Part shown: piece by piece, positions 1-64,000 of the stretch | How positions within the stretch are numbered: the stretch's first letter is position 1 | How the letters are laid out: every line of letters begins with the position of its first letter | Source: Rhabdaerophilum sp. SD176 | GTDB taxonomy: Bacteria; Pseudomonadota; Alphaproteobacteria; Rhizobiales; Beijerinckiaceae | Assembly: GCF_030143245.1 (NCBI RefSeq) | Contig: NZ_JARJNS010000002.1 | Location: forward strand, 558,001 to 622,000 | Length of the DNA: 64,000 nucleotides | Direction of reading: 5' to 3' | Translations under genes and position numbers: made by a program | The notes under the pieces: generated by a model | What the model was told of the DNA's origin: nothing | The model's input: only the letters and a program-made list of their open reading frames with translations | Databases searched by the model: none

Positions 1-1
1 G

Positions 2-886
2 CAACTGGGCGACAAGGCCGAGGCATGGCCCGAGGCTTTCCCGAGCCCCCTGCCGGTCGACAAGCCGCCGGCGCGTTTGGGAGCCGGGCAGCTGCGGGTG
101 GGTTTCATCGGTCATGCCAGTTTCCTGGTCCAGATGGACGGGCACAACATCCTGATCGATCCGCATTATTCGGAGCGGGCGAGCCCGGTTTCCTTTGCCG
201 GGCCGAAGCGGGCCAATGCACCGGGCATCGCCTTTGCCGACCTGCCGAAGATCGACACGGTGCTCGTCTCGCATAACCATTACGACCATCTCGACCTGCC
301 GACGATCCATCGCCTCTGGGATCGAGACCGGCCGCGCATCCTCGTGCCTTTGGGCAATGACACGATCATCCGGGCGGAGCGGCCGGATATCGAGGTCGAG
401 GCCGGGGACTGGGGCGACACGGCGACTTTGGCGCCGGGGCTGACCCTGTTCTTCGAGCCTGCGCAGCATTGGTCGGCCCGGGGTACGTTTGACCGGCGCC
501 ATGCGCTCTGGGCCTCGTTCGTGCTGGCCGGGCGCTGGGGCAAGCTCTGGTTTGTCGGCGATACGGGCTTCGGCGATGGCCGGGTGTTCCGGGCGCTGAA
601 GGCGAAGCATCCGGACCTGCGGCTCGGGCTGATCCCGATCGGGGCCTATGAGCCGCGCTGGTTCATGCGGCAGCAGCATATCAACCCGGAAGATGCGGTC
701 GAGATCGTCCGGATCCTCGGGCTGGAACAGGCGCTCGGCTATCATTGGGGCACCTTCCGGTTGACCAACGAGGCGGTCGATGCGCCCCCGCATGATCTCG
801 TTGCAGCACTCGGCAAGGCCGGTCTTCCGGAATCGCGCTTCCCGGCCCTGCGCCCCGGCATGGTCTGGGAAGGGCGTGCGGCCTGA
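2..886 (+). CDS. MBL-fold metallo-hydrolase, NAPE-PLD/UlaG-like (5' partial)
   Basis: The reading frame is open to the left edge of the window, so the true start lies upstream; an internal TTG at 77 is unlikely to be the start. The metal-binding motif SHNHYDHLD is the beta-lactamase-fold HxHxDH signature in its Asn-His-Tyr-Asp-His form. It is followed by WFVGDTGFGDG and, near the C-terminus, a YHWGTF His. The same arrangement is found in COG2220 zinc hydrolases related to N-acyl-phosphatidylethanolamine phospholipase D and UlaG. The substrate cannot be read from the sequence. No signal peptide is visible in the part present. The next gene starts about 95 bases downstream behind its own operator, so it is probably a separate transcript. 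Family assignment is secure; specific function is unknown. Confidence 0.85.
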   Translation, partial: QLGDKAEAWPEAFPSPLPVDKPPARLGAGQLRVGFIGHASFLVQMDGHNILIDPHYSERASPVSFAGPKRANAPGIAFADLPKIDTVLVSHNHYDHLDLPTIHRLWDRDRPRILVPLGNDTIIRAERPDIEVEAGDWGDTATLAPGLTLFFEPAQHWSARGTFDRRHALWASFVLAGRWGKLWFVGDTGFGDGRVFRALKAKHPDLRLGLIPIGAYEPRWFMRQQHINPEDAVEIVRILGLEQALGYHWGTFRLTNEAVDAPPHDLVAALGKAGLPESRFPALRPGMVWEGRAA

Positions 887-941
887 CCGGGAACGGACGC
901 TTCAGGGATTGAACTTTCCGCATTGCACTTTCAATGCAAAC

Positions 942-963
942 GATATAAACATATCTTTATGTC
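942..963. promoter_or_regulatory. Predicted SahR operator and sahR-metF-metH promoter
   Basis: A 22-bp dyad has half-sites GATATAAA and TTTATGTC around the centre CATATC; 18 of 22 positions obey the symmetry. It starts 19 bases before the end of the sahR ribosome-binding region and covers a likely -10 (TATAAA, 944-949), which has TTGCAC (923-928) as a rather close -35. SahR-family repressors control SAM-cycle genes, so an autoregulatory operator here is expected. The exact motif match to published SahR sites was not checked. Confidence 0.7.
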
Positions 964-981
964 GTTTTGCGGAGTCGTTTG

Positions 982-2025
982 ATGCGCGTGCATCCCGTTC
1001 CCACGCCCGGTGGCCAGTTCGCCTTCGGCGACCTGCTGACCGCCCTGGAGGCGGCGGGAGAAGAGACGCGCCTGCGGATCCTCGCCTTGCTGGCCGAGGG
1101 CGAACTCACGGTCACCGAACTGATGGCCATTCTCGGCCAGTCGCAGCCGCGCGTCTCGCGCCATCTCAAGCTGCTTGTCGAGGCGGGGCTGATCGACCGC
1201 CATCGCGAAGGCGCCTGGGCCTTCTTCCGCCTCTCCGACAGCGCCATCGCGCTGGCGGTCCGCGATGGCATTGTCGCCGCGCTCGATCCGGCCGATTCCG
1301 AGCTGTCCGGGGATCGCCGCCGGCTCGCCGCCGTGCGCGAGGAGCGGAAGGAACAGGCGGCGAGCTATTTCTCGCGCCATGCCGCCGAATGGAACCGGAT
1401 CCGCTCGCTGCATGTGCCGGAAGCGCGGGTCGAGGCGGCGGTCCTTGCGCTGCTGGGCAGCAAGCGCTTTGATTCCGTGCTCGATCTCGGCACCGGCACC
1501 GGCCGCATGCTGGAAATGCTGGCGCCGCAGGTTTCCCGTGCTGTCGGGCTGGATGTCAGCCCGGCCATGCTGGGCGTCGCGCGCGTCAATCTCGATGCGG
1601 CCGGCCTCCGGCATGTCCAGCTCCGGCAGGGCGATGCCTATGCGCTGCCGAGTGACCTCAACGGGTTCGATCTCGTTATCCTGCATCAGGTGCTGCACTT
1701 CCTTGATGATCCCGGCCGTGCGGTGCGGGAGGCATCGCGGACCCTCCGCCCCGGCGGCCGGCTGCTGGTGGTCGATTTCGCTCCCCATCAGGAGGAAAGC
1801 CTGCGCGCCCACCACGCCCATCGCCGCCTCGGCTTCCAGCAGGCGGAAGTGGAGAGCTTCCTCGCCGAGTCCGGTCTCCGGGCGGAAGCCTGCCACATTC
1901 TCCGCCCTGAACCGGGCGAGACGGCCAAGCTTGCCGTGTCGCTCTGGCTGGGTGTCGATCCCCGCCTGGTCGGGGATTTCCCCCTGCCATCCCCGTCTTC
2001 TCCGTCGCATCGCGAGGTTGCGTGA
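982..2025 (+). CDS. sahR: ArsR-family regulator with SAM/SAH-binding methylase-like domain (SahR)
   Basis: This 347-residue protein has an ArsR winged helix at roughly residues 20-90 (TRLRILALLAEGELTVTEL, then SQPRVSRHLKLL) joined to a class I methyltransferase fold with motif I DLGTGTG at 168-174 and HQVLHFLDDPGRA further on. It is known that SahR regulators use such a methylase-like domain to sense S-adenosylhomocysteine and repress ahcY, metF, metH/metE and metK. Here the gene lies directly in front of metF and metH and has a palindrome upstream, which fits that role. ATG at 982 is preferred over TTG at 967 because GGAG lies 7 bases before it. The metal-binding Cys motif typical of ArsR metal sensors is absent. 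A catalytically active methyltransferase fusion is the alternative. Confidence 0.85.
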   Translation: MRVHPVPTPGGQFAFGDLLTALEAAGEETRLRILALLAEGELTVTELMAILGQSQPRVSRHLKLLVEAGLIDRHREGAWAFFRLSDSAIALAVRDGIVAALDPADSELSGDRRRLAAVREERKEQAASYFSRHAAEWNRIRSLHVPEARVEAAVLALLGSKRFDSVLDLGTGTGRMLEMLAPQVSRAVGLDVSPAMLGVARVNLDAAGLRHVQLRQGDAYALPSDLNGFDLVILHQVLHFLDDPGRAVREASRTLRPGGRLLVVDFAPHQEESLRAHHAHRRLGFQQAEVESFLAESGLRAEACHILRPEPGETAKLAVSLWLGVDPRLVGDFPLPSPSSPSHREVA

Positions 2026-2933
2026 TGAATGCCTACCCCACCCGCTCGAGCCGCCAGCCGCATCCTGCGCCTCTCGGCATCTCGTTCGAGTTCTTCCCGC
2101 CGAAGAACGAGGCCATGGCCGAGAGCCTCTGGGCCTGCGTGCAGCGCCTCGCGCCGCTCTCGCCCCGTTTCGTCTCGGTGACCTATGGGGCAGGTGGCTC
2201 GACACGCGAGCGCACGCACCAGACGGTGAAGCGCATCCTCGACGAGACGGCGCTGAAGCCCGCCGCCCATCTGACCTGCGTCGCCGCGACCAGGGCCGAG
2301 ACGGACGAGATCATCCGCGGTTACTGGGAGATGGGCGTTCGCCATATTGTAGCCTTGCGCGGCGACCCGGTGACCGGGCTCGGCACGCCGTTCGAGGCCC
2401 ATCCGGAAGGGTATCAGTCCTCTGTTGATCTCGTGGCCGGGATCAAGGCGATCGGTGATTTCGAGGTGGCCGTCTCGGCCTATCCCGAGAAGCATCCCGA
2501 CAGCCCCTCGATCGAGGCGGAGATCGACCTCCTGAAGCGCAAGGTCGATGCCGGCGCGACGCGGGCGATCACCCAGTTCTTCTTCGATAACGACCATTAT
2601 TTCCGCTATCTCGACCGCGTGCGGAAGGCGGGGATCGGTATCGAGATCGTGCCCGGCATCCTGCCGGTCCAGAATTTCAAGACGGCGGCCAGCTTCGCCA
2701 CGCGCTGCGGCACCGAGGTTCCGGGCTGGCTCGCCAAGCGCTTCGAAGGGCTGGACGACGATGCCGAGACGCGCCGCCTCGTGGCGGCAGCGGTTGCGGT
2801 GGAACAGGTCTTCGATCTTCTCGACCGGGGCGTGTCCGAATTCCATTTCTACACGATGAACAAGGCCGATCTTGTTTTCGCGATCTGCCACATGCTGGGT
2901 ATGCGGGCCACGCCCGCCGGTCTTGCTGCCTGA
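2025..2933 (+). CDS. metF: 5,10-methylenetetrahydrofolate reductase
   Basis: MetF reduces 5,10-methylene-THF to 5-methyl-THF, the methyl donor for MetH. This 302-residue flavoprotein shows the conserved N-terminal GISFEFFPPK with the catalytic Glu, VTYGAGGST, the ALRGDPV loop with its Asp, AAYPEKHP-like ending (SAYPEKHPDSP), the TQFFFDN strand and GILPV. Length is normal for the bacterial enzyme. ATG at 2025 shares one base with the sahR stop (TGATG); GTG at 2022 is possible but adds a single residue. The tight junction with sahR suggests one transcript controlled from the operator at 942-963. Confidence 0.95.
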   Translation: MNAYPTRSSRQPHPAPLGISFEFFPPKNEAMAESLWACVQRLAPLSPRFVSVTYGAGGSTRERTHQTVKRILDETALKPAAHLTCVAATRAETDEIIRGYWEMGVRHIVALRGDPVTGLGTPFEAHPEGYQSSVDLVAGIKAIGDFEVAVSAYPEKHPDSPSIEAEIDLLKRKVDAGATRAITQFFFDNDHYFRYLDRVRKAGIGIEIVPGILPVQNFKTAASFATRCGTEVPGWLAKRFEGLDDDAETRRLVAAAVAVEQVFDLLDRGVSEFHFYTMNKADLVFAICHMLGMRATPAGLAA

Positions 2934-2983
2934 TTTGAAATGGGAAGGCGCCACCGCGCCGGCCCGACCTAAGGATTGAACGG

Positions 2984-5900
2984 ATGAGCTTTTCCGCCAC
3001 GGGTTCCGAAATCCGCGCCGCCCTCGAAGCGGCCGCGCGCGAACGCATTCTCGTGCTTGACGGAGCCATGGGCACCGAGATCCAGAACCGGAAATTCTCC
3101 GAGGAGGATTTCCGGGCCGAACGGTTCCGGAACTGGAACCACCCGCTCAAGGGCAACAACGACCTGCTGATCCTGACGCAGCCGGATGCGATCCGGGCGA
3201 TCCATCTCGATTATTTCCTCGCCGGCGCGGATATTGTCGAGACCAATACCTTCTCCTCGACCTCGATCGCCCAGGCTGATTACGGCATGGAGGGGCTGGC
3301 CTATGAACTGAACCGGGAAGGCGCGCGGCTCGCCCGCGAAGCTGCCGCGATCGCGCAGGAGAAGGACGGCAAGCGCCGCTTCGTCGCCGGTGCTGTCGGC
3401 CCGACCAACCGGACCGCCTCGATCTCGCCGGATGTCAACAATCCCGGCTTTCGTGCGGCCAGCTTCGACGATTTCGTCGCGACCTATTCCGAGCAGATCC
3501 GCGGCCTCATCGATGGCGGGGCGGAACTGATCCTGATCGAAACGATCTTCGATACGCTCAATGCCAAGGCGGCAGTCTTTGCTGCCAGCCAGATCTTCGC
3601 GGAAACCGGCAACCCGCTGCCGATCATGATTTCCGGCACGATTACCGACCTGTCCGGCCGCACGCTTTCAGGCCAGACGCCGACGGCCTTCTGGTATTCG
3701 CTGCGCCATGCCGAGCCCTTCACGATCGGGTTGAACTGCGCGCTCGGCGCCCGCGAGATGCGGGCGCATATCGCCGAGATTTCCCGCGTGGCGGATACGT
3801 TTGTCTGCGCCTATCCGAATGCCGGCCTGCCGAACGAATTCGGCCTCTATGACGAAAGCCCCGCCGCAACGGCGGCGCTGATCGGCGAGTTTGCCGAGGC
3901 GGGTCTCGTCAACATGGTCGGTGGCTGCTGCGGCACGACGCCGGACCATATCCGCGCGATTGCCGAGGCTGTCGCCGGCAAGGCGCCGCGGGCGATTCCC
4001 GAGGCGAAGCCGCTGCTGCGCCTTTCGGGCCTCGAGCCCTTCGTGCTCGACGAGACGATTCCCTTCGTCAATGTCGGCGAGCGGACCAACGTCACCGGCT
4101 CGGCCAAGTTCCGCAAGCTGATCAAGGAAGGCAAGCTCGCCGAGGCGCTCGATGTCGCGCGCGACCAGGTGGCGAACGGCGCCCAGGTCATCGATGTCAA
4201 CATGGACGAGGGCCTGCTCGACAGCGAGAAGGCGATGGTCGAGTTCCTCAACCTCGTGGCCGCCGAGCCGGATATTGCCCGCGTGCCGGTGATGGTGGAT
4301 TCCTCGAAATTCCATGTCATCGAGGCCGGGCTGAAATGCATCCAGGGCAAAGGGATCGTCAATTCGATCTCGATGAAGGAAGGCGAGGAAAAGTTCATCG
4401 CCGAAGCGCGCAAGGTGCGGGCCTATGGCGCTGCCGTGGTGGTGATGGCCTTTGATGAGAAGGGCCAGGCCGATACCTATGCCCGCAAGGCCGAGATCTG
4501 CACGCGCGCCTACAAGGTGCTGACGGAGCAGGTTGGGTTCCCGCCGGAAGACATCATTTTCGATCCGAATGTCTTCGCCGTGGCGACGGGCATCGAGGAG
4601 CACAACAATTACGGTGTCGATTTTATCGATGCCACGCGGTTCATCCGCCAGAACCTGCCGCATGCCCATATATCAGGTGGCATTTCCAACCTGTCCTTCT
4701 CGTTCCGTGGCAACGAGCCGGTGCGCGAGGCGATGCATTGCGTGTTCCTCTACCACGCGATCAAGGTCGGGATGGATATGGGCATCGTCAATGCGGGGCA
4801 GCTCGCGGTCTATGACATGCTCGATCCGGAACTGCGGGAGCTCTGCGAGGATGTCGTCCTCAACCGCCGGGCGGATTCAACCGAGCGGCTGCTGGACGCG
4901 GCGCCACGCTTCAAGGGCGATGGCAAGGGCGAGGTGCGGGTGCAGGATCTCGCCTGGCGCGAGCTGCCGGTCGAGAAGCGCCTCGAGCATGCGCTGGTCA
5001 ACGGCATCACCGAGTTCATCATCGAGGATACCGAGGCCGCCCGCCAGCAGGCCGAGAAGCCGCTCCATGTGATCGAGGGCCCGCTCATGGCGGGGATGAA
5101 CGTGGTGGGAGACCTGTTCGGCGCCGGCAAGATGTTCCTCCCGCAGGTGGTCAAGAGTGCCCGCGTGATGAAACAGGCCGTCGCGTATCTGCAGCCCTTC
5201 CTCGAGGCGGAGAAGCGCGCCTCGGGCCTGACCGAGATGCCCGCGGCCGGCAAGATCCTCATGGCAACGGTGAAGGGCGATGTCCACGATATCGGCAAGA
5301 ACATCGTCGGCGTCGTGCTCCAGTGCAACAATTACGAGGTGATCGATCTCGGCGTCATGGTGCCGAGCCAGACCATCCTTGAAACCGCGCGGCGCGAGAA
5401 GGTGGATATTATCGGCCTGTCCGGGCTGATCACACCCAGCCTCGACGAGATGGTGCATGTCGCCAACGAGATGGAGCGCGAGGGCTTCACCATCCCGCTG
5501 CTGATCGGCGGCGCGACGACCAGCCGTGTCCATACCGCCGTGAAGATCCACCCGGCCTACAAGGCGGGGCAGACCGTCTACGTGACCGATGCAAGCCGCG
5601 CGGTTGGCGTCGTATCGTCGCTGCTCTCGGAAGAAACGAACGACAATTACGTCTCCGCGATCCGCGCCGAATACGAGAAGGTGGCCGAGGCCCATGCCCG
5701 GTCGGAGGCCGACAAGCTCCGCCTGCCGCTGGCGAAGGCCCGCGACAATGCGCAGAAGATCGACTGGGCCGGGTATACCCCGCCGAAGCCGACCTTTACG
5801 GGCACGCGCGTCTTCCGATCCTATGACCTTGCCGAGCTGGCGCGATACATTGACTGGACGCCCTTCTTCCAGACCTGGGAAATGAAGGGCCGCTTCCCGG

Positions 5901-6721
5901 CGATTCTCGAGGATGCCGAGCAGGGCGAGGCTGCCCGCGCCCTCTGGGAGGATGCCCAGGCCATGTTGAAGCGCATCATCGACGAGCGCTGGTTCCAGGC
6001 CAAGGCGGTGATCGGCTTCTGGCCGGCCAATGCCGTGGGCGATGATATCCGCCTCTATACCGGCGAGAGCCGCACGGAGGCGCTGGCCACCTTCCATGGG
6101 CTCCGGCAGCAGCTTTCCAAGCGTGACGGGCGGCCGAATCTCTGCCTGTCGGATTTTGTGGCGCCGGAAGGCACCAAGCCGGACTGGCTCGGCGCCTTCG
6201 TCGTGACTGCCGGGATCGGCGAGGACCGGATCGCCGACAAACTCAAGGGCAAGAACGACGATTATTCCTCGATCATGGCCAAGGCTTTGGCCGACCGGCT
6301 GGCTGAAGCCTTTGCGGAGCGGATGCATGAGCGGGTGCGCAAGGAGTTCTGGGCTTATGCCCCGGACGAGGCCTATGCGCCCGACGACTTGCATGGCGAG
6401 CCCTATGATGGCATCCGCCCGGCGCCCGGCTATCCGGCCCAGCCCGACCATACCGAGAAAGCGACCCTGTTCAGCCTGACCGAGGCGACACGGCGCATCG
6501 GCGTACAACTGACCGAGAGCTATGCGATGTGGCCGGGCGCCAGCGTGTCCGGCCTCTATCTCAGCCACCCGGACAGCCATTATTTCGGCGTTGCCAAGGT
6601 GGAACGAGATCAGGTCGAGGATTATGCCCGCCGCAAGGGCATGGATATCCGTGAGGTCGAGCGCTGGCTGGCGCCGATCCTCAATTATGATCCGGCGGGG
6701 TATGTGGTCGCGGCGGAGTGA
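2984..6721 (+). CDS. metH: Cobalamin-dependent methionine synthase
   Basis: This 1245-residue enzyme methylates homocysteine using methyl-THF and cobalamin. All four modules are present: a homocysteine/zinc barrel at about 15-330 with GLNCALG and the paired Cys of [10 protein letters not shown]; a pterin-binding barrel at about 350-620 ([16 protein letters not shown]); a B12 module at about 650-890 with the cobalt-ligating His in DVHDIGKN near 767; and the SAM-dependent reactivation domain to the end ([14 protein letters not shown]). It lies 50 bases after metF with AAGGA before the ATG. Full length, no frameshift. It closes the methionine-cycle operon. Confidence 0.97.
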
Positions 6722-6930
6722 GGGATGGCCCGAATGCGGGCCGCTCCCCGCCCGACCGGGCCACGCGCCCTCCTCTCCGTCACGCGCTGCGTGGTGATCC
6801 ACCGCGCCGCCTGCTGGAAAAAGGCGAGGCGCGCCTCCTGCCGGAGGGAAGCGGCTTCGCGGCGATAGGTGTCGAAATCGATCGGGAATCGGGGGCACAT
6901 GGGCATCTCCATGGGTGCTGTCTCATTCAT
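6685..6930 (-). CDS. Small conserved-type protein, 81 aa, unknown function
   Basis: A minus-strand frame starting with ATG at 6930 is preceded by AGGAGG, though only 2 bases from the start. The N-terminal part ([22 protein letters not shown]) resembles short alphaproteobacterial proteins with an 'FD.D.Y...A..LR.EA....F' pattern; the C-terminal half is Arg/Ala-rich and overlaps the end of metH by 37 bases. It lies between metH and the lysR gene, which faces the other way, as expected for a gene divergent from a LysR regulator. No function is assigned. It could be spurious; the strong ribosome-binding sequence and the N-terminal pattern are the main support. Confidence 0.5.
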
Positions 6931-6999
6931 GCCTCCTTGTAATCCGGTCTCATTTTGCGATAATCAGCGAAATCAGACTGTATTTCCGGAATTCAATTC

Positions 7000-7887
7000 A
7001 TGAATGACATGGCCGCCTTTGTGCGGATCGTCGAAGAAGGGAGCTTCGCTGCGGCCGCGCCCGGCCTCGGCCTGACACCGTCTGCACTTTCAAAACTGGT
7101 CAGCCGCCTCGAGGACCGGCTCCGCGTCCGCCTGCTGACGCGCACCACGCGCCGGCTTGCCCTGACTGCCGAGGGGCAGACCTATCTCGAGCGGGCACGC
7201 GAGATCCTCGCAGCGATCGAGGCGGTCGAATCAGATCTCTCGCAGGCGGGCCGGCGCCCCGGCGGACGCGTGCGGGTCGATGCCGGCACGGCCATCGCCA
7301 AGCATCAGCTGGCGCCGCTCCTGCCGGTGTTCCACGCGCGTTATCCCGAAATCAGCGTCGATCTGTCGGTGACGGATCGCCAGATCGATCCAGTCGCCGA
7401 GCATGTCGACCTTGTGCTGCGGACCGGCGCCATGGGCGATTCCAGCCTCCAGGCGGTCCGGCTCTATGACGGCCATCGCCGCATCTGCGCCAGCCCGGAT
7501 TATCTGGCCCGAAACGGGGTTCCGCGCACACCTGCCGATCTCGCCAGCCATCAATGCCTGCTGCTTTCGCACCAGCCACATCTGGCACGCTGGCCCTTTC
7601 ACACGCCGGAGGGGGTGAATGCGATGACGATCCGGGCGGCGATCACGGTCGACAGCGCCGATATCCTGCTCGATCTCGCCATTGGCGGGGCGGGAATTGT
7701 CCGGCTTGGCAATATCCTTGTCGACCGGGCGCTGGCCGACGGGCGGCTTGTTTCCCTGCTCGAAGATGTCCACGCGGTCGAGCCATTCCCGGTCTGGGCG
7801 GTCATGCCGCCCGGGCGGTTCCGGGTCCACCGCGTGCGGGTGCTGCTTGATTTCCTGAAGGAGCGCCTCGGGGCGGCGCCGTCATGA
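7000..7887 (+). CDS. LysR-family transcriptional regulator
   Basis: The 295-residue protein begins with a LysR winged helix-turn-helix (MNDMAAFVRIVEEGSFAAAA, then LTPSALSKLVSRLEDRL and LLTRTTRRLALTAEG) followed by a periplasmic-binding-protein-like effector domain from about residue 90. The pattern RICASPDYLARNG is typical of the large CrgA-like branch. It is divergent from the small minus-strand gene ending at 6685, separated by about 70 bases, and may regulate it. Its stop overlaps the stop of the convergent amidase gene. Effector and targets cannot be inferred. Confidence 0.92.
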   Translation: MNDMAAFVRIVEEGSFAAAAPGLGLTPSALSKLVSRLEDRLRVRLLTRTTRRLALTAEGQTYLERAREILAAIEAVESDLSQAGRRPGGRVRVDAGTAIAKHQLAPLLPVFHARYPEISVDLSVTDRQIDPVAEHVDLVLRTGAMGDSSLQAVRLYDGHRRICASPDYLARNGVPRTPADLASHQCLLLSHQPHLARWPFHTPEGVNAMTIRAAITVDSADILLDLAIGGAGIVRLGNILVDRALADGRLVSLLEDVHAVEPFPVWAVMPPGRFRVHRVRVLLDFLKERLGAAPS

Positions 7888-8682
7888 GAGCGCGGCGAGC
7901 GCGCGCAAGCTGGCCAGTGTCTCGCCATCGGCCACCCCGTCCACCTTCCCCTGCCGCCAATGGCGCTGGAAGGCGGTGACGACATCCACCGTATAGGGGT
8001 CGAACACGCCTGTGATTTCAAGATTGTAGCCGAAACGCGCGAGCATGGCCTGCAAAGCCGCCACGGGCATGCCCTCGTCTCCGGCCCGGTAGGTGGGGGC
8101 ACCTTCGGGAACCTCCTGTTTCTCCACCCAGAGGCCGAGCCCGGCGGCGGCCAGCCGCGCCCAGGGGAAGCGCTCGCCGGGATCGACCTTGCGGCCGGGG
8201 GCAATGTCGGAATGGGCGAGGATGCGGCTGTCCGGGATGCCCCAGCGCGCCTTGATATCCGCCACAAGACGGATCACCGCCTCGATCTGGACAGAAGGGA
8301 AATCCGGATATGTGCCGGGTTCGGGCGGCATTCGGGTGAGGTCATGGCCGGGATTGGCGATCTCGATGCCGATCGAGCGGGAATTCATGTCATTCTCGCG
8401 CTGCCAGCTCGAGCGGCCCGCATGCCAGGCGCGGCGGCTTTCCGGCACCATCTGCCAGATCCGGCCATCCTCGAAGATGAAATAATGGCAGGAGACTTGT
8501 GAAAGCGGGTTCGCCAGCCAGAGCAGGGCCGAGGCCGTGTCGGCCATGCCGGTATAATGCAGGATGATGCTGTCCGGGCGATCCGTCCCCCTGCGCTCGC
8601 CATGGTTCGGCGAGGGATGGAGCCGATCCGCATGAAGCGAATCCGGGCGGGGTTCGGCGGTGGGCAAAGACGAATCAACCAT
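7882..8682 (-). CDS. N-acetylmuramoyl-L-alanine amidase, AmpD/AmiD type with peptidoglycan-binding domain
   Basis: This 266-residue protein carries an Amidase_2 domain (about 25-180) with the zinc ligands His42 (IILHYTG), His157 and Asp167 (LAHSDIAPGRKVDPG) and the catalytic Glu of SIGIEIANPGHD. A peptidoglycan-binding repeat follows at about 195-262 (MPVAALQAMLARFGYNLEITG, ending in TAFQRHWRQ). It should cut the amide bond between N-acetylmuramic acid and the stem peptide, in wall turnover or muropeptide recycling. No convincing signal peptide or lipobox is seen, which favours a cytoplasmic AmpD-like role; the extra binding domain is more typical of AmiD-like enzymes. Confidence 0.9.
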   Translation of the reverse strand: MVDSSLPTAEPRPDSLHADRLHPSPNHGERRGTDRPDSIILHYTGMADTASALLWLANPLSQVSCHYFIFEDGRIWQMVPESRRAWHAGRSSWQRENDMNSRSIGIEIANPGHDLTRMPPEPGTYPDFPSVQIEAVIRLVADIKARWGIPDSRILAHSDIAPGRKVDPGERFPWARLAAAGLGLWVEKQEVPEGAPTYRAGDEGMPVAALQAMLARFGYNLEITGVFDPYTVDVVTAFQRHWRQGKVDGVADGETLASLRALAALS

Positions 8683-8726
8683 GGCGAGAGGGTACTCCCG
8701 CCATGGCCGGTTTCAATCAGGCAGGA

Positions 8727-9017
8727 TCAGTAAACGCGGCGATAGCGCGTGCAATACGCGTTGCCATAGGCATCGTAGCGAACACGCACGCATTCGCGAC
8801 GCGGCCGTGTGGCATCCGCGATGATCGCGCCGCCAGCCGCACCGATCAGGCCGCCGGCCACAGCGCCGCCGGCACGGCCGGTCACCGCGCCGCCGATCAG
8901 CGCACCCGCGGCACCGCCGAGAAGGGCACCGCCGGCCGCACGCTCTTCACGCGGCGTGCAGGCGCCAAGGCCCGCCGCCACAACCGCAATCGCGGCAACC
9001 GATAGAATCTTCCGCAT
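8727..9017 (-). CDS. Glycine-zipper lipoprotein, 96 aa
   Basis: The start at 9017 is chosen because GGGAGAATGAC precedes that ATG and the protein then opens with a clean lipoprotein signal peptide (MRKILSVAAIAVVAAGLGAC, lipobox Cys20). A longer frame upstream lacks this. The middle is a glycine zipper (repeated GGA/GAL/GGAV units, about 29-66) as in Rickettsia 17-kDa surface antigen and SlyB-like proteins. The C-terminus is Arg/Tyr-rich with two Cys. Expected location is the outer membrane, with the glycine zipper packed in or against it. No specific function can be given. Confidence 0.85.
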   Translation of the reverse strand: MRKILSVAAIAVVAAGLGACTPREERAAGGALLGGAAGALIGGAVTGRAGGAVAGGLIGAAGGAIIADATRPRRECVRVRYDAYGNAYCTRYRRVY

Positions 9018-9149
9018 GTCATTCTCCCTGCAAACCGGTTTTGACCGAGCGGTTTTTTCACGTCCGCCAATATGGCTCAAGTGCGAAAGCGCACTGACAG
9101 CACAGTTCTTCCACAAAGCGTCCAAAAAGTGTTCGGCTGTTGCTTCAAG

Positions 9150-9179
9150 TTGACGCCAATGGCCGGCAGGGCCTATCTG
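9150..9179 (+). promoter_or_regulatory. rnpB promoter
   Basis: TTGACG (9150-9155) and TATCTG (9174-9179) are separated by 18 bases and lie 5-7 bases before the predicted 5' end of RNase P RNA, as expected for a housekeeping sigma factor promoter. Confidence 0.75.
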
Positions 9180-9183
9180 GCAC

Positions 9184-9567
9184 CTCCAGTCGGCCGGGCG
9201 GCCGCTGCCCGTTCGCGGGTGGAGGAAAGTCCGGGCTCCATGGAGAAACGGTGGCGGCTAACGGCCGCCGGGGGCGACCCCAGGGAAAGTGCCACAGAAA
9301 ACAGACCGCCGGGGCATGCCCCGGCAAGGGTGAAAAGGTGCGGCAAGAGCGCACCGCGTTGCCGGCAACGGCAATGGCAGGGCAAACCCCGCCGGGAGCA
9401 AGACCGAATAGGGGCAGCGCGCGGCGGGCAACCGTCGCAGGGGTCTCCGCCCCGGCTGCCCGGGTTGGTTGCACGAGATCCGTCGCGAGGCGGATCCCAG
9501 AGGAATGGCCGCCACGTCGGCGCCTTCGGGCGCAGGCCATACAGAACCCGGCTTACAGGCCGACTGG
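9184..9567 (+). ncRNA. rnpB: RNase P RNA (class A)
   Basis: This is the catalytic RNA that trims tRNA 5' leaders. The universal 5' core GAGGAAAGTCCGGGCTCC lies at about 9221-9238 and the 3' core ACAGAACCCGGCTTA at about 9541-9555. The ends pair as helix P1: CCAGTCGGCC (9186-9195) with GGCCGACTGG (9558-9567). Length of about 385 nt is normal for the bacterial A type. The internal GGCAAACCCC and the GAGCAAGACCGAATAGGGG segment also match the conserved core. The ends are set from P1 and the promoter spacing and may be off by a few bases. Open frames crossing this region are not genes. Confidence 0.97.
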
Positions 9568-9727
9568 ACCTTCGTTTTCCGCCCTGCCTCGACCATCGGG
9601 CCGCAGGAAAACCCGCGATTCCGCGCGCCGATTTCACATCCCGTCAAGCCTAACAAAACCCTTCCTTAACGCCTCTCTGATGCAATGCGCGGGCGTGTCG
9701 ACCCGGGCTGTCGCCACGTCTGTTGCG

Positions 9728-9767
9728 TTGACGCCCATAGTTTCCCATGTTAGCCCATCTTTGCCCA
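9728..9767. promoter_or_regulatory. MraZ boxes and likely dcw promoter
   Basis: The 342 bases between rnpB and mraZ contain no gene. Within them CCCA occurs at 9734, 9744, 9754 and 9764, i.e. four TGGG boxes on the minus strand at an exact 10-base period. MraZ is known to bind short TGGGN direct repeats with this spacing upstream of its own gene. TTGACG at 9728-9733 is a candidate -35 directly abutting the boxes, but the -10 at the right distance (TAGCCC) is poor. The rest of the interval, down to the start at 9910, shows only GC-rich small dyads. Confidence 0.8.
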
Positions 9768-9909
9768 AGTCCTGTTGTTGATTTGCCTGCCGGCGGCGAG
9801 GCCGGACCGGCAAGCCGGCGCGGATCCGGGCCTGTGGAGATGGCTGGCGAGGCCATGGCTGCCCGGCGGGCAGCTGCCTTGCCACCATCGAACGGGGTGG
9901 CGTTGCGTG

Positions 9910-10392
9910 ATGCGGTTTCTCTCGACGATTTCCAGCCGGCTGGACGGCAAGGGGCGGGTTTCCATCCCGGCGCCTTTCCGTGTGGTGCTGGAGGCAGATG
10001 GCTATCCCGGCCTGTTCATGCATCCGGCGCTGGACGTTCCGGCGCTCGAATGCGGCGGGAATCGCCTGCTGAAGGAAATCGACGGGCTGATCGAACGGTT
10101 TCCGCCTTATTCGGACGCGCGCGACCTGATGGCGACCGCGCTGCTGGGGGGCGCGGAACATCTCAGGCCGGACCCGGAGGGGCGGATCGTCCTGCCGGAG
10201 CGGTTCAAGGCCCATGCGGGCATCACCGGCGCGGTGATGTTCGTGGGCATGGGCGACCGGTTCCGGATCTGGGAACCGGAACGGTTCTCGGCGCATCTCG
10301 CAGAAGCCACAGCGAGATTGCGCGCAGTCAGGGATGCGATTCCGGGGGGCAATCCGGTGCGCAGCCCTGTATCGGGGGACCGGGAGACATGA
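9910..10392 (+). CDS. mraZ: Transcriptional regulator MraZ
   Basis: The 160-residue protein has two SpoVT/AbrB-like MraZ repeats: the N-terminal one opens [20 protein letters not shown] and the second centres on [22 protein letters not shown]. MraZ forms a ring-shaped DNA-binding oligomer that represses the dcw operon; its predicted boxes lie 140-175 bases upstream. ATG at 9910 is used since the family always starts just before the FLS/T motif; upstream in-frame starts would add about 45 non-family residues. The stop overlaps the rsmH start (ATGA). Confidence 0.95.
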
Positions 10393-11444
10393 CGGGCCGC
10401 GGCCCTTCCCGGGGAGGTGCCGATGGCGGACTGGCCCGTCATGTCCCCGTCCTTCCGGCCGAGGTGCTTGAGGCGATCAGGGCCGATGCGGGCGGGCTCT
10501 TCCTCGATGGCACATTCGGCGCCGGTGGCTACAGCCGCGCCATTCTCGATGCCCATCCGGAGAACCGCGTGCTGGCGCTGGACCGCGATCCCGGCGCGAT
10601 TTCCGGCGGGCAGGCGCTTGTCTCGGCCTATGGCGGTCGGCTGACGCTGGTCGAAACCGAATTCTCCGCCATGGAAGATGCCGCTGCCGAAACCGGGCTC
10701 GGCGGGTTCGACGGCATCGTTCTCGATATCGGCGTGTCCTCGATGCAGCTTGACGAGGCCATCCGCGGATTCTCCTTCCGCGCCGACGGCCCGCTCGACA
10801 TGCGGATGGCTTCCAGCGGCGAGAGTGCGGCGGATCTCGTCAACGAGGCGAGCGAGGCGCGACTGGCTGACATCTTCTACCATTACGGCGAGGAGCGCCT
10901 CGCCCGGGTCATTGCCCGCGCGATTGTTGCGGACCGCAAGGCCGAGCCCTTCCGCACCACGCGGCAACTGTCGGACCTGATCGGCCGGATCATCCGCACC
11001 CGGCCGGGCGATATCCATCCTGCTACCCGCGCGTTTCAGGCGCTGCGTATCGCCGTCAATGACGAACTGAACGAACTCGCGCGGGCGCTGCATGCCGCCG
11101 AACGGCTGCTCCGCCCCGGCGGGCGGCTGGTTATTGTCAGCTTTCACAGCCTTGAGGACCGGATCGTGAAGGTGTTCCTCGCGGCTCGGTCAGGTCGCGG
11201 CGGTGGTTCCCGCCATGCGCCGGTCATGGCGCAGGCAGTGCCGACGTTCCGCGTCGAGGGGAAATGGCCGGTCATGGCCGGCGAGGCGGAACTCGCCGTC
11301 AATCCCAGGGCCCGTTCAGCCAAGCTCCGTGCAGCGATCCGTACCGAGGCGCCGGCACAAGGCGACGATCCCGCCGTTTTCGCGCTGGCCGCCCTGCCTG
11401 ACGAGCCTGTGCGCGGGCGCGGCAAGGGGAGGGGGCGGCGATGA
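10389..11444 (+). CDS. rsmH: 16S rRNA (cytosine-1402-N4)-methyltransferase
   Basis: RsmH (MraW) methylates N4 of C1402 in the decoding centre of 16S rRNA. The 351-residue protein shows [13 protein letters not shown], the SAM-binding [31 protein letters not shown] and the late [14 protein letters not shown] block, all RsmH hallmarks. Its ATG overlaps the mraZ stop by four bases and its stop overlaps ftsL the same way, so these genes are translationally coupled. Confidence 0.96.
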
Positions 11445-12073
11445 TCCGGCTCTTCAACCTGCTGGCGCTTGTCGCCGTCATTGCTTCGGCCACCTGGGCC
11501 TATTCGGTGAAATACGAGACCATCCTCGTGGCCGAGAAGCTGCGCAAGCGCGAAGCCGAACTCCAGCGTGAGCGCGACGCAACCGCCATCCTGCAGGCGG
11601 AATGGCACCTCCTGAACCGCCCGGCGCGGATGCAGGCGCTGAAGACGCCGGAAAGCGGGCTGCAGAGCATCTCTGCCCGGCAGATCGTCCGGCCCGGCGA
11701 TATCCCCGAGCGGCCCGCCGAGGCTCCGGATGCACTGGACAGCCTGCTGACCGGCTCGATCCCGCCGGTCACGCCGGACCCGCAGCGCCGGGCCACGCGG
11801 ACTGGCGCCAGCACATCCGCGGCGACGCCGCGCCCGGCGGCAAAGGCTGCGGCATCGCTTTCCGCGACGCCTGTCCGGTCCAGGGCGACGGTCACGACCG
11901 TGCCGGCTCCGAAAGCGGCGACGCGGCCGGTTGCGCAGGCGGCCCCGGTGCGGATTGTACCGCCCGCGCGGGTAGGCCCGACCCCGGCGACGCGAGATGT
12001 GCCGCCCGCTCCCGTGGCGCCGGCGCCACGCGAGGGCGGCCTGACCGGATTCCTCAAGAGGCTGGTGCCGTGA
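11441..12073 (+). CDS. ftsL: Cell division protein FtsL-like
   Basis: This is a 210-residue bitopic membrane protein: a short N-terminus, one membrane segment at about 4-21 ([20 protein letters not shown]) and a heptad-like segment after it ([19 protein letters not shown]) with [10 protein letters not shown], the pattern of FtsL periplasmic coiled coils. FtsL with FtsB and FtsQ activates septal wall synthesis. The long Ala/Pro/Thr-rich tail from about residue 85 is low complexity, typical of alphaproteobacterial FtsL. Location between rsmH and ftsI is the standard dcw position. Confidence 0.88.
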
Positions 12074-13905
12074 AGCGCTTCACCTTCCCCCGATTGTCCC
12101 TGCCTGCGAAAGGGTTCCGGTTGCCTTCGCTCCGGTTTCCCGCCCTGGCTCAGGCGTTCCGGCGCAGCCCTCCGGCCAATTCTGCTCCGCGCGTGCCGGC
12201 GGGCCCGGGCCTCATCCGCGCACTCTTCATGGTCAGGCCGGAAAAGCTCGAGCCGCGCATGGTGCTCCTGGCGCTTGTGTTTGGCGGCATGTTTGCGACG
12301 CTGCTCGGGCGGATCATCCAGATCAACACCCGGATCGAGGATCCCGCGACGATCGGCCGGATGACGCAGGGCTCGATCTCGACTGCCCGTCCGACGATTG
12401 TCGACCGGCATGGCGTGACCATGGCCACGGATGTGAAGACGATCTCGATCTTCGCTGATCCGCGCAAGGTGATCGACAAGGACGAGGCGGCGGAACTGAT
12501 CAACGCGGTTTTCCCCGAGCTCGACGGTCGAGACTTGCGCGACAAGCTGGGCAAGAAGAACGGCTTTGTCTGGATCAAACGCGAGGTCACGCCCAAGCAG
12601 CAGGCCGAGATCCACCGGCTCGGCATTCCCGGTATCGGCTACCTGCCGGAGAACAAGCGCGTCTACCCGAACGGCCTGGCCGGCGCGCATGTGCTGGGCT
12701 TCGCGAATATCGACAATGTCGGCATTGCCGGGATCGAGAAATACATCGACAGCCAGGGGCTGAACGACCTCAAGGGTGCAGGCCTCCTGCAAAGCGCCGG
12801 CGATCTCAAGCCGCTGGAACTGGCGCTCGATGTCCGCGTCACCCATGCCGTGCGCGAGGAGCTGACGGCGGCGCTCGACAAATACAAGGCCAGGGCCGCG
12901 GCGGCCCTGGTTCTCGATGTCGATACGGGCGAGATCATCGCCCATGTCAGCCTGCCCGATTACGACCCGAACAATCCCGGCGATGCGCTCAAGCCAGACA
13001 ATATCAATCGGTTGCAGGTGGGTGTCTACGAGATGGGCTCGACCTTCAAGGCGCTGACGACCGCGATGGCGCTCGATTCGGGCAAGGTACGGCTCAATTC
13101 GGTGTTCGATGCCAGCCAGCCTCTGCGCTACGGCCGGTTCAAGATCGGCGATTACAAGGGCAAGGGCCGGCCGCTCTCGGTGCCGGAGATCTTCATCTAT
13201 TCCTCGAATATCGGCACGGCGCGCATGGCGCTGGCGGTCGGCGTCGAGGGGCACAAGGCCTTCCTGAAAAAGATGGGCCAGCTCGACCGGATGCGCACCG
13301 AGCTGCCGGAAAGCTCGGAGCCGATCAAGCCGGCGAAATGGGGCGAGCTCAACACGATGACCATCGCCTTCGGACACGGCCTCGCCGTGGCGCCGCTGCA
13401 GGCGACGGCCGCGACGGCGGCGCTCGTCAATGGCGGCCGGATGATCCAGCCGACCTACCTCAAGCGCACGCGCGAGGAGGCTGAGCAGGCCGCTGTGCAG
13501 GTGCTCAAGCCCGAGACCAGCCAGATGATGCGCTATGTCATGCGGCTCAATGCGGAAAAGGGCTCCGCCACCCGGGCCGACATTCCGGGCTATTATCTCG
13601 GCGGCAAGACGGGCACGTCGGAAAAGGTCATCGGCGGCCGCTATTCGAAGACCCGGCTGCTGACGACCTTCATGGCGGTGATGCCTGCCGACAAGCCTCG
13701 CTACATCCTCCTGACCATGCTCGACGAGCCCAAGGGCTTGCCTGAAACCCATGGCTATGCGACGTCCGGCTGGAATGCCGCGCCGACAACGGGCCGCATC
13801 GTGGAGCGGATCGGGCCGATGCTGGGGCTTGAAACCAAGTTCGAATTGCCCCAGCAACCATTCCCGCTGGTGGCGCGGATCGGGGCGATGCCCGTCCGGC
13901 AATGA
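12070..13905 (+). CDS. ftsI: Septal peptidoglycan transpeptidase FtsI (PBP3)
   Basis: This class B penicillin-binding protein crosslinks septal peptidoglycan. The 611 residues include a membrane anchor at about 63-84, a pedestal/dimerisation domain, and a transpeptidase domain with the three catalytic motifs SxxK (Ser324, STFK), SxN (378-380, SSN) and KTG (513-515). GTG at 12070 overlaps the ftsL stop (GTGA); upstream in-frame starts would run through ftsL. The N-terminal cytoplasmic tail before the anchor is somewhat long and basic. Confidence 0.95.
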   Translation: MKRFTFPRLSLPAKGFRLPSLRFPALAQAFRRSPPANSAPRVPAGPGLIRALFMVRPEKLEPRMVLLALVFGGMFATLLGRIIQINTRIEDPATIGRMTQGSISTARPTIVDRHGVTMATDVKTISIFADPRKVIDKDEAAELINAVFPELDGRDLRDKLGKKNGFVWIKREVTPKQQAEIHRLGIPGIGYLPENKRVYPNGLAGAHVLGFANIDNVGIAGIEKYIDSQGLNDLKGAGLLQSAGDLKPLELALDVRVTHAVREELTAALDKYKARAAAALVLDVDTGEIIAHVSLPDYDPNNPGDALKPDNINRLQVGVYEMGSTFKALTTAMALDSGKVRLNSVFDASQPLRYGRFKIGDYKGKGRPLSVPEIFIYSSNIGTARMALAVGVEGHKAFLKKMGQLDRMRTELPESSEPIKPAKWGELNTMTIAFGHGLAVAPLQATAATAALVNGGRMIQPTYLKRTREEAEQAAVQVLKPETSQMMRYVMRLNAEKGSATRADIPGYYLGGKTGTSEKVIGGRYSKTRLLTTFMAVMPADKPRYILLTMLDEPKGLPETHGYATSGWNAAPTTGRIVERIGPMLGLETKFELPQQPFPLVARIGAMPVRQ

Positions 13906-13929
13906 CCGGCCGGAGCAGGGAAGAGCCGG

Positions 13930-15465
13930 ATGTCCAACAAAAATACGCGCCCCGAGGCCGGGCATCCTGCCCCCGCCACTTCGAAAAACGGAACGGTGCG
14001 GAACGGCTCGCTTCCGACGCTCGGTGGCCTTGCCGCCGTGCTTGGCCTTTCGGCCGGGCATTTCGCCGATGTCCCGCTGGCCGGCCTGACCGCGGACAGC
14101 AGGGACGTCCAGCCGGGCCATGCGTTTTTCGCCATGCCCGGTACGAAAATCGACGGCGCGCAGTTCATCCCGGCGGCCGTTCAGGCCGGGGCCATGGCGA
14201 TTGTCGGTGCGGGCCCGCGGCCGGCCGGGCTCGATCGCATCGTGCTCTACCTCCAGGCGCCGGACATGCGCATCGCGCTCTCGCGCGGGGCGGCCTATAT
14301 GTTCCCGCACCAGCCGCCGGTGATCGTCGCGGTTACCGGAACGGCGGGGAAAACCTCCGTGGCCGAGTTTACCCGGCAGATCTTCGCGCATTGCGGGCAT
14401 GATGCGGCCTCGCTCGGCACTCTGGGCGTGATCGGGCCCGGCGGTGCGGAATATGGCTCGTTGACGACGCCCGACCCTGTCACCCTGCATCGCACGCTGG
14501 ATTCGCTGGCGCGCCGGGGCATCACGCATCTCGCCATGGAGGCTTCGAGCCACGGGCTCGACCAGGCCCGGCTCGACGGCGTGCGGCTCAAGGCGGCGGG
14601 CTTCACCAATCTCGGCCGCGACCATCTCGATTATCACCCGACGATGGAGGATTATCTTGCGGCCAAGTTGCGCCTGTTCGAGGTGCTGCTGCCCGCCGGC
14701 GCGCCGGCGGTGATCAATCTCGACGGCGATCGCGGCGCCGAGGCCGCCGTTGCGGCGGGGCTCGCCGGGTGCGCGGTGCGCACAGTCGGCAGGCGTGGCC
14801 AGACGCTGAGGATCGAGTCCGTCCAGCCTGAAGCACTCGGCCAACGGGTGGTCATCGGCCATGATGCCCGGTTTCATGATGTGCATCTTCCGCTCGCCGG
14901 CGGGTTCCAGATCGAGAACGCGCTCGTGGCTGCCGGACTGGCCCTTGCGGCCGGGGCGCCGGCGACACTGGTCTTCGAGGCGCTTGGCCATTTGCGCGGC
15001 GTGCCCGGGCGGCTCGAGCGCGTCGGCGTGTTCAATGCGGCGCCGGTCTATGTCGATTATGCCCACAAGCCCGAAGCCTTGGCCTATGCGCTCTCGGCCT
15101 TGCGTCCGTTCGTTTCGGGCAAGCTGGTTGTGGTGTTCGGTTGCGGCGGCGACCGGGACCCCGGAAAACGGCCGATCATGGGGCGGATCGCGGCCGAGAA
15201 GGCCGACCGCGTGATCGTGACCGACGACAATCCGCGCAGCGAGGATCCCGCCGCAATCCGGGCCGCCATCATGGCTGCTGCGCCGGGGGCGTTCGAGGTG
15301 GGTGACCGGGCCCTCGCGATCCAGCATGCCGTGGCGCTGCTCGAGCCGGGGGATGCCCTGCTCATCGCCGGCAAAGGCCATGAAACCGGCCAGATCATCG
15401 GCTCGAACACGTATCCGTTTTCCGATCATGACGTGGCCCGTGCGGCCATCGAGGCGCTGAAATGA
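13930..15465 (+). CDS. murE: UDP-MurNAc-L-Ala-D-Glu:meso-diaminopimelate ligase
   Basis: MurE adds the third residue of the stem peptide. It has a P-loop VTGTAGKTS at about 136-144, TTPDPVTLH, the Mur-ligase MEASSHGLDQ block, and the DDNPR motif at about 431-436, which in this family specifies meso-diaminopimelate rather than lysine. Length of 511 residues is slightly above average owing to an N-terminal extension of about 25 residues. Its stop overlaps the murF start by four bases. Confidence 0.96.
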   Translation: MSNKNTRPEAGHPAPATSKNGTVRNGSLPTLGGLAAVLGLSAGHFADVPLAGLTADSRDVQPGHAFFAMPGTKIDGAQFIPAAVQAGAMAIVGAGPRPAGLDRIVLYLQAPDMRIALSRGAAYMFPHQPPVIVAVTGTAGKTSVAEFTRQIFAHCGHDAASLGTLGVIGPGGAEYGSLTTPDPVTLHRTLDSLARRGITHLAMEASSHGLDQARLDGVRLKAAGFTNLGRDHLDYHPTMEDYLAAKLRLFEVLLPAGAPAVINLDGDRGAEAAVAAGLAGCAVRTVGRRGQTLRIESVQPEALGQRVVIGHDARFHDVHLPLAGGFQIENALVAAGLALAAGAPATLVFEALGHLRGVPGRLERVGVFNAAPVYVDYAHKPEALAYALSALRPFVSGKLVVVFGCGGDRDPGKRPIMGRIAAEKADRVIVTDDNPRSEDPAAIRAAIMAAAPGAFEVGDRALAIQHAVALLEPGDALLIAGKGHETGQIIGSNTYPFSDHDVARAAIEALK

Positions 15466-16910
15466 CATCGAGAACCGACGAGCCGCCGCTCTGGAGCCGC
15501 GACGAGCTGCTGGCCCGGCTGCGGGGCGAGACCAGCCATACGCTGCCGGCGCCGGTCCGTTCGATTTCCATCGACACGCGCACGGTCGAACCCGGCGGCC
15601 TGTTCTTTGCGATCCGCGGAGACACCCGGGACGGCCATGATTTTGTGGCCGATGCGCTCGAGAAAGGCGCCGCCGCGGCCGTGATCGATGCGGAACACCG
15701 CGCGCAATTCCCGGCCGATGCCGCCGTCATCGTCGTCGATGACGTGCTTGACGGACTCCGGCGGCTGGCCGTGGCGCGACGGGCGGAGCTCAGCGGGCCG
15801 TCCATCGCCATTACCGGCTCGGTCGGAAAGACCTCGACCAAGGAAATGCTGCGGATCGCCTTGTCCGGGCAGGGGCGGGTCCATGCCTCGGTGGCTTCCT
15901 ACAACAACCATTGGGGCGTGCCGCTGACGCTGGCGCGGATGCCCAAGGCAACGCAGTTCGGCGTTTTCGAGATCGGCATGTCCAATCCGTTCGAGATCCT
16001 GCCGCTGACCGCGATGGTGCGGCCGCATATCGCGATGATCACCACGGTCGAGCCGGTGCATCTCGCACAGTTCCACGGGATCGAGGGGATTGCCGATGCC
16101 AAGGGCGAGATCTTTGCCGGGCTGGAACCGGGCGGGGTGGCGCTGATCAATGCGGACAACCCGCATGCCGCGCGGCTTGCCGCCCATGCCGGGGCGAGCC
16201 GGGCGGGGCGCATCGTGCGGTTCGGCAGCGGCGAGGGCGCGGATGTCCGGCTCAAGCAGGTCCATCTCGACCCCGATTTCAGCCTCGTCTCGGCCGAGGT
16301 ATTCGGCATTCCCGTGACCTACCGGATCGGCGCGCCGGGCCGGCACCTGGCGATGAACTCGCTGGCCGTTCTGGGCGTTGCGCATGTGGCCGGGGCCGAT
16401 CTCGCCCTTGCCGCACTGGCCCTGCAGGATTTCGGCAGCGTCGAGGGGCGCGGCAAGCGCGAGGCCTTGCGGCTCGGCGACCGGCAATTCCTGCTGATCG
16501 ACGAGAGCTACAACGCCAATCCCTCCTCGATGCGGGCCGCGCTCGCCGTGACGGGCAGCGTGCCGCGCGGCGCGCGCGGGCGCCGGATTGCTGTGCTCGG
16601 TGACATGCTGGAACTCGGTCCGGAAGGCCCACAGCTCCATGCTGGACTGAAGGAACCGATCCTCGAGGCGGATATCGATCTCGTCTTTGCCGCCGGCCCT
16701 CTGATGAGAAACCTCTATCAGGGCTTGCCGGCCGACCGTCGGGGCGCGTATGCGGAGAATGCCGAGGCACTGGCGCCGATCCTGTGCGATGCCATCCAGC
16801 CCGGCGATGTGGTGATGATCAAGGGGTCCCTGGGGTCACGGATGGGGCGTGTGGTCAAGGCGATGCGGGATCGGTTCCCGGCGCTGGCGACCGAGCTTCC
16901 GGAACTCTAG
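15462..16910 (+). CDS. murF: UDP-MurNAc-tripeptide:D-Ala-D-Ala ligase
   Basis: MurF attaches D-Ala-D-Ala to complete the pentapeptide. The 482-residue protein has the P-loop ITGSVGKTSTKE at about 118-129, the SYNNHWGVPL motif diagnostic of MurF, EIGMSNPFEI, and DESYNANPSSMRAAL near the ADP/product site. ATG overlaps the murE stop (ATGA). The position between murE and mraY is standard. Confidence 0.96.
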   Translation: MTSRTDEPPLWSRDELLARLRGETSHTLPAPVRSISIDTRTVEPGGLFFAIRGDTRDGHDFVADALEKGAAAAVIDAEHRAQFPADAAVIVVDDVLDGLRRLAVARRAELSGPSIAITGSVGKTSTKEMLRIALSGQGRVHASVASYNNHWGVPLTLARMPKATQFGVFEIGMSNPFEILPLTAMVRPHIAMITTVEPVHLAQFHGIEGIADAKGEIFAGLEPGGVALINADNPHAARLAAHAGASRAGRIVRFGSGEGADVRLKQVHLDPDFSLVSAEVFGIPVTYRIGAPGRHLAMNSLAVLGVAHVAGADLALAALALQDFGSVEGRGKREALRLGDRQFLLIDESYNANPSSMRAALAVTGSVPRGARGRRIAVLGDMLELGPEGPQLHAGLKEPILEADIDLVFAAGPLMRNLYQGLPADRRGAYAENAEALAPILCDAIQPGDVVMIKGSLGSRMGRVVKAMRDRFPALATELPEL

Positions 16911-16946
16911 GACAGAGACGCGCGAGCGGAGCGGGGATTTTTCGAC

Positions 16947-18029
16947 ATGTTCTACTGGCTGTCCGATTTCGCCAGCGTCTTCGGCCCCCTCAACCTGTTC
17001 CGCTACATCACGCTCCGGGCCGGCGCGGCGACGATGACATCGCTGTTTTTCGTGCTGATGTTCGGGCCTATGATCATCAACCTTCTCCGCGTGAAGCAGG
17101 GCAAGGGCCAGCCAATCCGCGAGGACGGGCCTGAATCGCACCTGCTCAAGCGTGGCACGCCGACCATGGGCGGGCTGATGATCCTGTCGGGGATCGTCGT
17201 CTCCACGCTGCTCTGGGCCAATCTCGGCAATTCCTTCGTCTGGACCGTGCTGGCCGTGACGCTGGGCTTCGGAATTATCGGCTTCTACGACGACTATCTC
17301 AAGGTCACGAAGCAATCACACAAGGGGTTCTCCTCGAAGGCGCGGCTGGCCCTGGAAGCGCTGATCGCCCTGACGGCCTGCTACATCATCTCGCGCAGTT
17401 TTCCGCCCAACCTCGCGAATGCCGTGGCCATCCCGGTTTTCAAGGACACGCTGATCCAGCTCGGCATGTTTTTCTTCGTCTTCGGTGCCTTCGTGATGGT
17501 CGCGGCGGGCAACGCCGTGAACCTGACCGACGGGCTCGACGGCCTCGCCATCGTCCCGGTGATGATCGCCGCGGGAACGTTCGGCGTGATCGCCTATCTC
17601 TCCGGCAATGCAATTTTCGCGAATTACCTCCAGATCCACGCCATTCCCGGCACGGGGGAACTCGCTGTCATCCTCGGCGCGGTGATCGGGGCCGGCCTCG
17701 GCTTCCTGTGGTTCAACGCGCCGCCGGCACAGGTCTTCATGGGCGATACCGGCAGCCTCGCGCTGGGCGGCCTGCTGGGCACGGTGGCTGTGGCGACCAA
17801 GCACGAGATCGTCTTCGCCATTGTCGGCGGGCTTTTTGTGCTCGAAGCGGCGAGTGTGATCATCCAGGTCGCCTCGTTCAAGCTGACCGGCAAGCGTGTC
17901 TTCCGCATGGCGCCGATCCACCATCATTACGAGAAGAAGGGCTGGAAAGAACCGCAGGTCGTGATCCGCTTCTGGATCATCGCGGTCATCCTCGCCCTGA
18001 TCGGGCTTGCCACGCTGAAACTGCGCTGA
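16947..18029 (+). CDS. mraY: Phospho-MurNAc-pentapeptide transferase
   Basis: MraY transfers phospho-MurNAc-pentapeptide to undecaprenyl phosphate to make lipid I. The 360-residue polytopic membrane protein shows the catalytic Asp pair in GFYDDYLKV (about 115-116), [22 protein letters not shown] and the C-terminal His cluster [13 protein letters not shown]. About ten hydrophobic segments are evident. It starts 36 bases after murF. Confidence 0.97.
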
Positions 18030-18039
18030 GGGACAGACA

Positions 18040-19428
18040 ATGACACCCGTCGAGAGCTTCCGGTCGAAGGCTGTGGCACTGTTCGGGCTGGGGGGCTCCG
18101 GCCTCGCCACGGCTCTCGCCCTCGCGGAAGGCGGCGCCCGCGTGATCGTCTGGGATGATTCTCCCGCGGCCATCGCAAAGGCCGAATCGAAGGGCCTCCA
18201 GGCCGCGGACCTCCGCCTGGCGGACTGGTCGGCCTTCTCGGCGCTTGTTCTGTCTCCCGGCGTGCCGCTGACGCATCCCGAGCCGCATTGGAGCGTGAAA
18301 CTCGCGCAGAAGGCCGGCATCGAGGTGATCGGCGATGTCGAGCTTTATTGCCGCGAGCGCCTGCGGCTGGCTCCGGACGCGCCCTTCATCGCCATTACCG
18401 GTACGAACGGCAAATCCACCACGACGGCGCTGATCGCGCATCTGCTGCGCCATGCCGGCAAGGATGTGGCGCTTGGGGGCAATATCGGCACGCCGATCCT
18501 CGACCTGCCGCCACCCTCGCTCACGCGCTATCATGTGATCGAGATGTCGTCCTACCAGATCGACCTCACGCCCTCGCTCCAGCCCAGCGTCGGCGTGCTG
18601 CTCAATATCACGCCCGACCATATCGACCGGCATGGCACGATGGAGCACTATGCCAGCGTGAAGGAGCGCCTCGTCAAGGCGGCAGACAAGGTGGTGATCG
18701 GCGTCGATGACCCTTTCACCGAAGCGGCCGCGGTCCGGCTCGACCATACCGGCAAGCCGATTGTCCGCATCTCGCTGCAGGAGACGCTCGGTGCGGGCAT
18801 CCATGTCCGCGGGCGCGAGATCTTCGCCTGGCGTGGCCATGGCCGGAAGCTGGCCGATCTCACCGGCATTCCCGCGTTGCGTGGCGACCATAATGCCCAG
18901 AATGCAGCGGCTGCATTGGCCACCTGCCTCGCGCTTGGCATCGACGAGCGCGTCTTGCAGGCGGGGCTGTCCAGTTTTCCCGGCCTCGCGCACCGGATGG
19001 AGCCGGTCGGCCGGGCGGGCAAGGCCTGGCTTGTCAATGATTCGAAGGCCACCAATGCCGATTCCACCGAAAAGGCCCTGCTTTCCTTCGAGGAGGGGTT
19101 GTTCTGGATTGCCGGCGGCAAGGCCAAGGAGGGCGGGATCACCAGCCTTGCCCCGCTTTTCCCGCGCGTCGCGAAGGCTTACCTGATCGGCGCGGCCGAG
19201 GCCGAGTTCGCCGCCACGCTCGAGGGCAGGGTGCCCTACCAGCGTTGCGGCACGCTGGAGACGGCTGTCGCGGCTGCTGCTGCCGATGCCAATGCGTCGA
19301 AATTCAGCGATCCGGTAATCCTTCTTTCACCTTCTTGCGCCTCCTTTGATCAGTATCCGAATTTCGAGGTCAGGGGCGATCACTTCCGCAATCTGGCCCG
19401 CCAGCTGGCAGGATTTTCGGAGAGCTGA
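18040..19428 (+). CDS. murD: UDP-MurNAc-L-alanine:D-glutamate ligase
   Basis: MurD adds D-Glu to UDP-MurNAc-L-Ala. The 462-residue protein opens with a Rossmann-like domain ([17 protein letters not shown]) and has the P-loop [12 protein letters not shown] at about 119-130, SSYQIDL, and late [10 protein letters not shown] and [11 protein letters not shown] motifs, all typical of MurD. It lies 10 bases after mraY. The downstream gap to ftsW (84 bases) holds a strong inverted repeat. Confidence 0.96.
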
Positions 19429-19469
19429 CGGATCCGGCCCGGCCGGCTCCGCCCGGAAGCAGGAACCGG

Positions 19470-19494
19470 CATCGATCCCTCCGGAGGATCGATG
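19470..19494. repeat. Inverted repeat between murD and ftsW
   Basis: CATCGATCC (19470-19478) and GGATCGATG (19486-19494) form a perfect 9-bp stem around a 7-base loop CTCCGGA. No T-run follows, so it is not a classical Rho-independent terminator. It ends 19 bases before the ftsW ATG and could be a protein-binding dyad or an RNA processing or stability element inside the operon. Confidence 0.6.
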
Positions 19495-19512
19495 CACGGC
19501 AAGTGAGGTCGG

Positions 19513-20688
19513 ATGGTCACGCGCGCGGAACGCACAACTTTTGGCGAGTGGTGGTGGACGATCGACCGCTGGCTGCTGTTCTCGTTCGTCGCCTTGATGG
19601 TCTCAGGCTTCCTTTTCGGCCTCGCCGCGTATCCGCCGGTGGCCAACAAGCTCGGCCTGCCGACCTTCCATTTCGTGAACCGCCAGGCGGCCTTCCTGCT
19701 GATGGCCGGGGCCATCATGGTCGGGACATCGTTCCTCAATCCGCGGCAGGTGCGGCGGCTGGCGCTCCTGCTGTTCCTGGCCGGTCTGGGCATGGTGATC
19801 CTGACGTTGTTCTACGGTGCCGAGGTGAAGGGCGCCCGGCGCTGGCTCAACCTGCCCGGCTTCTCGCTGCAGCCTTCCGAAATTCTGAAGCCCGCCTTCG
19901 TGGTCATGGCCGCCTGGGCCTTTTCCGAACGGCAGAGCCGGCAGGACATGCCCTCGCTCACCATCGCCATGCTCATCCTGCCGCTGGCCGTCGTTCCGTT
20001 GATCCGCCAGCCGGATCTCGGCCAGACGATCCTGATCAGTGCGGTCTGGTGCGGGCTGTTCTTTCTCGCCGGGCTGCATATCCTCTGGGTGATCGGCCTC
20101 GCCGGGCTGGGCGTCAGCGGGCTGTTCCTCGCCTATCGCTTCCTGCCGCATGTGACGGACCGCATCGACCGCTTCCTCAACAAGGGCAACGGCGATACGT
20201 TCCAGACCGATATGGCGCTGGAGAGCTTTCTTTCCGGCGGCTGGTTCGGGCGCGGCCCGGGCGAAGGCACGGTGAAGCGCAGCCTGCCGGACAGCCATAC
20301 CGATTTCCTGTTCTCGGTGATCGGCGAGGAATTCGGTGCCATCACCTGCATCCTCGTCGTGCTGGTCTTCGGCTTCATTGTGGTGCGGGGGATGATGCGC
20401 GCCCGCGCCAATGCCGATCCCTTCTGCCGGATGGCCGGCGCCGGGCTGGTCATGCTGTTCGGGCTGCAGAGCTTCATCAACATGGCCGTGAACCTGAACC
20501 TCGTGCCGCCCAAGGGCATGACCTTGCCCTTCCTGTCCTATGGCGGCTCGTCGCTGCTGTCGGTCGCGCTCACCAGTGGCTTCCTGCTCGCCCTGACGCG
20601 CAAGCGGCCGAAATCCGCCTTGACCGACCGGATGCCGGCCCACCAGGCGGTACCGCGCGGCGCCATGCCCCAGCCTGCCGGAGGATAG
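19513..20688 (+). CDS. ftsW: Septal peptidoglycan glycosyltransferase FtsW (SEDS family)
   Basis: FtsW polymerises septal glycan strands from lipid II with FtsI as its partner. The 391-residue polytopic protein has the SEDS hallmarks GARRWLNLPGFSLQPSE, the catalytic-loop region with QTDMALESFLSGGWFGRGPGEG, DSHTDFLFSVIGEEFG and PFLSYGGSSLL. Around ten membrane segments are seen. ATG at 19513 follows a GAGGTCGG stretch. RodA is the alternative for this family, but the dcw location decides for FtsW. Confidence 0.96.
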   Translation: MVTRAERTTFGEWWWTIDRWLLFSFVALMVSGFLFGLAAYPPVANKLGLPTFHFVNRQAAFLLMAGAIMVGTSFLNPRQVRRLALLLFLAGLGMVILTLFYGAEVKGARRWLNLPGFSLQPSEILKPAFVVMAAWAFSERQSRQDMPSLTIAMLILPLAVVPLIRQPDLGQTILISAVWCGLFFLAGLHILWVIGLAGLGVSGLFLAYRFLPHVTDRIDRFLNKGNGDTFQTDMALESFLSGGWFGRGPGEGTVKRSLPDSHTDFLFSVIGEEFGAITCILVVLVFGFIVVRGMMRARANADPFCRMAGAGLVMLFGLQSFINMAVNLNLVPPKGMTLPFLSYGGSSLLSVALTSGFLLALTRKRPKSALTDRMPAHQAVPRGAMPQPAGG

Positions 20689-20691
20689 CCC

Positions 20692-21786
20692 ATGGCCGAA
20701 GCATCCCGCCTGATCCTGCTGGCTGCCGGGGGAACCGGCGGCCATCTCTTTCCGGCCGAAGCGTTGGCCGAGGTGCTGGTCAACCGCGGCCACAAGGTGG
20801 CTTTGGTCACGGATACGCGGGTCGATGCCTGGGTGGAGCGCTTCCCTGGTGATGTGCACACCATCACCACCGGCACGGTGACCGGCGCAGGCCTGAAATC
20901 GAAGCTGCGTGGCCTCTGGCGGCTGTTCCAGGGCGTAATGCAGGCCCGGAAGCTGATCCGGACGCTCGATCCTGCCATCGTGGTCGGGTTCGGGGGTTAC
21001 CCGACGGTTCCGCCCATCCTTGCCGCAAGGAGCGCCGGCCTTCCGACGCTGATCCATGAAGCCAATGCGGTGATGGGCCGGGCGAACCGGTTCCTTGCGC
21101 CACGGGTGATGCGGATCGCCACCGGGCTGGAACTGAAGGATAGCCTCTTCCCGGACAAGACGGTGGTGACCGGGAACCCGGTCCGGAAGCCGGTCCTCCA
21201 TGCCAAGGAGATCGACTACCCCGCCCTGAAGCCGGGCGGCGTGGTGCGGCTGCTGGTTTTCGGCGGCAGCCAGGGCGCCCGGGTGATGAGTGATGTCGTG
21301 CCGAATGCGCTGCAGAACCTGCCGGAGGAGGTGCGCAAGCGTTTCCACGTCACCCAGCAGGCGCGCGACGAGGATGTGTTCCGTGTTGCGAAAATGTACG
21401 AAAAGCTGGGTGTCGCGCATCAGGTGGAGCATTTCTTCGATGACCTGCCAAAGCGCATGGCCGAGAGTCATCTCGTTATCGCGCGGGCCGGTGCGTCCAC
21501 GGTGTCCGAACTGGGTGTGATCGGCCGCCCCTCCATTCTCGTGCCGCTGCCCGGTGCGCTGGACCAGGACCAGGCTGCGAATGGCGCGATGCTGGCCAAT
21601 GCGGGCGCCGCGATCGTCATCCTTCAGCCGGCTTTCACCCCGGTTTCGCTGGCCGATCTGCTTGACCGGCTGGCCGATGATCCGGACCGGCTGCAGCGCA
21701 TGGCGCTGGCGGCGCGCAGCACCGGCGTTTCCGATGCCGCCTCGCGACTGGCGAGCGAGGTGCTTTCCATTGCCCGCAAGGGCTGA
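20692..21786 (+). CDS. murG: UDP-GlcNAc:lipid I N-acetylglucosaminyltransferase
   Basis: MurG converts lipid I to lipid II on the cytoplasmic face of the membrane. This GT28 enzyme of 364 residues has the N-terminal GGTGGHLFPAEAL loop, GFGGYPTVPP, HEANAVMGRANR, the C-domain FGGSQGARVMSD and ARAGASTVSELGVIGRPSILVPLPGALDQDQ. It starts four bases after the ftsW stop. Confidence 0.97.
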   Translation: MAEASRLILLAAGGTGGHLFPAEALAEVLVNRGHKVALVTDTRVDAWVERFPGDVHTITTGTVTGAGLKSKLRGLWRLFQGVMQARKLIRTLDPAIVVGFGGYPTVPPILAARSAGLPTLIHEANAVMGRANRFLAPRVMRIATGLELKDSLFPDKTVVTGNPVRKPVLHAKEIDYPALKPGGVVRLLVFGGSQGARVMSDVVPNALQNLPEEVRKRFHVTQQARDEDVFRVAKMYEKLGVAHQVEHFFDDLPKRMAESHLVIARAGASTVSELGVIGRPSILVPLPGALDQDQAANGAMLANAGAAIVILQPAFTPVSLADLLDRLADDPDRLQRMALAARSTGVSDAASRLASEVLSIARKG

Positions 21787-21873
21787 TAGGCGAAACGCGT
21801 TTTCCCGGCCCCGACTCGTTTCCCGGGGCCTCTTCGCCGCGCGTTCCGTGCGGCCCATCCGGAAGTGACGTCG

Positions 21874-23280
21874 ATGAAGATTCCGCGCGAGACAGGCCCC
21901 ATCCATTTCATCGGGATCGGGGGGATCGGCATGTCCGGCATTGCCGAGGTGCTCGCCAATCTCGGCTATACGGTGCAAGGCTCGGATGCGTCCGACAATG
22001 CCAATGTGAAGCGCCTGCGCGAGAAGGGAATCACCTGCTTCGTCGGACACAAGGCCGAGAATATCGGCGAGGCGGGCGTGATCGTCGTTTCCACCGCGAT
22101 CCGGCGTGACAATCCCGAGCTCGTGGCCGCGCGGGAGGCCCGCATTCCGGTTGTCCGGCGGGCCGAGATGCTGGCCGAGCTGATGCGGCTCAAGACCTGC
22201 GTCGCCATTGCCGGCACGCATGGCAAGACCACGACAACCAGCCTTGTCGCCACGCTGCTCGACAAGGGCGGGCTCGACCCCACCGTCATCAACGGCGGCA
22301 TCATCAATGCCTATGGCACCAATGCCCGGCTCGGCGGTGGCGACTGGATGGTGGTCGAGGCGGACGAGAGCGACGGCACCTTCCTCAAGCTGCCGGCCGA
22401 TGTGGCGATCATCACCAATATCGATCCCGAGCATCTCGATCATTTCGGAACGTTCGATGCGATCAAGAAGGCCTTCCGCAGCCTGGTCGACAATCTCCCC
22501 TTCTATGGCTTTGCCGTGATGTGCATCGACCATCCGACCGTGCAGGAACTGGTCGGCCAGATCGAGGATCGCCGCGTCATCACCTATGGCGAGAACCCGC
22601 AGGCCGATGTGCGGCTGAAGGATGTCAACCTCGAGGGCGGGGTCTGCCGCTTCGACGTGGTGATCCGCGACCGCAAGAGTGGCCGCGTGACGGAATTGCC
22701 GCGCATGGTCCTGCCGATGCCGGGCCATCACAACGCGCTCAATGCCACCGCGGCGATTGCCGTGGCGTTCGAACTCGGCGTGCCGGTCGACCTGATCCGC
22801 GAGGGGCTGGCCGGATTCGGCGGTGTGAAGCGGCGCTTCACCCGGACGGGCGAATGGAACGGGGTGACGATCTTCGATGATTACGGCCATCACCCGGTCG
22901 AGATCGCGGCGGTTCTGCGCGCGGCCCGTGCCTCCACCAAGGGGCAGGTCATCGCGGTGGTGCAGCCGCATCGCTACACCCGCCTACATTCGCTTTTCGC
23001 GGAATTCTCCACCTGCTTCAACGATGCCGATACGGTGATCGTCGCCGATACCTATGCGGCCGGCGAGGCGCCGATCCCCGGTGCGGACCGGGAAGGGCTC
23101 GTCGCAGGGATCAAGGCGCATGGGCACCGCCATGTCCTGCCGCTCGAGGGCCCGGACAGGCTGGCGCGCCATGTGGCCACAGTCGCCCGGCCGGGTGATT
23201 ACGTGATCTGCCTCGGCGCCGGGAACATCACGCAATGGGCTTATGCGCTGCCGGCGGAACTGGCGGCGCTGAAAGGGTAG
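21874..23280 (+). CDS. murC: UDP-N-acetylmuramate:L-alanine ligase
   Basis: MurC adds the first stem-peptide residue. The protein (468 residues) has [17 protein letters not shown] at the start, the P-loop [12 protein letters not shown] at about 112-122, [12 protein letters not shown] and [14 protein letters not shown] at 21874 is preferred over GTG at 21865 because GGAAG lies 8 bases before it. The order murG-murC-murB-ddl is the normal alphaproteobacterial one. Confidence 0.96.
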
Positions 23281-23283
23281 GGG

Positions 23284-24240
23284 ATGGCCTTTCCGGACAT
23301 CACGCCCGAACTGAAGGCGCTCATGCCGGACCTGAGGGGTCGGCTGCTGGCGAACGAGCCGCTGGCGCCCTTCACCTGGCTGCGGGTGGGCGGACCGGCG
23401 CAGGTCCTGTTCACGCCGGCGGATGTCGAGGATCTCGCCTATTTCCTCGCCCGGCTGCCGGCTGAAATCCCGCTGATGCCGCTGGGCCTCGCCTCGAACA
23501 TGATCATCCGCGATGGCGGTGTACCGGGCGTGGTGATCCGCTTCTCGCCGCGCAGCTTCGGCCGGATCGCGGTGGAGCCCGGACATCGCATCCGCACCGG
23601 CGCCTTCGCGACCGACCGGAAGGTGGCGCAGGAAGCGGCGGAGGCCGGAATCGGCGGGCTGGAATTCCTCTATGGCATTCCCGGCTCGATTGGTGGCGCG
23701 TTGCGCATGAATGCCGGCACGCGGTCGAACACCAATCCCGAGATCGAGGGCGAGACAGCGGAACGGTTCGTCGAGGCAAAGGCGGTGACGCGGGCTGGCG
23801 AGATCATCACGCTCGACCGCGCCGCGATGGGCTTCGTCTATCGCGGCTGCGGCGTGGCGCCGGACACGATTTTTGTCGAGGCCTTGCTGGAAGGATTTCC
23901 GCGGGCACCGGAATCGATCCACGCCGTCAACGCCCGTGTGCAGGAACATCGCGAGCGCGACCAGGAAACGAAAGTGCGGACGGCCGGTTCCACCTTCAAG
24001 AACCCGCCCGGGCATTCAGCCTGGCGGCTGGTGCGGGACGCGGGCGGACTCGACCTGCGATTCGGGCAGGCGGAAATGTCGCGCAAGCACGCAAATTTCC
24101 TGATCGCCCATGATGGTGCGACAGCTGCGGATATCGAGGCCCTCGGCGAGGAGATCCGCCGCCGCGTGAAGGCGGGGCAGGGCATCGATCTCGAATGGGA
24201 AGTGAAACGGGTCGGCATCAGCCTGCCCAGCCAAGCGTAA
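23284..24240 (+). CDS. murB: UDP-N-acetylenolpyruvoylglucosamine reductase
   Basis: MurB reduces the enolpyruvyl ether to make UDP-MurNAc, using FAD and NADPH. The 318-residue protein shows [40 protein letters not shown] and the catalytic-Ser motif [10 protein letters not shown], the pattern of the shorter (Staphylococcus-like) MurB class. It starts 4 bases after murC. Confidence 0.95.
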
Positions 24241-24275
24241 GCGTTGGCCGCCGACGGGGCGGCGAGGAGACAGAC

Positions 24276-25202
24276 ATGGCCAAGCATATTGCGGTTCTGA
24301 TGGGCGGCTGGGCCGCCGAGCGGCCGGTCAGCCTCAAATCCGGCGCGGCCTGCGCCGAGGCCCTGCGTCAGCGCGGCTTCAGGGTGAGCGAGGTCGATGT
24401 CGGGCGGGATCTTGCGCAGGTGCTGACAGAGCTCGGACCGGATTGTGCGTTCAACGCCCTGCACGGCCCGTTCGGCGAGGATGGTACCGTGCAAGGGCTG
24501 CTCGAGATCATGGGGCTGCCCTATACCCATTCGGGCGTGCTCGCCTCCAGCCTGGCCATGCGGAAGGACCGGGCCAAGACCGTGATGGCCGCTGCCGGCG
24601 TTCCCGTCGCGGCCGGGCTCACCGTGTCGCGATTCGAACTGGCCAAGCGCCATGTCATGGAACCACCGTTTGTCGCCAAGCCGGTGGCGAACGGCTCCTC
24701 CTTCGGTGTTTTTATTGTGAAGGAGGGACGCACCCATCCGTTGCAGGAACTCGGCAGCGCGGATTGGCCCTTGGGCGATGAAATGCTGGTCGAACCGTTC
24801 ATTCCCGGCCGGGAGCTGACCTGCGGCGTCATCGGATACCGCGATGGCGCCCAGGCGCTGGACGTGATCGAGATCCAGCCGACCGCTGGCCCGTTCTATG
24901 ACTTCGATGCAAAGTATGCTGCGGGCGGGTCAATTCACGTCCTGCCGGCAAATCTTAAACCAAATATTTACCAGCGCGTCCAAGAAATGGCTGTAAGGGC
25001 GCATGAGGCGCTCGGCTGTCGTGGTGTCTCGCGTGCTGACTTCCGGTACGACGACGATACCGACACGCTGGTCTGCCTGGAGGTGAATACACAACCTGGC
25101 ATGACGGAGACCTCACTCGTGCCCGAACTCGCGGCCCATAAGGGCCTCAGCTTCGGCGAGCTCGTGGAATGGATGGTGGAGGATTCCTCGGTCGATCGTT
25201 AA
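24276..25202 (+). CDS. ddl: D-alanine:D-alanine ligase
   Basis: Ddl makes the D-Ala-D-Ala dipeptide used by MurF. This 308-residue ATP-grasp enzyme has MGGWAAERPVSLKSG, ALHGPFGEDGTVQGLLE, FVAKPVANGSSFGV, FIPGRELTCGV and LEVNTQPGMTETSL. ATG at 24276 is chosen because GGCGAGGAGACAG precedes it; an earlier in-frame start at 24195 would overlap murB. Its 3' end overlaps the predicted ftsQ start by 34 bases. Confidence 0.96.
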   Translation: MAKHIAVLMGGWAAERPVSLKSGAACAEALRQRGFRVSEVDVGRDLAQVLTELGPDCAFNALHGPFGEDGTVQGLLEIMGLPYTHSGVLASSLAMRKDRAKTVMAAAGVPVAAGLTVSRFELAKRHVMEPPFVAKPVANGSSFGVFIVKEGRTHPLQELGSADWPLGDEMLVEPFIPGRELTCGVIGYRDGAQALDVIEIQPTAGPFYDFDAKYAAGGSIHVLPANLKPNIYQRVQEMAVRAHEALGCRGVSRADFRYDDDTDTLVCLEVNTQPGMTETSLVPELAAHKGLSFGELVEWMVEDSSVDR

Positions 25203-26089
25203 AGGCCCGGTTCGGCGCTTACGCCGAGGCCGTTGCCCTTTGGCGTGCCGAGCGTGCCGCGAACCGGCGGGCGCAATCGCGCCTGCGGATTCCGCGCGGC
25301 ATCGGCTCGAGCGCTGCGATCGCCTTCATTCTTGCCAGTGCCGGAACCGGCTTCGTCATGGGCGGCCATTATGACCGGATGATCGCCGAGCAAGGCTCGA
25401 TCGCGGACATGCTGGCGCGGGCCTTCGGTTTTGGTGTCCGCCATATCGTGCTGAGCGGTCATGCCGAACTCACCCAGGACGAGGTGATCCATCTTTCCGG
25501 GCTCCAGGGCCATCAATCGCTCCCCTTCCTCGATCCCACGGCCATGCAGGACCGTCTGCAATCCGTGCCGCTGATCGCCGAGGCGATGGTCACAAAACTT
25601 TATCCCGACCGGCTCCTGATCACGGTCCGCGAGCGCGTGCCTTTCGCCATCTGGCAGCAGGATGGCCAGGTCCGTGTGATTGCCGAGGATGGCACCGCGA
25701 TCGAGGATCTCAGCGATCCGCGCTTCCTCCGCCTGCCGCATGTGGTGGGTCCGGATGCCAATCTCCGCGCCCGTGAATTCGTGGCCCTGCTGGACCATGT
25801 TCCCGAACTGCGCGACCAGATCCGCGCGGGCATCCTTGTCTCGAAACGCCGCTGGACCATCAAGCTGCAGAACGGAATTGACGTGCTGCTGCCCGAAATC
25901 GACGCGGACAAGGCGCTCAAAACCTTTGCCCGGCTGGAGAAGCAGCATGGCCTGACGAGGAAGGCCGCACTGGTGATCGACCTTCGTTTGCCGGACCGGA
26001 TCGCCCTGCGGCTCACCGAGGAAGCGGCTTCGCAATTCGGCGAGACCATCCAGCAGAAGATCAAGAAATGGGGAGGTCGCGCATCATGA
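25169..26089 (+). CDS. ftsQ: Cell division protein FtsQ
   Basis: FtsQ links the early divisome to FtsB/FtsL. The 306-residue bitopic protein has a basic cytoplasmic N-terminus, one membrane segment at about 47-68 (IGSSAAIAFILASAGTGFVMGG), a POTRA domain (FGVRHIVLSGHAELTQDEVI) and a beta domain (LYPDRLLITVRERVPFAIW). The start at 25169 lies inside ddl; no better in-frame start is seen nearby, and no strong ribosome-binding site either, so the first few residues are uncertain. Confidence 0.92.
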   Translation: MDGGGFLGRSLKARFGAYAEAVALWRAERAANRRAQSRLRIPRGIGSSAAIAFILASAGTGFVMGGHYDRMIAEQGSIADMLARAFGFGVRHIVLSGHAELTQDEVIHLSGLQGHQSLPFLDPTAMQDRLQSVPLIAEAMVTKLYPDRLLITVRERVPFAIWQQDGQVRVIAEDGTAIEDLSDPRFLRLPHVVGPDANLRAREFVALLDHVPELRDQIRAGILVSKRRWTIKLQNGIDVLLPEIDADKALKTFARLEKQHGLTRKAALVIDLRLPDRIALRLTEEAASQFGETIQQKIKKWGGRAS

Positions 26090-27411
26090 TGCGGGGTTCC
26101 TCCACCATGATTCCGCGCATCCGGCCGGTTCCGCCGAACAAGTCCGCCATCCTTTCGGCGCTGGATGTCGGCACTTCCAAGGTTGTCTGCCTGATCGCGC
26201 GGCTCGATCCGATCGAGGGGTCGGACGTGCTGTCCGGGCGCACGCATCGCATGCGCATCCTCGGCATTGGCCATCAGCGCTCGCGCGGGATCAAGGGCGG
26301 CACCGTGATCGATCTCGGCGAGGCCGAGAAGGCGATCCGGCTGGCGGTCGATTCCGCCGAACGCATGGCCGGGGTGCAGGTTACCAGCGCGCTGGTCAAC
26401 ATTTCCGGCGGCCGGATCGGCTCGCAGCATTTCGCTGGCCGCGTCACCCTTAACCGCCGCAATGTCGAGCAGGGCGATATCACACGGGTCATCGAGGTCG
26501 CCTCCAGCCATGCACAGGATGCAGGCCGCTCGATCCTGCATGCGCTGCCGGTCGGCTATTCGCTCGACGGGGGCGGTGGCATCCAGGAGCCGAAGGGCAT
26601 GGTGGGCGAGGCGCTCGGCGTCGATCTCCATATCGCTTCCTGTGATCCGCTCGCGGCCCATAACCTGATGCTGGCGGTCGAACGCGGCCATCTCGCGGTC
26701 GAGGCCCTCGTGGCAACGCCCTATGCCTCGGCCCTCTCCACGCTCTGCGATGACGAAGCCGAACTCGGCGCGGTGGTGGTGGATATCGGTGGCGGCACCA
26801 CGTCGATCGCGGTGTTCCATCAGGGGCACCTGATGCATTGCGACGCGATCGCGCTCGGCGGCAATTACATCACGCTCGACATCGCGCGCGGACTCTCCAT
26901 GCGCCTCGAGGACGCCGAGAAGATCAAGAACCGCTATGCGTCCTGCATCGAGACCGAGGCTGACAGCCGCGACATCCTCTCGATCCGGCAGGTCGGCGAG
27001 GATGACCGCGACCATACCCATTCCCTGCCGCTCGGCCAGCTCACCCGCGTGGTGAAGCCGCGGGCGGAGGAAATCGTCGAATTCGTCCGCGAGCGGCTCG
27101 AGAAGAACGGTTACCGCATCGCCAAGGGCCAGCATGTGCTGCTGACCGGCGGCACGGCGCAACTCGGCGGCCTGCCGGATCTCGCCAAGCGTGTCTTCGG
27201 CACGCCGGTGCGTCTTGCACGGCCGATCGGGGTCCAGGGCCTGCCGGAAGCGGCAAAGAGCCCGGCCTTCGCCAGCGCGGTCGGGCTGCTCGTCTACCCG
27301 CAGGTGGCGGGCAAGGAATATTTCGAAGCAGGGCGGCGCAGCGCCCTGCCGATGACCGGAACGGGCGGCTACATCGCCCGCGTCGGACAGTGGCTGAGAG
27401 ACAGTTTCTAA
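26086..27411 (+). CDS. ftsA: Cell division protein FtsA
   Basis: FtsA is the actin-like protein that tethers FtsZ to the membrane. The 441-residue protein has the phosphate-1 loop ALDVGTSKVVCLIA, the SHS2 insertion with ERMAGVQVTSALVNISGG, VDIGGGTTSIAVF, LTGGTAQLGG and a C-terminal amphipathic stretch (ARVGQWLRDSF) expected to bind the membrane. ATG at 26086 overlaps the ftsQ stop (ATGA) and has GGGAGG 9 bases upstream; an ATG at 26068 is less likely. Confidence 0.96.
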   Translation: MMRGSSTMIPRIRPVPPNKSAILSALDVGTSKVVCLIARLDPIEGSDVLSGRTHRMRILGIGHQRSRGIKGGTVIDLGEAEKAIRLAVDSAERMAGVQVTSALVNISGGRIGSQHFAGRVTLNRRNVEQGDITRVIEVASSHAQDAGRSILHALPVGYSLDGGGGIQEPKGMVGEALGVDLHIASCDPLAAHNLMLAVERGHLAVEALVATPYASALSTLCDDEAELGAVVVDIGGGTTSIAVFHQGHLMHCDAIALGGNYITLDIARGLSMRLEDAEKIKNRYASCIETEADSRDILSIRQVGEDDRDHTHSLPLGQLTRVVKPRAEEIVEFVRERLEKNGYRIAKGQHVLLTGGTAQLGGLPDLAKRVFGTPVRLARPIGVQGLPEAAKSPAFASAVGLLVYPQVAGKEYFEAGRRSALPMTGTGGYIARVGQWLRDSF

Positions 27412-27512
27412 CCGTCCAGCCGGGTTCGCGTGGCGGCGCGACCACCTGGCAGGACATGTGACACGCAATCGCTCCAACCCGGCGGGCGGGCCGGATCCAG
27501 AAGAGGCAAACC

Positions 27513-29285
27513 ATGACCATTACCATCAAGGCGCCGGATATCCGGGAACTGAAGCCGAGGATCACCGTCTTCGGCGTGGGCGGTGCAGGCGGCAACGCGG
27601 TCAACAACATGATCCGCTGCGGCCTTGTCGGCGTCGATTTCGTGGTGGCCAACACGGATGCGCAGGCCCTCCTGCTCTCCAATGCGGAGCGCCGGATCCA
27701 GATGGGCATCCAGGTGACCGAAGGCCTCGGGGCCGGCTCTCAGCCGGAGGTTGGCCGCTCGGCGGCCGAAGAGGTGATCGACGAGATCCGTGACCAGCTG
27801 GCCCATGTCCACATGGCCTTCATCACGGCCGGAATGGGTGGCGGCACCGGCACCGGAGCGGCGCCGGTCATTGCCCGGGTGGCCCGCGAGATGGGCATCC
27901 TGACGGTCGGCGTGGTCACGAAGCCGTTCCATTTCGAAGGCCAGCGCCGCATGCGCGTCGCCGAAGCCGGGATCTCGGAACTCCAGAAGGCGGTCGACAC
28001 GCTGATCGTCATCCCGAACCAGAACCTGTTCCGGATCGCCAACGAGAAGACCACTTTCGCCGAGGCCTTCGCCATGGCGGACCAGGTGCTGCTCTCCGGT
28101 GTCGCCTCGGTGACCGACCTCATCGTCAAGCCGGGCCTGATCAACCTCGACTTCGCCGATGTCCGCGCCGTGATGCGCGATATGGGCAAGGCGATGATGG
28201 GCACGGGTGAAGCCTCGGGCGAGAGCCGCGCGATCATGGCCGCCGAAGCCGCCATCGCCAACCCGCTCCTTGACGAGACCTCGATGAAGGGGGCCCGCGG
28301 CCTGCTGATCTCGATCACCGGTGGCCCGGACATGAAGATCTACGAGGTCGACGAGGCCGCCAACCGCATCCGCGAGGAAGTGGATGTGGATGCCAACGTG
28401 ATCTTCGGCGCCACGCAGGACGAGAGCCTCGACGGCATCATCCGCGTCTCGGTGGTCGCAACCGGCCTTGACCCGGCCATGACCCGCGAGGACAGCCATG
28501 AGCCTTCGGGCACGATCGACCAGCGCCTTGCCGCGATGGCAGATCGCCTGCGCGCCCAGATGGCGCAGCGCGTCCAGGCCAGCGCGGCCCAGATGCCCAC
28601 GACGCCGGCGCCGATCCCGGTCCAGCCGGCCGCGCCCGCGCCGGTTGCCGCCGCTCCGGCCCCGATGCCGGTCCAGATGACGGCTCCTGCCGCGCCGATC
28701 CTGCCGCCGCAGCCCGAGCCGGTCGCTGAGTTGCCGGGCCTGCTGGTCGAGGCGACTGCGCCGCGGCCGAACGCCTTCTTTGCCCAGCCGATGGTTGAAG
28801 AGCCCCGCGCCCCGGTCGAGGAGCCGCGTGCGTCGCAGCCCTTCATCCCGCCGGCGCCGGACAGGTTGCCGCCGCGCCAGCCGCGCATGCCGTCGATCGA
28901 CGAGCTGCCGCGCCCGGCCCAGGCCGTGCTGCAGGCCAACCGGCAGGATGCGGTTGCCGCCCCGCCGGCGCCCGAACAGAAGCGCATGACGCTGATGCAA
29001 CGTCTTGCCGCTGTCGGCCTTGGCGGTCGGCGCGAGGAAGACCCTGCCCCGGCACCGCGTGCCGCCGAGCCGATGCTGGCGCCGGACATGCCGACCCAGC
29101 CGAGCGCCACGCACGAGATGTATGCCCGGCGCCCGGCTGCCCCGGCCCCGCAGCCGCCAGCCTATCGCCCGGCGCAGGGACAGCTCGATGCGCAGGGGCG
29201 CGTGGCTCCGGCTCCGGCCCAGGCCCGCGCCTTCGAGGACGACCAGCTGGAAATCCCCGCTTTCCTGCGCCGTCAGGCGAAGTGA
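27513..29285 (+). CDS. ftsZ: Cell division GTPase FtsZ
   Basis: FtsZ polymerises into the cytokinetic ring. The 590-residue protein has the GTPase core (residues about 10-320) with [14 protein letters not shown], the tubulin signature [10 protein letters not shown] at about 110-119 and the T7 loop [12 protein letters not shown] Pro/Ala-rich intrinsically disordered linker of roughly 240 residues follows, then the conserved C-terminal peptide [10 protein letters not shown] that binds FtsA and other partners. A long linker is usual in alphaproteobacteria. It begins 101 bases after ftsA. Confidence 0.97.
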
Positions 29286-29328
29286 GGCGGTCGCAACCGC
29301 AAGACTTGTCAACAAAGTCTTACAAAAG

Positions 29329-29355
29329 CCGATCCGCCCGATGATGGCGGATCGG
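29329..29355. terminator. Hairpin downstream of ftsZ
   Basis: CCGATCCGCC (29329-29338) pairs perfectly with GGCGGATCGG (29346-29355) around a 7-base loop. On the + strand it is followed by AGGCAGAAAAAA, not by T residues, so it is not a textbook terminator; it may stabilise the ftsZ 3' end or act with Rho. It lies 44 bases after the stop. Confidence 0.45.
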
Positions 29356-29494
29356 AGGCAGAAAAAAGGAAGACCCCCTGTAAGTCACTGATATAAAACG
29401 CGTAACGAGTTCGCTAACCTAATTCCGGTGTGGCGTTGGCGTGTTACAGAGCGTAAGAAACAGTGATTTTGCTTTCGCCCCCCCGCGCTGTAAT

Positions 29495-29560
29495 CCCGTT
29501 TTTGTAACGGGTGAGACTCCGGCTTCGGCCGGGCGCGTGTGGCACCGGAGCAAACTCCGG
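29495..29560 (+). promoter_or_regulatory. Structured lpxC leader with consecutive hairpins
   Basis: Within the 291-base ftsZ-lpxC gap, CCCGTT/AACGGG (29495-29500 with 29506-29511), CCGG/CCGG around 29518-29530 and CCGGAG-CAAA-CTCCGG (29545-29560) form a run of short stems ending 16 bases before the lpxC GTG. No known riboswitch class is recognised. The upstream part of the gap (29356-29490) shows no clear promoter to the eye. Confidence 0.4.
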
Positions 29561-29576
29561 GCATAGGGGATACGAC

Positions 29577-30509
29577 GTGAAACAAACCACTCTGGCCGAC
29601 CAGGTCGTCATCGAAGGCATCGGTGTTCATCAGGGTCGTCCTGCCCGCGTGGTGCTCCATCCGGCGGAAGCCGGGTCCGGCATCACGTTTCTCCGCACCC
29701 AGCTGGCCAATGGTCGCGAGCGCCTCATCGAAGCGCGCTCCCATGCGGTCCGCGATACCCAACTCTGCACCGTGATCGGTGATGATACCGGCGCCACCGT
29801 GGCGACGATCGAACATTTGATGGCGGCCCTTGCCGGTCTCGGCATCGATAATGTTCTCGTCGAGGTCGATGGTCCGGAAATGCCGATCCTCGACGGATCG
29901 TCCCGTCTCTTCGTCGAGGCGATTGATCAGGTCGGCCTCCGCACGCTCTCCGCGCCGCGCAAGGTCGTGAAGGTTCTCAAGCCGGTCCGGGTCGAGCATG
30001 GCCAGTCGGTGGTTGAACTTCTTCCCCGCGCCGAGGGGTTCCGCCTCGATGTCGAGATCGCTTTCGACAGCAAGGTGATCGGCCGCCAGGCCTTCGGGAT
30101 CGACCTCGATCCAACCGCCTTCCGCCGCGATGTTGCCGCAGCCCGGACCTTCGGTTTCATGCGGGATGTCGAGCGCCTCTGGAAAGCCGGCCTTGCGCTT
30201 GGCGCCTCGCTTGAGAATACCATTGCCGTCGGCGAGGATGCCGTCGTCAACCCGGAAGGCCTGCGGTTCCCGAACGAATTCGTCCGGCACAAGCTGCTCG
30301 ATGCCATCGGCGATCTTTCGCTGGCCGGGTATGCGATCCAGGGCCATTACAAGGCCTTCTGCCCGGGCCACAAGCTCAATGCCATGATCCTTGATGCGCT
30401 GTTCGCGGATCGCTCGGCCTATGCGCTGGTTGAAACGCAGCGCCGCCCGGTCCGGTCTGCCGGCGAGCTTCTCCAGCCGGCTGCCGCTTTCGCGCCGGAC
30501 ATCAACTGA
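29577..30509 (+). CDS. lpxC: UDP-3-O-acyl-N-acetylglucosamine deacetylase
   Basis: LpxC carries out the committed step of lipid A synthesis, removing acetate with a catalytic zinc. The 310-residue protein shows the first zinc His in ATIEHLMAAL (about 78-79), PEMPILDGSS, and the second His/Asp pair in RHKLLDAIGDLSLAG (about 238 and 242), then GHYKAFCPGHKLN. GTG at 29577 has AGGGGA upstream. Location after ftsZ is classic. Confidence 0.96.
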   Translation: MKQTTLADQVVIEGIGVHQGRPARVVLHPAEAGSGITFLRTQLANGRERLIEARSHAVRDTQLCTVIGDDTGATVATIEHLMAALAGLGIDNVLVEVDGPEMPILDGSSRLFVEAIDQVGLRTLSAPRKVVKVLKPVRVEHGQSVVELLPRAEGFRLDVEIAFDSKVIGRQAFGIDLDPTAFRRDVAAARTFGFMRDVERLWKAGLALGASLENTIAVGEDAVVNPEGLRFPNEFVRHKLLDAIGDLSLAGYAIQGHYKAFCPGHKLNAMILDALFADRSAYALVETQRRPVRSAGELLQPAAAFAPDIN

Positions 30510-30693
30510 CCGTCCCGGATATCCGGCAGATCTGCCTTGTTCATGGTCTGCCTTATTCTTGCCGCGACATTGGTTGACGAGAATTTACGATGTTCGTCGT
30601 CATGCCCTTGCGCTCGGGGACGGATTTCTTCAAAAGAACCGATGGTGTGGACGCCGTGCGCGTTTGGCATGGCGGTTGGAGCGTGAGGCTTTC

Positions 30694-31587
30694 ATGATGG
30701 CGTCTTCGCAGGCGAATTCCGGGCGATTGGCCGGTCGGCTCACGCGTTTGCTGGCTGGCGCGCTGATCGCGCTTTCCGTCGGGGCCTGCGAGACGATCTC
30801 GTCGCTCAACCCGTTCGAGGACAAGGGGCCGAAGAGCGATATCGGCAAGGACGAGCCGGCAGAGGTGCTGTTCAATGACGGCCTTGCCCGGCTGGAGGCG
30901 CGCGATTTTGGCGGCGCCAGCAAGAAATTCGTCGAACTCGACAAGCAATATCCCTATTCGCAATGGTCGCGCCGGGCACTCCTGCTCTCGACCTTCGCCT
31001 CGTTCGAAGGCGGAGATTATGCGGATGCGATCAATCACGGCCGGCGCTATGTGCAGCTTTACCCGGCCAGCCCGGACACGCCCTACGCGCAGTTCCTCGT
31101 CGGCATGAGCTATTTCAACCAGATCACGGATATCAGCCGCGATCAGGAGCGGGCCGAGAAGACCGTCCAGACCATGGATGACCTTGTCCGCAAATGGCCG
31201 AATTCGGAATATGCCCGCGAAGCGAAGGACAAGATGCGCGTCGCGCAGGACCAGCTCGCCGGCAAGGAAATGGATGTCGGCCGCTTTTACTTGCAGCGCC
31301 GCAACTGGACCGGCGCGATCAACCGCTTTCGCGAAGTCATCGTGAAGTACCAGACAACCCGCCATGTCGAGGAAGCGCTTTCGCGCCTTGTCGAGGCCTA
31401 TATGGGGCTGGGAATTGTCAACGAAGCGCAGACGGCCGCCGCCGTGCTCGGGCACAATTTCTCGGACAGCCAGTGGTACAAGGACGCCTTCGCCCTGCTC
31501 GAGAGCGGTGGCCTGAAGCCGCGCGAGGATACCGGTTCGTGGATCAGCCGCACCTTCCGCGGCTTCACGCGTACCGTCGGCCTCTGA
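30694..31587 (+). CDS. bamD: Outer-membrane assembly lipoprotein BamD
   Basis: BamD is the essential lipoprotein partner of BamA in outer-membrane protein insertion. The 297-residue protein opens with a lipoprotein signal ending in LSVGAC and has TPR-like helices (EVLFNDGLARLEARDFGGA, YPYSQWSRRALLL, SRDQERAEKTVQTM, YQTTRHVEEALSRLVEAY), the family pattern. ATG at 30694 or the next codon at 30697; upstream in-frame starts give non-family residues. The 184-base gap before it contains TTGACG at about 30572 but no convincing -10. Confidence 0.94.
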   Translation: MMASSQANSGRLAGRLTRLLAGALIALSVGACETISSLNPFEDKGPKSDIGKDEPAEVLFNDGLARLEARDFGGASKKFVELDKQYPYSQWSRRALLLSTFASFEGGDYADAINHGRRYVQLYPASPDTPYAQFLVGMSYFNQITDISRDQERAEKTVQTMDDLVRKWPNSEYAREAKDKMRVAQDQLAGKEMDVGRFYLQRRNWTGAINRFREVIVKYQTTRHVEEALSRLVEAYMGLGIVNEAQTAAAVLGHNFSDSQWYKDAFALLESGGLKPREDTGSWISRTFRGFTRTVGL

Positions 31588-31603
31588 ACCCGGCGCCGGC
31601 GCC

Positions 31604-35388
<3,785 letters not shown>

Positions 35389-35413
35389 GGGGGCGGGGGC
35401 CGACAGGTGGGCG

Positions 35414-36544
35414 CTAGAGCCCGAACCGCGACAGGCTGAACATCGAGAGATCGAAGCCGGGTTCGCGCCCCGTCGCGAGATCGGCCAGGACCTCCCCGAA
35501 AACGCTGCCGAACTTGAAGCCATGCCCCGAGCAGGGCGAGGCCACGATAACCTGCGGTGCGCCGGGCAGGCGGTCGAGGATGAAATGCTCGTCCGGCGTC
35601 ACGGTGTAATGGCAGGCAGTGAGGCGCAGGCAGGCGCCGTTGGCTTCCGGGAAGGCGAAGGCAAGGCCCCTGCGGAGCAAGGCCTCGTCTTCCGGATGGA
35701 CTTCGCGATCCATGGTCTCGGCCGGGCCCTGCTGGTTGAGATGCCGGTGGCAGCCGATCTTGAAACCCGGCGCACCCCAGATCGGGAGCTGGTAGAAATG
35801 CCCGGCTTCCGACCAGAGGATCGAGGTCGGGAAGGCGCCTGGCTGGAAAGCTGCCGGGTTTTCCGGCCGGAACCAGCCGAGGACCTGCCGCTCGGGCACG
35901 GCCAGCTGCGCCAGGGCAGGGATGTGGGTGCCGATCCAGCCGCCAGTGGCGAGGATCAGGCTGTCGGCCTCGAAGGTGCCTCCGGTCGTCCGGACGCGAA
36001 CGCCGCCGCCGGGCAGCGGGTCGAAGCCGAGCATCGGCTCGCGGGCGCGGATCTCGGCGCCATCGGCGAGGGCCAGCATCTGCAGGCCAGCCAGGGCACG
36101 ATCCGACGCGACGAAGCCGCCATCGGGCTGGAAGATGCCGGCATAGTCTCTCGGGATCCGGAAGGCCGGGAAGCGGCGCATGATCTCGCGCGCGTCCAGT
36201 TCCTCGAAAGGCAGGTTGTTGACGAGGCAGGATTCCCGCGATTGCCGGGTAAGGACATGCGAATCCGGGGCAAGATCCAGCGTGCCGGTGACATGGAGAA
36301 TGCGCTCGCCCAGCCTCTCGCCGAGCGTCTCCCAGAGCCGGGCCGCGCGCTGGACCATCGGCACATAGGCGGCGCCCTCGAAATAGGCGATGCGGATGAT
36401 GCGGTTGACGCCATGGCTCGAGCCCATGGCATGGCCGAGATCGAAGCGTTCGATGCCCAGAACGTTCTGGCCTCGTGCCGCCAGCGTGGCGAGGGCGGCC
36501 GAGCCCATGATGCCCAGGCCGACGACGATCACGTCATGGCGCAT
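35414..36544 (-). CDS. Sarcosine oxidase / N-methyltryptophan oxidase-like flavoenzyme
   Basis: This 376-residue FAD-dependent amine oxidase starts with the dinucleotide-binding VIVVGLGIMGSAALATLAARG and carries GSSHGVNRIIRIAYFEG. The Cys of TACHYTVTPDEHFILD (about residue 311) aligns with the covalent-flavin Cys of monomeric sarcosine oxidase and SolA, and SGHGFKFGS follows. It should oxidise an N-methyl or secondary amino acid with release of formaldehyde and peroxide; the real substrate is unknown. The start at 36544 is inside the end of the upstream transporter gene, so the two are probably co-transcribed. Confidence 0.88.
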   Translation of the reverse strand: MRHDVIVVGLGIMGSAALATLAARGQNVLGIERFDLGHAMGSSHGVNRIIRIAYFEGAAYVPMVQRAARLWETLGERLGERILHVTGTLDLAPDSHVLTRQSRESCLVNNLPFEELDAREIMRRFPAFRIPRDYAGIFQPDGGFVASDRALAGLQMLALADGAEIRAREPMLGFDPLPGGGVRVRTTGGTFEADSLILATGGWIGTHIPALAQLAVPERQVLGWFRPENPAAFQPGAFPTSILWSEAGHFYQLPIWGAPGFKIGCHRHLNQQGPAETMDREVHPEDEALLRRGLAFAFPEANGACLRLTACHYTVTPDEHFILDRLPGAPQVIVASPCSGHGFKFGSVFGEVLADLATGREPGFDLSMFSLSRFGL

Positions 36545-37745
36545 TCTGGCTCGCTCCCTTCCGGCTGACGTCCGGATGGCGGCTGGCCCAGCCGGAAAGG
36601 TAGGCCAGAATCGCACAGGCCAGCATCATGAGCGCCAGTGGCAGTGCCGAGTTCTGGCCGAGCTTGGCCGCGACGAAACTGACAACCGCGCCGACGCCGA
36701 CCTGCCCGAACCCCATCAGGCCCGAACCGGCGCCAGCGGCCTTCGGATCGACGCTCAGGCCACCGGCAATCGCATTCGGCAGGACCATGCCGTTGCCGAA
36801 GGAGATCATCATCGCCGGCAGGAAGAGCACGAACGGGTTGAGGATACCAAGCATGGCGGGGATCAGGATCCCGATCGTGCCGGCGAGGCCCGCCACATTG
36901 CCCCAGGCGATCAGACGGTCGATGCCGAGTTTCTGCGACAGCCGGCCGGAGATGAAGTTGCCGACCATGTAGCCGACGGAGATTGTCATGAACCAGTAGC
37001 CATAGGCCGTTTTCGAATAGCCGAGCACGTCGATCATCAGGTAGGGCGCGGTGCCGATAAACGCGAAAAACAGGGCCGAACAGAAGGCGCTGGCACCCCA
37101 GAAAGCCATGTACTGGCCATTGAACATCAGCGTGAAGGTCCGTTCGGCAACCTGCCGCGAGGTGGCCGCCACCAGCGAGGCCGGGCGCGTCTCGGTCAGC
37201 TTGGCGGAGGCGAGGGCGAGGCTGAGCACGCCGAGGATGGCACAATAGGCCATGATCGCCCGCCAGCCATAGGCAACGTCGATCTTGGCGCCGATCAGCG
37301 GCGCGACCATCGGCGCGATCATCATCGCCATGGTGACATAGCCGATCATGCTCGCGGCGGTGCTGCGGTCGTAGAGATCACGGATGATCGTGCGGCCCAG
37401 CGTCAGGCCGGCCGTGGCGCCGAAGCTCTGGATCGTCCTGGCCACCACCAGCACCTCGACATTCGGCGCAAGGGCCGCAACGCAACTCGCCGCCACATAA
37501 GTACCCAGCGCGACAAGCAGCACCGGGCGGCGGCCAAAACGGTCGGCGAAAGGGCCGAGCAGCAGCTGGCTCAGCGCCATGCCGAAAAGGTAGCTCGACA
37601 GCGTCAGCTGGGCCATGTCCTTCGAGGTGCCGAGCGCATCGGCCAGCTCCGGAATCGAGGGCGACATGATGTTGAGCGTCAGCGGCCCCAGCATGGAGAG
37701 GACCACGAGCAGGATCAGGAACGAACGGGAGCCGGCTTGCATCAT
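36534..37745 (-). CDS. Bcr/CflA-type MFS drug exporter
   Basis: The 403-residue major facilitator has about twelve membrane segments and the Bcr/CflA signatures MSPSIPELADALGTS, the loop motif GPFADRFGRRPVLL between helices 2 and 3, and GRTIIRDLYDRSTAASMI. Such exporters remove drugs such as bicyclomycin, or in some cases amino acids and sulfur compounds. It lies between pepP (ATGA overlap at 37742-37745) and the amine oxidase gene (11-base overlap) in one minus-strand unit. Transported substrate is not predictable. Confidence 0.9.
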   Translation of the reverse strand: MMQAGSRSFLILLVVLSMLGPLTLNIMSPSIPELADALGTSKDMAQLTLSSYLFGMALSQLLLGPFADRFGRRPVLLVALGTYVAASCVAALAPNVEVLVVARTIQSFGATAGLTLGRTIIRDLYDRSTAASMIGYVTMAMMIAPMVAPLIGAKIDVAYGWRAIMAYCAILGVLSLALASAKLTETRPASLVAATSRQVAERTFTLMFNGQYMAFWGASAFCSALFFAFIGTAPYLMIDVLGYSKTAYGYWFMTISVGYMVGNFISGRLSQKLGIDRLIAWGNVAGLAGTIGILIPAMLGILNPFVLFLPAMMISFGNGMVLPNAIAGGLSVDPKAAGAGSGLMGFGQVGVGAVVSFVAAKLGQNSALPLALMMLACAILAYLSGWASRHPDVSRKGASQNAP

Positions 37746-39586
37746 AGCGGGCGGCAGGCCTTTTCGAGCCAGGACAGCGCCTCACCGGAAAGGCCGGGCG
37801 AGAGGGTGTCCAGCACGCGGCGGTGATAGGCGTTGAGCCAGGCCCGCTCCTCGCGGGTGAGCATCGAGCGGATGACCGGGCGCGTGTCGATCGGGCAGAG
37901 CGTCACCGTCTCGAAGCCGAGCATCCGGCGTTCGGCCCGGGCGATATGGCGTTCCTCGACGATCACCAGGTTCTCGATGCGGATGCCGAAATGGCCCTCG
38001 CGGTAATAGCCGGGCTCGTTCGAGAGGATCATGCCGGGCAACAGCGTTGTGTGGCCGAGCTTCGAGATCCGCTGTGGCCCCTCATGAACCGAGAGGAAGG
38101 ACCCCACGCCATGGCCGGTGCCATGGTCGAAATCCTTGCCGGCCTGCCAGAGATATTGCCGGGCCAGCGTGTCGAGCTGTGCACCGCTGGTGCCATGCGG
38201 GAACAGGGCGAGCGAGACGGCGATCATGCCCTTGAGGACGCGGGTATAGGCATCGCGCATGCCGCGCGTCGGCGTGCCGATGGCGATCGTGCGGGTGATG
38301 TCGGTCGTGCCGTCACGGTATTGCCCGCCGGAATCGATCAGGAAGAGGCCGGGCGTGATCGGCCGGTTGGTCGCCTCGGTGACGCGGTAATGCGGCAATG
38401 CCGCGTTCGGGCCGGCGCCGGCGATCGAGCCGAAGGAGATATCGACGAGCTGCCCGGTTTCGGCGCGGAAGCCTTCCAGCGCGATGGCGGCATCGATCTC
38501 GGTGACGGATCCCTTGTCGAGCGCGCCTTCCAGCCAATGAATGAAGCGGACCATGGCAAGGCCGTCGCGCCGGTGCGCCTGCCGCGACCCCTCGATCTCG
38601 ACCGGGTTTTTCGCGGCCTTCATCAGGGCCAGCGGGTCGGGGCCGGGATCGGCCGTGCCACCGGCCGACTGGATCAGCGCGGCGAGGCCGACCGGCGCCG
38701 TATCCTCGTCAAGGCGGATCCGCGCACCCGAAGCGGCGATCTGGCGCAACCGCGTGGCGAGTTCGCGCCTGCCGTCGCCGGGTGCGCCCTGCGGCGCGAC
38801 AATCTCGGCGAGGCCGGAGAGACGGCGGGCAAGGGCCGGTTCAAGCCGGGCCGGGTCGACGAAAAGCGCCGGTTTGCCCTCGCGCGGGACGAGTGCGAAG
38901 GCCCGGAGAATCGGCAGATGCGGCACATCGCCGGCACGCAGGTTGAACAGCCAGTTCACCGAGGGGCATTCGGAGACGACGAGCGCATCGCATTTCATCT
39001 CGGCCAGCCGGGCCTGGAGCCGCGCGAGCTTTTCGGCAGTTTCCTCGCCAGCAAAGGCGACCGGATGGTCGATGACCGGCGTCACGGGCGCGGCGGGGCG
39101 GTCTTCCCAGATGCCGGCGAAGGGATCGCTCTCCTCGGCGACGAGCACGAACCCGCCTTCGGCTGCCGCATTCTCGAAACGCCTGAGCCCCCGCGCGGTG
39201 AAGAGGGCCGGATCATAGCCGATTCGCCAGCCCAGGCCGGCCTGCTGGCGGAGCCAGGAATCGGGGCCGGTCTCGGCCAGTGCGACTGGCTTGATGACCT
39301 TGCGATCCAGCTCGGTCCGGGCCTGGGTGGTATAGCGGCCGTCCACGAACAGGGCGGCCTTGCGTTTCAGGATGATGGCAAAGCCCGCCGAGCCGGTAAA
39401 ACCGGTCAGCCAGCCCAGCCGGTTCTCGCTGGCCGGGATGTATTCGCCCTGGAAGATATCAGCCCGGGGCAGGAGCCAGCCATCCAGCTTTCGGGATGCG
39501 AGCACCTGGCGAAGGCGGTGGATGCGCTCTCCGGACAGGTCGGCGCGGGATTCGGTCGAAAATTTCTGGATGACTGGGCGATTCAC
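37742..39586 (-). CDS. pepP: Xaa-Pro aminopeptidase (M24B)
   Basis: This 614-residue cytosolic metallopeptidase removes N-terminal residues preceding proline. It has two creatinase N-terminal-like domains (LDGWLLPRADIFQGEYIP; MKCDALVVSECPSVNWLFNLR) and a pita-bread catalytic domain with the metal ligands in DSGGQYRDGTTDITRTIA, GTGHGVGSFLSVHEGP and SNEPGYYREGHFGIRIEN. The long eukaryotic-like form is typical of alphaproteobacteria. GTG at 39586 is the likely start; no good ribosome-binding site is seen and no in-frame ATG is close. Confidence 0.93.
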   Translation of the reverse strand: MNRPVIQKFSTESRADLSGERIHRLRQVLASRKLDGWLLPRADIFQGEYIPASENRLGWLTGFTGSAGFAIILKRKAALFVDGRYTTQARTELDRKVIKPVALAETGPDSWLRQQAGLGWRIGYDPALFTARGLRRFENAAAEGGFVLVAEESDPFAGIWEDRPAAPVTPVIDHPVAFAGEETAEKLARLQARLAEMKCDALVVSECPSVNWLFNLRAGDVPHLPILRAFALVPREGKPALFVDPARLEPALARRLSGLAEIVAPQGAPGDGRRELATRLRQIAASGARIRLDEDTAPVGLAALIQSAGGTADPGPDPLALMKAAKNPVEIEGSRQAHRRDGLAMVRFIHWLEGALDKGSVTEIDAAIALEGFRAETGQLVDISFGSIAGAGPNAALPHYRVTEATNRPITPGLFLIDSGGQYRDGTTDITRTIAIGTPTRGMRDAYTRVLKGMIAVSLALFPHGTSGAQLDTLARQYLWQAGKDFDHGTGHGVGSFLSVHEGPQRISKLGHTTLLPGMILSNEPGYYREGHFGIRIENLVIVEERHIARAERRMLGFETVTLCPIDTRPVIRSMLTREERAWLNAYHRRVLDTLSPGLSGEALSWLEKACRPL

Positions 39587-39792
39587 GGGGAGCCTCGAAC
39601 GTAGGCCCAAGCTTAGCGGCCTGCCGACGGCGCCACAAGGCTGTGCCCGGCCTGCCGGCATCCTGCGCAGAACCGATTCATCATGGCGAAGCCGGGGCAG
39701 ATTGCGGCAAGATTATGCAGAATTCGCACGGATATTAATCATTTGTGACTTGGATCTGCATTTCACGCATGGCTTGGTTGCGTCTGCATCTC

Positions 39793-39806
39793 TTGCTGCG
39801 ATGCAA
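39793..39806. promoter_or_regulatory. Dyad TTGC-N6-GCAA upstream of small-protein genes
   Basis: The 313-base gap 39587-39899, between the divergent pepP and small-protein genes, contains no gene. It is visibly more AT-rich around 39720-39840 and carries the dyad TTGC (39793-39796) / GCAA (39803-39806), a T-N11-A-like arrangement typical of LysR-type regulator sites. It lies 94-107 bases before the start at 39900. No clear -10/-35 pair was found. Confidence 0.4.
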
Positions 39807-39899
39807 CAAAGGTCTACATTGATCATCAAGGCAGATGGCAATCGCCGGATGCGGCGGTCCAGACCTTCGGGTGCGGGACCCCAACCACAGGAGACGACA

Positions 39900-40139
39900 A
39901 TGGCTAGCCTGACTTTTTCGAATGCACTGCTTCCGCTTGGTGGCACTGACACCACGGAGAAGGTCGAAGCCAATTCCCGCGGCTTCTTCGGCCGCCTGAT
40001 GGATGCCATGGTGGCGAGCCGCCGCCGCGCGGCCGAGCGCGAGATTGCCCGGCTCGAGCTGGCTTACGGCTTCAAGATTCGCCCCGAAACCCGGACGGAT
40101 GCCGAACTGGCGACGAAAGACCTCCCCTTCGTTCGCTGA
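39900..40139 (+). CDS. Small Arg-rich protein, 79 aa, unknown function
   Basis: ATG at 39900 follows AGGAGACGACA, a strong ribosome-binding site. The N-terminus (MASLTFSNALLPLGG) is followed by FFGRLMDAMVASRRRAAEREIARLELAYG, a short basic amphipathic helix pattern seen in small alphaproteobacterial proteins loosely similar to the DUF1127/YjiS group. No signal peptide or membrane segment. It is followed 29 bases later by a second tiny gene and then a terminator, so the two form a short operon. Function unknown. Confidence 0.75.
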   Translation: MASLTFSNALLPLGGTDTTEKVEANSRGFFGRLMDAMVASRRRAAEREIARLELAYGFKIRPETRTDAELATKDLPFVR

Positions 40140-40168
40140 GCGCATCCTCCCACATAAGGAACATCGCC

Positions 40169-40294
40169 ATGATCATGGCCTTTCTGACCAACATCTACGC
40201 CAAGACCGTCCTGTTCATCGAAGCCCTCCAGGAGGGCGCGGCCCTGCATCGCGAGATGCGCCGCCAGAATCCGGGCGCTTTCGGCCACGAATAA
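40169..40294 (+). CDS. Very small protein, 41 aa, unknown function
   Basis: A 42-codon frame begins at ATG 40169 with AAGGA 8 bases upstream and ends just before a strong terminator, which supports it being real. The sequence has a hydrophobic start (MIMAFLTNIYAKTVLFIEAL) and a basic, charged second half (HREMRRQNPGAFGHE), like an amphipathic helix that could touch the membrane. It is the second gene of a two-gene unit. No homologue is recognised with certainty. Confidence 0.6.
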   Translation: MIMAFLTNIYAKTVLFIEALQEGAALHREMRRQNPGAFGHE

Positions 40295-40301
40295 CAGACT
40301 G

Positions 40302-40345
40302 GGGCGGCCGGCTGGTTCCGACCGGCGGCCGCCCGGTTTTTCTCT
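40302..40345 (+). terminator. Rho-independent terminator after the two small genes
   Basis: GGGCGGCCG (40302-40310) pairs with CGGCCGCCC near 40325-40334, with an inner stem CTGGT/ACCGG around TCCG, and is followed by GGTTTTTCTC. It lies 8 bases after the 41-aa gene and between it and the convergent prmA. Confidence 0.8.
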
Positions 40346-40441
40346 CCCTTGCGCCCTGCCTCCGGCGCACAGACCCCATCAGCCCCGCTCCGGCAGGGCT
40401 TTTTCATGCGCGAAGGCCGGTCAGGGGTGGCCAGGCTTCCT

Positions 40442-41452
40442 TCAGGCGCGGCGCGGCTTGCCGCCACCCCGGCGCAGCAGGAGGCTGGCCCAGCCTTCGA
40501 GATGGCGCTTCGCCACGAGATGGAAGCCGAAAGCGCGGTATTTCGCGAGAATGGACGGCACATCCGGCAGCAGCAGGCCGGAGAGGATCAGTTCTGCCCC
40601 CGGCGTGGTGGCGGCAGCGATTTCCGGTGCGAGGCCCCGCAGCGGGCGCGCGAGGATATTGGCGAAGACGAGCGTGTAGGCGCCGCGCGCCCGGAGATCC
40701 GGATGCTGCAGGCCGCGTGCGACAACTGGCCTCACATGCGGCCCCACGCCGTTGAGGCGGGCATTGGCCCGGGCGATGCGCACCGAATCCGGATCCATCT
40801 CGCCCGCCCAGACGAAATCGTGGGTGATGCGCGCCGCCGCAAAGGCGAGCACGCCGGTGCCGGTGCCGATATCGACAATGGCCTCGCGCGGGGCGAGGCC
40901 GGCGCGCCGCGGCTTGCGGCGCTTTACCCAGTCCTCGAAATGCAGCAGGCAACCGCGCGTGGTGCCGTGATGGCCGGTGCCGAAGGCGAGGGCGGCCTCG
41001 ATCTCGATATTGATGCGGTTCGGGGCGAGGTGTCCGCGATCATGTGCGCCATGCACAGTGAAGCGTCCGGCATCGACCGGCTTCAGCCCTTCAAGCGCGG
41101 TGGCGATCCAGTCCTGCGCGGCGATGCTCTCGAAGACGAGGGCAGCGCCCGCTTCCGGGCCGGCAATCCCGGCCACGAGCGCGCGGATCTCGGCCTCGTC
41201 CGGCGCTTCGCCGAAATGCAGTTCCACCAACCAGGGCAGGGCCTGATCCGGCAGGAGCGTGCCCATCGCGCCCTCGCGGAACGCCTCCTGCCGCTTCGGG
41301 CGCGGCACGGCGGCGGGCAGGGCATCGGCTTCCGGCATCTCGAAGGCGGAGGCGGCGAGTTCCTCCGGCTCGAAGAGTTCAGACAAAGCATCGGCAATCC
41401 GCGTGGCGCGGGCTTCGTCGGTGATCAGGCGGGCGAGGATGGTTGCGGTCAT
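40442..41452 (-). CDS. prmA: Ribosomal protein L11 methyltransferase-like
   Basis: PrmA trimethylates ribosomal protein L11. The 336-residue protein has an N-terminal L11-binding-like domain and a SAM-binding domain with GTGHHGTTRGCLLHFEDW, VDIGTGTGVLAFAAAR and VFANILARPLRGLAPEI, which is the PrmA form of the N[IL]LA catalytic motif. It starts 6 bases after the stop of the AT-rich Mrr gene, so it is now presumably transcribed through that gene from pcrA. Confidence 0.93.
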   Translation of the reverse strand: MTATILARLITDEARATRIADALSELFEPEELAASAFEMPEADALPAAVPRPKRQEAFREGAMGTLLPDQALPWLVELHFGEAPDEAEIRALVAGIAGPEAGAALVFESIAAQDWIATALEGLKPVDAGRFTVHGAHDRGHLAPNRINIEIEAALAFGTGHHGTTRGCLLHFEDWVKRRKPRRAGLAPREAIVDIGTGTGVLAFAAARITHDFVWAGEMDPDSVRIARANARLNGVGPHVRPVVARGLQHPDLRARGAYTLVFANILARPLRGLAPEIAAATTPGAELILSGLLLPDVPSILAKYRAFGFHLVAKRHLEGWASLLLRRGGGKPRRA

Positions 41453-41458
41453 TGAAAA

Positions 41459-42301
41459 TCAGATGCTGCTCAAAAGAGCTTTGTCCACCGACACTTCTTC
41501 AACCATGCGAATGGTTACTCCTAAACGAAGTGATTTAAGAAGCTCGCAAAGGGAATCCCCGTCCACCAAATCAATTGTTGGTGCGCCATCTCGTATTGCT
41601 TCTCTTTGCGCGTCGGCAGTAAATCTGCCGGTTGTGATAACCAGACCTTTGTCCGCCCTCCCAATCATGGCGCCCCGAAAATCACGAATTGTCGATGACG
41701 AGACAGCATCTTTCCAACGCTTGCACTGGAATGAGACTTGAAAGGAAACCAAATTAATACGTAGGACACCAGAGCCATCAATTCCACCATCGCCACTTCG
41801 GCCAGATACAATAACTTTCGAAAATCCACTTTCTCGTAAGAGTCTTTGGCATAGGCGTTCGAAAGCATCAGGCGCCATAATCTTTAGCTCAGCTAAAAGA
41901 TTTTCTTTCCAGCTTAATTCCTCTATTTCTTGGTCACTTTCAAACGATTCCAGTTTTTCTGGAGCCTTTTTTTGCAGGCTTCTTACGATTCTAGGAACGT
42001 GTGTAATTTCTGATTCGGTAATTATTCGTCCTTTGGGAGTAAGAGACCACACCCCCCGAGAGCTGTTTTCAAGTGCATCAAACTGTTTTAAATAAGTTCT
42101 TGCCCAAGCAAGCCTATATCCAACTTGAGTTCTGCCTGTATCTCCGTGCGGTATGCTAAGAATGTCTTCAGATATATTTAGTTTTTCGCCAACTTTTTCT
42201 TCAAGCTCCTCAATGGTTGCTGAGCCACCCATTTCCCGCAGGACAACAATCATTGGCCACATTAGGTCATTGAACTTAGGAACCCGTTTATCCATTTTCA
42301 T
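41459..42301 (-). CDS. Mrr-family restriction endonuclease (foreign, AT-rich)
   Basis: The 280-residue protein has a winged-helix Mrr_N-like region (VGYRLAWARTYLKQFDALE, then GVWSLTPKGR) at about 60-100 and a PD-(D/E)xK nuclease domain at about 135-260 with AFERLCQRLLRESGFSKVIV, GDGGIDGSG and the QxK of FQCKRWK. Mrr enzymes cut methylated or otherwise modified DNA and usually stand alone. Base composition is clearly AT-rich with Lys/Ile/Ser-rich codon use (AAA, TTT, AGA), unlike every neighbour, which points to horizontal transfer. It sits between pcrA (3-base gap) and prmA (6-base gap) with no transposase or flanking repeat. Catalytic residues appear intact. Confidence 0.9.
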   Translation of the reverse strand: MKMDKRVPKFNDLMWPMIVVLREMGGSATIEELEEKVGEKLNISEDILSIPHGDTGRTQVGYRLAWARTYLKQFDALENSSRGVWSLTPKGRIITESEITHVPRIVRSLQKKAPEKLESFESDQEIEELSWKENLLAELKIMAPDAFERLCQRLLRESGFSKVIVSGRSGDGGIDGSGVLRINLVSFQVSFQCKRWKDAVSSSTIRDFRGAMIGRADKGLVITTGRFTADAQREAIRDGAPTIDLVDGDSLCELLKSLRLGVTIRMVEEVSVDKALLSSI

Positions 42302-42304
42302 AGG

Positions 42305-44710
42305 TCACCCCGCCTGGACGAAGCTGTCGATCACCATCTTGCGGCCGGCCTTGTCGAAATCGACGGTCAGCTTGTTGCCATCGACCTCGGCCACGGTGCC
42401 GGGACCGAATTTGAGATGGAAGACGCGGGCGCCGGATTCGAATTTCGACGGGCTGCCGGTGGAGGAGGCAAGGACGCGTCCCTCGATCAGGGCCGGGCCA
42501 CCGCGCCGGCCGGGATCCTGCGGGGCGGCGGAAGGGCGGAAGCCGGCCTGGCTCGCTGCCTGGGCCCGCTGCCAGCCGGGGGTGGAATAGCTCGAACCCT
42601 GGAAGGGCTGCACCTTGTCGAAGCGGCTGCCCCCGCCGCCACCATAGCCGCCGCCATAGATCTGGCGCTGCTGGCTGCCATAGGTGCCCTGGCCCTCCAT
42701 CACCTCGACATGCTCGGCGGGCAATTCATCGATGAAGCGCGAAGGAATGGCTGCCTGCCAGAGGCCGTGGATGCGGCGGTTGGTGGCGAAGAACAGCCGG
42801 GCGCGCCGCTTGGCGCGGGTCAGGCCGACATAGGCGAGGCGGCGTTCCTCCTCGAGCCCGGCCTTGCCCTGGTCATCCAGCGCACGTTGATGCGGGAAGA
42901 CGCCCTCTTCCCAGCCGGGCAGGAACACGGTTTCGAATTCGAGGCCCTTGGCGGCATGGAGCGTCATGATCGAGACGCGGTCGCTGCTGTCGGATGAGGC
43001 CGCATCCATCACCAGCCCGACATGTTCGAGGAAGCCGGCGAGATTCTCGAATTCCTCCATCGACCGGACGAGTTCCTTGAGGTTCTCGAGCCGGCCGGCA
43101 GCATCGGCCGAGCGGTCCTTCTTCCACATGTCAGTGTAGCCGGATTCCTCCAGCACGAGTTCGGCCAGTTCGTGATGCGGCAGGCTCTCGATCTGGCCGG
43201 ACCAGCGCGAGAAGCTGTCCATCAGCTCGCGCAGGGTCTGGCGCTGCTTGGGCTTCAGCTCCTCGGTTTCCACGAGAACGCGTGCGGCCTGCATCAGCGG
43301 CACGCGTTCGGCGCGGGCATAGCCATGCAGGACCGTGAGCACGGCATCGCCGATGCCGCGCTTCGGCGTGTTGATGATCCGCTCGAAGGCGAGGTCATTC
43401 GAGGAGGAGGCGACGCATTTGAGATAGGCGAGGGCATCGCGGATCTCGGCACGCTCGTAAAAGCGCGGGCCACCGATGACGCGATAGGGAATTGCGTTGG
43501 TGATGAAGCGTTCCTCGAATTCGCGCATCTGGAACGAGGCGCGGACAAGGATCGCCATCTGGTCGAGCACATGGCCCTTGTGCTGGAGAGACTCGATCTC
43601 GTCGGCAATCTGCCGGGCCTCCTCCTCGGAATCCCAGGCGCAGGCAACGGTGACCTTGTCGCCCAGCTCGCCTTCCGTGAAGAGGGTCTTGCCGAGCCGG
43701 CCCTCGTTCTTCTCGATCAGCCGCGCTGCCGCGCCGAGAATATGCCCGGTCGAGCGGTAGTTGCGCTCCAGCCGGACAACGGTGGCGCCGGGGAAATCCT
43801 TCTCGAAGCGGAGGATGTTGTCGACCTCGGCGCCGCGCCAGCCATAGATCGACTGGTCATCATCGCCGACGCAGCAGATGTTGCGCCTTCCCTGCGCGAC
43901 GAGGCGAAGCCAGAGATACTGGGCGACGTTGGTATCCTGATATTCGTCGACGAGGATATAGCGGAAGCGTTCCTGATATTGCGCGAGGATTTCCGGATTG
44001 TCGCGGAAGAGGCGGATCGTCTCGAGCAGGAGATCGCCGAAATCGACGGCATTGAGCGTCTTCAGCCGGTCCTGGTAGAGGCCGTAAAGCTCGGCGCCAC
44101 GCCCGGCAAAGCCGATGGATTCCCCGGCCGAGACCTTGTTCGGCGGCAATGCCCGGTTCTTCCAGCTGTCGATCTGGTTGGCCAGAACACGCGCCGGCCA
44201 GCGCTTGTCGTCGATATCCTCGGCCTGCAGGATCTGCTTGATCAGGCGGATCTGGTCATCGGTGTCGAGGATGGTGAAATCCGGCTTGAGATCGACGACC
44301 TCGGCATGGCGGCGGAGCAGCTTCGTGCCGATGGCATGGAAGGTTCCGAGCCAGGGCATGCCCTCGGCCACCGCGCCAACGAGATGGGCGATGCGCTCCT
44401 TCATCTCGCGCGCGGCCTTGTTGGTGAAGGTCATCGCGAGAATCTCGTTCGGGCGTGCCCGGCCGGTGGCGATGATATGCGCGATGCGGCTGGTCAGCAC
44501 CTTGGTCTTGCCGGTGCCGGCACCCGCGAGCACGAGAACGGGGCCGTCCATCGCCTCGACGGCGCGGAGCTGCTCCGGGTTCAGGCCGCCGAGATAGGCG
44601 GCCGGGGCAGCCGCGGCTCGCGCACGCGCGGCCAGCCCACCGGGCTGCGGCTGAACTTTCGGGGCCGGCTCGGCGGAGGACCAGCTATCGAGCGAGAACG
44701 GATCGGACAA
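42305..44710 (-). CDS. pcrA: UvrD/PcrA-type DNA helicase
   Basis: This superfamily 1 3'-5' helicase acts in nucleotide excision repair and in clearing recombination intermediates and stalled polymerases. The 801-residue protein shows Q-motif LNPEQLRAVEA, Walker A GAGTGKTKVLT at about 63-73, VDEYQDTN, GDDDQSIYGWRGAE, MTLHAAKGLEFETVF and VGLTRAKRRARLFF. The C-terminal Tudor-like RNA polymerase-binding module is present (VFHLKFGPGTVAEVDG). Either uvrD or pcrA is acceptable as a name. Confidence 0.94.
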   Translation of the reverse strand: MSDPFSLDSWSSAEPAPKVQPQPGGLAARARAAAAPAAYLGGLNPEQLRAVEAMDGPVLVLAGAGTGKTKVLTSRIAHIIATGRARPNEILAMTFTNKAAREMKERIAHLVGAVAEGMPWLGTFHAIGTKLLRRHAEVVDLKPDFTILDTDDQIRLIKQILQAEDIDDKRWPARVLANQIDSWKNRALPPNKVSAGESIGFAGRGAELYGLYQDRLKTLNAVDFGDLLLETIRLFRDNPEILAQYQERFRYILVDEYQDTNVAQYLWLRLVAQGRRNICCVGDDDQSIYGWRGAEVDNILRFEKDFPGATVVRLERNYRSTGHILGAAARLIEKNEGRLGKTLFTEGELGDKVTVACAWDSEEEARQIADEIESLQHKGHVLDQMAILVRASFQMREFEERFITNAIPYRVIGGPRFYERAEIRDALAYLKCVASSSNDLAFERIINTPKRGIGDAVLTVLHGYARAERVPLMQAARVLVETEELKPKQRQTLRELMDSFSRWSGQIESLPHHELAELVLEESGYTDMWKKDRSADAAGRLENLKELVRSMEEFENLAGFLEHVGLVMDAASSDSSDRVSIMTLHAAKGLEFETVFLPGWEEGVFPHQRALDDQGKAGLEEERRLAYVGLTRAKRRARLFFATNRRIHGLWQAAIPSRFIDELPAEHVEVMEGQGTYGSQQRQIYGGGYGGGGGSRFDKVQPFQGSSYSTPGWQRAQAASQAGFRPSAAPQDPGRRGGPALIEGRVLASSTGSPSKFESGARVFHLKFGPGTVAEVDGNKLTVDFDKAGRKMVIDSFVQAG

Positions 44711-44839
44711 CGATTTGCTTCACATCTGCGCGGCGGTGCCCTGATGGCCCGGCGCCTTCGGAACCCTGCTATATGCGTGATTCGTAGCATAAGTCAGGGC
44801 CGGGTTCATGCGGCCAATTGCGTCCGTCTGGGGATGGGC

Positions 44840-45334
44840 TTACGGCTTGCCGGTGATTTTCGGCCAATGGCCGTTGGCGCGGCTGATATTGCCGGCCACG
44901 TCCTTTTCCCATTCCGCCTTCACCGCGAGATCATAGTTGAGATAGAGCCGCCCGCTCTCGATCCGCCAGGCCAGCGGATCGCCCTTGGCGGTGTAGCCCT
45001 GTGCTACTGCCCAGGAGCAATAGCCGCCATAGGCCGGCATGAAGGCTTCCGGCCGGGCGGTAAAGGCCTGCCGGTTGGTCTCGCTGGCGAAGCGCCATTC
45101 AACCCCGGCATGGTTCAGCACGAGGTCGGCTCGGCCCTCGCGCGGTTTTCCCTCGCGGAAATAGGCGACGGGGTCATAGCCCCCGAGGGCGATGCCGGGC
45201 TTCAGTGTGGTGTCGATCGCGGCCGGGCGGCTGGCTCCGGGCGTCTCGGCTGCCAGACGCAGCGAGAGCGCCGTCGCGGCGAGGGCGCCTGCACCAAGGC
45301 CCAGCCCGAGAATGACCAGAGATCGCCGTTGCAT
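44840..45334 (-). CDS. YHS-domain exported protein, 164 aa
   Basis: The N-terminus has an RR followed by a hydrophobic stretch (MQRRSLVILGLGLGAGALAA), a Tat-like or Sec signal or anchor. The rest is a YHS-type domain with IALGGYDPVAYFREGKPREG, WRFASETNRQAFTARPEAFMPAYGGYCSWAVAQG and DPLAWRIESGRLYLNYD, as in periplasmic 'YHS domain' proteins widespread in Proteobacteria. Function is not established; a metal-related or redox role has been guessed for the family. It is divergent from the DUF1993 gene. Confidence 0.85.
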   Translation of the reverse strand: MQRRSLVILGLGLGAGALAATALSLRLAAETPGASRPAAIDTTLKPGIALGGYDPVAYFREGKPREGRADLVLNHAGVEWRFASETNRQAFTARPEAFMPAYGGYCSWAVAQGYTAKGDPLAWRIESGRLYLNYDLAVKAEWEKDVAGNISRANGHWPKITGKP

Positions 45335-45415
45335 GGTTCGCCCTCCCTTTTACGCGGGGCAGGATGCGCCACCCGGCGACCCACGCCCAAGCCACGTTCT
45401 CGTGAGCAGCCCGCA

Positions 45416-45442
45416 GGGTGCCGCAAGCCCCTTGCGGTGCCC
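45416..45442. repeat. Strong hairpin in the YHS/DUF1993 divergent gap
   Basis: GGGTGCCGCAAG (45416-45427) pairs over 12 positions (two G-U) with CTTGCGGTGCCC (45431-45442) around CCC. No T-run follows on either strand. It lies 64 bases before the DUF1993 start and may be a leader structure or binding site; the rest of the 171-base gap shows nothing notable. Confidence 0.5.
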
Positions 45443-45505
45443 GGCGAGATGCGCGATGCCAGAAGCCGTCACCCCGTTTCCCGGTGGCCCCGTGAAGGAT
45501 CTTCC

Positions 45506-46012
45506 ATGTCGACCATGACCATGACCGGCCTGACCACGCTCGGGCAGACGCTCGATGCCCTTGTCCGCATCCTTGACAAGCTGGCTGCCCATGCCGAGGC
45601 CCGGAAAATCGAGGAGGCGGTCTATCTCCAGGCGCGACTTTATCCGGATATGTTCGCCTTCACCCGGCAGATCCAGATCGCCTGCGATTTCGCCAAGGGC
45701 GCGGCGGCGCGCATGGCGGGCCAGGAAGTTCCGGGCTGGGCCGACGAGGAGAAAAGCATTGCCGATCTCAAGGCGCGGGTGGAACGGACGAAGGCCTTCA
45801 TCGCGGCAATCGATCCAGCGCTCTATGCCGGTTCGGATGGCCGGATGCTGAAGATCAAGCTCGGCCGCAATGCGCCCGAACTCGAGATGTCCGGGCAGGA
45901 TTACTTCGCGAAGGTCGTGCTGCCGAATTTCTATTTCCATGCCTCGATGGCCTACGCGATCCTGCGCCATTGCGGCGTCGAGCTCGGCAAGGGCGATTTC
46001 CTGAACCGGTAA
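45506..46012 (+). CDS. DUF1993 family protein
   Basis: The 168-residue protein has the DUF1993 features: TLDALVRILDKLAAHAEARKIEEAVYLQARLYPDMFAFTRQI, DFAKGAAARMAGQEVPGW, FIAAIDPALYAGSDG and the C-terminal PNFYFHASMAYAILRHCGVELGKGDFL. These helical proteins are DinB-like (four-helix) in predicted fold; function is not known. ATG at 45506 has AAGGA 6 bases before it. A much longer in-frame reading upstream runs antisense to pcrA and is not real. Confidence 0.9.
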   Translation: MSTMTMTGLTTLGQTLDALVRILDKLAAHAEARKIEEAVYLQARLYPDMFAFTRQIQIACDFAKGAAARMAGQEVPGWADEEKSIADLKARVERTKAFIAAIDPALYAGSDGRMLKIKLGRNAPELEMSGQDYFAKVVLPNFYFHASMAYAILRHCGVELGKGDFLNR

Positions 46013-46109
46013 CGGGCGTGGTCGGTTGACTTTGGTGTTAGGTCAGCCATGCTGACCCAAACAGAAGGCGGAGCCGTGATGCAACCGCCACCAGCAAGGG
46101 AAGAACCCC

Positions 46110-47516
46110 ATGGCCGAAGCCCCCAAGCCCTCGCCCGCCACGATTGCGGCAGTCACGCTCGCGCTCCAGCAGCGTTTCGGCAATCGCTGCGTGACCAGCG
46201 AGGCCGTGCGCCAGCAGCACGCCCATACGACGACCTGGCTGACGACCCAGCCGCCGGATATGGTGGTTTTCATCGAAACGGCGGAAGAGGTGCAGCAGGT
46301 TGTCCGCATCTGTGCGGAGCACAAGGTCCCGGTCATCCCGTTCGGCGCCGGCTCCTCGCTCGAGGGCCATCTCAACGCGCCAAGCGGAGGCGTTTCGATC
46401 GACCTGTCGGGCATGAAGCGCATCCTCGAGGTGCATCCCGAGGATCTCGACTGCGTGGTCGAGCCGGGCGTGACGCGCAAGGAACTTAACGACTATCTCA
46501 AAAGCTACGGGCTGTTCTTCCCGATCGATCCTGGCGCGGATGCCTCGATCGGCGGCATGGCGGCGACGCGGGCCTCGGGCACGAATGCCGTCCGCTATGG
46601 CACGATGAAAGACAATGTGATCGCTCTCGAGGCGGTGATGCCGAACGGTGAGATCGTCACGACCGCGCGGCGGGCGAAGAAGACCAGCGCGGGTTATGAT
46701 CTCACCCGGCTTTTCGTCGGTTCGGAAGGCACGCTCGGCGTGGTGACGAAGATCACGCTCAAGCTGCATGGGCTGCCGGAGGCGATCTCCGCCGGGGTCT
46801 GCCCGTTCCCGAGCGTCAAGGCGGCGGCGGATGCCACGATCATGACCATCCAGACAGGGCTGCCTGTGGCGCGGATCGAGCTGCTCGATGCAATGCAGGT
46901 GAAGGCGGTCAATGCCTATTCCAAGCTCTCGATGCCGGAAACCCCGGTCCTGCTGGTGGAGTTCCACGGCACCGAGCAGGGCGTGGCGGAACAGGCCGAG
47001 CGCTTCGGCGAAATCGCCGCCGATCTGGGCGGCGGGCCCTTCGAGTGGGCGACCAAGCCGGAAGACCGCACGCGGCTCTGGCAGGCCCGGCATGATGCCT
47101 ACTGGTCGGTCATGGCGCTGCGCCCGGGCGTCAAGCCCTTTGCGACGGATGTCTGCGTACCGATCTCGCGCCTTGCTGATTGCATCGAGGAGACGCAGGC
47201 GGATATCGCCGCCAGTGGCCTGATCGCGCCGATTGTCGGCCATGTCGGCGACGGCAATTTCCACACTTCGGTGCTGGTCGATACCGCCAGCGAGGCGGAA
47301 ATGACGGTGGTGAAGGGGTTCCTCACCCGTCTTGTCGAGCGCGCGCACCGGATGGAGGGCACCTGCACCGGCGAGCATGGCGTCGGACAGGGCAAGATGA
47401 AATATCTCGAGCCCGAACTCGGGGCGCCTGCGCTCGATACGATGCGGCTGATCAAGCGGGCCCTCGATCCTGACAACATCATGAATCCCGGAAAGATTGT
47501 CACGCTTCAGCCGTGA
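46110..47516 (+). CDS. FAD-linked D-lactate dehydrogenase / glycolate oxidase-like protein
   Basis: This 468-residue flavoprotein of the vanillyl-alcohol-oxidase fold has an FAD-binding domain (VIPFGAGSSLEGHLNAPSGG, IDPGADASIGGMAATRASG, LFVGSEGTLGVVT) and a C-terminal substrate domain with HVGDGNFHTSVL, GTCTGEHGVGQGK and NIMNPGKI. It is closest in pattern to cytochrome-linked D-lactate dehydrogenases (Dld1 type, COG0277); glycolate oxidase subunit GlcD or a 2-hydroxyglutarate dehydrogenase are alternatives. It stands alone, without glcE/glcF partners, which favours D-lactate. No signal peptide. Confidence 0.85.
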   Translation: MAEAPKPSPATIAAVTLALQQRFGNRCVTSEAVRQQHAHTTTWLTTQPPDMVVFIETAEEVQQVVRICAEHKVPVIPFGAGSSLEGHLNAPSGGVSIDLSGMKRILEVHPEDLDCVVEPGVTRKELNDYLKSYGLFFPIDPGADASIGGMAATRASGTNAVRYGTMKDNVIALEAVMPNGEIVTTARRAKKTSAGYDLTRLFVGSEGTLGVVTKITLKLHGLPEAISAGVCPFPSVKAAADATIMTIQTGLPVARIELLDAMQVKAVNAYSKLSMPETPVLLVEFHGTEQGVAEQAERFGEIAADLGGGPFEWATKPEDRTRLWQARHDAYWSVMALRPGVKPFATDVCVPISRLADCIEETQADIAASGLIAPIVGHVGDGNFHTSVLVDTASEAEMTVVKGFLTRLVERAHRMEGTCTGEHGVGQGKMKYLEPELGAPALDTMRLIKRALDPDNIMNPGKIVTLQP

Positions 47517-47610
47517 TCATTGCGTCCTTTCGCGCTAGGTTGTGAGAGAACCGATCGGAAGGGCCGTGATTCTGCCGGGCCCTGCCGAGCTGTTGTGAAC
47601 GGGAGATCGT

Positions 47611-50600
47611 GTGCGGGATCTTTTGACCGGCCTTGCTGCCCTCATTGCCCTCGCGCTGATCGCGCTGATGGTCGGGCCGCATTTTGTGGACTGGGACAGC
47701 CAGCGCCTACGTGTGGCCGGGCTGGTCAGCCAGCGGCTGGGCATGCCGGCGACGATTTCGGGCCCGCTCGCCATCCGTTTCCTGCCGACGCCGACGCTGG
47801 ATGCGGAGCGCATCACGCTCGGGCCAGCGGAACGACCGGTCGTGCAGATGCGGCGGTTGCATCTTGCGCTCTCGGCCACAGCGCTCCTGTCCGGAAAACT
47901 TGCCTTTGCCGAAGCGGAGGCCGAGGAGCCGGTGCTTTTCCTCGAGGCGCTCAGGCCCTGGCTCGAACAGCTCGATCAGGAGGGCCGGGCGCCGACCCTG
48001 CCAGCCATCGGCTTCGAGGCCCTGCTGCTCGAGAGGCTCTCTCTCGTCGAGGCTCCGGGGGCAGCCGGCGCGGTGCTTGCCGGCCCCTTCACTGTGCGGA
48101 TCGAGGCGCCGAACCTTGCCGGTCCAATCCGGATCCAAGGGCAGGATGCGGGGCAGCAGCGTGACCTGAAAATCCAGCTTGGCCAGTTCGACAAGGGCCG
48201 TGCCCGGCTGCGCGGCACGCTCGAGGACCGGGCCTTCGGCGGGCGCGTGGCACTCGATGGCTGGTTCGCGCTGCCCGGCGTGGCGGGGCGACCGCTCTTC
48301 GATGGCTCGGCCAGCTATAACGGCAACCCTGTGATGGGCGAGCAGAAGCTCCAGCTGCCGTTCCAGGGCAGCGCCCGCCTTGTGGTCCAGCGCAACCAGA
48401 TGATCGCCGATCCGGTCAATCTGACCTTGGGCAGCGCGGATCAGGGTGTTGCCTGGGCCGGGCAGGCCTATCTCGACCTTGCGGGGCCTCGCCCACGGCT
48501 GAAAGGGCGCCTCGATGCGAAACGCATCGACGGGGCCGCCCTGCTCGGCGCGGCCCCGGAAGGGCGGCTTCCTTTCCGCCCCGATCCCGGCCTGATCCCG
48601 GGCTTGCCCTGGCTGGATGGGGAGGTCGAGCTTGGCCTCGGCGTGCTGCAACTGCCCGGCGGACTCGTGCAGAACGTGCTTGTCCGGACCGGTTTGGAAG
48701 GTGGCAGCGCCCGGCTGGAAGCCGCATCGGCGGATCTTCCCGGCGGAACCCGCCTCGCCTTCACGCGGGTGGAGGGGGCCGGCCCGACAGCGATTGACGG
48801 AACACTCGGCGTGGAAACCGAGGAACTGCATATCCTCGCGACCTGGTTGCGTGGCGGGGACCACCTGTCGCAATTGCCGCAGCGGGCCCGGCTCGGGGTG
48901 CGGCTGAAGGGCGATTTCGCGGGGATTGCGCTCGAACAGATCGAGATCGACAGCCCGGCCGGACAGTTGCGCGGTATGGGCCGGTTCGCGCCGGCCAGCG
49001 CGCTGGCGGGGTCGCTGCCGCGGCTGGCGCTTGATCTCAGGGCCGAGCGTTTCGACGGCCGCGTGCTTGCTGCGCTTGACCCGCTCCGCCCGGTGCCCGG
49101 GCTCGATCTTTCGACGCGGCTCTCCATTGCCCGTCTCGTTGTCGATGGCCGCGACATGGGCGGGCTCGATGTCGATCTCGAGCGGGCGCAGGAGAACGGA
49201 ACGCTGCGCCACCTCAAGCTGACCGGCCCGCGCGGCGAGAGTATCCTGCTGACCGGAACCGCCTCCGGCGATGGTCTCAACCTGACCGCCAAGCTTGATG
49301 CGCCCCGTCTCGGCGAGCTGAGCCGCGTTGCCGCGGCGTTGCTGCCGGGCGCTGTGACGGAGATGATCGTCACGCGTGCCGCAACACTGGAGCCGGCCCT
49401 CGCAGTGGCCAATATCCGCCTGCAGGACAAGGCCGGGGAAGCCACCTGGGACATCGCCTTTGACGGGAAATTCGCCGGCACCGAGGCGCGGGGGCGCAGC
49501 CAGTCGCTGCTGAAAGGCGACCAGCTCCAACTCTCGCTCGAAGGGCGGCTCGCCAATCCGGACGGATCGCGCCTCGCCTCGCAGCTTTCCGGCGTGGCGC
49601 TGCCTGCCGGACAGGGCGAGGGGCTTGTGATCTTCCGGGCCGAGGGCAATCCGCGTCGGCTCGTTTCCGGGCAGGTCGAGGCCCGGCTGGGCCAGACCGA
49701 ATTCCGCATCGATGGCGGGCTGAACCCGTTCCGTTCGGCTCCTGTCGAGGGGCGGATGACGTTGGCCACAGAGGATGCCGGGCGGATCGGCCGGGCGCTG
49801 ATCGGGAACCGCGCCACTCTGGGCGATGGCCGGCCGGCCCGGATTGCCGCCACCCTGCGCGGTTCGCGCGAGACCGTCACCCTCACAGATCTCGATGCCC
49901 GGCTGGGCGATCTGCCGATCCGGGGCGAGATCGCCTTTGACCTGACCCGTGCGGGCAAAGTGGCGGGGCAGATCCGCGCGGGCGAACTCTCCCTCGAGGG
50001 GGTGCTGGCGCCAGCCATGGGGCGGGGCTGGCCGGATTTCGGGGCCAGCTGGCCTAGGAACGGCTTCGGCGAGGCCGTGCGGCCGCCCTTGGCGGGCGAC
50101 CTCTGGATCGAGGCCGAACGGCTGATCCTGCCCGGGGGCAGCCGGCTGGAGGCGCCGCAATTTGTGTATCGTTTCGGCCCTGATTCGGCCGCGCTGGAAG
50201 GATTCGAGGCCCGCTCGGGCGATGCCCGCGTCTCGGGCGGGCTGACGCTGCTGCGGAAGGGCGAACTCCTGGAGGCAGCGGGGCGGCTCGACCTTGCCCG
50301 CTGGCCCCTCGCGGCGCCCGGCGGGAGGCTGTCCGGTTCGCTGCCTTTCTCGGCCTCTGGCGCGACGTGGTTGGACCTTGTCGCCAGCCTGGCGGGGGCC
50401 GGTCAGCTTGCCTTCGACGATCTGGTGGTGGCCGGGCTGGACCCGGATGCGCTGAGCCGCGTCAGCGCGACCCCGATCGACAGGATCGACCCCGTGACCG
50501 AGTTGACCGTGGGTGCCCTTGTTGATGCGGCGCTGCAGCGGGGTGAATGGCGCGTGCCCGGCCGTTTGCAGCCGGCGGGGATGAGCAACGGGCAGTTGCG

Positions 50601-51360
50601 CGTCAGCCTTGCGGCCGAACCGGCAGGATCGGGCGAGGCAGCGGCGGTGATTGTCCAGCCCTCGATCCTGTTCGATCTGGTTCGGCGCGAGGTCGAGGCC
50701 CGGTTCCAGCTTCGCCAGACTTCTCTTCCGCCGGGCTGGCGCGGTGCCGCGCCGGAGATCGGGCTGACCCTCGCCTCCCGGCATGACCCGCGACGCTCCG
50801 GGATGTCGCCGCTGCAGCGGCGAATTGATGTCGCCTCGCTCCTCAATGGGTTCCTCGCGATGGCCATCCAGCGCGATCTCGAGAAGGCCGAGGCCTTCGA
50901 GGCCGACCTGCGCGAGCGCGCGGCCCATCTGCGGCGCCAGCATGCCGACCGGTTCACCGAGCGCAGGCAACGCGAGATCCGCGAGGTCGAGGCTGCGATC
51001 GAGCTGGAGGCCGCCGCGATCCGCCGTCGTGCTGCCGCGGCGGCGGAGTTCGAACGGCAACGCGCGGTCCGGGAAGAGCAGGCGCGACAGGCCGAACTGG
51101 CCCGTCAGGCTGAACTGGCGCGGAAGGCCGAGCTTGCGCGGAAGGCGGAGGAAGAGCGGAAAGCCGAGCTTGCGCGACAGGCTGAACTCGCGCGTCAGGC
51201 CGAGCTTGCGCGTAAGGCGGAGCTTGCGCGGAAGGCGGAGGAAGAGCGGAAAGCCGAGGAAGAGCGGATCCGCCGCGAGGCACAGCAACCGCAGGAGCAG
51301 GCTCAGCCGCCTGCCCGGGCAGCACCGCTCGACCTCACTGCGCCGGCGCCGCCGGGCTGA
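47611..51360 (+). CDS. AsmA-family protein with repetitive C-terminal coil
   Basis: The 1249-residue protein begins (GTG start) with a membrane segment at about 5-22 (GLAALIALALIALMVGPHFV) followed by the AsmA opening DWDSQRLRVAGLVSQRLGMPATISGPLAIRFLPTPTL. Most of it is beta-rich repeat as in AsmA/TamB-like proteins, thought to form long grooves for moving lipids between the membranes. From about residue 1085 it becomes a charged coil that includes two 30-residue repeats rich in RQAELA and RKAEEE, then a Gln/Pro tail. Such a coil is not part of the usual AsmA domain. It is followed convergently by the RHH gene. Confidence 0.87.
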   Translation: MRDLLTGLAALIALALIALMVGPHFVDWDSQRLRVAGLVSQRLGMPATISGPLAIRFLPTPTLDAERITLGPAERPVVQMRRLHLALSATALLSGKLAFAEAEAEEPVLFLEALRPWLEQLDQEGRAPTLPAIGFEALLLERLSLVEAPGAAGAVLAGPFTVRIEAPNLAGPIRIQGQDAGQQRDLKIQLGQFDKGRARLRGTLEDRAFGGRVALDGWFALPGVAGRPLFDGSASYNGNPVMGEQKLQLPFQGSARLVVQRNQMIADPVNLTLGSADQGVAWAGQAYLDLAGPRPRLKGRLDAKRIDGAALLGAAPEGRLPFRPDPGLIPGLPWLDGEVELGLGVLQLPGGLVQNVLVRTGLEGGSARLEAASADLPGGTRLAFTRVEGAGPTAIDGTLGVETEELHILATWLRGGDHLSQLPQRARLGVRLKGDFAGIALEQIEIDSPAGQLRGMGRFAPASALAGSLPRLALDLRAERFDGRVLAALDPLRPVPGLDLSTRLSIARLVVDGRDMGGLDVDLERAQENGTLRHLKLTGPRGESILLTGTASGDGLNLTAKLDAPRLGELSRVAAALLPGAVTEMIVTRAATLEPALAVANIRLQDKAGEATWDIAFDGKFAGTEARGRSQSLLKGDQLQLSLEGRLANPDGSRLASQLSGVALPAGQGEGLVIFRAEGNPRRLVSGQVEARLGQTEFRIDGGLNPFRSAPVEGRMTLATEDAGRIGRALIGNRATLGDGRPARIAATLRGSRETVTLTDLDARLGDLPIRGEIAFDLTRAGKVAGQIRAGELSLEGVLAPAMGRGWPDFGASWPRNGFGEAVRPPLAGDLWIEAERLILPGGSRLEAPQFVYRFGPDSAALEGFEARSGDARVSGGLTLLRKGELLEAAGRLDLARWPLAAPGGRLSGSLPFSASGATWLDLVASLAGAGQLAFDDLVVAGLDPDALSRVSATPIDRIDPVTELTVGALVDAALQRGEWRVPGRLQPAGMSNGQLRVSLAAEPAGSGEAAAVIVQPSILFDLVRREVEARFQLRQTSLPPGWRGAAPEIGLTLASRHDPRRSGMSPLQRRIDVASLLNGFLAMAIQRDLEKAEAFEADLRERAAHLRRQHADRFTERRQREIREVEAAIELEAAAIRRRAAAAAEFERQRAVREEQARQAELARQAELARKAELARKAEEERKAELARQAELARQAELARKAELARKAEEERKAEEERIRREAQQPQEQAQPPARAAPLDLTAPAPPG
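51085..51264 (+). repeat. Two tandem 90-bp units in the asmA-like gene
   Basis: Unit 1 is 51085-51174 and unit 2 is 51175-51264, both beginning CGACAGG. Each encodes 30 residues made of five shorter RQAELA / RKAELA / RKAEEE steps. The two units differ mostly at third codon positions and in the final residues. The frame is kept because the unit is a multiple of three. Confidence 0.9.
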
Positions 51361-51366
51361 GGCCGG

Positions 51367-51612
51367 TCAGCTCCCCGCATCGGGTTGCTGCGCCATGGCG
51401 CCGCCGGCGATCAGCCATTCGAGCAGGTGAACGCGGATGGCCGAGGAGAGGTTGCCCTCGCGGCGCTCGCGGTCAATCTCCTCGACCAAGGCGCTGAGGC
51501 TCCTGCCCTCGCTCTCCGCCTTCTGCCGCAGGAAACGCCAGAAGGGTTCCTCGAGCGAGATCGAGGTGGCGTGGCCGGCAATGCGCATGCTGCGCTTGAT
51601 GACGGCGGGCAT
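51367..51612 (-). CDS. Ribbon-helix-helix domain protein (RHH_4), 81 aa
   Basis: The protein has the RHH_4 core KRSMRIAGHATSISLEEPFWRFLRQKAESEGRSLSALVEEID, then a helical tail NLSSAIRVHLLEWLIAGG. In alphaproteobacteria it is regularly found beside a DUF4169 gene and fumC, as here (2-3 base gap to the DUF4169 stop). RHH proteins bind DNA as dimers, often as repressors; no target is known. ATG at 51612 is used; an internal ATG nine codons later is possible. Confidence 0.88.
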   Translation of the reverse strand: MPAVIKRSMRIAGHATSISLEEPFWRFLRQKAESEGRSLSALVEEIDRERREGNLSSAIRVHLLEWLIAGGAMAQQPDAGS

Positions 51613-51615
51613 GGA

Positions 51616-51813
51616 TCAGCGGTTCGGATCGGGGTCGGGTTCGATACGGCCTGCCTCGTGCAGGCGGTTCCGGCGGGCTTCCTCGGCCTTGCGGACCTGC
51701 TTCTCCGTCTTGGTCTGGCCGAAGCGGATGCGGTTTTCCTGCGCCTGGCGTTCCGCCTCGGCGCGGGCCAGCTTCTTGCGGGCCTGCCTGAAGTTGATGA
51801 TGGTATCGCTCAT
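51616..51813 (-). CDS. DUF4169 family protein, 65 aa
   Basis: This short, very charged protein starts MSDTIINFRQARKKLARAEAERQAQENRIRFG and is predicted to be almost wholly helical; it matches the DUF4169 pattern (N-terminal INFRKARK motif, FGRTK-like middle). ATG at 51813 is chosen since the family begins there. It lies next to the RHH gene and near fumC, the usual setting. Function unknown. Confidence 0.88.
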   Translation of the reverse strand: MSDTIINFRQARKKLARAEAERQAQENRIRFGQTKTEKQVRKAEEARRNRLHEAGRIEPDPDPNR

Positions 51814-51871
51814 CGTGGTGCTGCTGGCCCTGACCCGCCCGGAATGCCGGTTCCGGCGAAGGATGCCCGCA

Positions 51872-52564
51872 TCAGTCGCGGATGGCAATGAAGCTCTTGG
51901 TCAGGCCGAAGAAGCGTTCCTTGATCATGCGGGCCGGTTCGGGGAACAGGGCCCGGAACCGCACGGCATCGACCATGATCGCATCCTCGCAGAAGCGCAT
52001 CGCATCATCGAGGGTCGCGGCCTTCGGAAACGCGCCGAGAGCCATGTGGCGCGTCCACCAGATGCGCATCGGCATCGGCAGCCAATGGAAGAACGGAGCG
52101 CGGAAATGCGGCTCGATCGGGAAGCCGAACGCGGGCGTCTGCACATAATAGCACGGGGCGAGGCGTTGGACCTCCGCCGCCATGGCGCGCATGGCTGCCC
52201 AACGGCCAACATGCTCGATGACTGAATTGGAATGGACGATATCGAAGCTGTTATCCGCGAATTCCGGCATTGCGCAGGCATTGCCAGCCAGCGAGGTGAA
52301 GCGCGGATCGCTCACGCGCTCGGCCTGAAGGTTGACGAGCGTGAAATGCACGTCATGCCGTTTCCAGAGCGGTTCGACCGCCAGCCAGTATTCGGCGGTG
52401 CCGCCGACATCGAGAATGCGGGCGGAGCCTTTCTCCGCCACCACCTTGTCGATCAGCGCCGTGATATAGGCAAAGCGTTTCAGGCGGAACGAACTCAGCG
52501 GCGAGGCCTCGCCCTGGATGGAAATCTTGTTCGCGGTCTGGATCGTTCCGGATGCTGATGCCAT
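51872..52564 (-). CDS. Class I SAM-dependent methyltransferase
   Basis: The 230-residue protein has a Methyltransf_11-like fold: motif I RILDVGGTAEYW at about 48-59, NLQAERVSD, GNACAMPEFADNSFDIVHSNSVIEHVG. The tail mentions a long Phe/Trp/Met-rich segment (FFHWLPMPMRIWWTRHMALG), which may lie on the membrane. The substrate is unknown; lipid or sugar methylation is possible. It is placed between fumC and DUF4169, a pair often adjacent in related genomes. Confidence 0.85.
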   Translation of the reverse strand: MASASGTIQTANKISIQGEASPLSSFRLKRFAYITALIDKVVAEKGSARILDVGGTAEYWLAVEPLWKRHDVHFTLVNLQAERVSDPRFTSLAGNACAMPEFADNSFDIVHSNSVIEHVGRWAAMRAMAAEVQRLAPCYYVQTPAFGFPIEPHFRAPFFHWLPMPMRIWWTRHMALGAFPKAATLDDAMRFCEDAIMVDAVRFRALFPEPARMIKERFFGLTKSFIAIRD

Positions 52565-52686
52565 GCCTTAGCCCTTCCTGTTCTGCCGAAAGGGCTTAGG
52601 CCGGGCATGTTTGACAACCCCTAAACGCCGGTAAAAAGCCGGGTTTTGTGATGAATCCCGGTTTAAGGCGATTGTCGGAATGCCGC

Positions 52687-54072
52687 TCAGCCCGGTGAGA
52701 TCATGTTTTCTGGGCGGACGATGGCATCGAAATCATCCGCCGGGATGCCGTCCTTGATCGCTTCCTCGCGCAGGGTCGTGCCGTTCTTGTGCGCGGTCTT
52801 GGCGATCTTCGCCGCGCGGTCATAGCCGTATTTTTCCTTCAGCGGCGTGACCAGCATCAGCGAGTTGCGCAGGCCGGCCTCGATATTGTCGAGGCGCGGC
52901 TCGATGCCGACAACGCAATTGTCGGTAAAGGACACCGCCGCATCGGCCAGAAGGCGGACCGATTGCAGGAAATTATAGGCCATCATCGGGTTGAAGACGT
53001 TCAGCTCGAAATGGCCCTGGCTGCCGGCAAAGCCGATCGCGGCATTGTTGCCATGGATATGCGCGGCGACCTGGGTCAGCGCCTCGCACTGGGTCGGGTT
53101 GACCTTGCCCGGCATGATCGAGGAGCCCGGCTCGTTTTCCGGCAAAGCGAGTTCGCCGAGGCCGGCGCGCGGGCCCGAACCGAGGAAGCGGATATCGTTG
53201 GCGATCTTGAAGCAGCTCATTGCCACGGTGGTGATGGCGCCATGGGTCATGACCATCGCGTCATGGGCGGCCAACGCCTCGAACTTGTTCGGGGCCGAGG
53301 TGAAGGGCAGGCCGGTGATGCCGGCGATCTTTTCCGCCACCTTCTCGGCAAAGCCGACCGGCGAGGCGAGGCCGGTGCCGACGGCGGTGCCGCCCTGCGC
53401 GAGTTCCATCAGCATCGGCAACGTCATCTCGACGCGGGCAATGCCGTTCTCGATCTGCTTGGCATAGCCGGAGAATTCCTGGCCGAGCGTGACGGGCGTG
53501 GCATCCTGCGTGTGGGTGCGGCCGATCTTGATGATATGCGCCCAGGCTTTCGCCTTTGCATCCAGCGCGTGGTGCAGGTGCTTCAAGGCCGGCAGCAGCC
53601 GCTCCACCACTTCCGCGGCGCAGGCAATGTGCATCGCCGTCGGGAAGGTGTCGTTCGAGGATTGCGACATGTTGACATGGTCATTCGGATGGACCGGCTT
53701 CTTCGAGCCCATCTCGCCGCCGAGCATCTCGATGGCCCGGTTCGAGATGACCTCGTTGGCATTCATGTTCGACTGCGTGCCGGAGCCGGTCTGCCAGACC
53801 ACCAGCGGGAAATGCGCGTCATGCTTGCCGTCAATCACTTCCTGCGCGGCTTCGATGATGGTGGCGCCGAGCTTCGGATCCAGCTTGCCGAGCGCGATAT
53901 TGGCCTCGGCCGCAGCCCGCTTGACGATGCCGAGCGCCTTGACGATCGGCTGCGGCTGCTTTTCCCAGCCGATCTTGAAGTTCCCGAGGCTGCGCTGCGC
54001 CTGTGCACCCCAGTAGACAGCCTGGTCCACCTCGATCGGGCCAAAAGTATCGGTTTCGATGCGCGTCGCCAT
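52687..54072 (-). CDS. fumC: Fumarate hydratase class II
   Basis: FumC hydrates fumarate to malate in the TCA cycle without an iron-sulfur cluster. The 461-residue enzyme shows [61 protein letters not shown] and the signature [15 protein letters not shown] containing the catalytic Ser loop. ATG at 54072 has GAGAGGCG upstream; in-frame sequence further upstream is antisense to the next gene. Confidence 0.96.
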
Positions 54073-54231
54073 GATCGCCTCTCGCTGGTCGTGTCGGATG
54101 CTGCGCTCGCTAACACGCGGCGGGAGCGGCTTCAACCGCGACGCAAGTCGTGCCCGGCCGGGGGGGGGAGGCCTGTGCCGTTGTTTTGACAGGACGGGCG
54201 GCGCGTGCCACGTTTTCGGCAGAGCAGGGGC

Positions 54232-55428
54232 ATGGATATGAGACGTTTGCGGTTCGCCTTCTTTCTGGCGCTGGGCTGCGGCTGGTCCGCCGGTGGAACG
54301 GCGCAGAACGTGCCGCCGCCGCCGAACGAGATCGACCTCAAGCTGTTCGACAAGGCGGAGGTGGATCGCTCCAAGGGGTGTTCGCTGGCGCTCTGGCAGG
54401 CCAACCGCGACCCGGAGAATGACCGCTTTGCCTTCATTTTCACCGAGCGATTCCGCGGGACGGCGCATCAGCGCGAGGCGGCGCAGATCAAGATCGGAAC
54501 GAGCATCATTCCGCTCCAGCGGGTGAGCACGGGCGGCAAGAGCGAGGGATACGATCTCTATCCGTTTCAGCTCTACAAGATGCCGGACGAGCAGGGCTAT
54601 GTCGTGCTGGACCTCAAGCTCGAGCCCGAACAAGGCGAGGCGGTGGAGGTTTCCAGCGGCAAGCTGATGGTGACGATGCTCGGCAAGCTGGCCTTTCGTG
54701 CTTCCGTCAAGGGTGGGGCCGGCTGTTCCGGGCCGCCGCTGCCGGGCCCTTCCGCCGCACCGGTCGTAACCGCTCCCGTGCCACGCGGCGGCCCGCTGGG
54801 CGCTCCGCCGAATGTTGCGGGTGGCCCGCTCACGGCCGTGACGATGGCGCCTGGCGGGGCCGCAGGCGGCACGCTTTCCGCCAGCAGCCAGACCCGCCCG
54901 CCCGTTCCGGCTCAGGCGGCCCGGGCGGCTGTTGCCGGGCCGGAGATGTTCGAACGCTATTCGGTGCGCCAGCAGCAGGTGCCGGCCCGGTTCCTGCAAG
55001 GCATCAACAAGCGCTTCGGGTGCACCGTGCCGGCGCAGCGCAATGGCATTACCGGGTTCCAGATGTCCGAGGAATCCGCGATCTGGCAGATCCCCTGTGA
55101 CCGGTTCGGCCAGAACCAGACCTCGGTTTTTGCGCTCGTCTACCTGCCGGCGCCGGACCAGCAATACGAGATCCTTGAAACGCCTTCACCACGCGGGCTC
55201 AACCGCAAGCTGGATTCCGGCGTGCTGATGTCCGCGCAGTGGGATGTCCGCAGCCGGACGGTGACGTCGCTCTATCCGGCCAGCGATCGGCAGGATTGCG
55301 GCATTTTCGAACGCCATGCCGTGACACGGGAAGGCAAGCTCGCGCTGGTGGAATTCCGGGAGAAGACGCGGTGCGACGGCGTGGCCGGACGCCCTGACCA
55401 ATGGCCGCTGGTTTTCGGACGCCGGTGA
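54232..55428 (+). CDS. Secreted protein with DUF1176-like C-terminal domain
   Basis: The 398-residue protein begins with a signal peptide ([20 protein letters not shown], cleavage near GGTAQN). A first domain ([22 protein letters not shown] to [10 protein letters not shown]) is followed by a Pro/Ala-rich linker and a second domain with [31 protein letters not shown] and [12 protein letters not shown], which resembles DUF1176. Paired Cys suggest disulfides in the periplasm. ATG at 54232 or at 54238 could be used; GGGG is just upstream. It is divergent from fumC. Function unknown. Confidence 0.75.
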
Positions 55429-55437
55429 CGCGGGTGA

Positions 55438-56094
55438 TTACTTCTTCTTCCGGAAGGCTTCGAGGCTGACGACCTCCGCACCGCTGCCAGCGGGCTTTTC
55501 GTCCTCGGGGGCTGCAGGAGCAACCGGCTTGGCACGGGATTTCCGGCCCGTCGGCACTTTCTCTACCGTTTCAGCCTGTTTCGGATCGCTGTTTTCCTGC
55601 ACGGTCGACGGCTCCGGCGCAGCCCGCTTGCGCGATTTGCCGCTCTCGAGGGTGGCGATCGCCTCGAGTTGATCTTTCACGCTCGGCTCTTCCGGATCCT
55701 CGCCGGAATCATTGTCTGCCTGTGCCTCGTCCGGCGAGAATTTCAGCCCGAACTGGACCGAGGGATCATAGAAGCCGGTCAGGGCCTCGTAAGGCACGAG
55801 CAGGCGCTCCGGTACGCCGCCGAAGGACAGGCCAACCTCGAAATTGTGGTCACCGACGATCAGGTCCCAGAACTGGTGCTGCAGGACGATCGTCATTTCT
55901 TCCGGGTATTTCTCGCGCAGCCGGGTGGACAGACGCACGCCCGGCGCCTGCGAGCGGAAAGTGATGTAGAAATGATGTTCGCCCGGCAGGCCCGATTTCG
56001 CGGCATCCTGCAGGACCTTGCGCACGACACCGAGCAGGGCTTCCTGCACCATGACATCATAGCGGATCAGGTCTTCGGACGGCGAATCGGTCAT
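55438..56094 (-). CDS. sspB: ClpXP adaptor SspB (alphaproteobacterial type)
   Basis: SspB tethers ssrA-tagged proteins to ClpXP for degradation. The 218-residue protein has the alpha-type substrate-binding domain (LIRYDVMVQEALLGVVRKVLQDAA, HHFYITFRSQAPGVRLS, YPEEMTIVLQHQFWDLIV, FGGVPERLLVPYEALTGFYDPSV) at about 8-120, a disordered acidic/Ala-rich linker, and the ClpX-binding C-terminal motif VVSLEAFRKKK. It lies 135 bases downstream of ssrA on the same strand. Confidence 0.95.
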   Translation of the reverse strand: MTDSPSEDLIRYDVMVQEALLGVVRKVLQDAAKSGLPGEHHFYITFRSQAPGVRLSTRLREKYPEEMTIVLQHQFWDLIVGDHNFEVGLSFGGVPERLLVPYEALTGFYDPSVQFGLKFSPDEAQADNDSGEDPEEPSVKDQLEAIATLESGKSRKRAAPEPSTVQENSDPKQAETVEKVPTGRKSRAKPVAPAAPEDEKPAGSGAEVVSLEAFRKKK

Positions 56095-56170
56095 GGGGCC
56101 CCTTGGCGTCGGCTACCGGACAAGACCCTGATTCTCCGGATCCGGAAAGAGGCGGAGCCCGGCGGTCAGG

Positions 56171-56203
56171 AAAGTGGCAGGCTTCTGTTGCCAGGCGCCT
56201 GCC
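56171..56203 (-). terminator. Possible ssrA terminator
   Basis: On the minus strand GGCAGGC (56203-56197) pairs with GCCTGCC (56182-56176) and is followed by ACTTTCC. The stem is 7 bp with a 14-base loop and the T-run is weak, so termination may be partial and leave some read-through into sspB. Confidence 0.35.
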
Positions 56204-56229
56204 GGCCCCGCCCTACGGTGCTACCCGCA

Positions 56230-56489
56230 AGGACTTAGGTTCGGAATTCCAAACCGCGTTACGCGGCCTGGGCAACCGGAGCATAGTTGTCATTCGCAAC
56301 TATAGGTTTGACCCGATAACGGCGGTATCATGCCGAGCGAAAGTCTACCCTTTACGCCCTCGTCGATCCTGTTTCGCCCCCGCCTCAAGGCCGCATGCGG
56401 CCTTGAGGTGGAGGCGCCGGGTACCGCCCCCGGGTCCGATGGGTTTATTACGACAGCCGTTTATCGCCATAGTCGCCACGAGGACGACA
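56230..56489 (-). ncRNA. ssrA: Two-piece (circularly permuted) tmRNA
   Basis: tmRNA rescues stalled ribosomes and adds a degradation tag. In transcript order (minus strand) the acceptor piece comes first and ends CGCCTCCACC at 56407, with T-arm CCGGG-GGCGGTA-CCCGG; then a 24-base palindromic processing segment (about 56382-56408); then the coding piece beginning GGGGGCGAAACAGGATCGACG at 56381. The 5' GGGGGCG pairs with CGCCTCC to make the acceptor stem. The tag frame, 56297 down to 56259, reads ANDNYAPVAQAA and ends in TAA. A hairpin at 56238-56255 probably marks the 3' end. The -10 is TATATT (56501-56496); outer ends are estimates. The final A of CCA is not encoded. Confidence 0.95.
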
Positions 56490-56682
56490 CGCTCAATATA
56501 GGGGTGTTGTGCGCCGAATTGAAGGGATAAACGCAGAATCTTCACGGTCGCGGCATTTCCCGCGGGAATGGTGGATTTTCTCGGAAATCCGGTGGCATTC
56601 GTTGTGGAATCGTGATCCATTTGCGTGTGCAGCCTGGCCGGATGGCCGGCTTCCGATGAATGTCGTGTGGGAGGGAACGTGC

Positions 56683-57003
56683 ATGGATCATCTTGCAGAC
56701 GTAAAGAAATACACCGCCAAGGTGGATGAGGCTGCCGTCACCGGCATGGCCAAGACCTATGCGCTCGTGATGAGCAAGCCGGATACGCGTTATGTCGCCG
56801 CTTCCGACCCTGAAGAGGTCAAGCGCGTGGTCGAGAATTTCTGCAAGAAGAAGCTTGGCCGCAAGGAAAGCGATGCTGACCTGACCGCTGTGGTCAAGGC
56901 GCAATGCGAGAAGATGAAGGCGGACCGCACGAAGTCGCGCATCACCGTCTATTATCTGATCGCGGAGCATTTCAACCAGCTCTCGATGTTCCACCCGAAG
57001 TGA
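56683..57003 (+). CDS. DUF2853 family protein, 106 aa
   Basis: The start at 56683 has GGGAGG 8 bases before it. The sequence MDHLADVKKYTAKVDEAAVTGMAKTYALVM, RYVAASDPEEVKRVVENFCKKKLG and ITVYYLIAEHF matches the DUF2853 family of small helical proteins. Function is unknown. It is divergent from ssrA with 180 bases between, and a strong terminator follows. Confidence 0.9.
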   Translation: MDHLADVKKYTAKVDEAAVTGMAKTYALVMSKPDTRYVAASDPEEVKRVVENFCKKKLGRKESDADLTAVVKAQCEKMKADRTKSRITVYYLIAEHFNQLSMFHPK

Positions 57004-57053
57004 CGCCTCGCAGGCGCCGCCGCCACGCCCTTGAAGTGGTGTGACGGGTTGTG

Positions 57054-57080
57054 AATGGCCGGTCGCGACCGGCCATTTTC
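57054..57080 (+). terminator. Terminator after the DUF2853 gene
   Basis: A perfect 24-base palindrome (57054-57077, half AATGGCCGGTCG) forms a 10-bp stem with a CGCG loop, and is followed by TTTC. It lies 50 bases after the DUF2853 stop and separates it from thyA. Confidence 0.7.
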
Positions 57081-57126
57081 ATCATGCGCCGCCGATCTTG
57101 TCCGTCGCCCAGCCCCGGACCTGGCC

Positions 57127-57921
57127 ATGCAGATCTACCTTGACCTGATGCAGCGCGTCCTCGACGAGGGCGTCCCCAAGCAGGACCGGACCGGCACCGG
57201 CACGCTGTCGCTTTTCGGAGCGCAGATGCGCTTTGACCTGGCGGAGGGCTTTCCGCTTGTCACCACCAAGAAGCTGCATCTGAAATCGATCATCCACGAG
57301 CTGATCTGGTTCCTCGCCGGTGACACCAATATCAAGTACCTGAACGAAAACGGCGTTTCGATCTGGGATGAATGGGCCGACGAGACGGGCGACCTTGGCC
57401 CCGTCTATGGCCGCCAGTGGCGGAGCTGGGCCAAGCCGGATGGCGGGGTCGTCGACCAGATCGCGGAATTGCTGGTCGAGATCCGCCGCAACCCGGATTC
57501 GCGCCGGCTGATCGTCTCGGCCTGGAACCCTGCTGACATTCCCGACATGGCGCTGGCGCCCTGCCATTGCCTGTTCCAGTTCCATGTCGCGGCCGGGCGG
57601 CTGTCCTGCCAACTATACCAGCGTTCGGCGGACCTTTTCCTCGGCGTGCCGTTCAACATCGCATCCTATGCGCTGCTGACGCATATGATCGCGCAGGTGA
57701 CCGGGCTCAAGCCGGGTGATTTCGTGCATTCTTTCGGGGATGTGCATCTCTATTCCAACCATCTCGAGCAGGCGCGCCTACAATTGACGCGGCAGCCCCG
57801 CCCTCTGCCGGTGCTGAAGCTCAACCCTTCGGTGACCGATCTTTTCGCTTTCCGCTTCGAGGATGTCGCCATCGAGGGATATGATCCGCATCCTGCCATC
57901 AAGGCGCCGGTCGCGGTGTGA
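57127..57921 (+). CDS. thyA: Thymidylate synthase
   Basis: ThyA methylates dUMP to dTMP using methylene-THF, which is oxidised to dihydrofolate and recycled by FolA next door. The 264-residue enzyme has the phosphate-binding Arg in [22 protein letters not shown], the catalytic Cys146 in [10 protein letters not shown], and [23 protein letters not shown] at 57127 is used since the family starts with MQxYL. It overlaps folA by one base (TGATG). Confidence 0.97.
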
Positions 57922-58454
57922 TGGCGGAACATCCTGCTCCCGGGTCGGGTGCCCGGATCGTTATCGTCGCCGCCGTGGCGCGGAACGGCGTCATCGGGCG
58001 CGACAACCGCCTGCTCTGGCGGCTGAAATCCGACATGAGACATTTCCGCGCGCTGACCATGGGCAAGCCGATCCTGATGGGGCGCAAGACATTCGACTCC
58101 ATCGGCAAGCCGCTGCCCGGCCGGCATACGGTCGTCATCACCCGGAATCGCGGCTGGGCCTATCCCGGTGTTGTCGTGGCGCCGGATCCGGAAAGCGGGC
58201 TCGTGCTGGCCCGCGCGCTTGCGGAACAGCACGAGCAGGATGAAGTGATCATCGGCGGCGGCAGCGAGATCTACCGCCATTTCCTGCCTCGTGCCGACCG
58301 GCTCGAGATCACCGAGGTCGATCTTTTGCCAGATGGCGATGCCGTTTTTCCGGCCATCGATGCGCTCGTCTGGCGGGAAGCAAGCCGGCAATCCTTCACC
58401 AAGAATGCCGATGACGAGGCAGACTTTCGCTTTGTCACATACCTTCGGCGTTGA
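57921..58454 (+). CDS. folA: Dihydrofolate reductase with Leu in place of the loop proline
   Basis: FolA reduces dihydrofolate to THF. The 177-residue protein has IVAAVARNGVIGRDN, the catalytic Asp38 in RLKSDMRHF, ILMGRKTFDSIGKPLPGR, and VIIGGGSEIYRHFLPRADRL, all DHFR hallmarks. The normally conserved Pro of the 'LPW' motif is Leu32 here (codon CTC; RLLWRL), matching E. coli Pro21. ATG at 57921 is used; GTG at 57918 would add one residue. It follows thyA with a one-base overlap, as in many bacteria. Confidence 0.95.
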   Translation: MAEHPAPGSGARIVIVAAVARNGVIGRDNRLLWRLKSDMRHFRALTMGKPILMGRKTFDSIGKPLPGRHTVVITRNRGWAYPGVVVAPDPESGLVLARALAEQHEQDEVIIGGGSEIYRHFLPRADRLEITEVDLLPDGDAVFPAIDALVWREASRQSFTKNADDEADFRFVTYLRR

Positions 58455-58520
58455 CCTTCGCGTGTCGAAGACCCAAATGAACATCGTCAAGAACGGGAAT
58501 GGCCGGAGAGAAAGCGCTTC

Positions 58521-59660
58521 ATGAGTAACGGACCCTGGCAGCCAAGGGGGCAGGGCCCCCGCAACCCAAACCCATGGGGCTCCGGCCCCTCGGGCGGCGG
58601 CGGACGTGAGCCACCGGACCTCGAAGACATCCTCCGGCGGAGCCAGGACAAGCTGCGGCGCGTGCTGCCGGGCGGTGGCCCGGGCGGCGAGGGCGGCGGG
58701 CTTTCCAAGCTCGGCGCCGTCGGCATCGCCTTCCTCGGCCTGCTGGCCGTTGTCGGCTGGATGCTGACCGGTTTCTACACGGTCCGGCCCAACGAAATGG
58801 GTATCGAGCGCGTCTTCGGCCGCTTTGCCGCGATCACCGCGCCGGGCCTGAACTGGAACTGGCCCTATCCGATCGGCCGTATCGACAAGCCGACCATCGG
58901 CGTGCAGACGATTGAAATTGGCCTGCGCAGTGGTGCCGGCCCGCGCGGCGGCGTCCGGGATATCCGCGAGGAAAGCCTGATGCTGACCGGCGACGAGAAT
59001 ATCGTCGACGTCGATTTCTCGGTTCTCTGGCTCGTCGATGCGCGCCGACCCCAGGATTTCGTCTTCAACCTCAAGAGCCCGGAAGCCACGGTGAAAGCCG
59101 TCGCCGAAAGCGCGATGCGTGAGATTGTCGGCCGGCGCGACATCCAGCCGATCCTCACCGGCGCCCGCCTCGAAATCGAGCGCGCGGTGCAGGACCTGAT
59201 GCAGAAGACGCTGAATACCTATGGCGCCGGCATTATCGTGCAGCAGGTCCAGCTGATGAAGGTTGACCCGCCCGCCGAGGTCATCGATGCGTTCCGCGAC
59301 GTCCAGGCAGCCCGTGCAGACCAGGAACGCGCGCAGAACGAGGCGCAGACCTATGCCAACAAGGTCATCCCGGAAGCACGCGGTGAAGCCTCGCGCATCA
59401 CCCAGCGGGCCGAGGCCGAGCGCGAGCGCATGATCGCGGACGCCCGAGGCGAGGCCGCGCGCTTCATCTCGATCCTCGACGAATACCAGAAGGCGCCGGC
59501 AATCACCCGGCAGCGCCTCTATCTCGAATCTATCGAACGGATCTATGGTGGCATGGACAAGATCATCATCGACCAGGGCAAGCAGCAGAACGGTGTCGTG
59601 CCGCTCCTGCCGCTCAACGACCTGATGCGCCGCAGCGCCAACGGGCAGGAGAAGCGCTGA
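58521..59660 (+). CDS. hflK: HflK, FtsH protease modulator
   Basis: HflK and HflC form a large membrane cage that surrounds and restrains the FtsH protease. The 379-residue protein has a Gly/Pro-rich cytoplasmic N-terminus (about 1-60), a membrane segment at about 71-91 (GIAFLGLLAVVGWMLTGFY) and an SPFH/band 7 domain (TVRPNEMGIERVFGRFAAIT to YGAGIIVQQVQLMKVDPPAEV), then a long helix rich in EA repeats. GGAGAGAAAG precedes the ATG. Confidence 0.95.
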   Translation: MSNGPWQPRGQGPRNPNPWGSGPSGGGGREPPDLEDILRRSQDKLRRVLPGGGPGGEGGGLSKLGAVGIAFLGLLAVVGWMLTGFYTVRPNEMGIERVFGRFAAITAPGLNWNWPYPIGRIDKPTIGVQTIEIGLRSGAGPRGGVRDIREESLMLTGDENIVDVDFSVLWLVDARRPQDFVFNLKSPEATVKAVAESAMREIVGRRDIQPILTGARLEIERAVQDLMQKTLNTYGAGIIVQQVQLMKVDPPAEVIDAFRDVQAARADQERAQNEAQTYANKVIPEARGEASRITQRAEAERERMIADARGEAARFISILDEYQKAPAITRQRLYLESIERIYGGMDKIIIDQGKQQNGVVPLLPLNDLMRRSANGQEKR

Positions 59661-60535
59661 TGATCCGCTCCGTTCTCGCCTTCATTCTTGCCGGCCTGGT
59701 TGTGGTCGGCGGGTCGGCGCTCTTCGTCGTCGACCAGACCGAGCAGGTGATCGTCACCCAGTTCGGCCAGCCGCGGCGCGTCATCACCACGCCGGGCCTC
59801 AACGTGAAGATGCCGTTTATCCAGAACGTCATCTCGATGGACCGGCGCACTCTCGATCTCGAGACGCCCTCGGTCGAAGCCATCACGTCTGACCAGAAGC
59901 GCCTTGTCGTCGATACATTCGCGCGCTATCGGATCGAAAACCCGCTCCGCTTCTTCCAGGCGACCGGCGGATCGATGATCCGGGGCAACCAGCAGCTTGG
60001 CACCTTCATGGACGCCGCCCTGCGCCGCGTGCTCGGTGAGTCCACCTTCCAGCTTGTCGTGAAAGATGACCGGCAGGGGCTGATCACCCGCATCCGCGAC
60101 CAGGTGAATGTCGAGGCCCAGGCGCTCGGCGTGGCCATTGTCGACATCCGTATCCGGCGTGCCGACCTGCCGGAACAGAACAGCCAGGCCGTTTTCCGCC
60201 GGATGCAGACCGAGCGGCAGCGCGAAGCGGCCGAGTTGCGCGCGCAGGGGACGGAAATCTCCGACCGCATCCGCGCGCAGGCCGACCGTACGGTCACGGT
60301 GACCAAGGCCGAGGCCGACCGGCTTGCCCGCGAAGCCCTCGGTAAGGGCGAAGCGGAACGGACCCGCCTGCTCGCGGATTCCTACAATCGCGACGCCGAG
60401 TTCTTCGCTTTCTACCGGTCGATGCAGGCCTATGAAACCGGCCTGAAATCGGGTGATACGCGGCTGGTCATCACGCCGGAGAGCGAGTTCTTCAAGTATC
60501 TGAACAACCCGGCCGGCGCAGGCCGGGACAAGTGA
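59660..60535 (+). CDS. hflC: HflC, FtsH protease modulator
   Basis: HflC partners HflK in the same complex. The 291-residue protein has an N-terminal membrane segment at about 4-24 (SVLAFILAGLVVVGGSALFVV), an SPFH domain (QTEQVIVTQFGQPRRVITTPGLNVKMPF) and a long C-terminal helix (EADRLAREALGKGEAERTRLL). ATG shares one base with the hflK stop (TGATG), so the two are coupled. Confidence 0.95.
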   Translation: MIRSVLAFILAGLVVVGGSALFVVDQTEQVIVTQFGQPRRVITTPGLNVKMPFIQNVISMDRRTLDLETPSVEAITSDQKRLVVDTFARYRIENPLRFFQATGGSMIRGNQQLGTFMDAALRRVLGESTFQLVVKDDRQGLITRIRDQVNVEAQALGVAIVDIRIRRADLPEQNSQAVFRRMQTERQREAAELRAQGTEISDRIRAQADRTVTVTKAEADRLAREALGKGEAERTRLLADSYNRDAEFFAFYRSMQAYETGLKSGDTRLVITPESEFFKYLNNPAGAGRDK

Positions 60536-60542
60536 ACCAACG

Positions 60543-60570
60543 GGCCGGCGCCTCCAGCGCCGGCCTTCTT
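60543..60570 (+). terminator. Probable terminator after hflC
   Basis: GGCCGGCGC (60543-60551) pairs perfectly with GCGCCGGCC (60557-60565) around CTCCA and is followed by TTCTT. It lies 8 bases after the hflC stop. Confidence 0.6.
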
Positions 60571-60674
60571 CGTGAAACTTGCCGTTGATCCCAGGGGTCA
60601 AGCAGAAGCGAGGCACGCATGGGAGCTGGTCCTGAGCGGGGGTGCATTGCCTCCGGGCCACGTGGTGTGAGACG

Positions 60675-60881
60675 ATGAGTGAGTTTCTCACGGCGTTGGC
60701 CCTTATGTTCGCGATCGAGGGGCTGAGTTTCGCGGCGTTTCCGGGCGCGATGCGAAAGGCACTTCGGGATGCCTCGGAGATGCCGGAGCGCCTTCTCCGC
60801 ATTCTCGGTTTTGCCGCGGCCGGACTGGGGGTTTTCCTTGTCTGGGCCAGCAAGGGTTTTCCGGCGTTCAACCTGTTGTGA
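60675..60881 (+). CDS. DUF2065 family membrane protein, 68 aa
   Basis: This small protein has two membrane segments (FLTALALMFAIEGLSFAAF at about 3-21 and LRILGFAAAGLGVFLVWAS at about 41-59) and the DUF2065 pattern EGLxFxxFPxxMRxxL. It is regularly found between hflC and a Do-like protease. Function is unknown; a link with HflKC/FtsH is a guess from position only. ATG at 60675 is chosen because the family begins MSEFLxAL. Confidence 0.88.
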   Translation: MSEFLTALALMFAIEGLSFAAFPGAMRKALRDASEMPERLLRILGFAAAGLGVFLVWASKGFPAFNLL

Positions 60882-60980
60882 TCGCAGAAAAAAGTGATGA
60901 TTGTGTCGCGTTTGTGCCGCAATTGAACCTTTTGAAATAAGCTGTCGCGGGCGGCGATGGCATGGAGATGAACGAGGGTC

Positions 60981-62516
60981 ATGATGTCGATGGAAACCAT
61001 CCCGGCGAAAACCGGGTTCACGACGGATCTGGCAGGACAGGCGGTTGCCGGCTTGGTGCCGCGCCTGCGTCGCGCGGCGGGGGCGGCGGCTCTGGCCGTG
61101 GTCGTCCTGCTGCCGAATGTTGCCGCGGTCCAGGCGCGCGGTCCTGAAGCGATCGCCGATACCGCCGAGCGTGTCATGGATGCGGTGGTCAATATCAAGG
61201 CGAACCAGCGCCAGGCGCAGCGTTCCGTGCCGATGCCTCAGATGCCGCCGGGCTCGCCCTTCGAGGACCTGTTCAACGATTTCTTCAACCGGCGCGGGCC
61301 GGGTGGTCCCGGTGCGCCGGGCCCGCAGCCGAACCAGCGCGCCTCGTCGCTCGGATCGGGTTTCGTGATCGATGCCGGCGGCACGGTCGTGACGAACAAC
61401 CACGTCATTGCCGAGGCGAACGAGATCACCGTCGTCTTCAATGACGGGACCGAACTCAAGGCTGAGGTCGTGGGCAAGGATGCCAAGACCGATATCGCCG
61501 TGCTGAAGGTCAAGTCCGACAAGCCGCTGAAATTCGTCAAGTTCGGTGACAGCGAAAAGCTGCGCATCGGCGAATGGGTCATTGCCATCGGCAACCCGTT
61601 CGGCTTCGGCGGCTCGGTTTCTGCGGGGATTGTCTCGGCCAAGCAGCGCAACATCCGCTCCGGCCCCTATGACAGCTTCATCCAGACCGATGCGGCCATC
61701 AACAAGGGCAATTCGGGCGGTCCGCTGTTCAACCTCGAAGGAGATGTCGTCGGCATCAATACGGCGATCATCTCGCCGTCGGGCGGCTCGATCGGCATCG
61801 GCTTCTCGGTGCCGGCCTCGATTGCCGTGCCGGTGATCGACCAGCTGAAGGAATTCGGCGAGACCCGCCGCGGCTGGCTTGGCGTGGCCATCCAGGATGT
61901 GGATGACGACACCGCCGATGCCCTCAAGCTGGGCCGTGCCCGCGGTGCGATGGTGATCAATGTTGACGACAAGGGCCCGGCCAAATCTGCCGGTCTCGAG
62001 CGCGAGGACGTCATTATCCGCTTCGACGGCAAGGATATCCGTCGTTCGAACGACCTGCCGCGCATCGTTGCGCAGACGCCGATTGGCAAGGAAGTCGACG
62101 TGACGGTCTGGCGCGGCGGCAAGGAAGTCGCGAAGCGCGTCACGCTCGGGCGCCTTGACGAAACCCCGCAGAAGGCCTCTGTCCAGACGCGCGAACCGCA
62201 GAACAATACGTCCAGCGCCCCGGTCCTCGGGCTGGATGTGACGCCGGTCACGGCCGATCTGCGCCGCCGCTACAACATCAAGGATGGCGTGGATGGCGTG
62301 GTCGTCACCCGGGTCGATCCGAATTCCGTGGCGGCTGAACGCCGCATCTCGGTCGGCGATGTGATCGTCGAGGTGCAGCGTGAGGCGGTCCGCAGCGCGG
62401 CGGATATCCGCAAGCGGCTTGACACGCTGAAGGCCCAGGGCCAGCGCCGCGCGCTCTTCTACGTGGCCACCGGCCCGGAAGGAACGCTGCGCTACGTGAC
62501 GCTGCCCATCAACTGA
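60981..62516 (+). CDS. Periplasmic serine protease DegP/Do
   Basis: This HtrA-family protease degrades or holds misfolded envelope proteins. The 511 residues comprise a signal region (about 28-52, RRAAGAAALAVVVLLPNVAA), a trypsin-like domain with His141, Asp171 and Ser245 (NNHVIAEANE, KTDIAVLK, NKGNSGGPLF), and two PDZ domains (RRGWLGVAIQDV and PVLGLDVTPVTADLRRRYNI). The loop at about 76-110 is Gly/Pro/Phe-rich. ATG at 60981; MSME at the third codon is an alternative. DegP, DegQ or MucD naming cannot be settled. Confidence 0.94.
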   Translation: MMSMETIPAKTGFTTDLAGQAVAGLVPRLRRAAGAAALAVVVLLPNVAAVQARGPEAIADTAERVMDAVVNIKANQRQAQRSVPMPQMPPGSPFEDLFNDFFNRRGPGGPGAPGPQPNQRASSLGSGFVIDAGGTVVTNNHVIAEANEITVVFNDGTELKAEVVGKDAKTDIAVLKVKSDKPLKFVKFGDSEKLRIGEWVIAIGNPFGFGGSVSAGIVSAKQRNIRSGPYDSFIQTDAAINKGNSGGPLFNLEGDVVGINTAIISPSGGSIGIGFSVPASIAVPVIDQLKEFGETRRGWLGVAIQDVDDDTADALKLGRARGAMVINVDDKGPAKSAGLEREDVIIRFDGKDIRRSNDLPRIVAQTPIGKEVDVTVWRGGKEVAKRVTLGRLDETPQKASVQTREPQNNTSSAPVLGLDVTPVTADLRRRYNIKDGVDGVVVTRVDPNSVAAERRISVGDVIVEVQREAVRSAADIRKRLDTLKAQGQRRALFYVATGPEGTLRYVTLPIN

Positions 62517-62540
62517 GGCTCGGTCTTCATGCGGAAACGA

Positions 62541-62575
62541 GGGCATCCGGCCGCAAGCCGGGTGCCCTTTTTCTT
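62541..62575 (+). terminator. Terminator between degP and serB
   Basis: GGGCATCCGGC (62541-62551) pairs with GCCGGGTGCCC (62557-62567) around CGCAA (one G-U) and is followed by TTTTTCTT. It is a clear Rho-independent terminator for the degP-like gene and its stem may also end serB transcripts from the other side. Confidence 0.9.
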
Positions 62576-62591
62576 GGGTGAAAGATACGCC

Positions 62592-63497
62592 TCAGCGGAG
62601 GATGTCTTCCTCGCGGTAGCCCTGGAAGAACAGCAGGGCCGAGAGATCGCCATGGTCGATCCGGGCATGGGCAGCCTCGGCGACGATCGGCTTGGCACGG
62701 AACGCGACACCCAGCCCGGCCTCGGCGAGCATGGCGAGGTCATTCGCGCCGTCGCCTACGGCCAAGGAGGCCTCCGGCGAGAGGGAGAAACGGCTGCGCA
62801 GTTCCTCAAGGGTCTGGCGCTTGGCCTCCTTCCCGAGGATCGGCTCCGCCACGGTCCCCGCGAAATGTCCGTTATCCACGTTCAACGTGTTTGAGCGGTG
62901 CATGTGGAAGCCGATCTTCTGCGAGATCGGGCCGGTGAAGACGGTGAAGCCGCCCGAGACGAGGGCGGTGTAGGCGCCGTGATGCCGCATCGTGGCGACG
63001 AGTTCCCGCCCGCCCGGCGTCAGGGTGATCCGGTCGGCGATCAGCGTCTCGACGATCGTGACGGGCAGGCCCTTCAGAAGGGCGACGCGCTCGCGCAGGG
63101 CCGGTTCGAACGCGATTTCGCCGCGCATGGCCCGCTCGGTGATCGCGCTGACATGCGCCTTGAGCCCGGCTGCATCGGCGAGCTCATCGATGCATTCCTG
63201 GCCGATCATGGTGGAATCCATGTCGGCAAGGAAGAGGCGCTTGCGGCGGCCCGCGCCGGGCTGGACAACGAGATCGACCGGCAGCGCGCCCATGGCCTCG
63301 CGCAGGGCGCTGGTCCAGCGGGCGGGATCTTCCGCAGTGGTGAAATGGAAATCCGCGGCATGGCCGGTCGACAGGATGGCGACTTCCGCAGCCGGGAGTA
63401 CCGAACGAGCCCGCGCAATGGCGGCCATGTCGAGGCAGCGCTCACCCGGGGCGCTCACGAGGGTGGCCACCAGGGCGCGCGACGTGGAGTGGGGCAT
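62592..63497 (-). CDS. serB: Phosphoserine phosphatase
   Basis: SerB makes serine from phosphoserine, the last step of the pathway. The 301-residue HAD enzyme has an N-terminal ACT-like region (about 1-80) and a HAD domain with nucleophile Asp92 in FLADMDSTMIGQECIDEL, the second motif Ser in ALVSGGFTVF, Lys in GKEAKRQTLEEL and VGDGANDLAMLAEAGLGVAF. It is divergent from miaA with 66 bases between, a common alphaproteobacterial arrangement. Confidence 0.95.
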   Translation of the reverse strand: MPHSTSRALVATLVSAPGERCLDMAAIARARSVLPAAEVAILSTGHAADFHFTTAEDPARWTSALREAMGALPVDLVVQPGAGRRKRLFLADMDSTMIGQECIDELADAAGLKAHVSAITERAMRGEIAFEPALRERVALLKGLPVTIVETLIADRITLTPGGRELVATMRHHGAYTALVSGGFTVFTGPISQKIGFHMHRSNTLNVDNGHFAGTVAEPILGKEAKRQTLEELRSRFSLSPEASLAVGDGANDLAMLAEAGLGVAFRAKPIVAEAAHARIDHGDLSALLFFQGYREEDILR

Positions 63498-63563
63498 GGG
63501 CTCGCCTTCTCAACAGCAAGAGGATAGGAACCGGCGGTATCGACCTCGTCGGGAAATGGCAAG

Positions 63564-64000
63564 ATGTCCTTCGCCACTTTGATTGCCGGCCCTACGGCCA
63601 GCGGAAAATCGGCCCTGGCGGTCGCCCTTGCCGAGCGGCAGGGCGGCGTGGTCGTCAATGCCGATTCGATGCAGGTCTATGCCGATCTCTCGGTGCTCTC
63701 GGCACGGCCGACAGCGGAAGAGACGGCGCGGGTTCCCCATGTCCTCTACGGGTTCGTGCCGGCCGCCGAGGAATTTTCGGTCGGGCGATATCTCGAGGCG
63801 ATCACCCCGCTGGTGGCCGATGCGCGGGCGGGGGGCGCGCCCCTTTTCATTGTGGGGGGGACGGGCCTCTATTTCCGGGCGCTGGTAGAGGGGCTGGTGC
63901 CGACGCCGGCCATTCCGCCGGAGATCCGGGCGCAGTGGCGGGCCCGCGCGGAAGCCGGGCATGACCTTCATGCCGAGCTTGCGCTTCGTGATCCGGCCCG
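63564..64000 (+). CDS. miaA: tRNA dimethylallyltransferase (3' truncated by window)
   Basis: MiaA adds an isopentenyl group to A37 of tRNAs that read UNN codons. The first 145 residues are present: the P-loop [19 protein letters not shown] at 6-24, [21 protein letters not shown], the HVLYGFVP segment and [20 protein letters not shown] at 63564 is used. The frame is open at the right edge of the window. Confidence 0.96.

Follow-up and report, generated by a model that had tools for sequence, protein, structure and literature searches.

Mrr of E. coli is described as a type IV restriction enzyme with ill-defined targets (PMC3874153, PMC12707154). It is reported to be induced by M.HhaII, the maker of G6mANTC (PMC12707154), and a review warns that the preference for modified DNA is not dictated by the Mrr nuclease domain itself (PMC3874153). 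In alphaproteobacteria, GANTC is methylated by CcrM, and Zymomonas is described as having an Mrr alongside 98-99% GANTC methylation; in that work, conjugation of the tested plasmids was no higher after the Zymomonas mrr had been deleted, and the authors mention that a gain had been reported before for a different plasmid (PMC8432527). As to the way gene content is exchanged, Oliveira et al. 2017 described hotspots that lack mobile elements and undergo recombination at the flanking core genes (PMC5635113). Insertion of restriction genes with long target duplications has been described as well (PMC3031569, PMC3874152, with Nobusato et al. 2000 cited there).

The locus considered here lies in a 64,000-nt stretch of DNA from Rhabdaerophilum sp. 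SD176, called the window throughout. All the space from the pcrA stop codon to the prmA start codon is taken up there by mrr, in our judgement likely a recently acquired restriction endonuclease of the Mrr type, probably of type IV, and one allele of an exchange pocket between pcrA and prmA. The features are:

41459..42301, minus strand: mrr, Mrr-type restriction endonuclease; intact 280-aa open reading frame, matched by Pfam Mrr_N and Mrr_cat and by PADLOC
42020..42274, minus strand: Mrr_N domain (winged-helix type), residues 10-94; PF14338, 64.6 bits
41537..41878, minus strand: Mrr_cat nuclease domain, residues 142-255; PF04471, 100 bits
41777..41779, minus strand: D175 codon, predicted catalytic Asp, kept in 27/27 homologues
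41720..41728, minus strand: Q192-C193-K194 codons, QxK motif, with Q and K kept in 27/27 homologues
42305..44710, minus strand: pcrA, UvrD/PcrA-family helicase, core neighbour upstream; its stop codon is one edge of the exchanged block
40442..41452, minus strand: prmA, ribosomal protein L11 methyltransferase family, core neighbour downstream; the block has its other edge at the prmA start codon

The pcrA stop codon (42305-42307) and the prmA ATG (41450-41452) lie 3 and 6 nt from mrr, respectively, in agreement with the spacings given in a preliminary description of this DNA. The sharply deviating base composition noted there was also borne out. The GC content of mrr is 0.442 in DNA of 66% GC, its GC3 is 0.37 compared to 0.82-0.86 in six neighbouring genes, and its codon adaptation to these six is 0.20, compared to 0.64-0.76 for the neighbours among themselves. 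Scans of GC and codon usage made mrr the outlier of the window: over 843-nt stretches the mean GC was 0.660 (sd 0.027), and every stretch other than mrr reached at least 0.578. pcrA and prmA were named after their best matches, with NCBIfam scores below the curated cut-offs (779 vs 911 and 210 vs 244) and Pfam scores, for UvrD-helicase and PrmA, well over theirs.

With an N-terminal Mrr_N domain (cut-off 29.5 bits) and a C-terminal Mrr_cat domain (cut-off 21 bits) that holds a D..(D/E/Q)xK site, the product has both domains of an Mrr-type restriction endonuclease. Pfam NA-iREase1 matched too (32.4 bits, cut-off 27), and PADLOC gave PDC-S02 (91.6 bits) and mREase_IV (77.8 bits). D175, Q192 and K194 were invariant across all of the 27 aligned homologues, and the nuclease motif set is indeed intact, as the preliminary description had stated. 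NCBIfam offered no model for the product. A PDB sequence search returned a restriction enzyme, 4f0p, weakly (E 0.006) and two other entries at chance level, and structure prediction of the Mrr protein alone was poor (mean pLDDT 42). No methyltransferase gene adjoins mrr, its neighbours being pcrA and prmA. Judged by its sequence, the product is probably a restriction nuclease of type IV, and its family suggests an action on modified DNA. A second Mrr_cat domain occurs in the same genome, in a 550-aa frame (L001, G000:C24:73813-74148).

The genus set comprised 17 genomes, the window's own included, with pcrA in 17/17 and prmA in 16/17. Both genes were on one contig in 16 of the 17, that is, in the window and 15 relatives; G204 was kept (prmA cut by the contig end, its start present) and G203 left out (contig ending 143 nt past pcrA). 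The comparison with relatives came out in favor of acquisition, which the preliminary description had assumed: mrr was found in the pcrA-prmA gap of 0/15 assessable congeners. Because of this absence, a foreign, horizontally acquired origin of mrr is strongly supported. The only matches anywhere in those 15 genomes (E up to 0.001) were in G153 (37% identity) and G166 (28%), in the nuclease domain. The alignments of three sister species spanned the entire window, and that of a fourth spanned 33910-64000. The matched parts showed 87-93% identity to these four closest species, save one 0.56-kb piece at 82% (G205). A block at about 41450-42304, ending at the pcrA stop codon and the first codons of prmA, was the only unmatched stretch of at least 120 nt common to all four, and none of the sisters' gap DNA is left in the window between the two genes. 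Collinearity with the sisters, mrr alone being unmatched in all four, is also the basis on which we agree that no mobile-element remnant is present. Two further stretches of the window were each unmatched in one sister, 6720-7889 by G166 and 51814-52685 by G205; they have normal GC, are matched in other sisters and represent ordinary gene presence/absence.

Across the 16 genus genomes, the gap between pcrA and prmA measured 55-2162 nt. Eight of the 16 gaps contained hicA-hicB toxin-antitoxin pairs, as read from translations (G166, G205, G202, G065, G094, G179, G117, G192); Pfam confirmed HicA_toxin or HicB_lk_antitox in the six genus proteins scanned, which fall into three types, and also in two HicB from other genera. 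Six gaps (G026, G201, G199, G153, G204, G117) held a small frame that looked membrane-spanning by eye and had no Pfam match. A LicD-like gene was present in the G153 gap, and the gaps of G137 and G200 had next to nothing inside. Among the five closest species, the window included, four different gap contents were found: G166 and G205 have a hicAB in common (87% over 603 nt), G179 has a different one, and the G137 gap of 161 nt has just 35 nt in common with that of G179. HicB of G166 and G179 showed 50% identity, PcrA and PrmA of the same two species being each 96-98% identical to those of the window. In the window's own genome HicA had no match, in a search that matched 7/14 control genomes. 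Gene content at this junction differs among close relatives, as in hotspots flanked by core genes. The pcrA-prmA gap is a small exchange pocket and mrr is one of its alleles. The preliminary description had overlooked that this site is a turnover pocket, often with hicAB. No paper on the pocket was found in the open-access literature, where hicAB together with pcrA matched one paper, in which PCRA means perchlorate reductase.

A leader of about 30 nt, with the core CGAATCAGGAGCGT, lies ahead of the first gene in 11/16 genus gaps, whether that gene is hicA or the small frame, which is unrelated to it (examples are the gaps of L160, L162, L164 and L166). When matched without gaps to a composed leader reference, nine of these 11 leaders scored above every one of 100 shuffles. 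The G204 leader did no better than tie with the shuffles, yet it contains the 14-mer core without a mismatch; the G094 leader was located by eye and is shifted by one base. The exact 14-mer occurred seven times in the 17 genomes, every time in a pcrA-prmA gap, and the reversed 14-mer occurred nowhere in them. All 11 leaders were predicted to form a hairpin in which some of the ribosome-binding site is base-paired, with modest energies (z 0.2 to -2.8, simple shuffles). Rfam at gathering score gave no match in four leader-bearing loci. This element looks like a resident leader beneath which cargo gets exchanged; in the window it is absent.

Outside the genus, we picked 40 genomes, for spread and long contigs, from 113 that had a prmA match and took the 5-6 kb upstream of prmA from each. 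pcrA lay upstream on the same strand in 15/40, and the gap of 8 of these 15 contained hicAB-like genes, four per strand, with HicB only in one of the eight (G116). hicAB was found near prmA in 0/25 of the remaining genomes in the fetched stretch, a loose control because these were viewed beside prmA rather than beside pcrA.

The search for donors proposed in the preliminary description yielded homologues, and neither a close match nor a donor with the order pcrA-mrr-prmA was among them. A family search (E up to 0.001) matched 57 of 199 genomes, the own one included, in many cases partially and weakly. At E up to 1e-60, the order search matched nine other genomes of 397 and the phylum search five other genomes of 398; the best identity among order and phylum matches was 59% and the distribution patchy. 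A search of genome_contigs gave one partial match (62% over 36 residues) and one of viral contigs none. Phages contributed three records at 25-35% identity. Plasmids contributed 37 records; the top five aligned along almost the full protein at 45-52%, and one record outside the listed best fell in the 60-80% band. A close donor was thus not supported by the genome, viral, phage, plasmid, order or phylum searches. We examined 23 homologue loci, nine from the family search and all fourteen others from the order and phylum searches. In six of them (L010, L013, L142, L144, L150, L154) the GC of the homologue was at least 0.08 under that of both flanks; in the rest it was not. Some of the homologues stand singly in apparent housekeeping operons: in L150 between ACP synthase III and acyltransferase genes, in L013 ahead of a phosphoglycerate dehydrogenase gene, with another neighbour that has no Pfam match, and in L012, judged by eye, likewise ahead of such a gene.

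How did mrr enter the pocket? Donor DNA with mrr and homology to pcrA and prmA would have come from an unsampled close relative, and the resident gap content would have been replaced via double homologous recombination. Of the route given in the preliminary description, horizontal acquisition is the part that stood firmly. Exchange at the flanking core genes is plausible because the block ends at the pcrA stop and the prmA start and no old gap DNA is left; it has no divergence rise at the junctions to show for it. Over the final 145 nt of pcrA the window diverges from the four sisters by 0.04-0.10, and over the initial 200 nt of prmA by 0.04-0.08; both lie within the range seen across the rest of the two genes. 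No donor tract is therefore visible at the mrr junctions in the comparison with the four sisters, one genome per species. A noisy patch upstream of pcrA had high divergence in every species pair. An invisible tract would fit a donor that itself belongs to the close group, or breaks located at the edges of the genes. The spacing of the genes further suggests that mrr may sit on the pcrA transcript; Mrr would be translated from a message that spans pcrA, mrr and prmA; deprived of the leader seen in sisters, prmA would now rely on read-through and perhaps on translational coupling. Promoter and terminator scans, of the sigma-70 type only, gave no more hits than in shuffles.

An illegitimate insertion of mrr that also removed the former gap content, brought about by end joining or by a small mobile element that escaped notice, is the first alternative to weigh, and we hold it to be unlikely. 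Flanks without an imported tract speak for it. So do the homologues, some of which stand singly between unrelated housekeeping genes and which, in the six loci named above, are much lower in GC than both flanks; such genes therefore reach many sites. The pocket itself offers an example: in G153, a LicD-like insert has the intact pcrA on one side and, on the other, 182 nt that repeat the pcrA end (97.8% identity), a copy that resembles the long target duplications described for restriction genes (PMC3031569, PMC3874152), and the G117 gap has a 33-nt remnant of the pcrA tail at 91%. The G153 insert shows one way of entry. None of the other 14 gaps, the window's included, has a duplicated pcrA tail, however, and the window junctions bear neither duplication nor terminal repeat. 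The direct repeats at the mrr borders, up to 25 nt at 72% with one exact 10-nt pair, are weak and at about chance level, in line with the earlier statement that no repeat is visible. A block that consists of mrr only, without convincing border repeats, is not an integrase- or transposase-borne element. Finally, no remainder of the sister gap DNA was left behind, and shared flanks simply explain repeated exchange of content at one junction, the reading that we prefer.

A question of its own is how an Mrr would get along with host methylation. The window genome has a CcrM-like methylase (best PDB match CcrMI, 6pbd, 515 bits; NCBIfam CcrM 593 bits, under the cut-off of 830; N6_N4_Mtase and RAMA domains), and this gene suggests that the genome is GANTC-methylated. 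As this is the mark that induces E. coli Mrr, the window's enzyme must either recognize a different target or be kept in check. By analogy, Zymomonas is a precedent for an Mrr living with GANTC methylation. In our proposal, the winged helix would recognize base modifications on DNA entering the cell, the PD-QxK domain would cut, and the enzyme would spare the host's own CcrM-type adenine methylation.

Rather than a self-standing type IV enzyme, the mrr product might be the nuclease component of a larger defence system that lost its partners on the way, and it would then be idle or have another role. Plasmid relatives are behind this thought, one from Mycolicibacterium that adjoins DNA methyltransferase and DEAD/DEAH helicase genes and one from pR997 that adjoins AAA-ATPase and mcrC genes. 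The Aminobacter plasmid copy, however, stands alone beside traA, the window copy is solitary as well, and Mrr_N domain and active-site residues are intact in it, so that we give this explanation little credit. Elsewhere in the own genome, an N6_N4_Mtase domain lies in a 998-aa frame (L156, G000:C2:41513-47080) and weak UvrD-like helicase matches lie in a 707-aa frame a few kb away; L156 is perhaps a defence locus.

A bolder idea, which we rate as very improbable, takes the pcrA 3' end for a standing landing site where single defence or addiction genes would be exchanged through insertions that duplicate the tail and need no integrase. The Mrr clade would then be a mobile gene, its nuclease promoting its own capture and its reading head telling GANTC methylation from foreign marks; this idea builds on the clade being single, often AT-rich and between unrelated housekeeping genes in distant bacteria. 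That mrr is an ancestral gene was rejected on account of its deviating composition and its absence from 15 congeners.

The locus shows, cleanly and on a very small scale, how defence and toxin-antitoxin genes replace each other at one core-gene junction in close species, a setting in which mechanism and selection can be traced without large islands. Target rules of Mrr are poorly defined so far. The contrast between E. coli Mrr, triggered by G6mANTC, and an Mrr in a CcrM-like host makes for a sharp test, and comparing the two could reveal how host and foreign methylation are told apart.

Among described systems, E. coli K-12 Mrr (EcoKMrr) resembles the window's protein, by its description in PMC12707154 and PMC3874153, in having an Mrr_N winged helix and an Mrr_cat domain with a D..QxK site. 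Whereas EcoKMrr is described as induced by M.HhaII G6mANTC methylation, the mrr of the window sits in a genome with a CcrM-like methylase. With the hotspots as described by Oliveira et al. 2017 (PMC5635113), the pocket shares the single core-gene junction, the high turnover and the lack of a visible element in the gap; it differs in being very small, with one or few genes, and in that raised flank recombination was not seen in the comparison with four sisters. The inserts with long target duplications described by the Kobayashi group (PMC3874152) find a counterpart in the G153 insert, which adjoins a duplicate of the pcrA tail, but this insert is a LicD-like gene instead of a restriction gene, and the mrr of the window comes without duplication. 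The E. coli immigration control region, yjiA-yjiN, is likewise described as having conserved boundary genes and exchanged restriction genes, mrr included, but it is a far larger defence island (PMC12707154), whereas here one gene or a hicAB pair is exchanged. All in all, the enzyme is ordinary, and the pcrA-prmA pocket is a further case of a kind already known.
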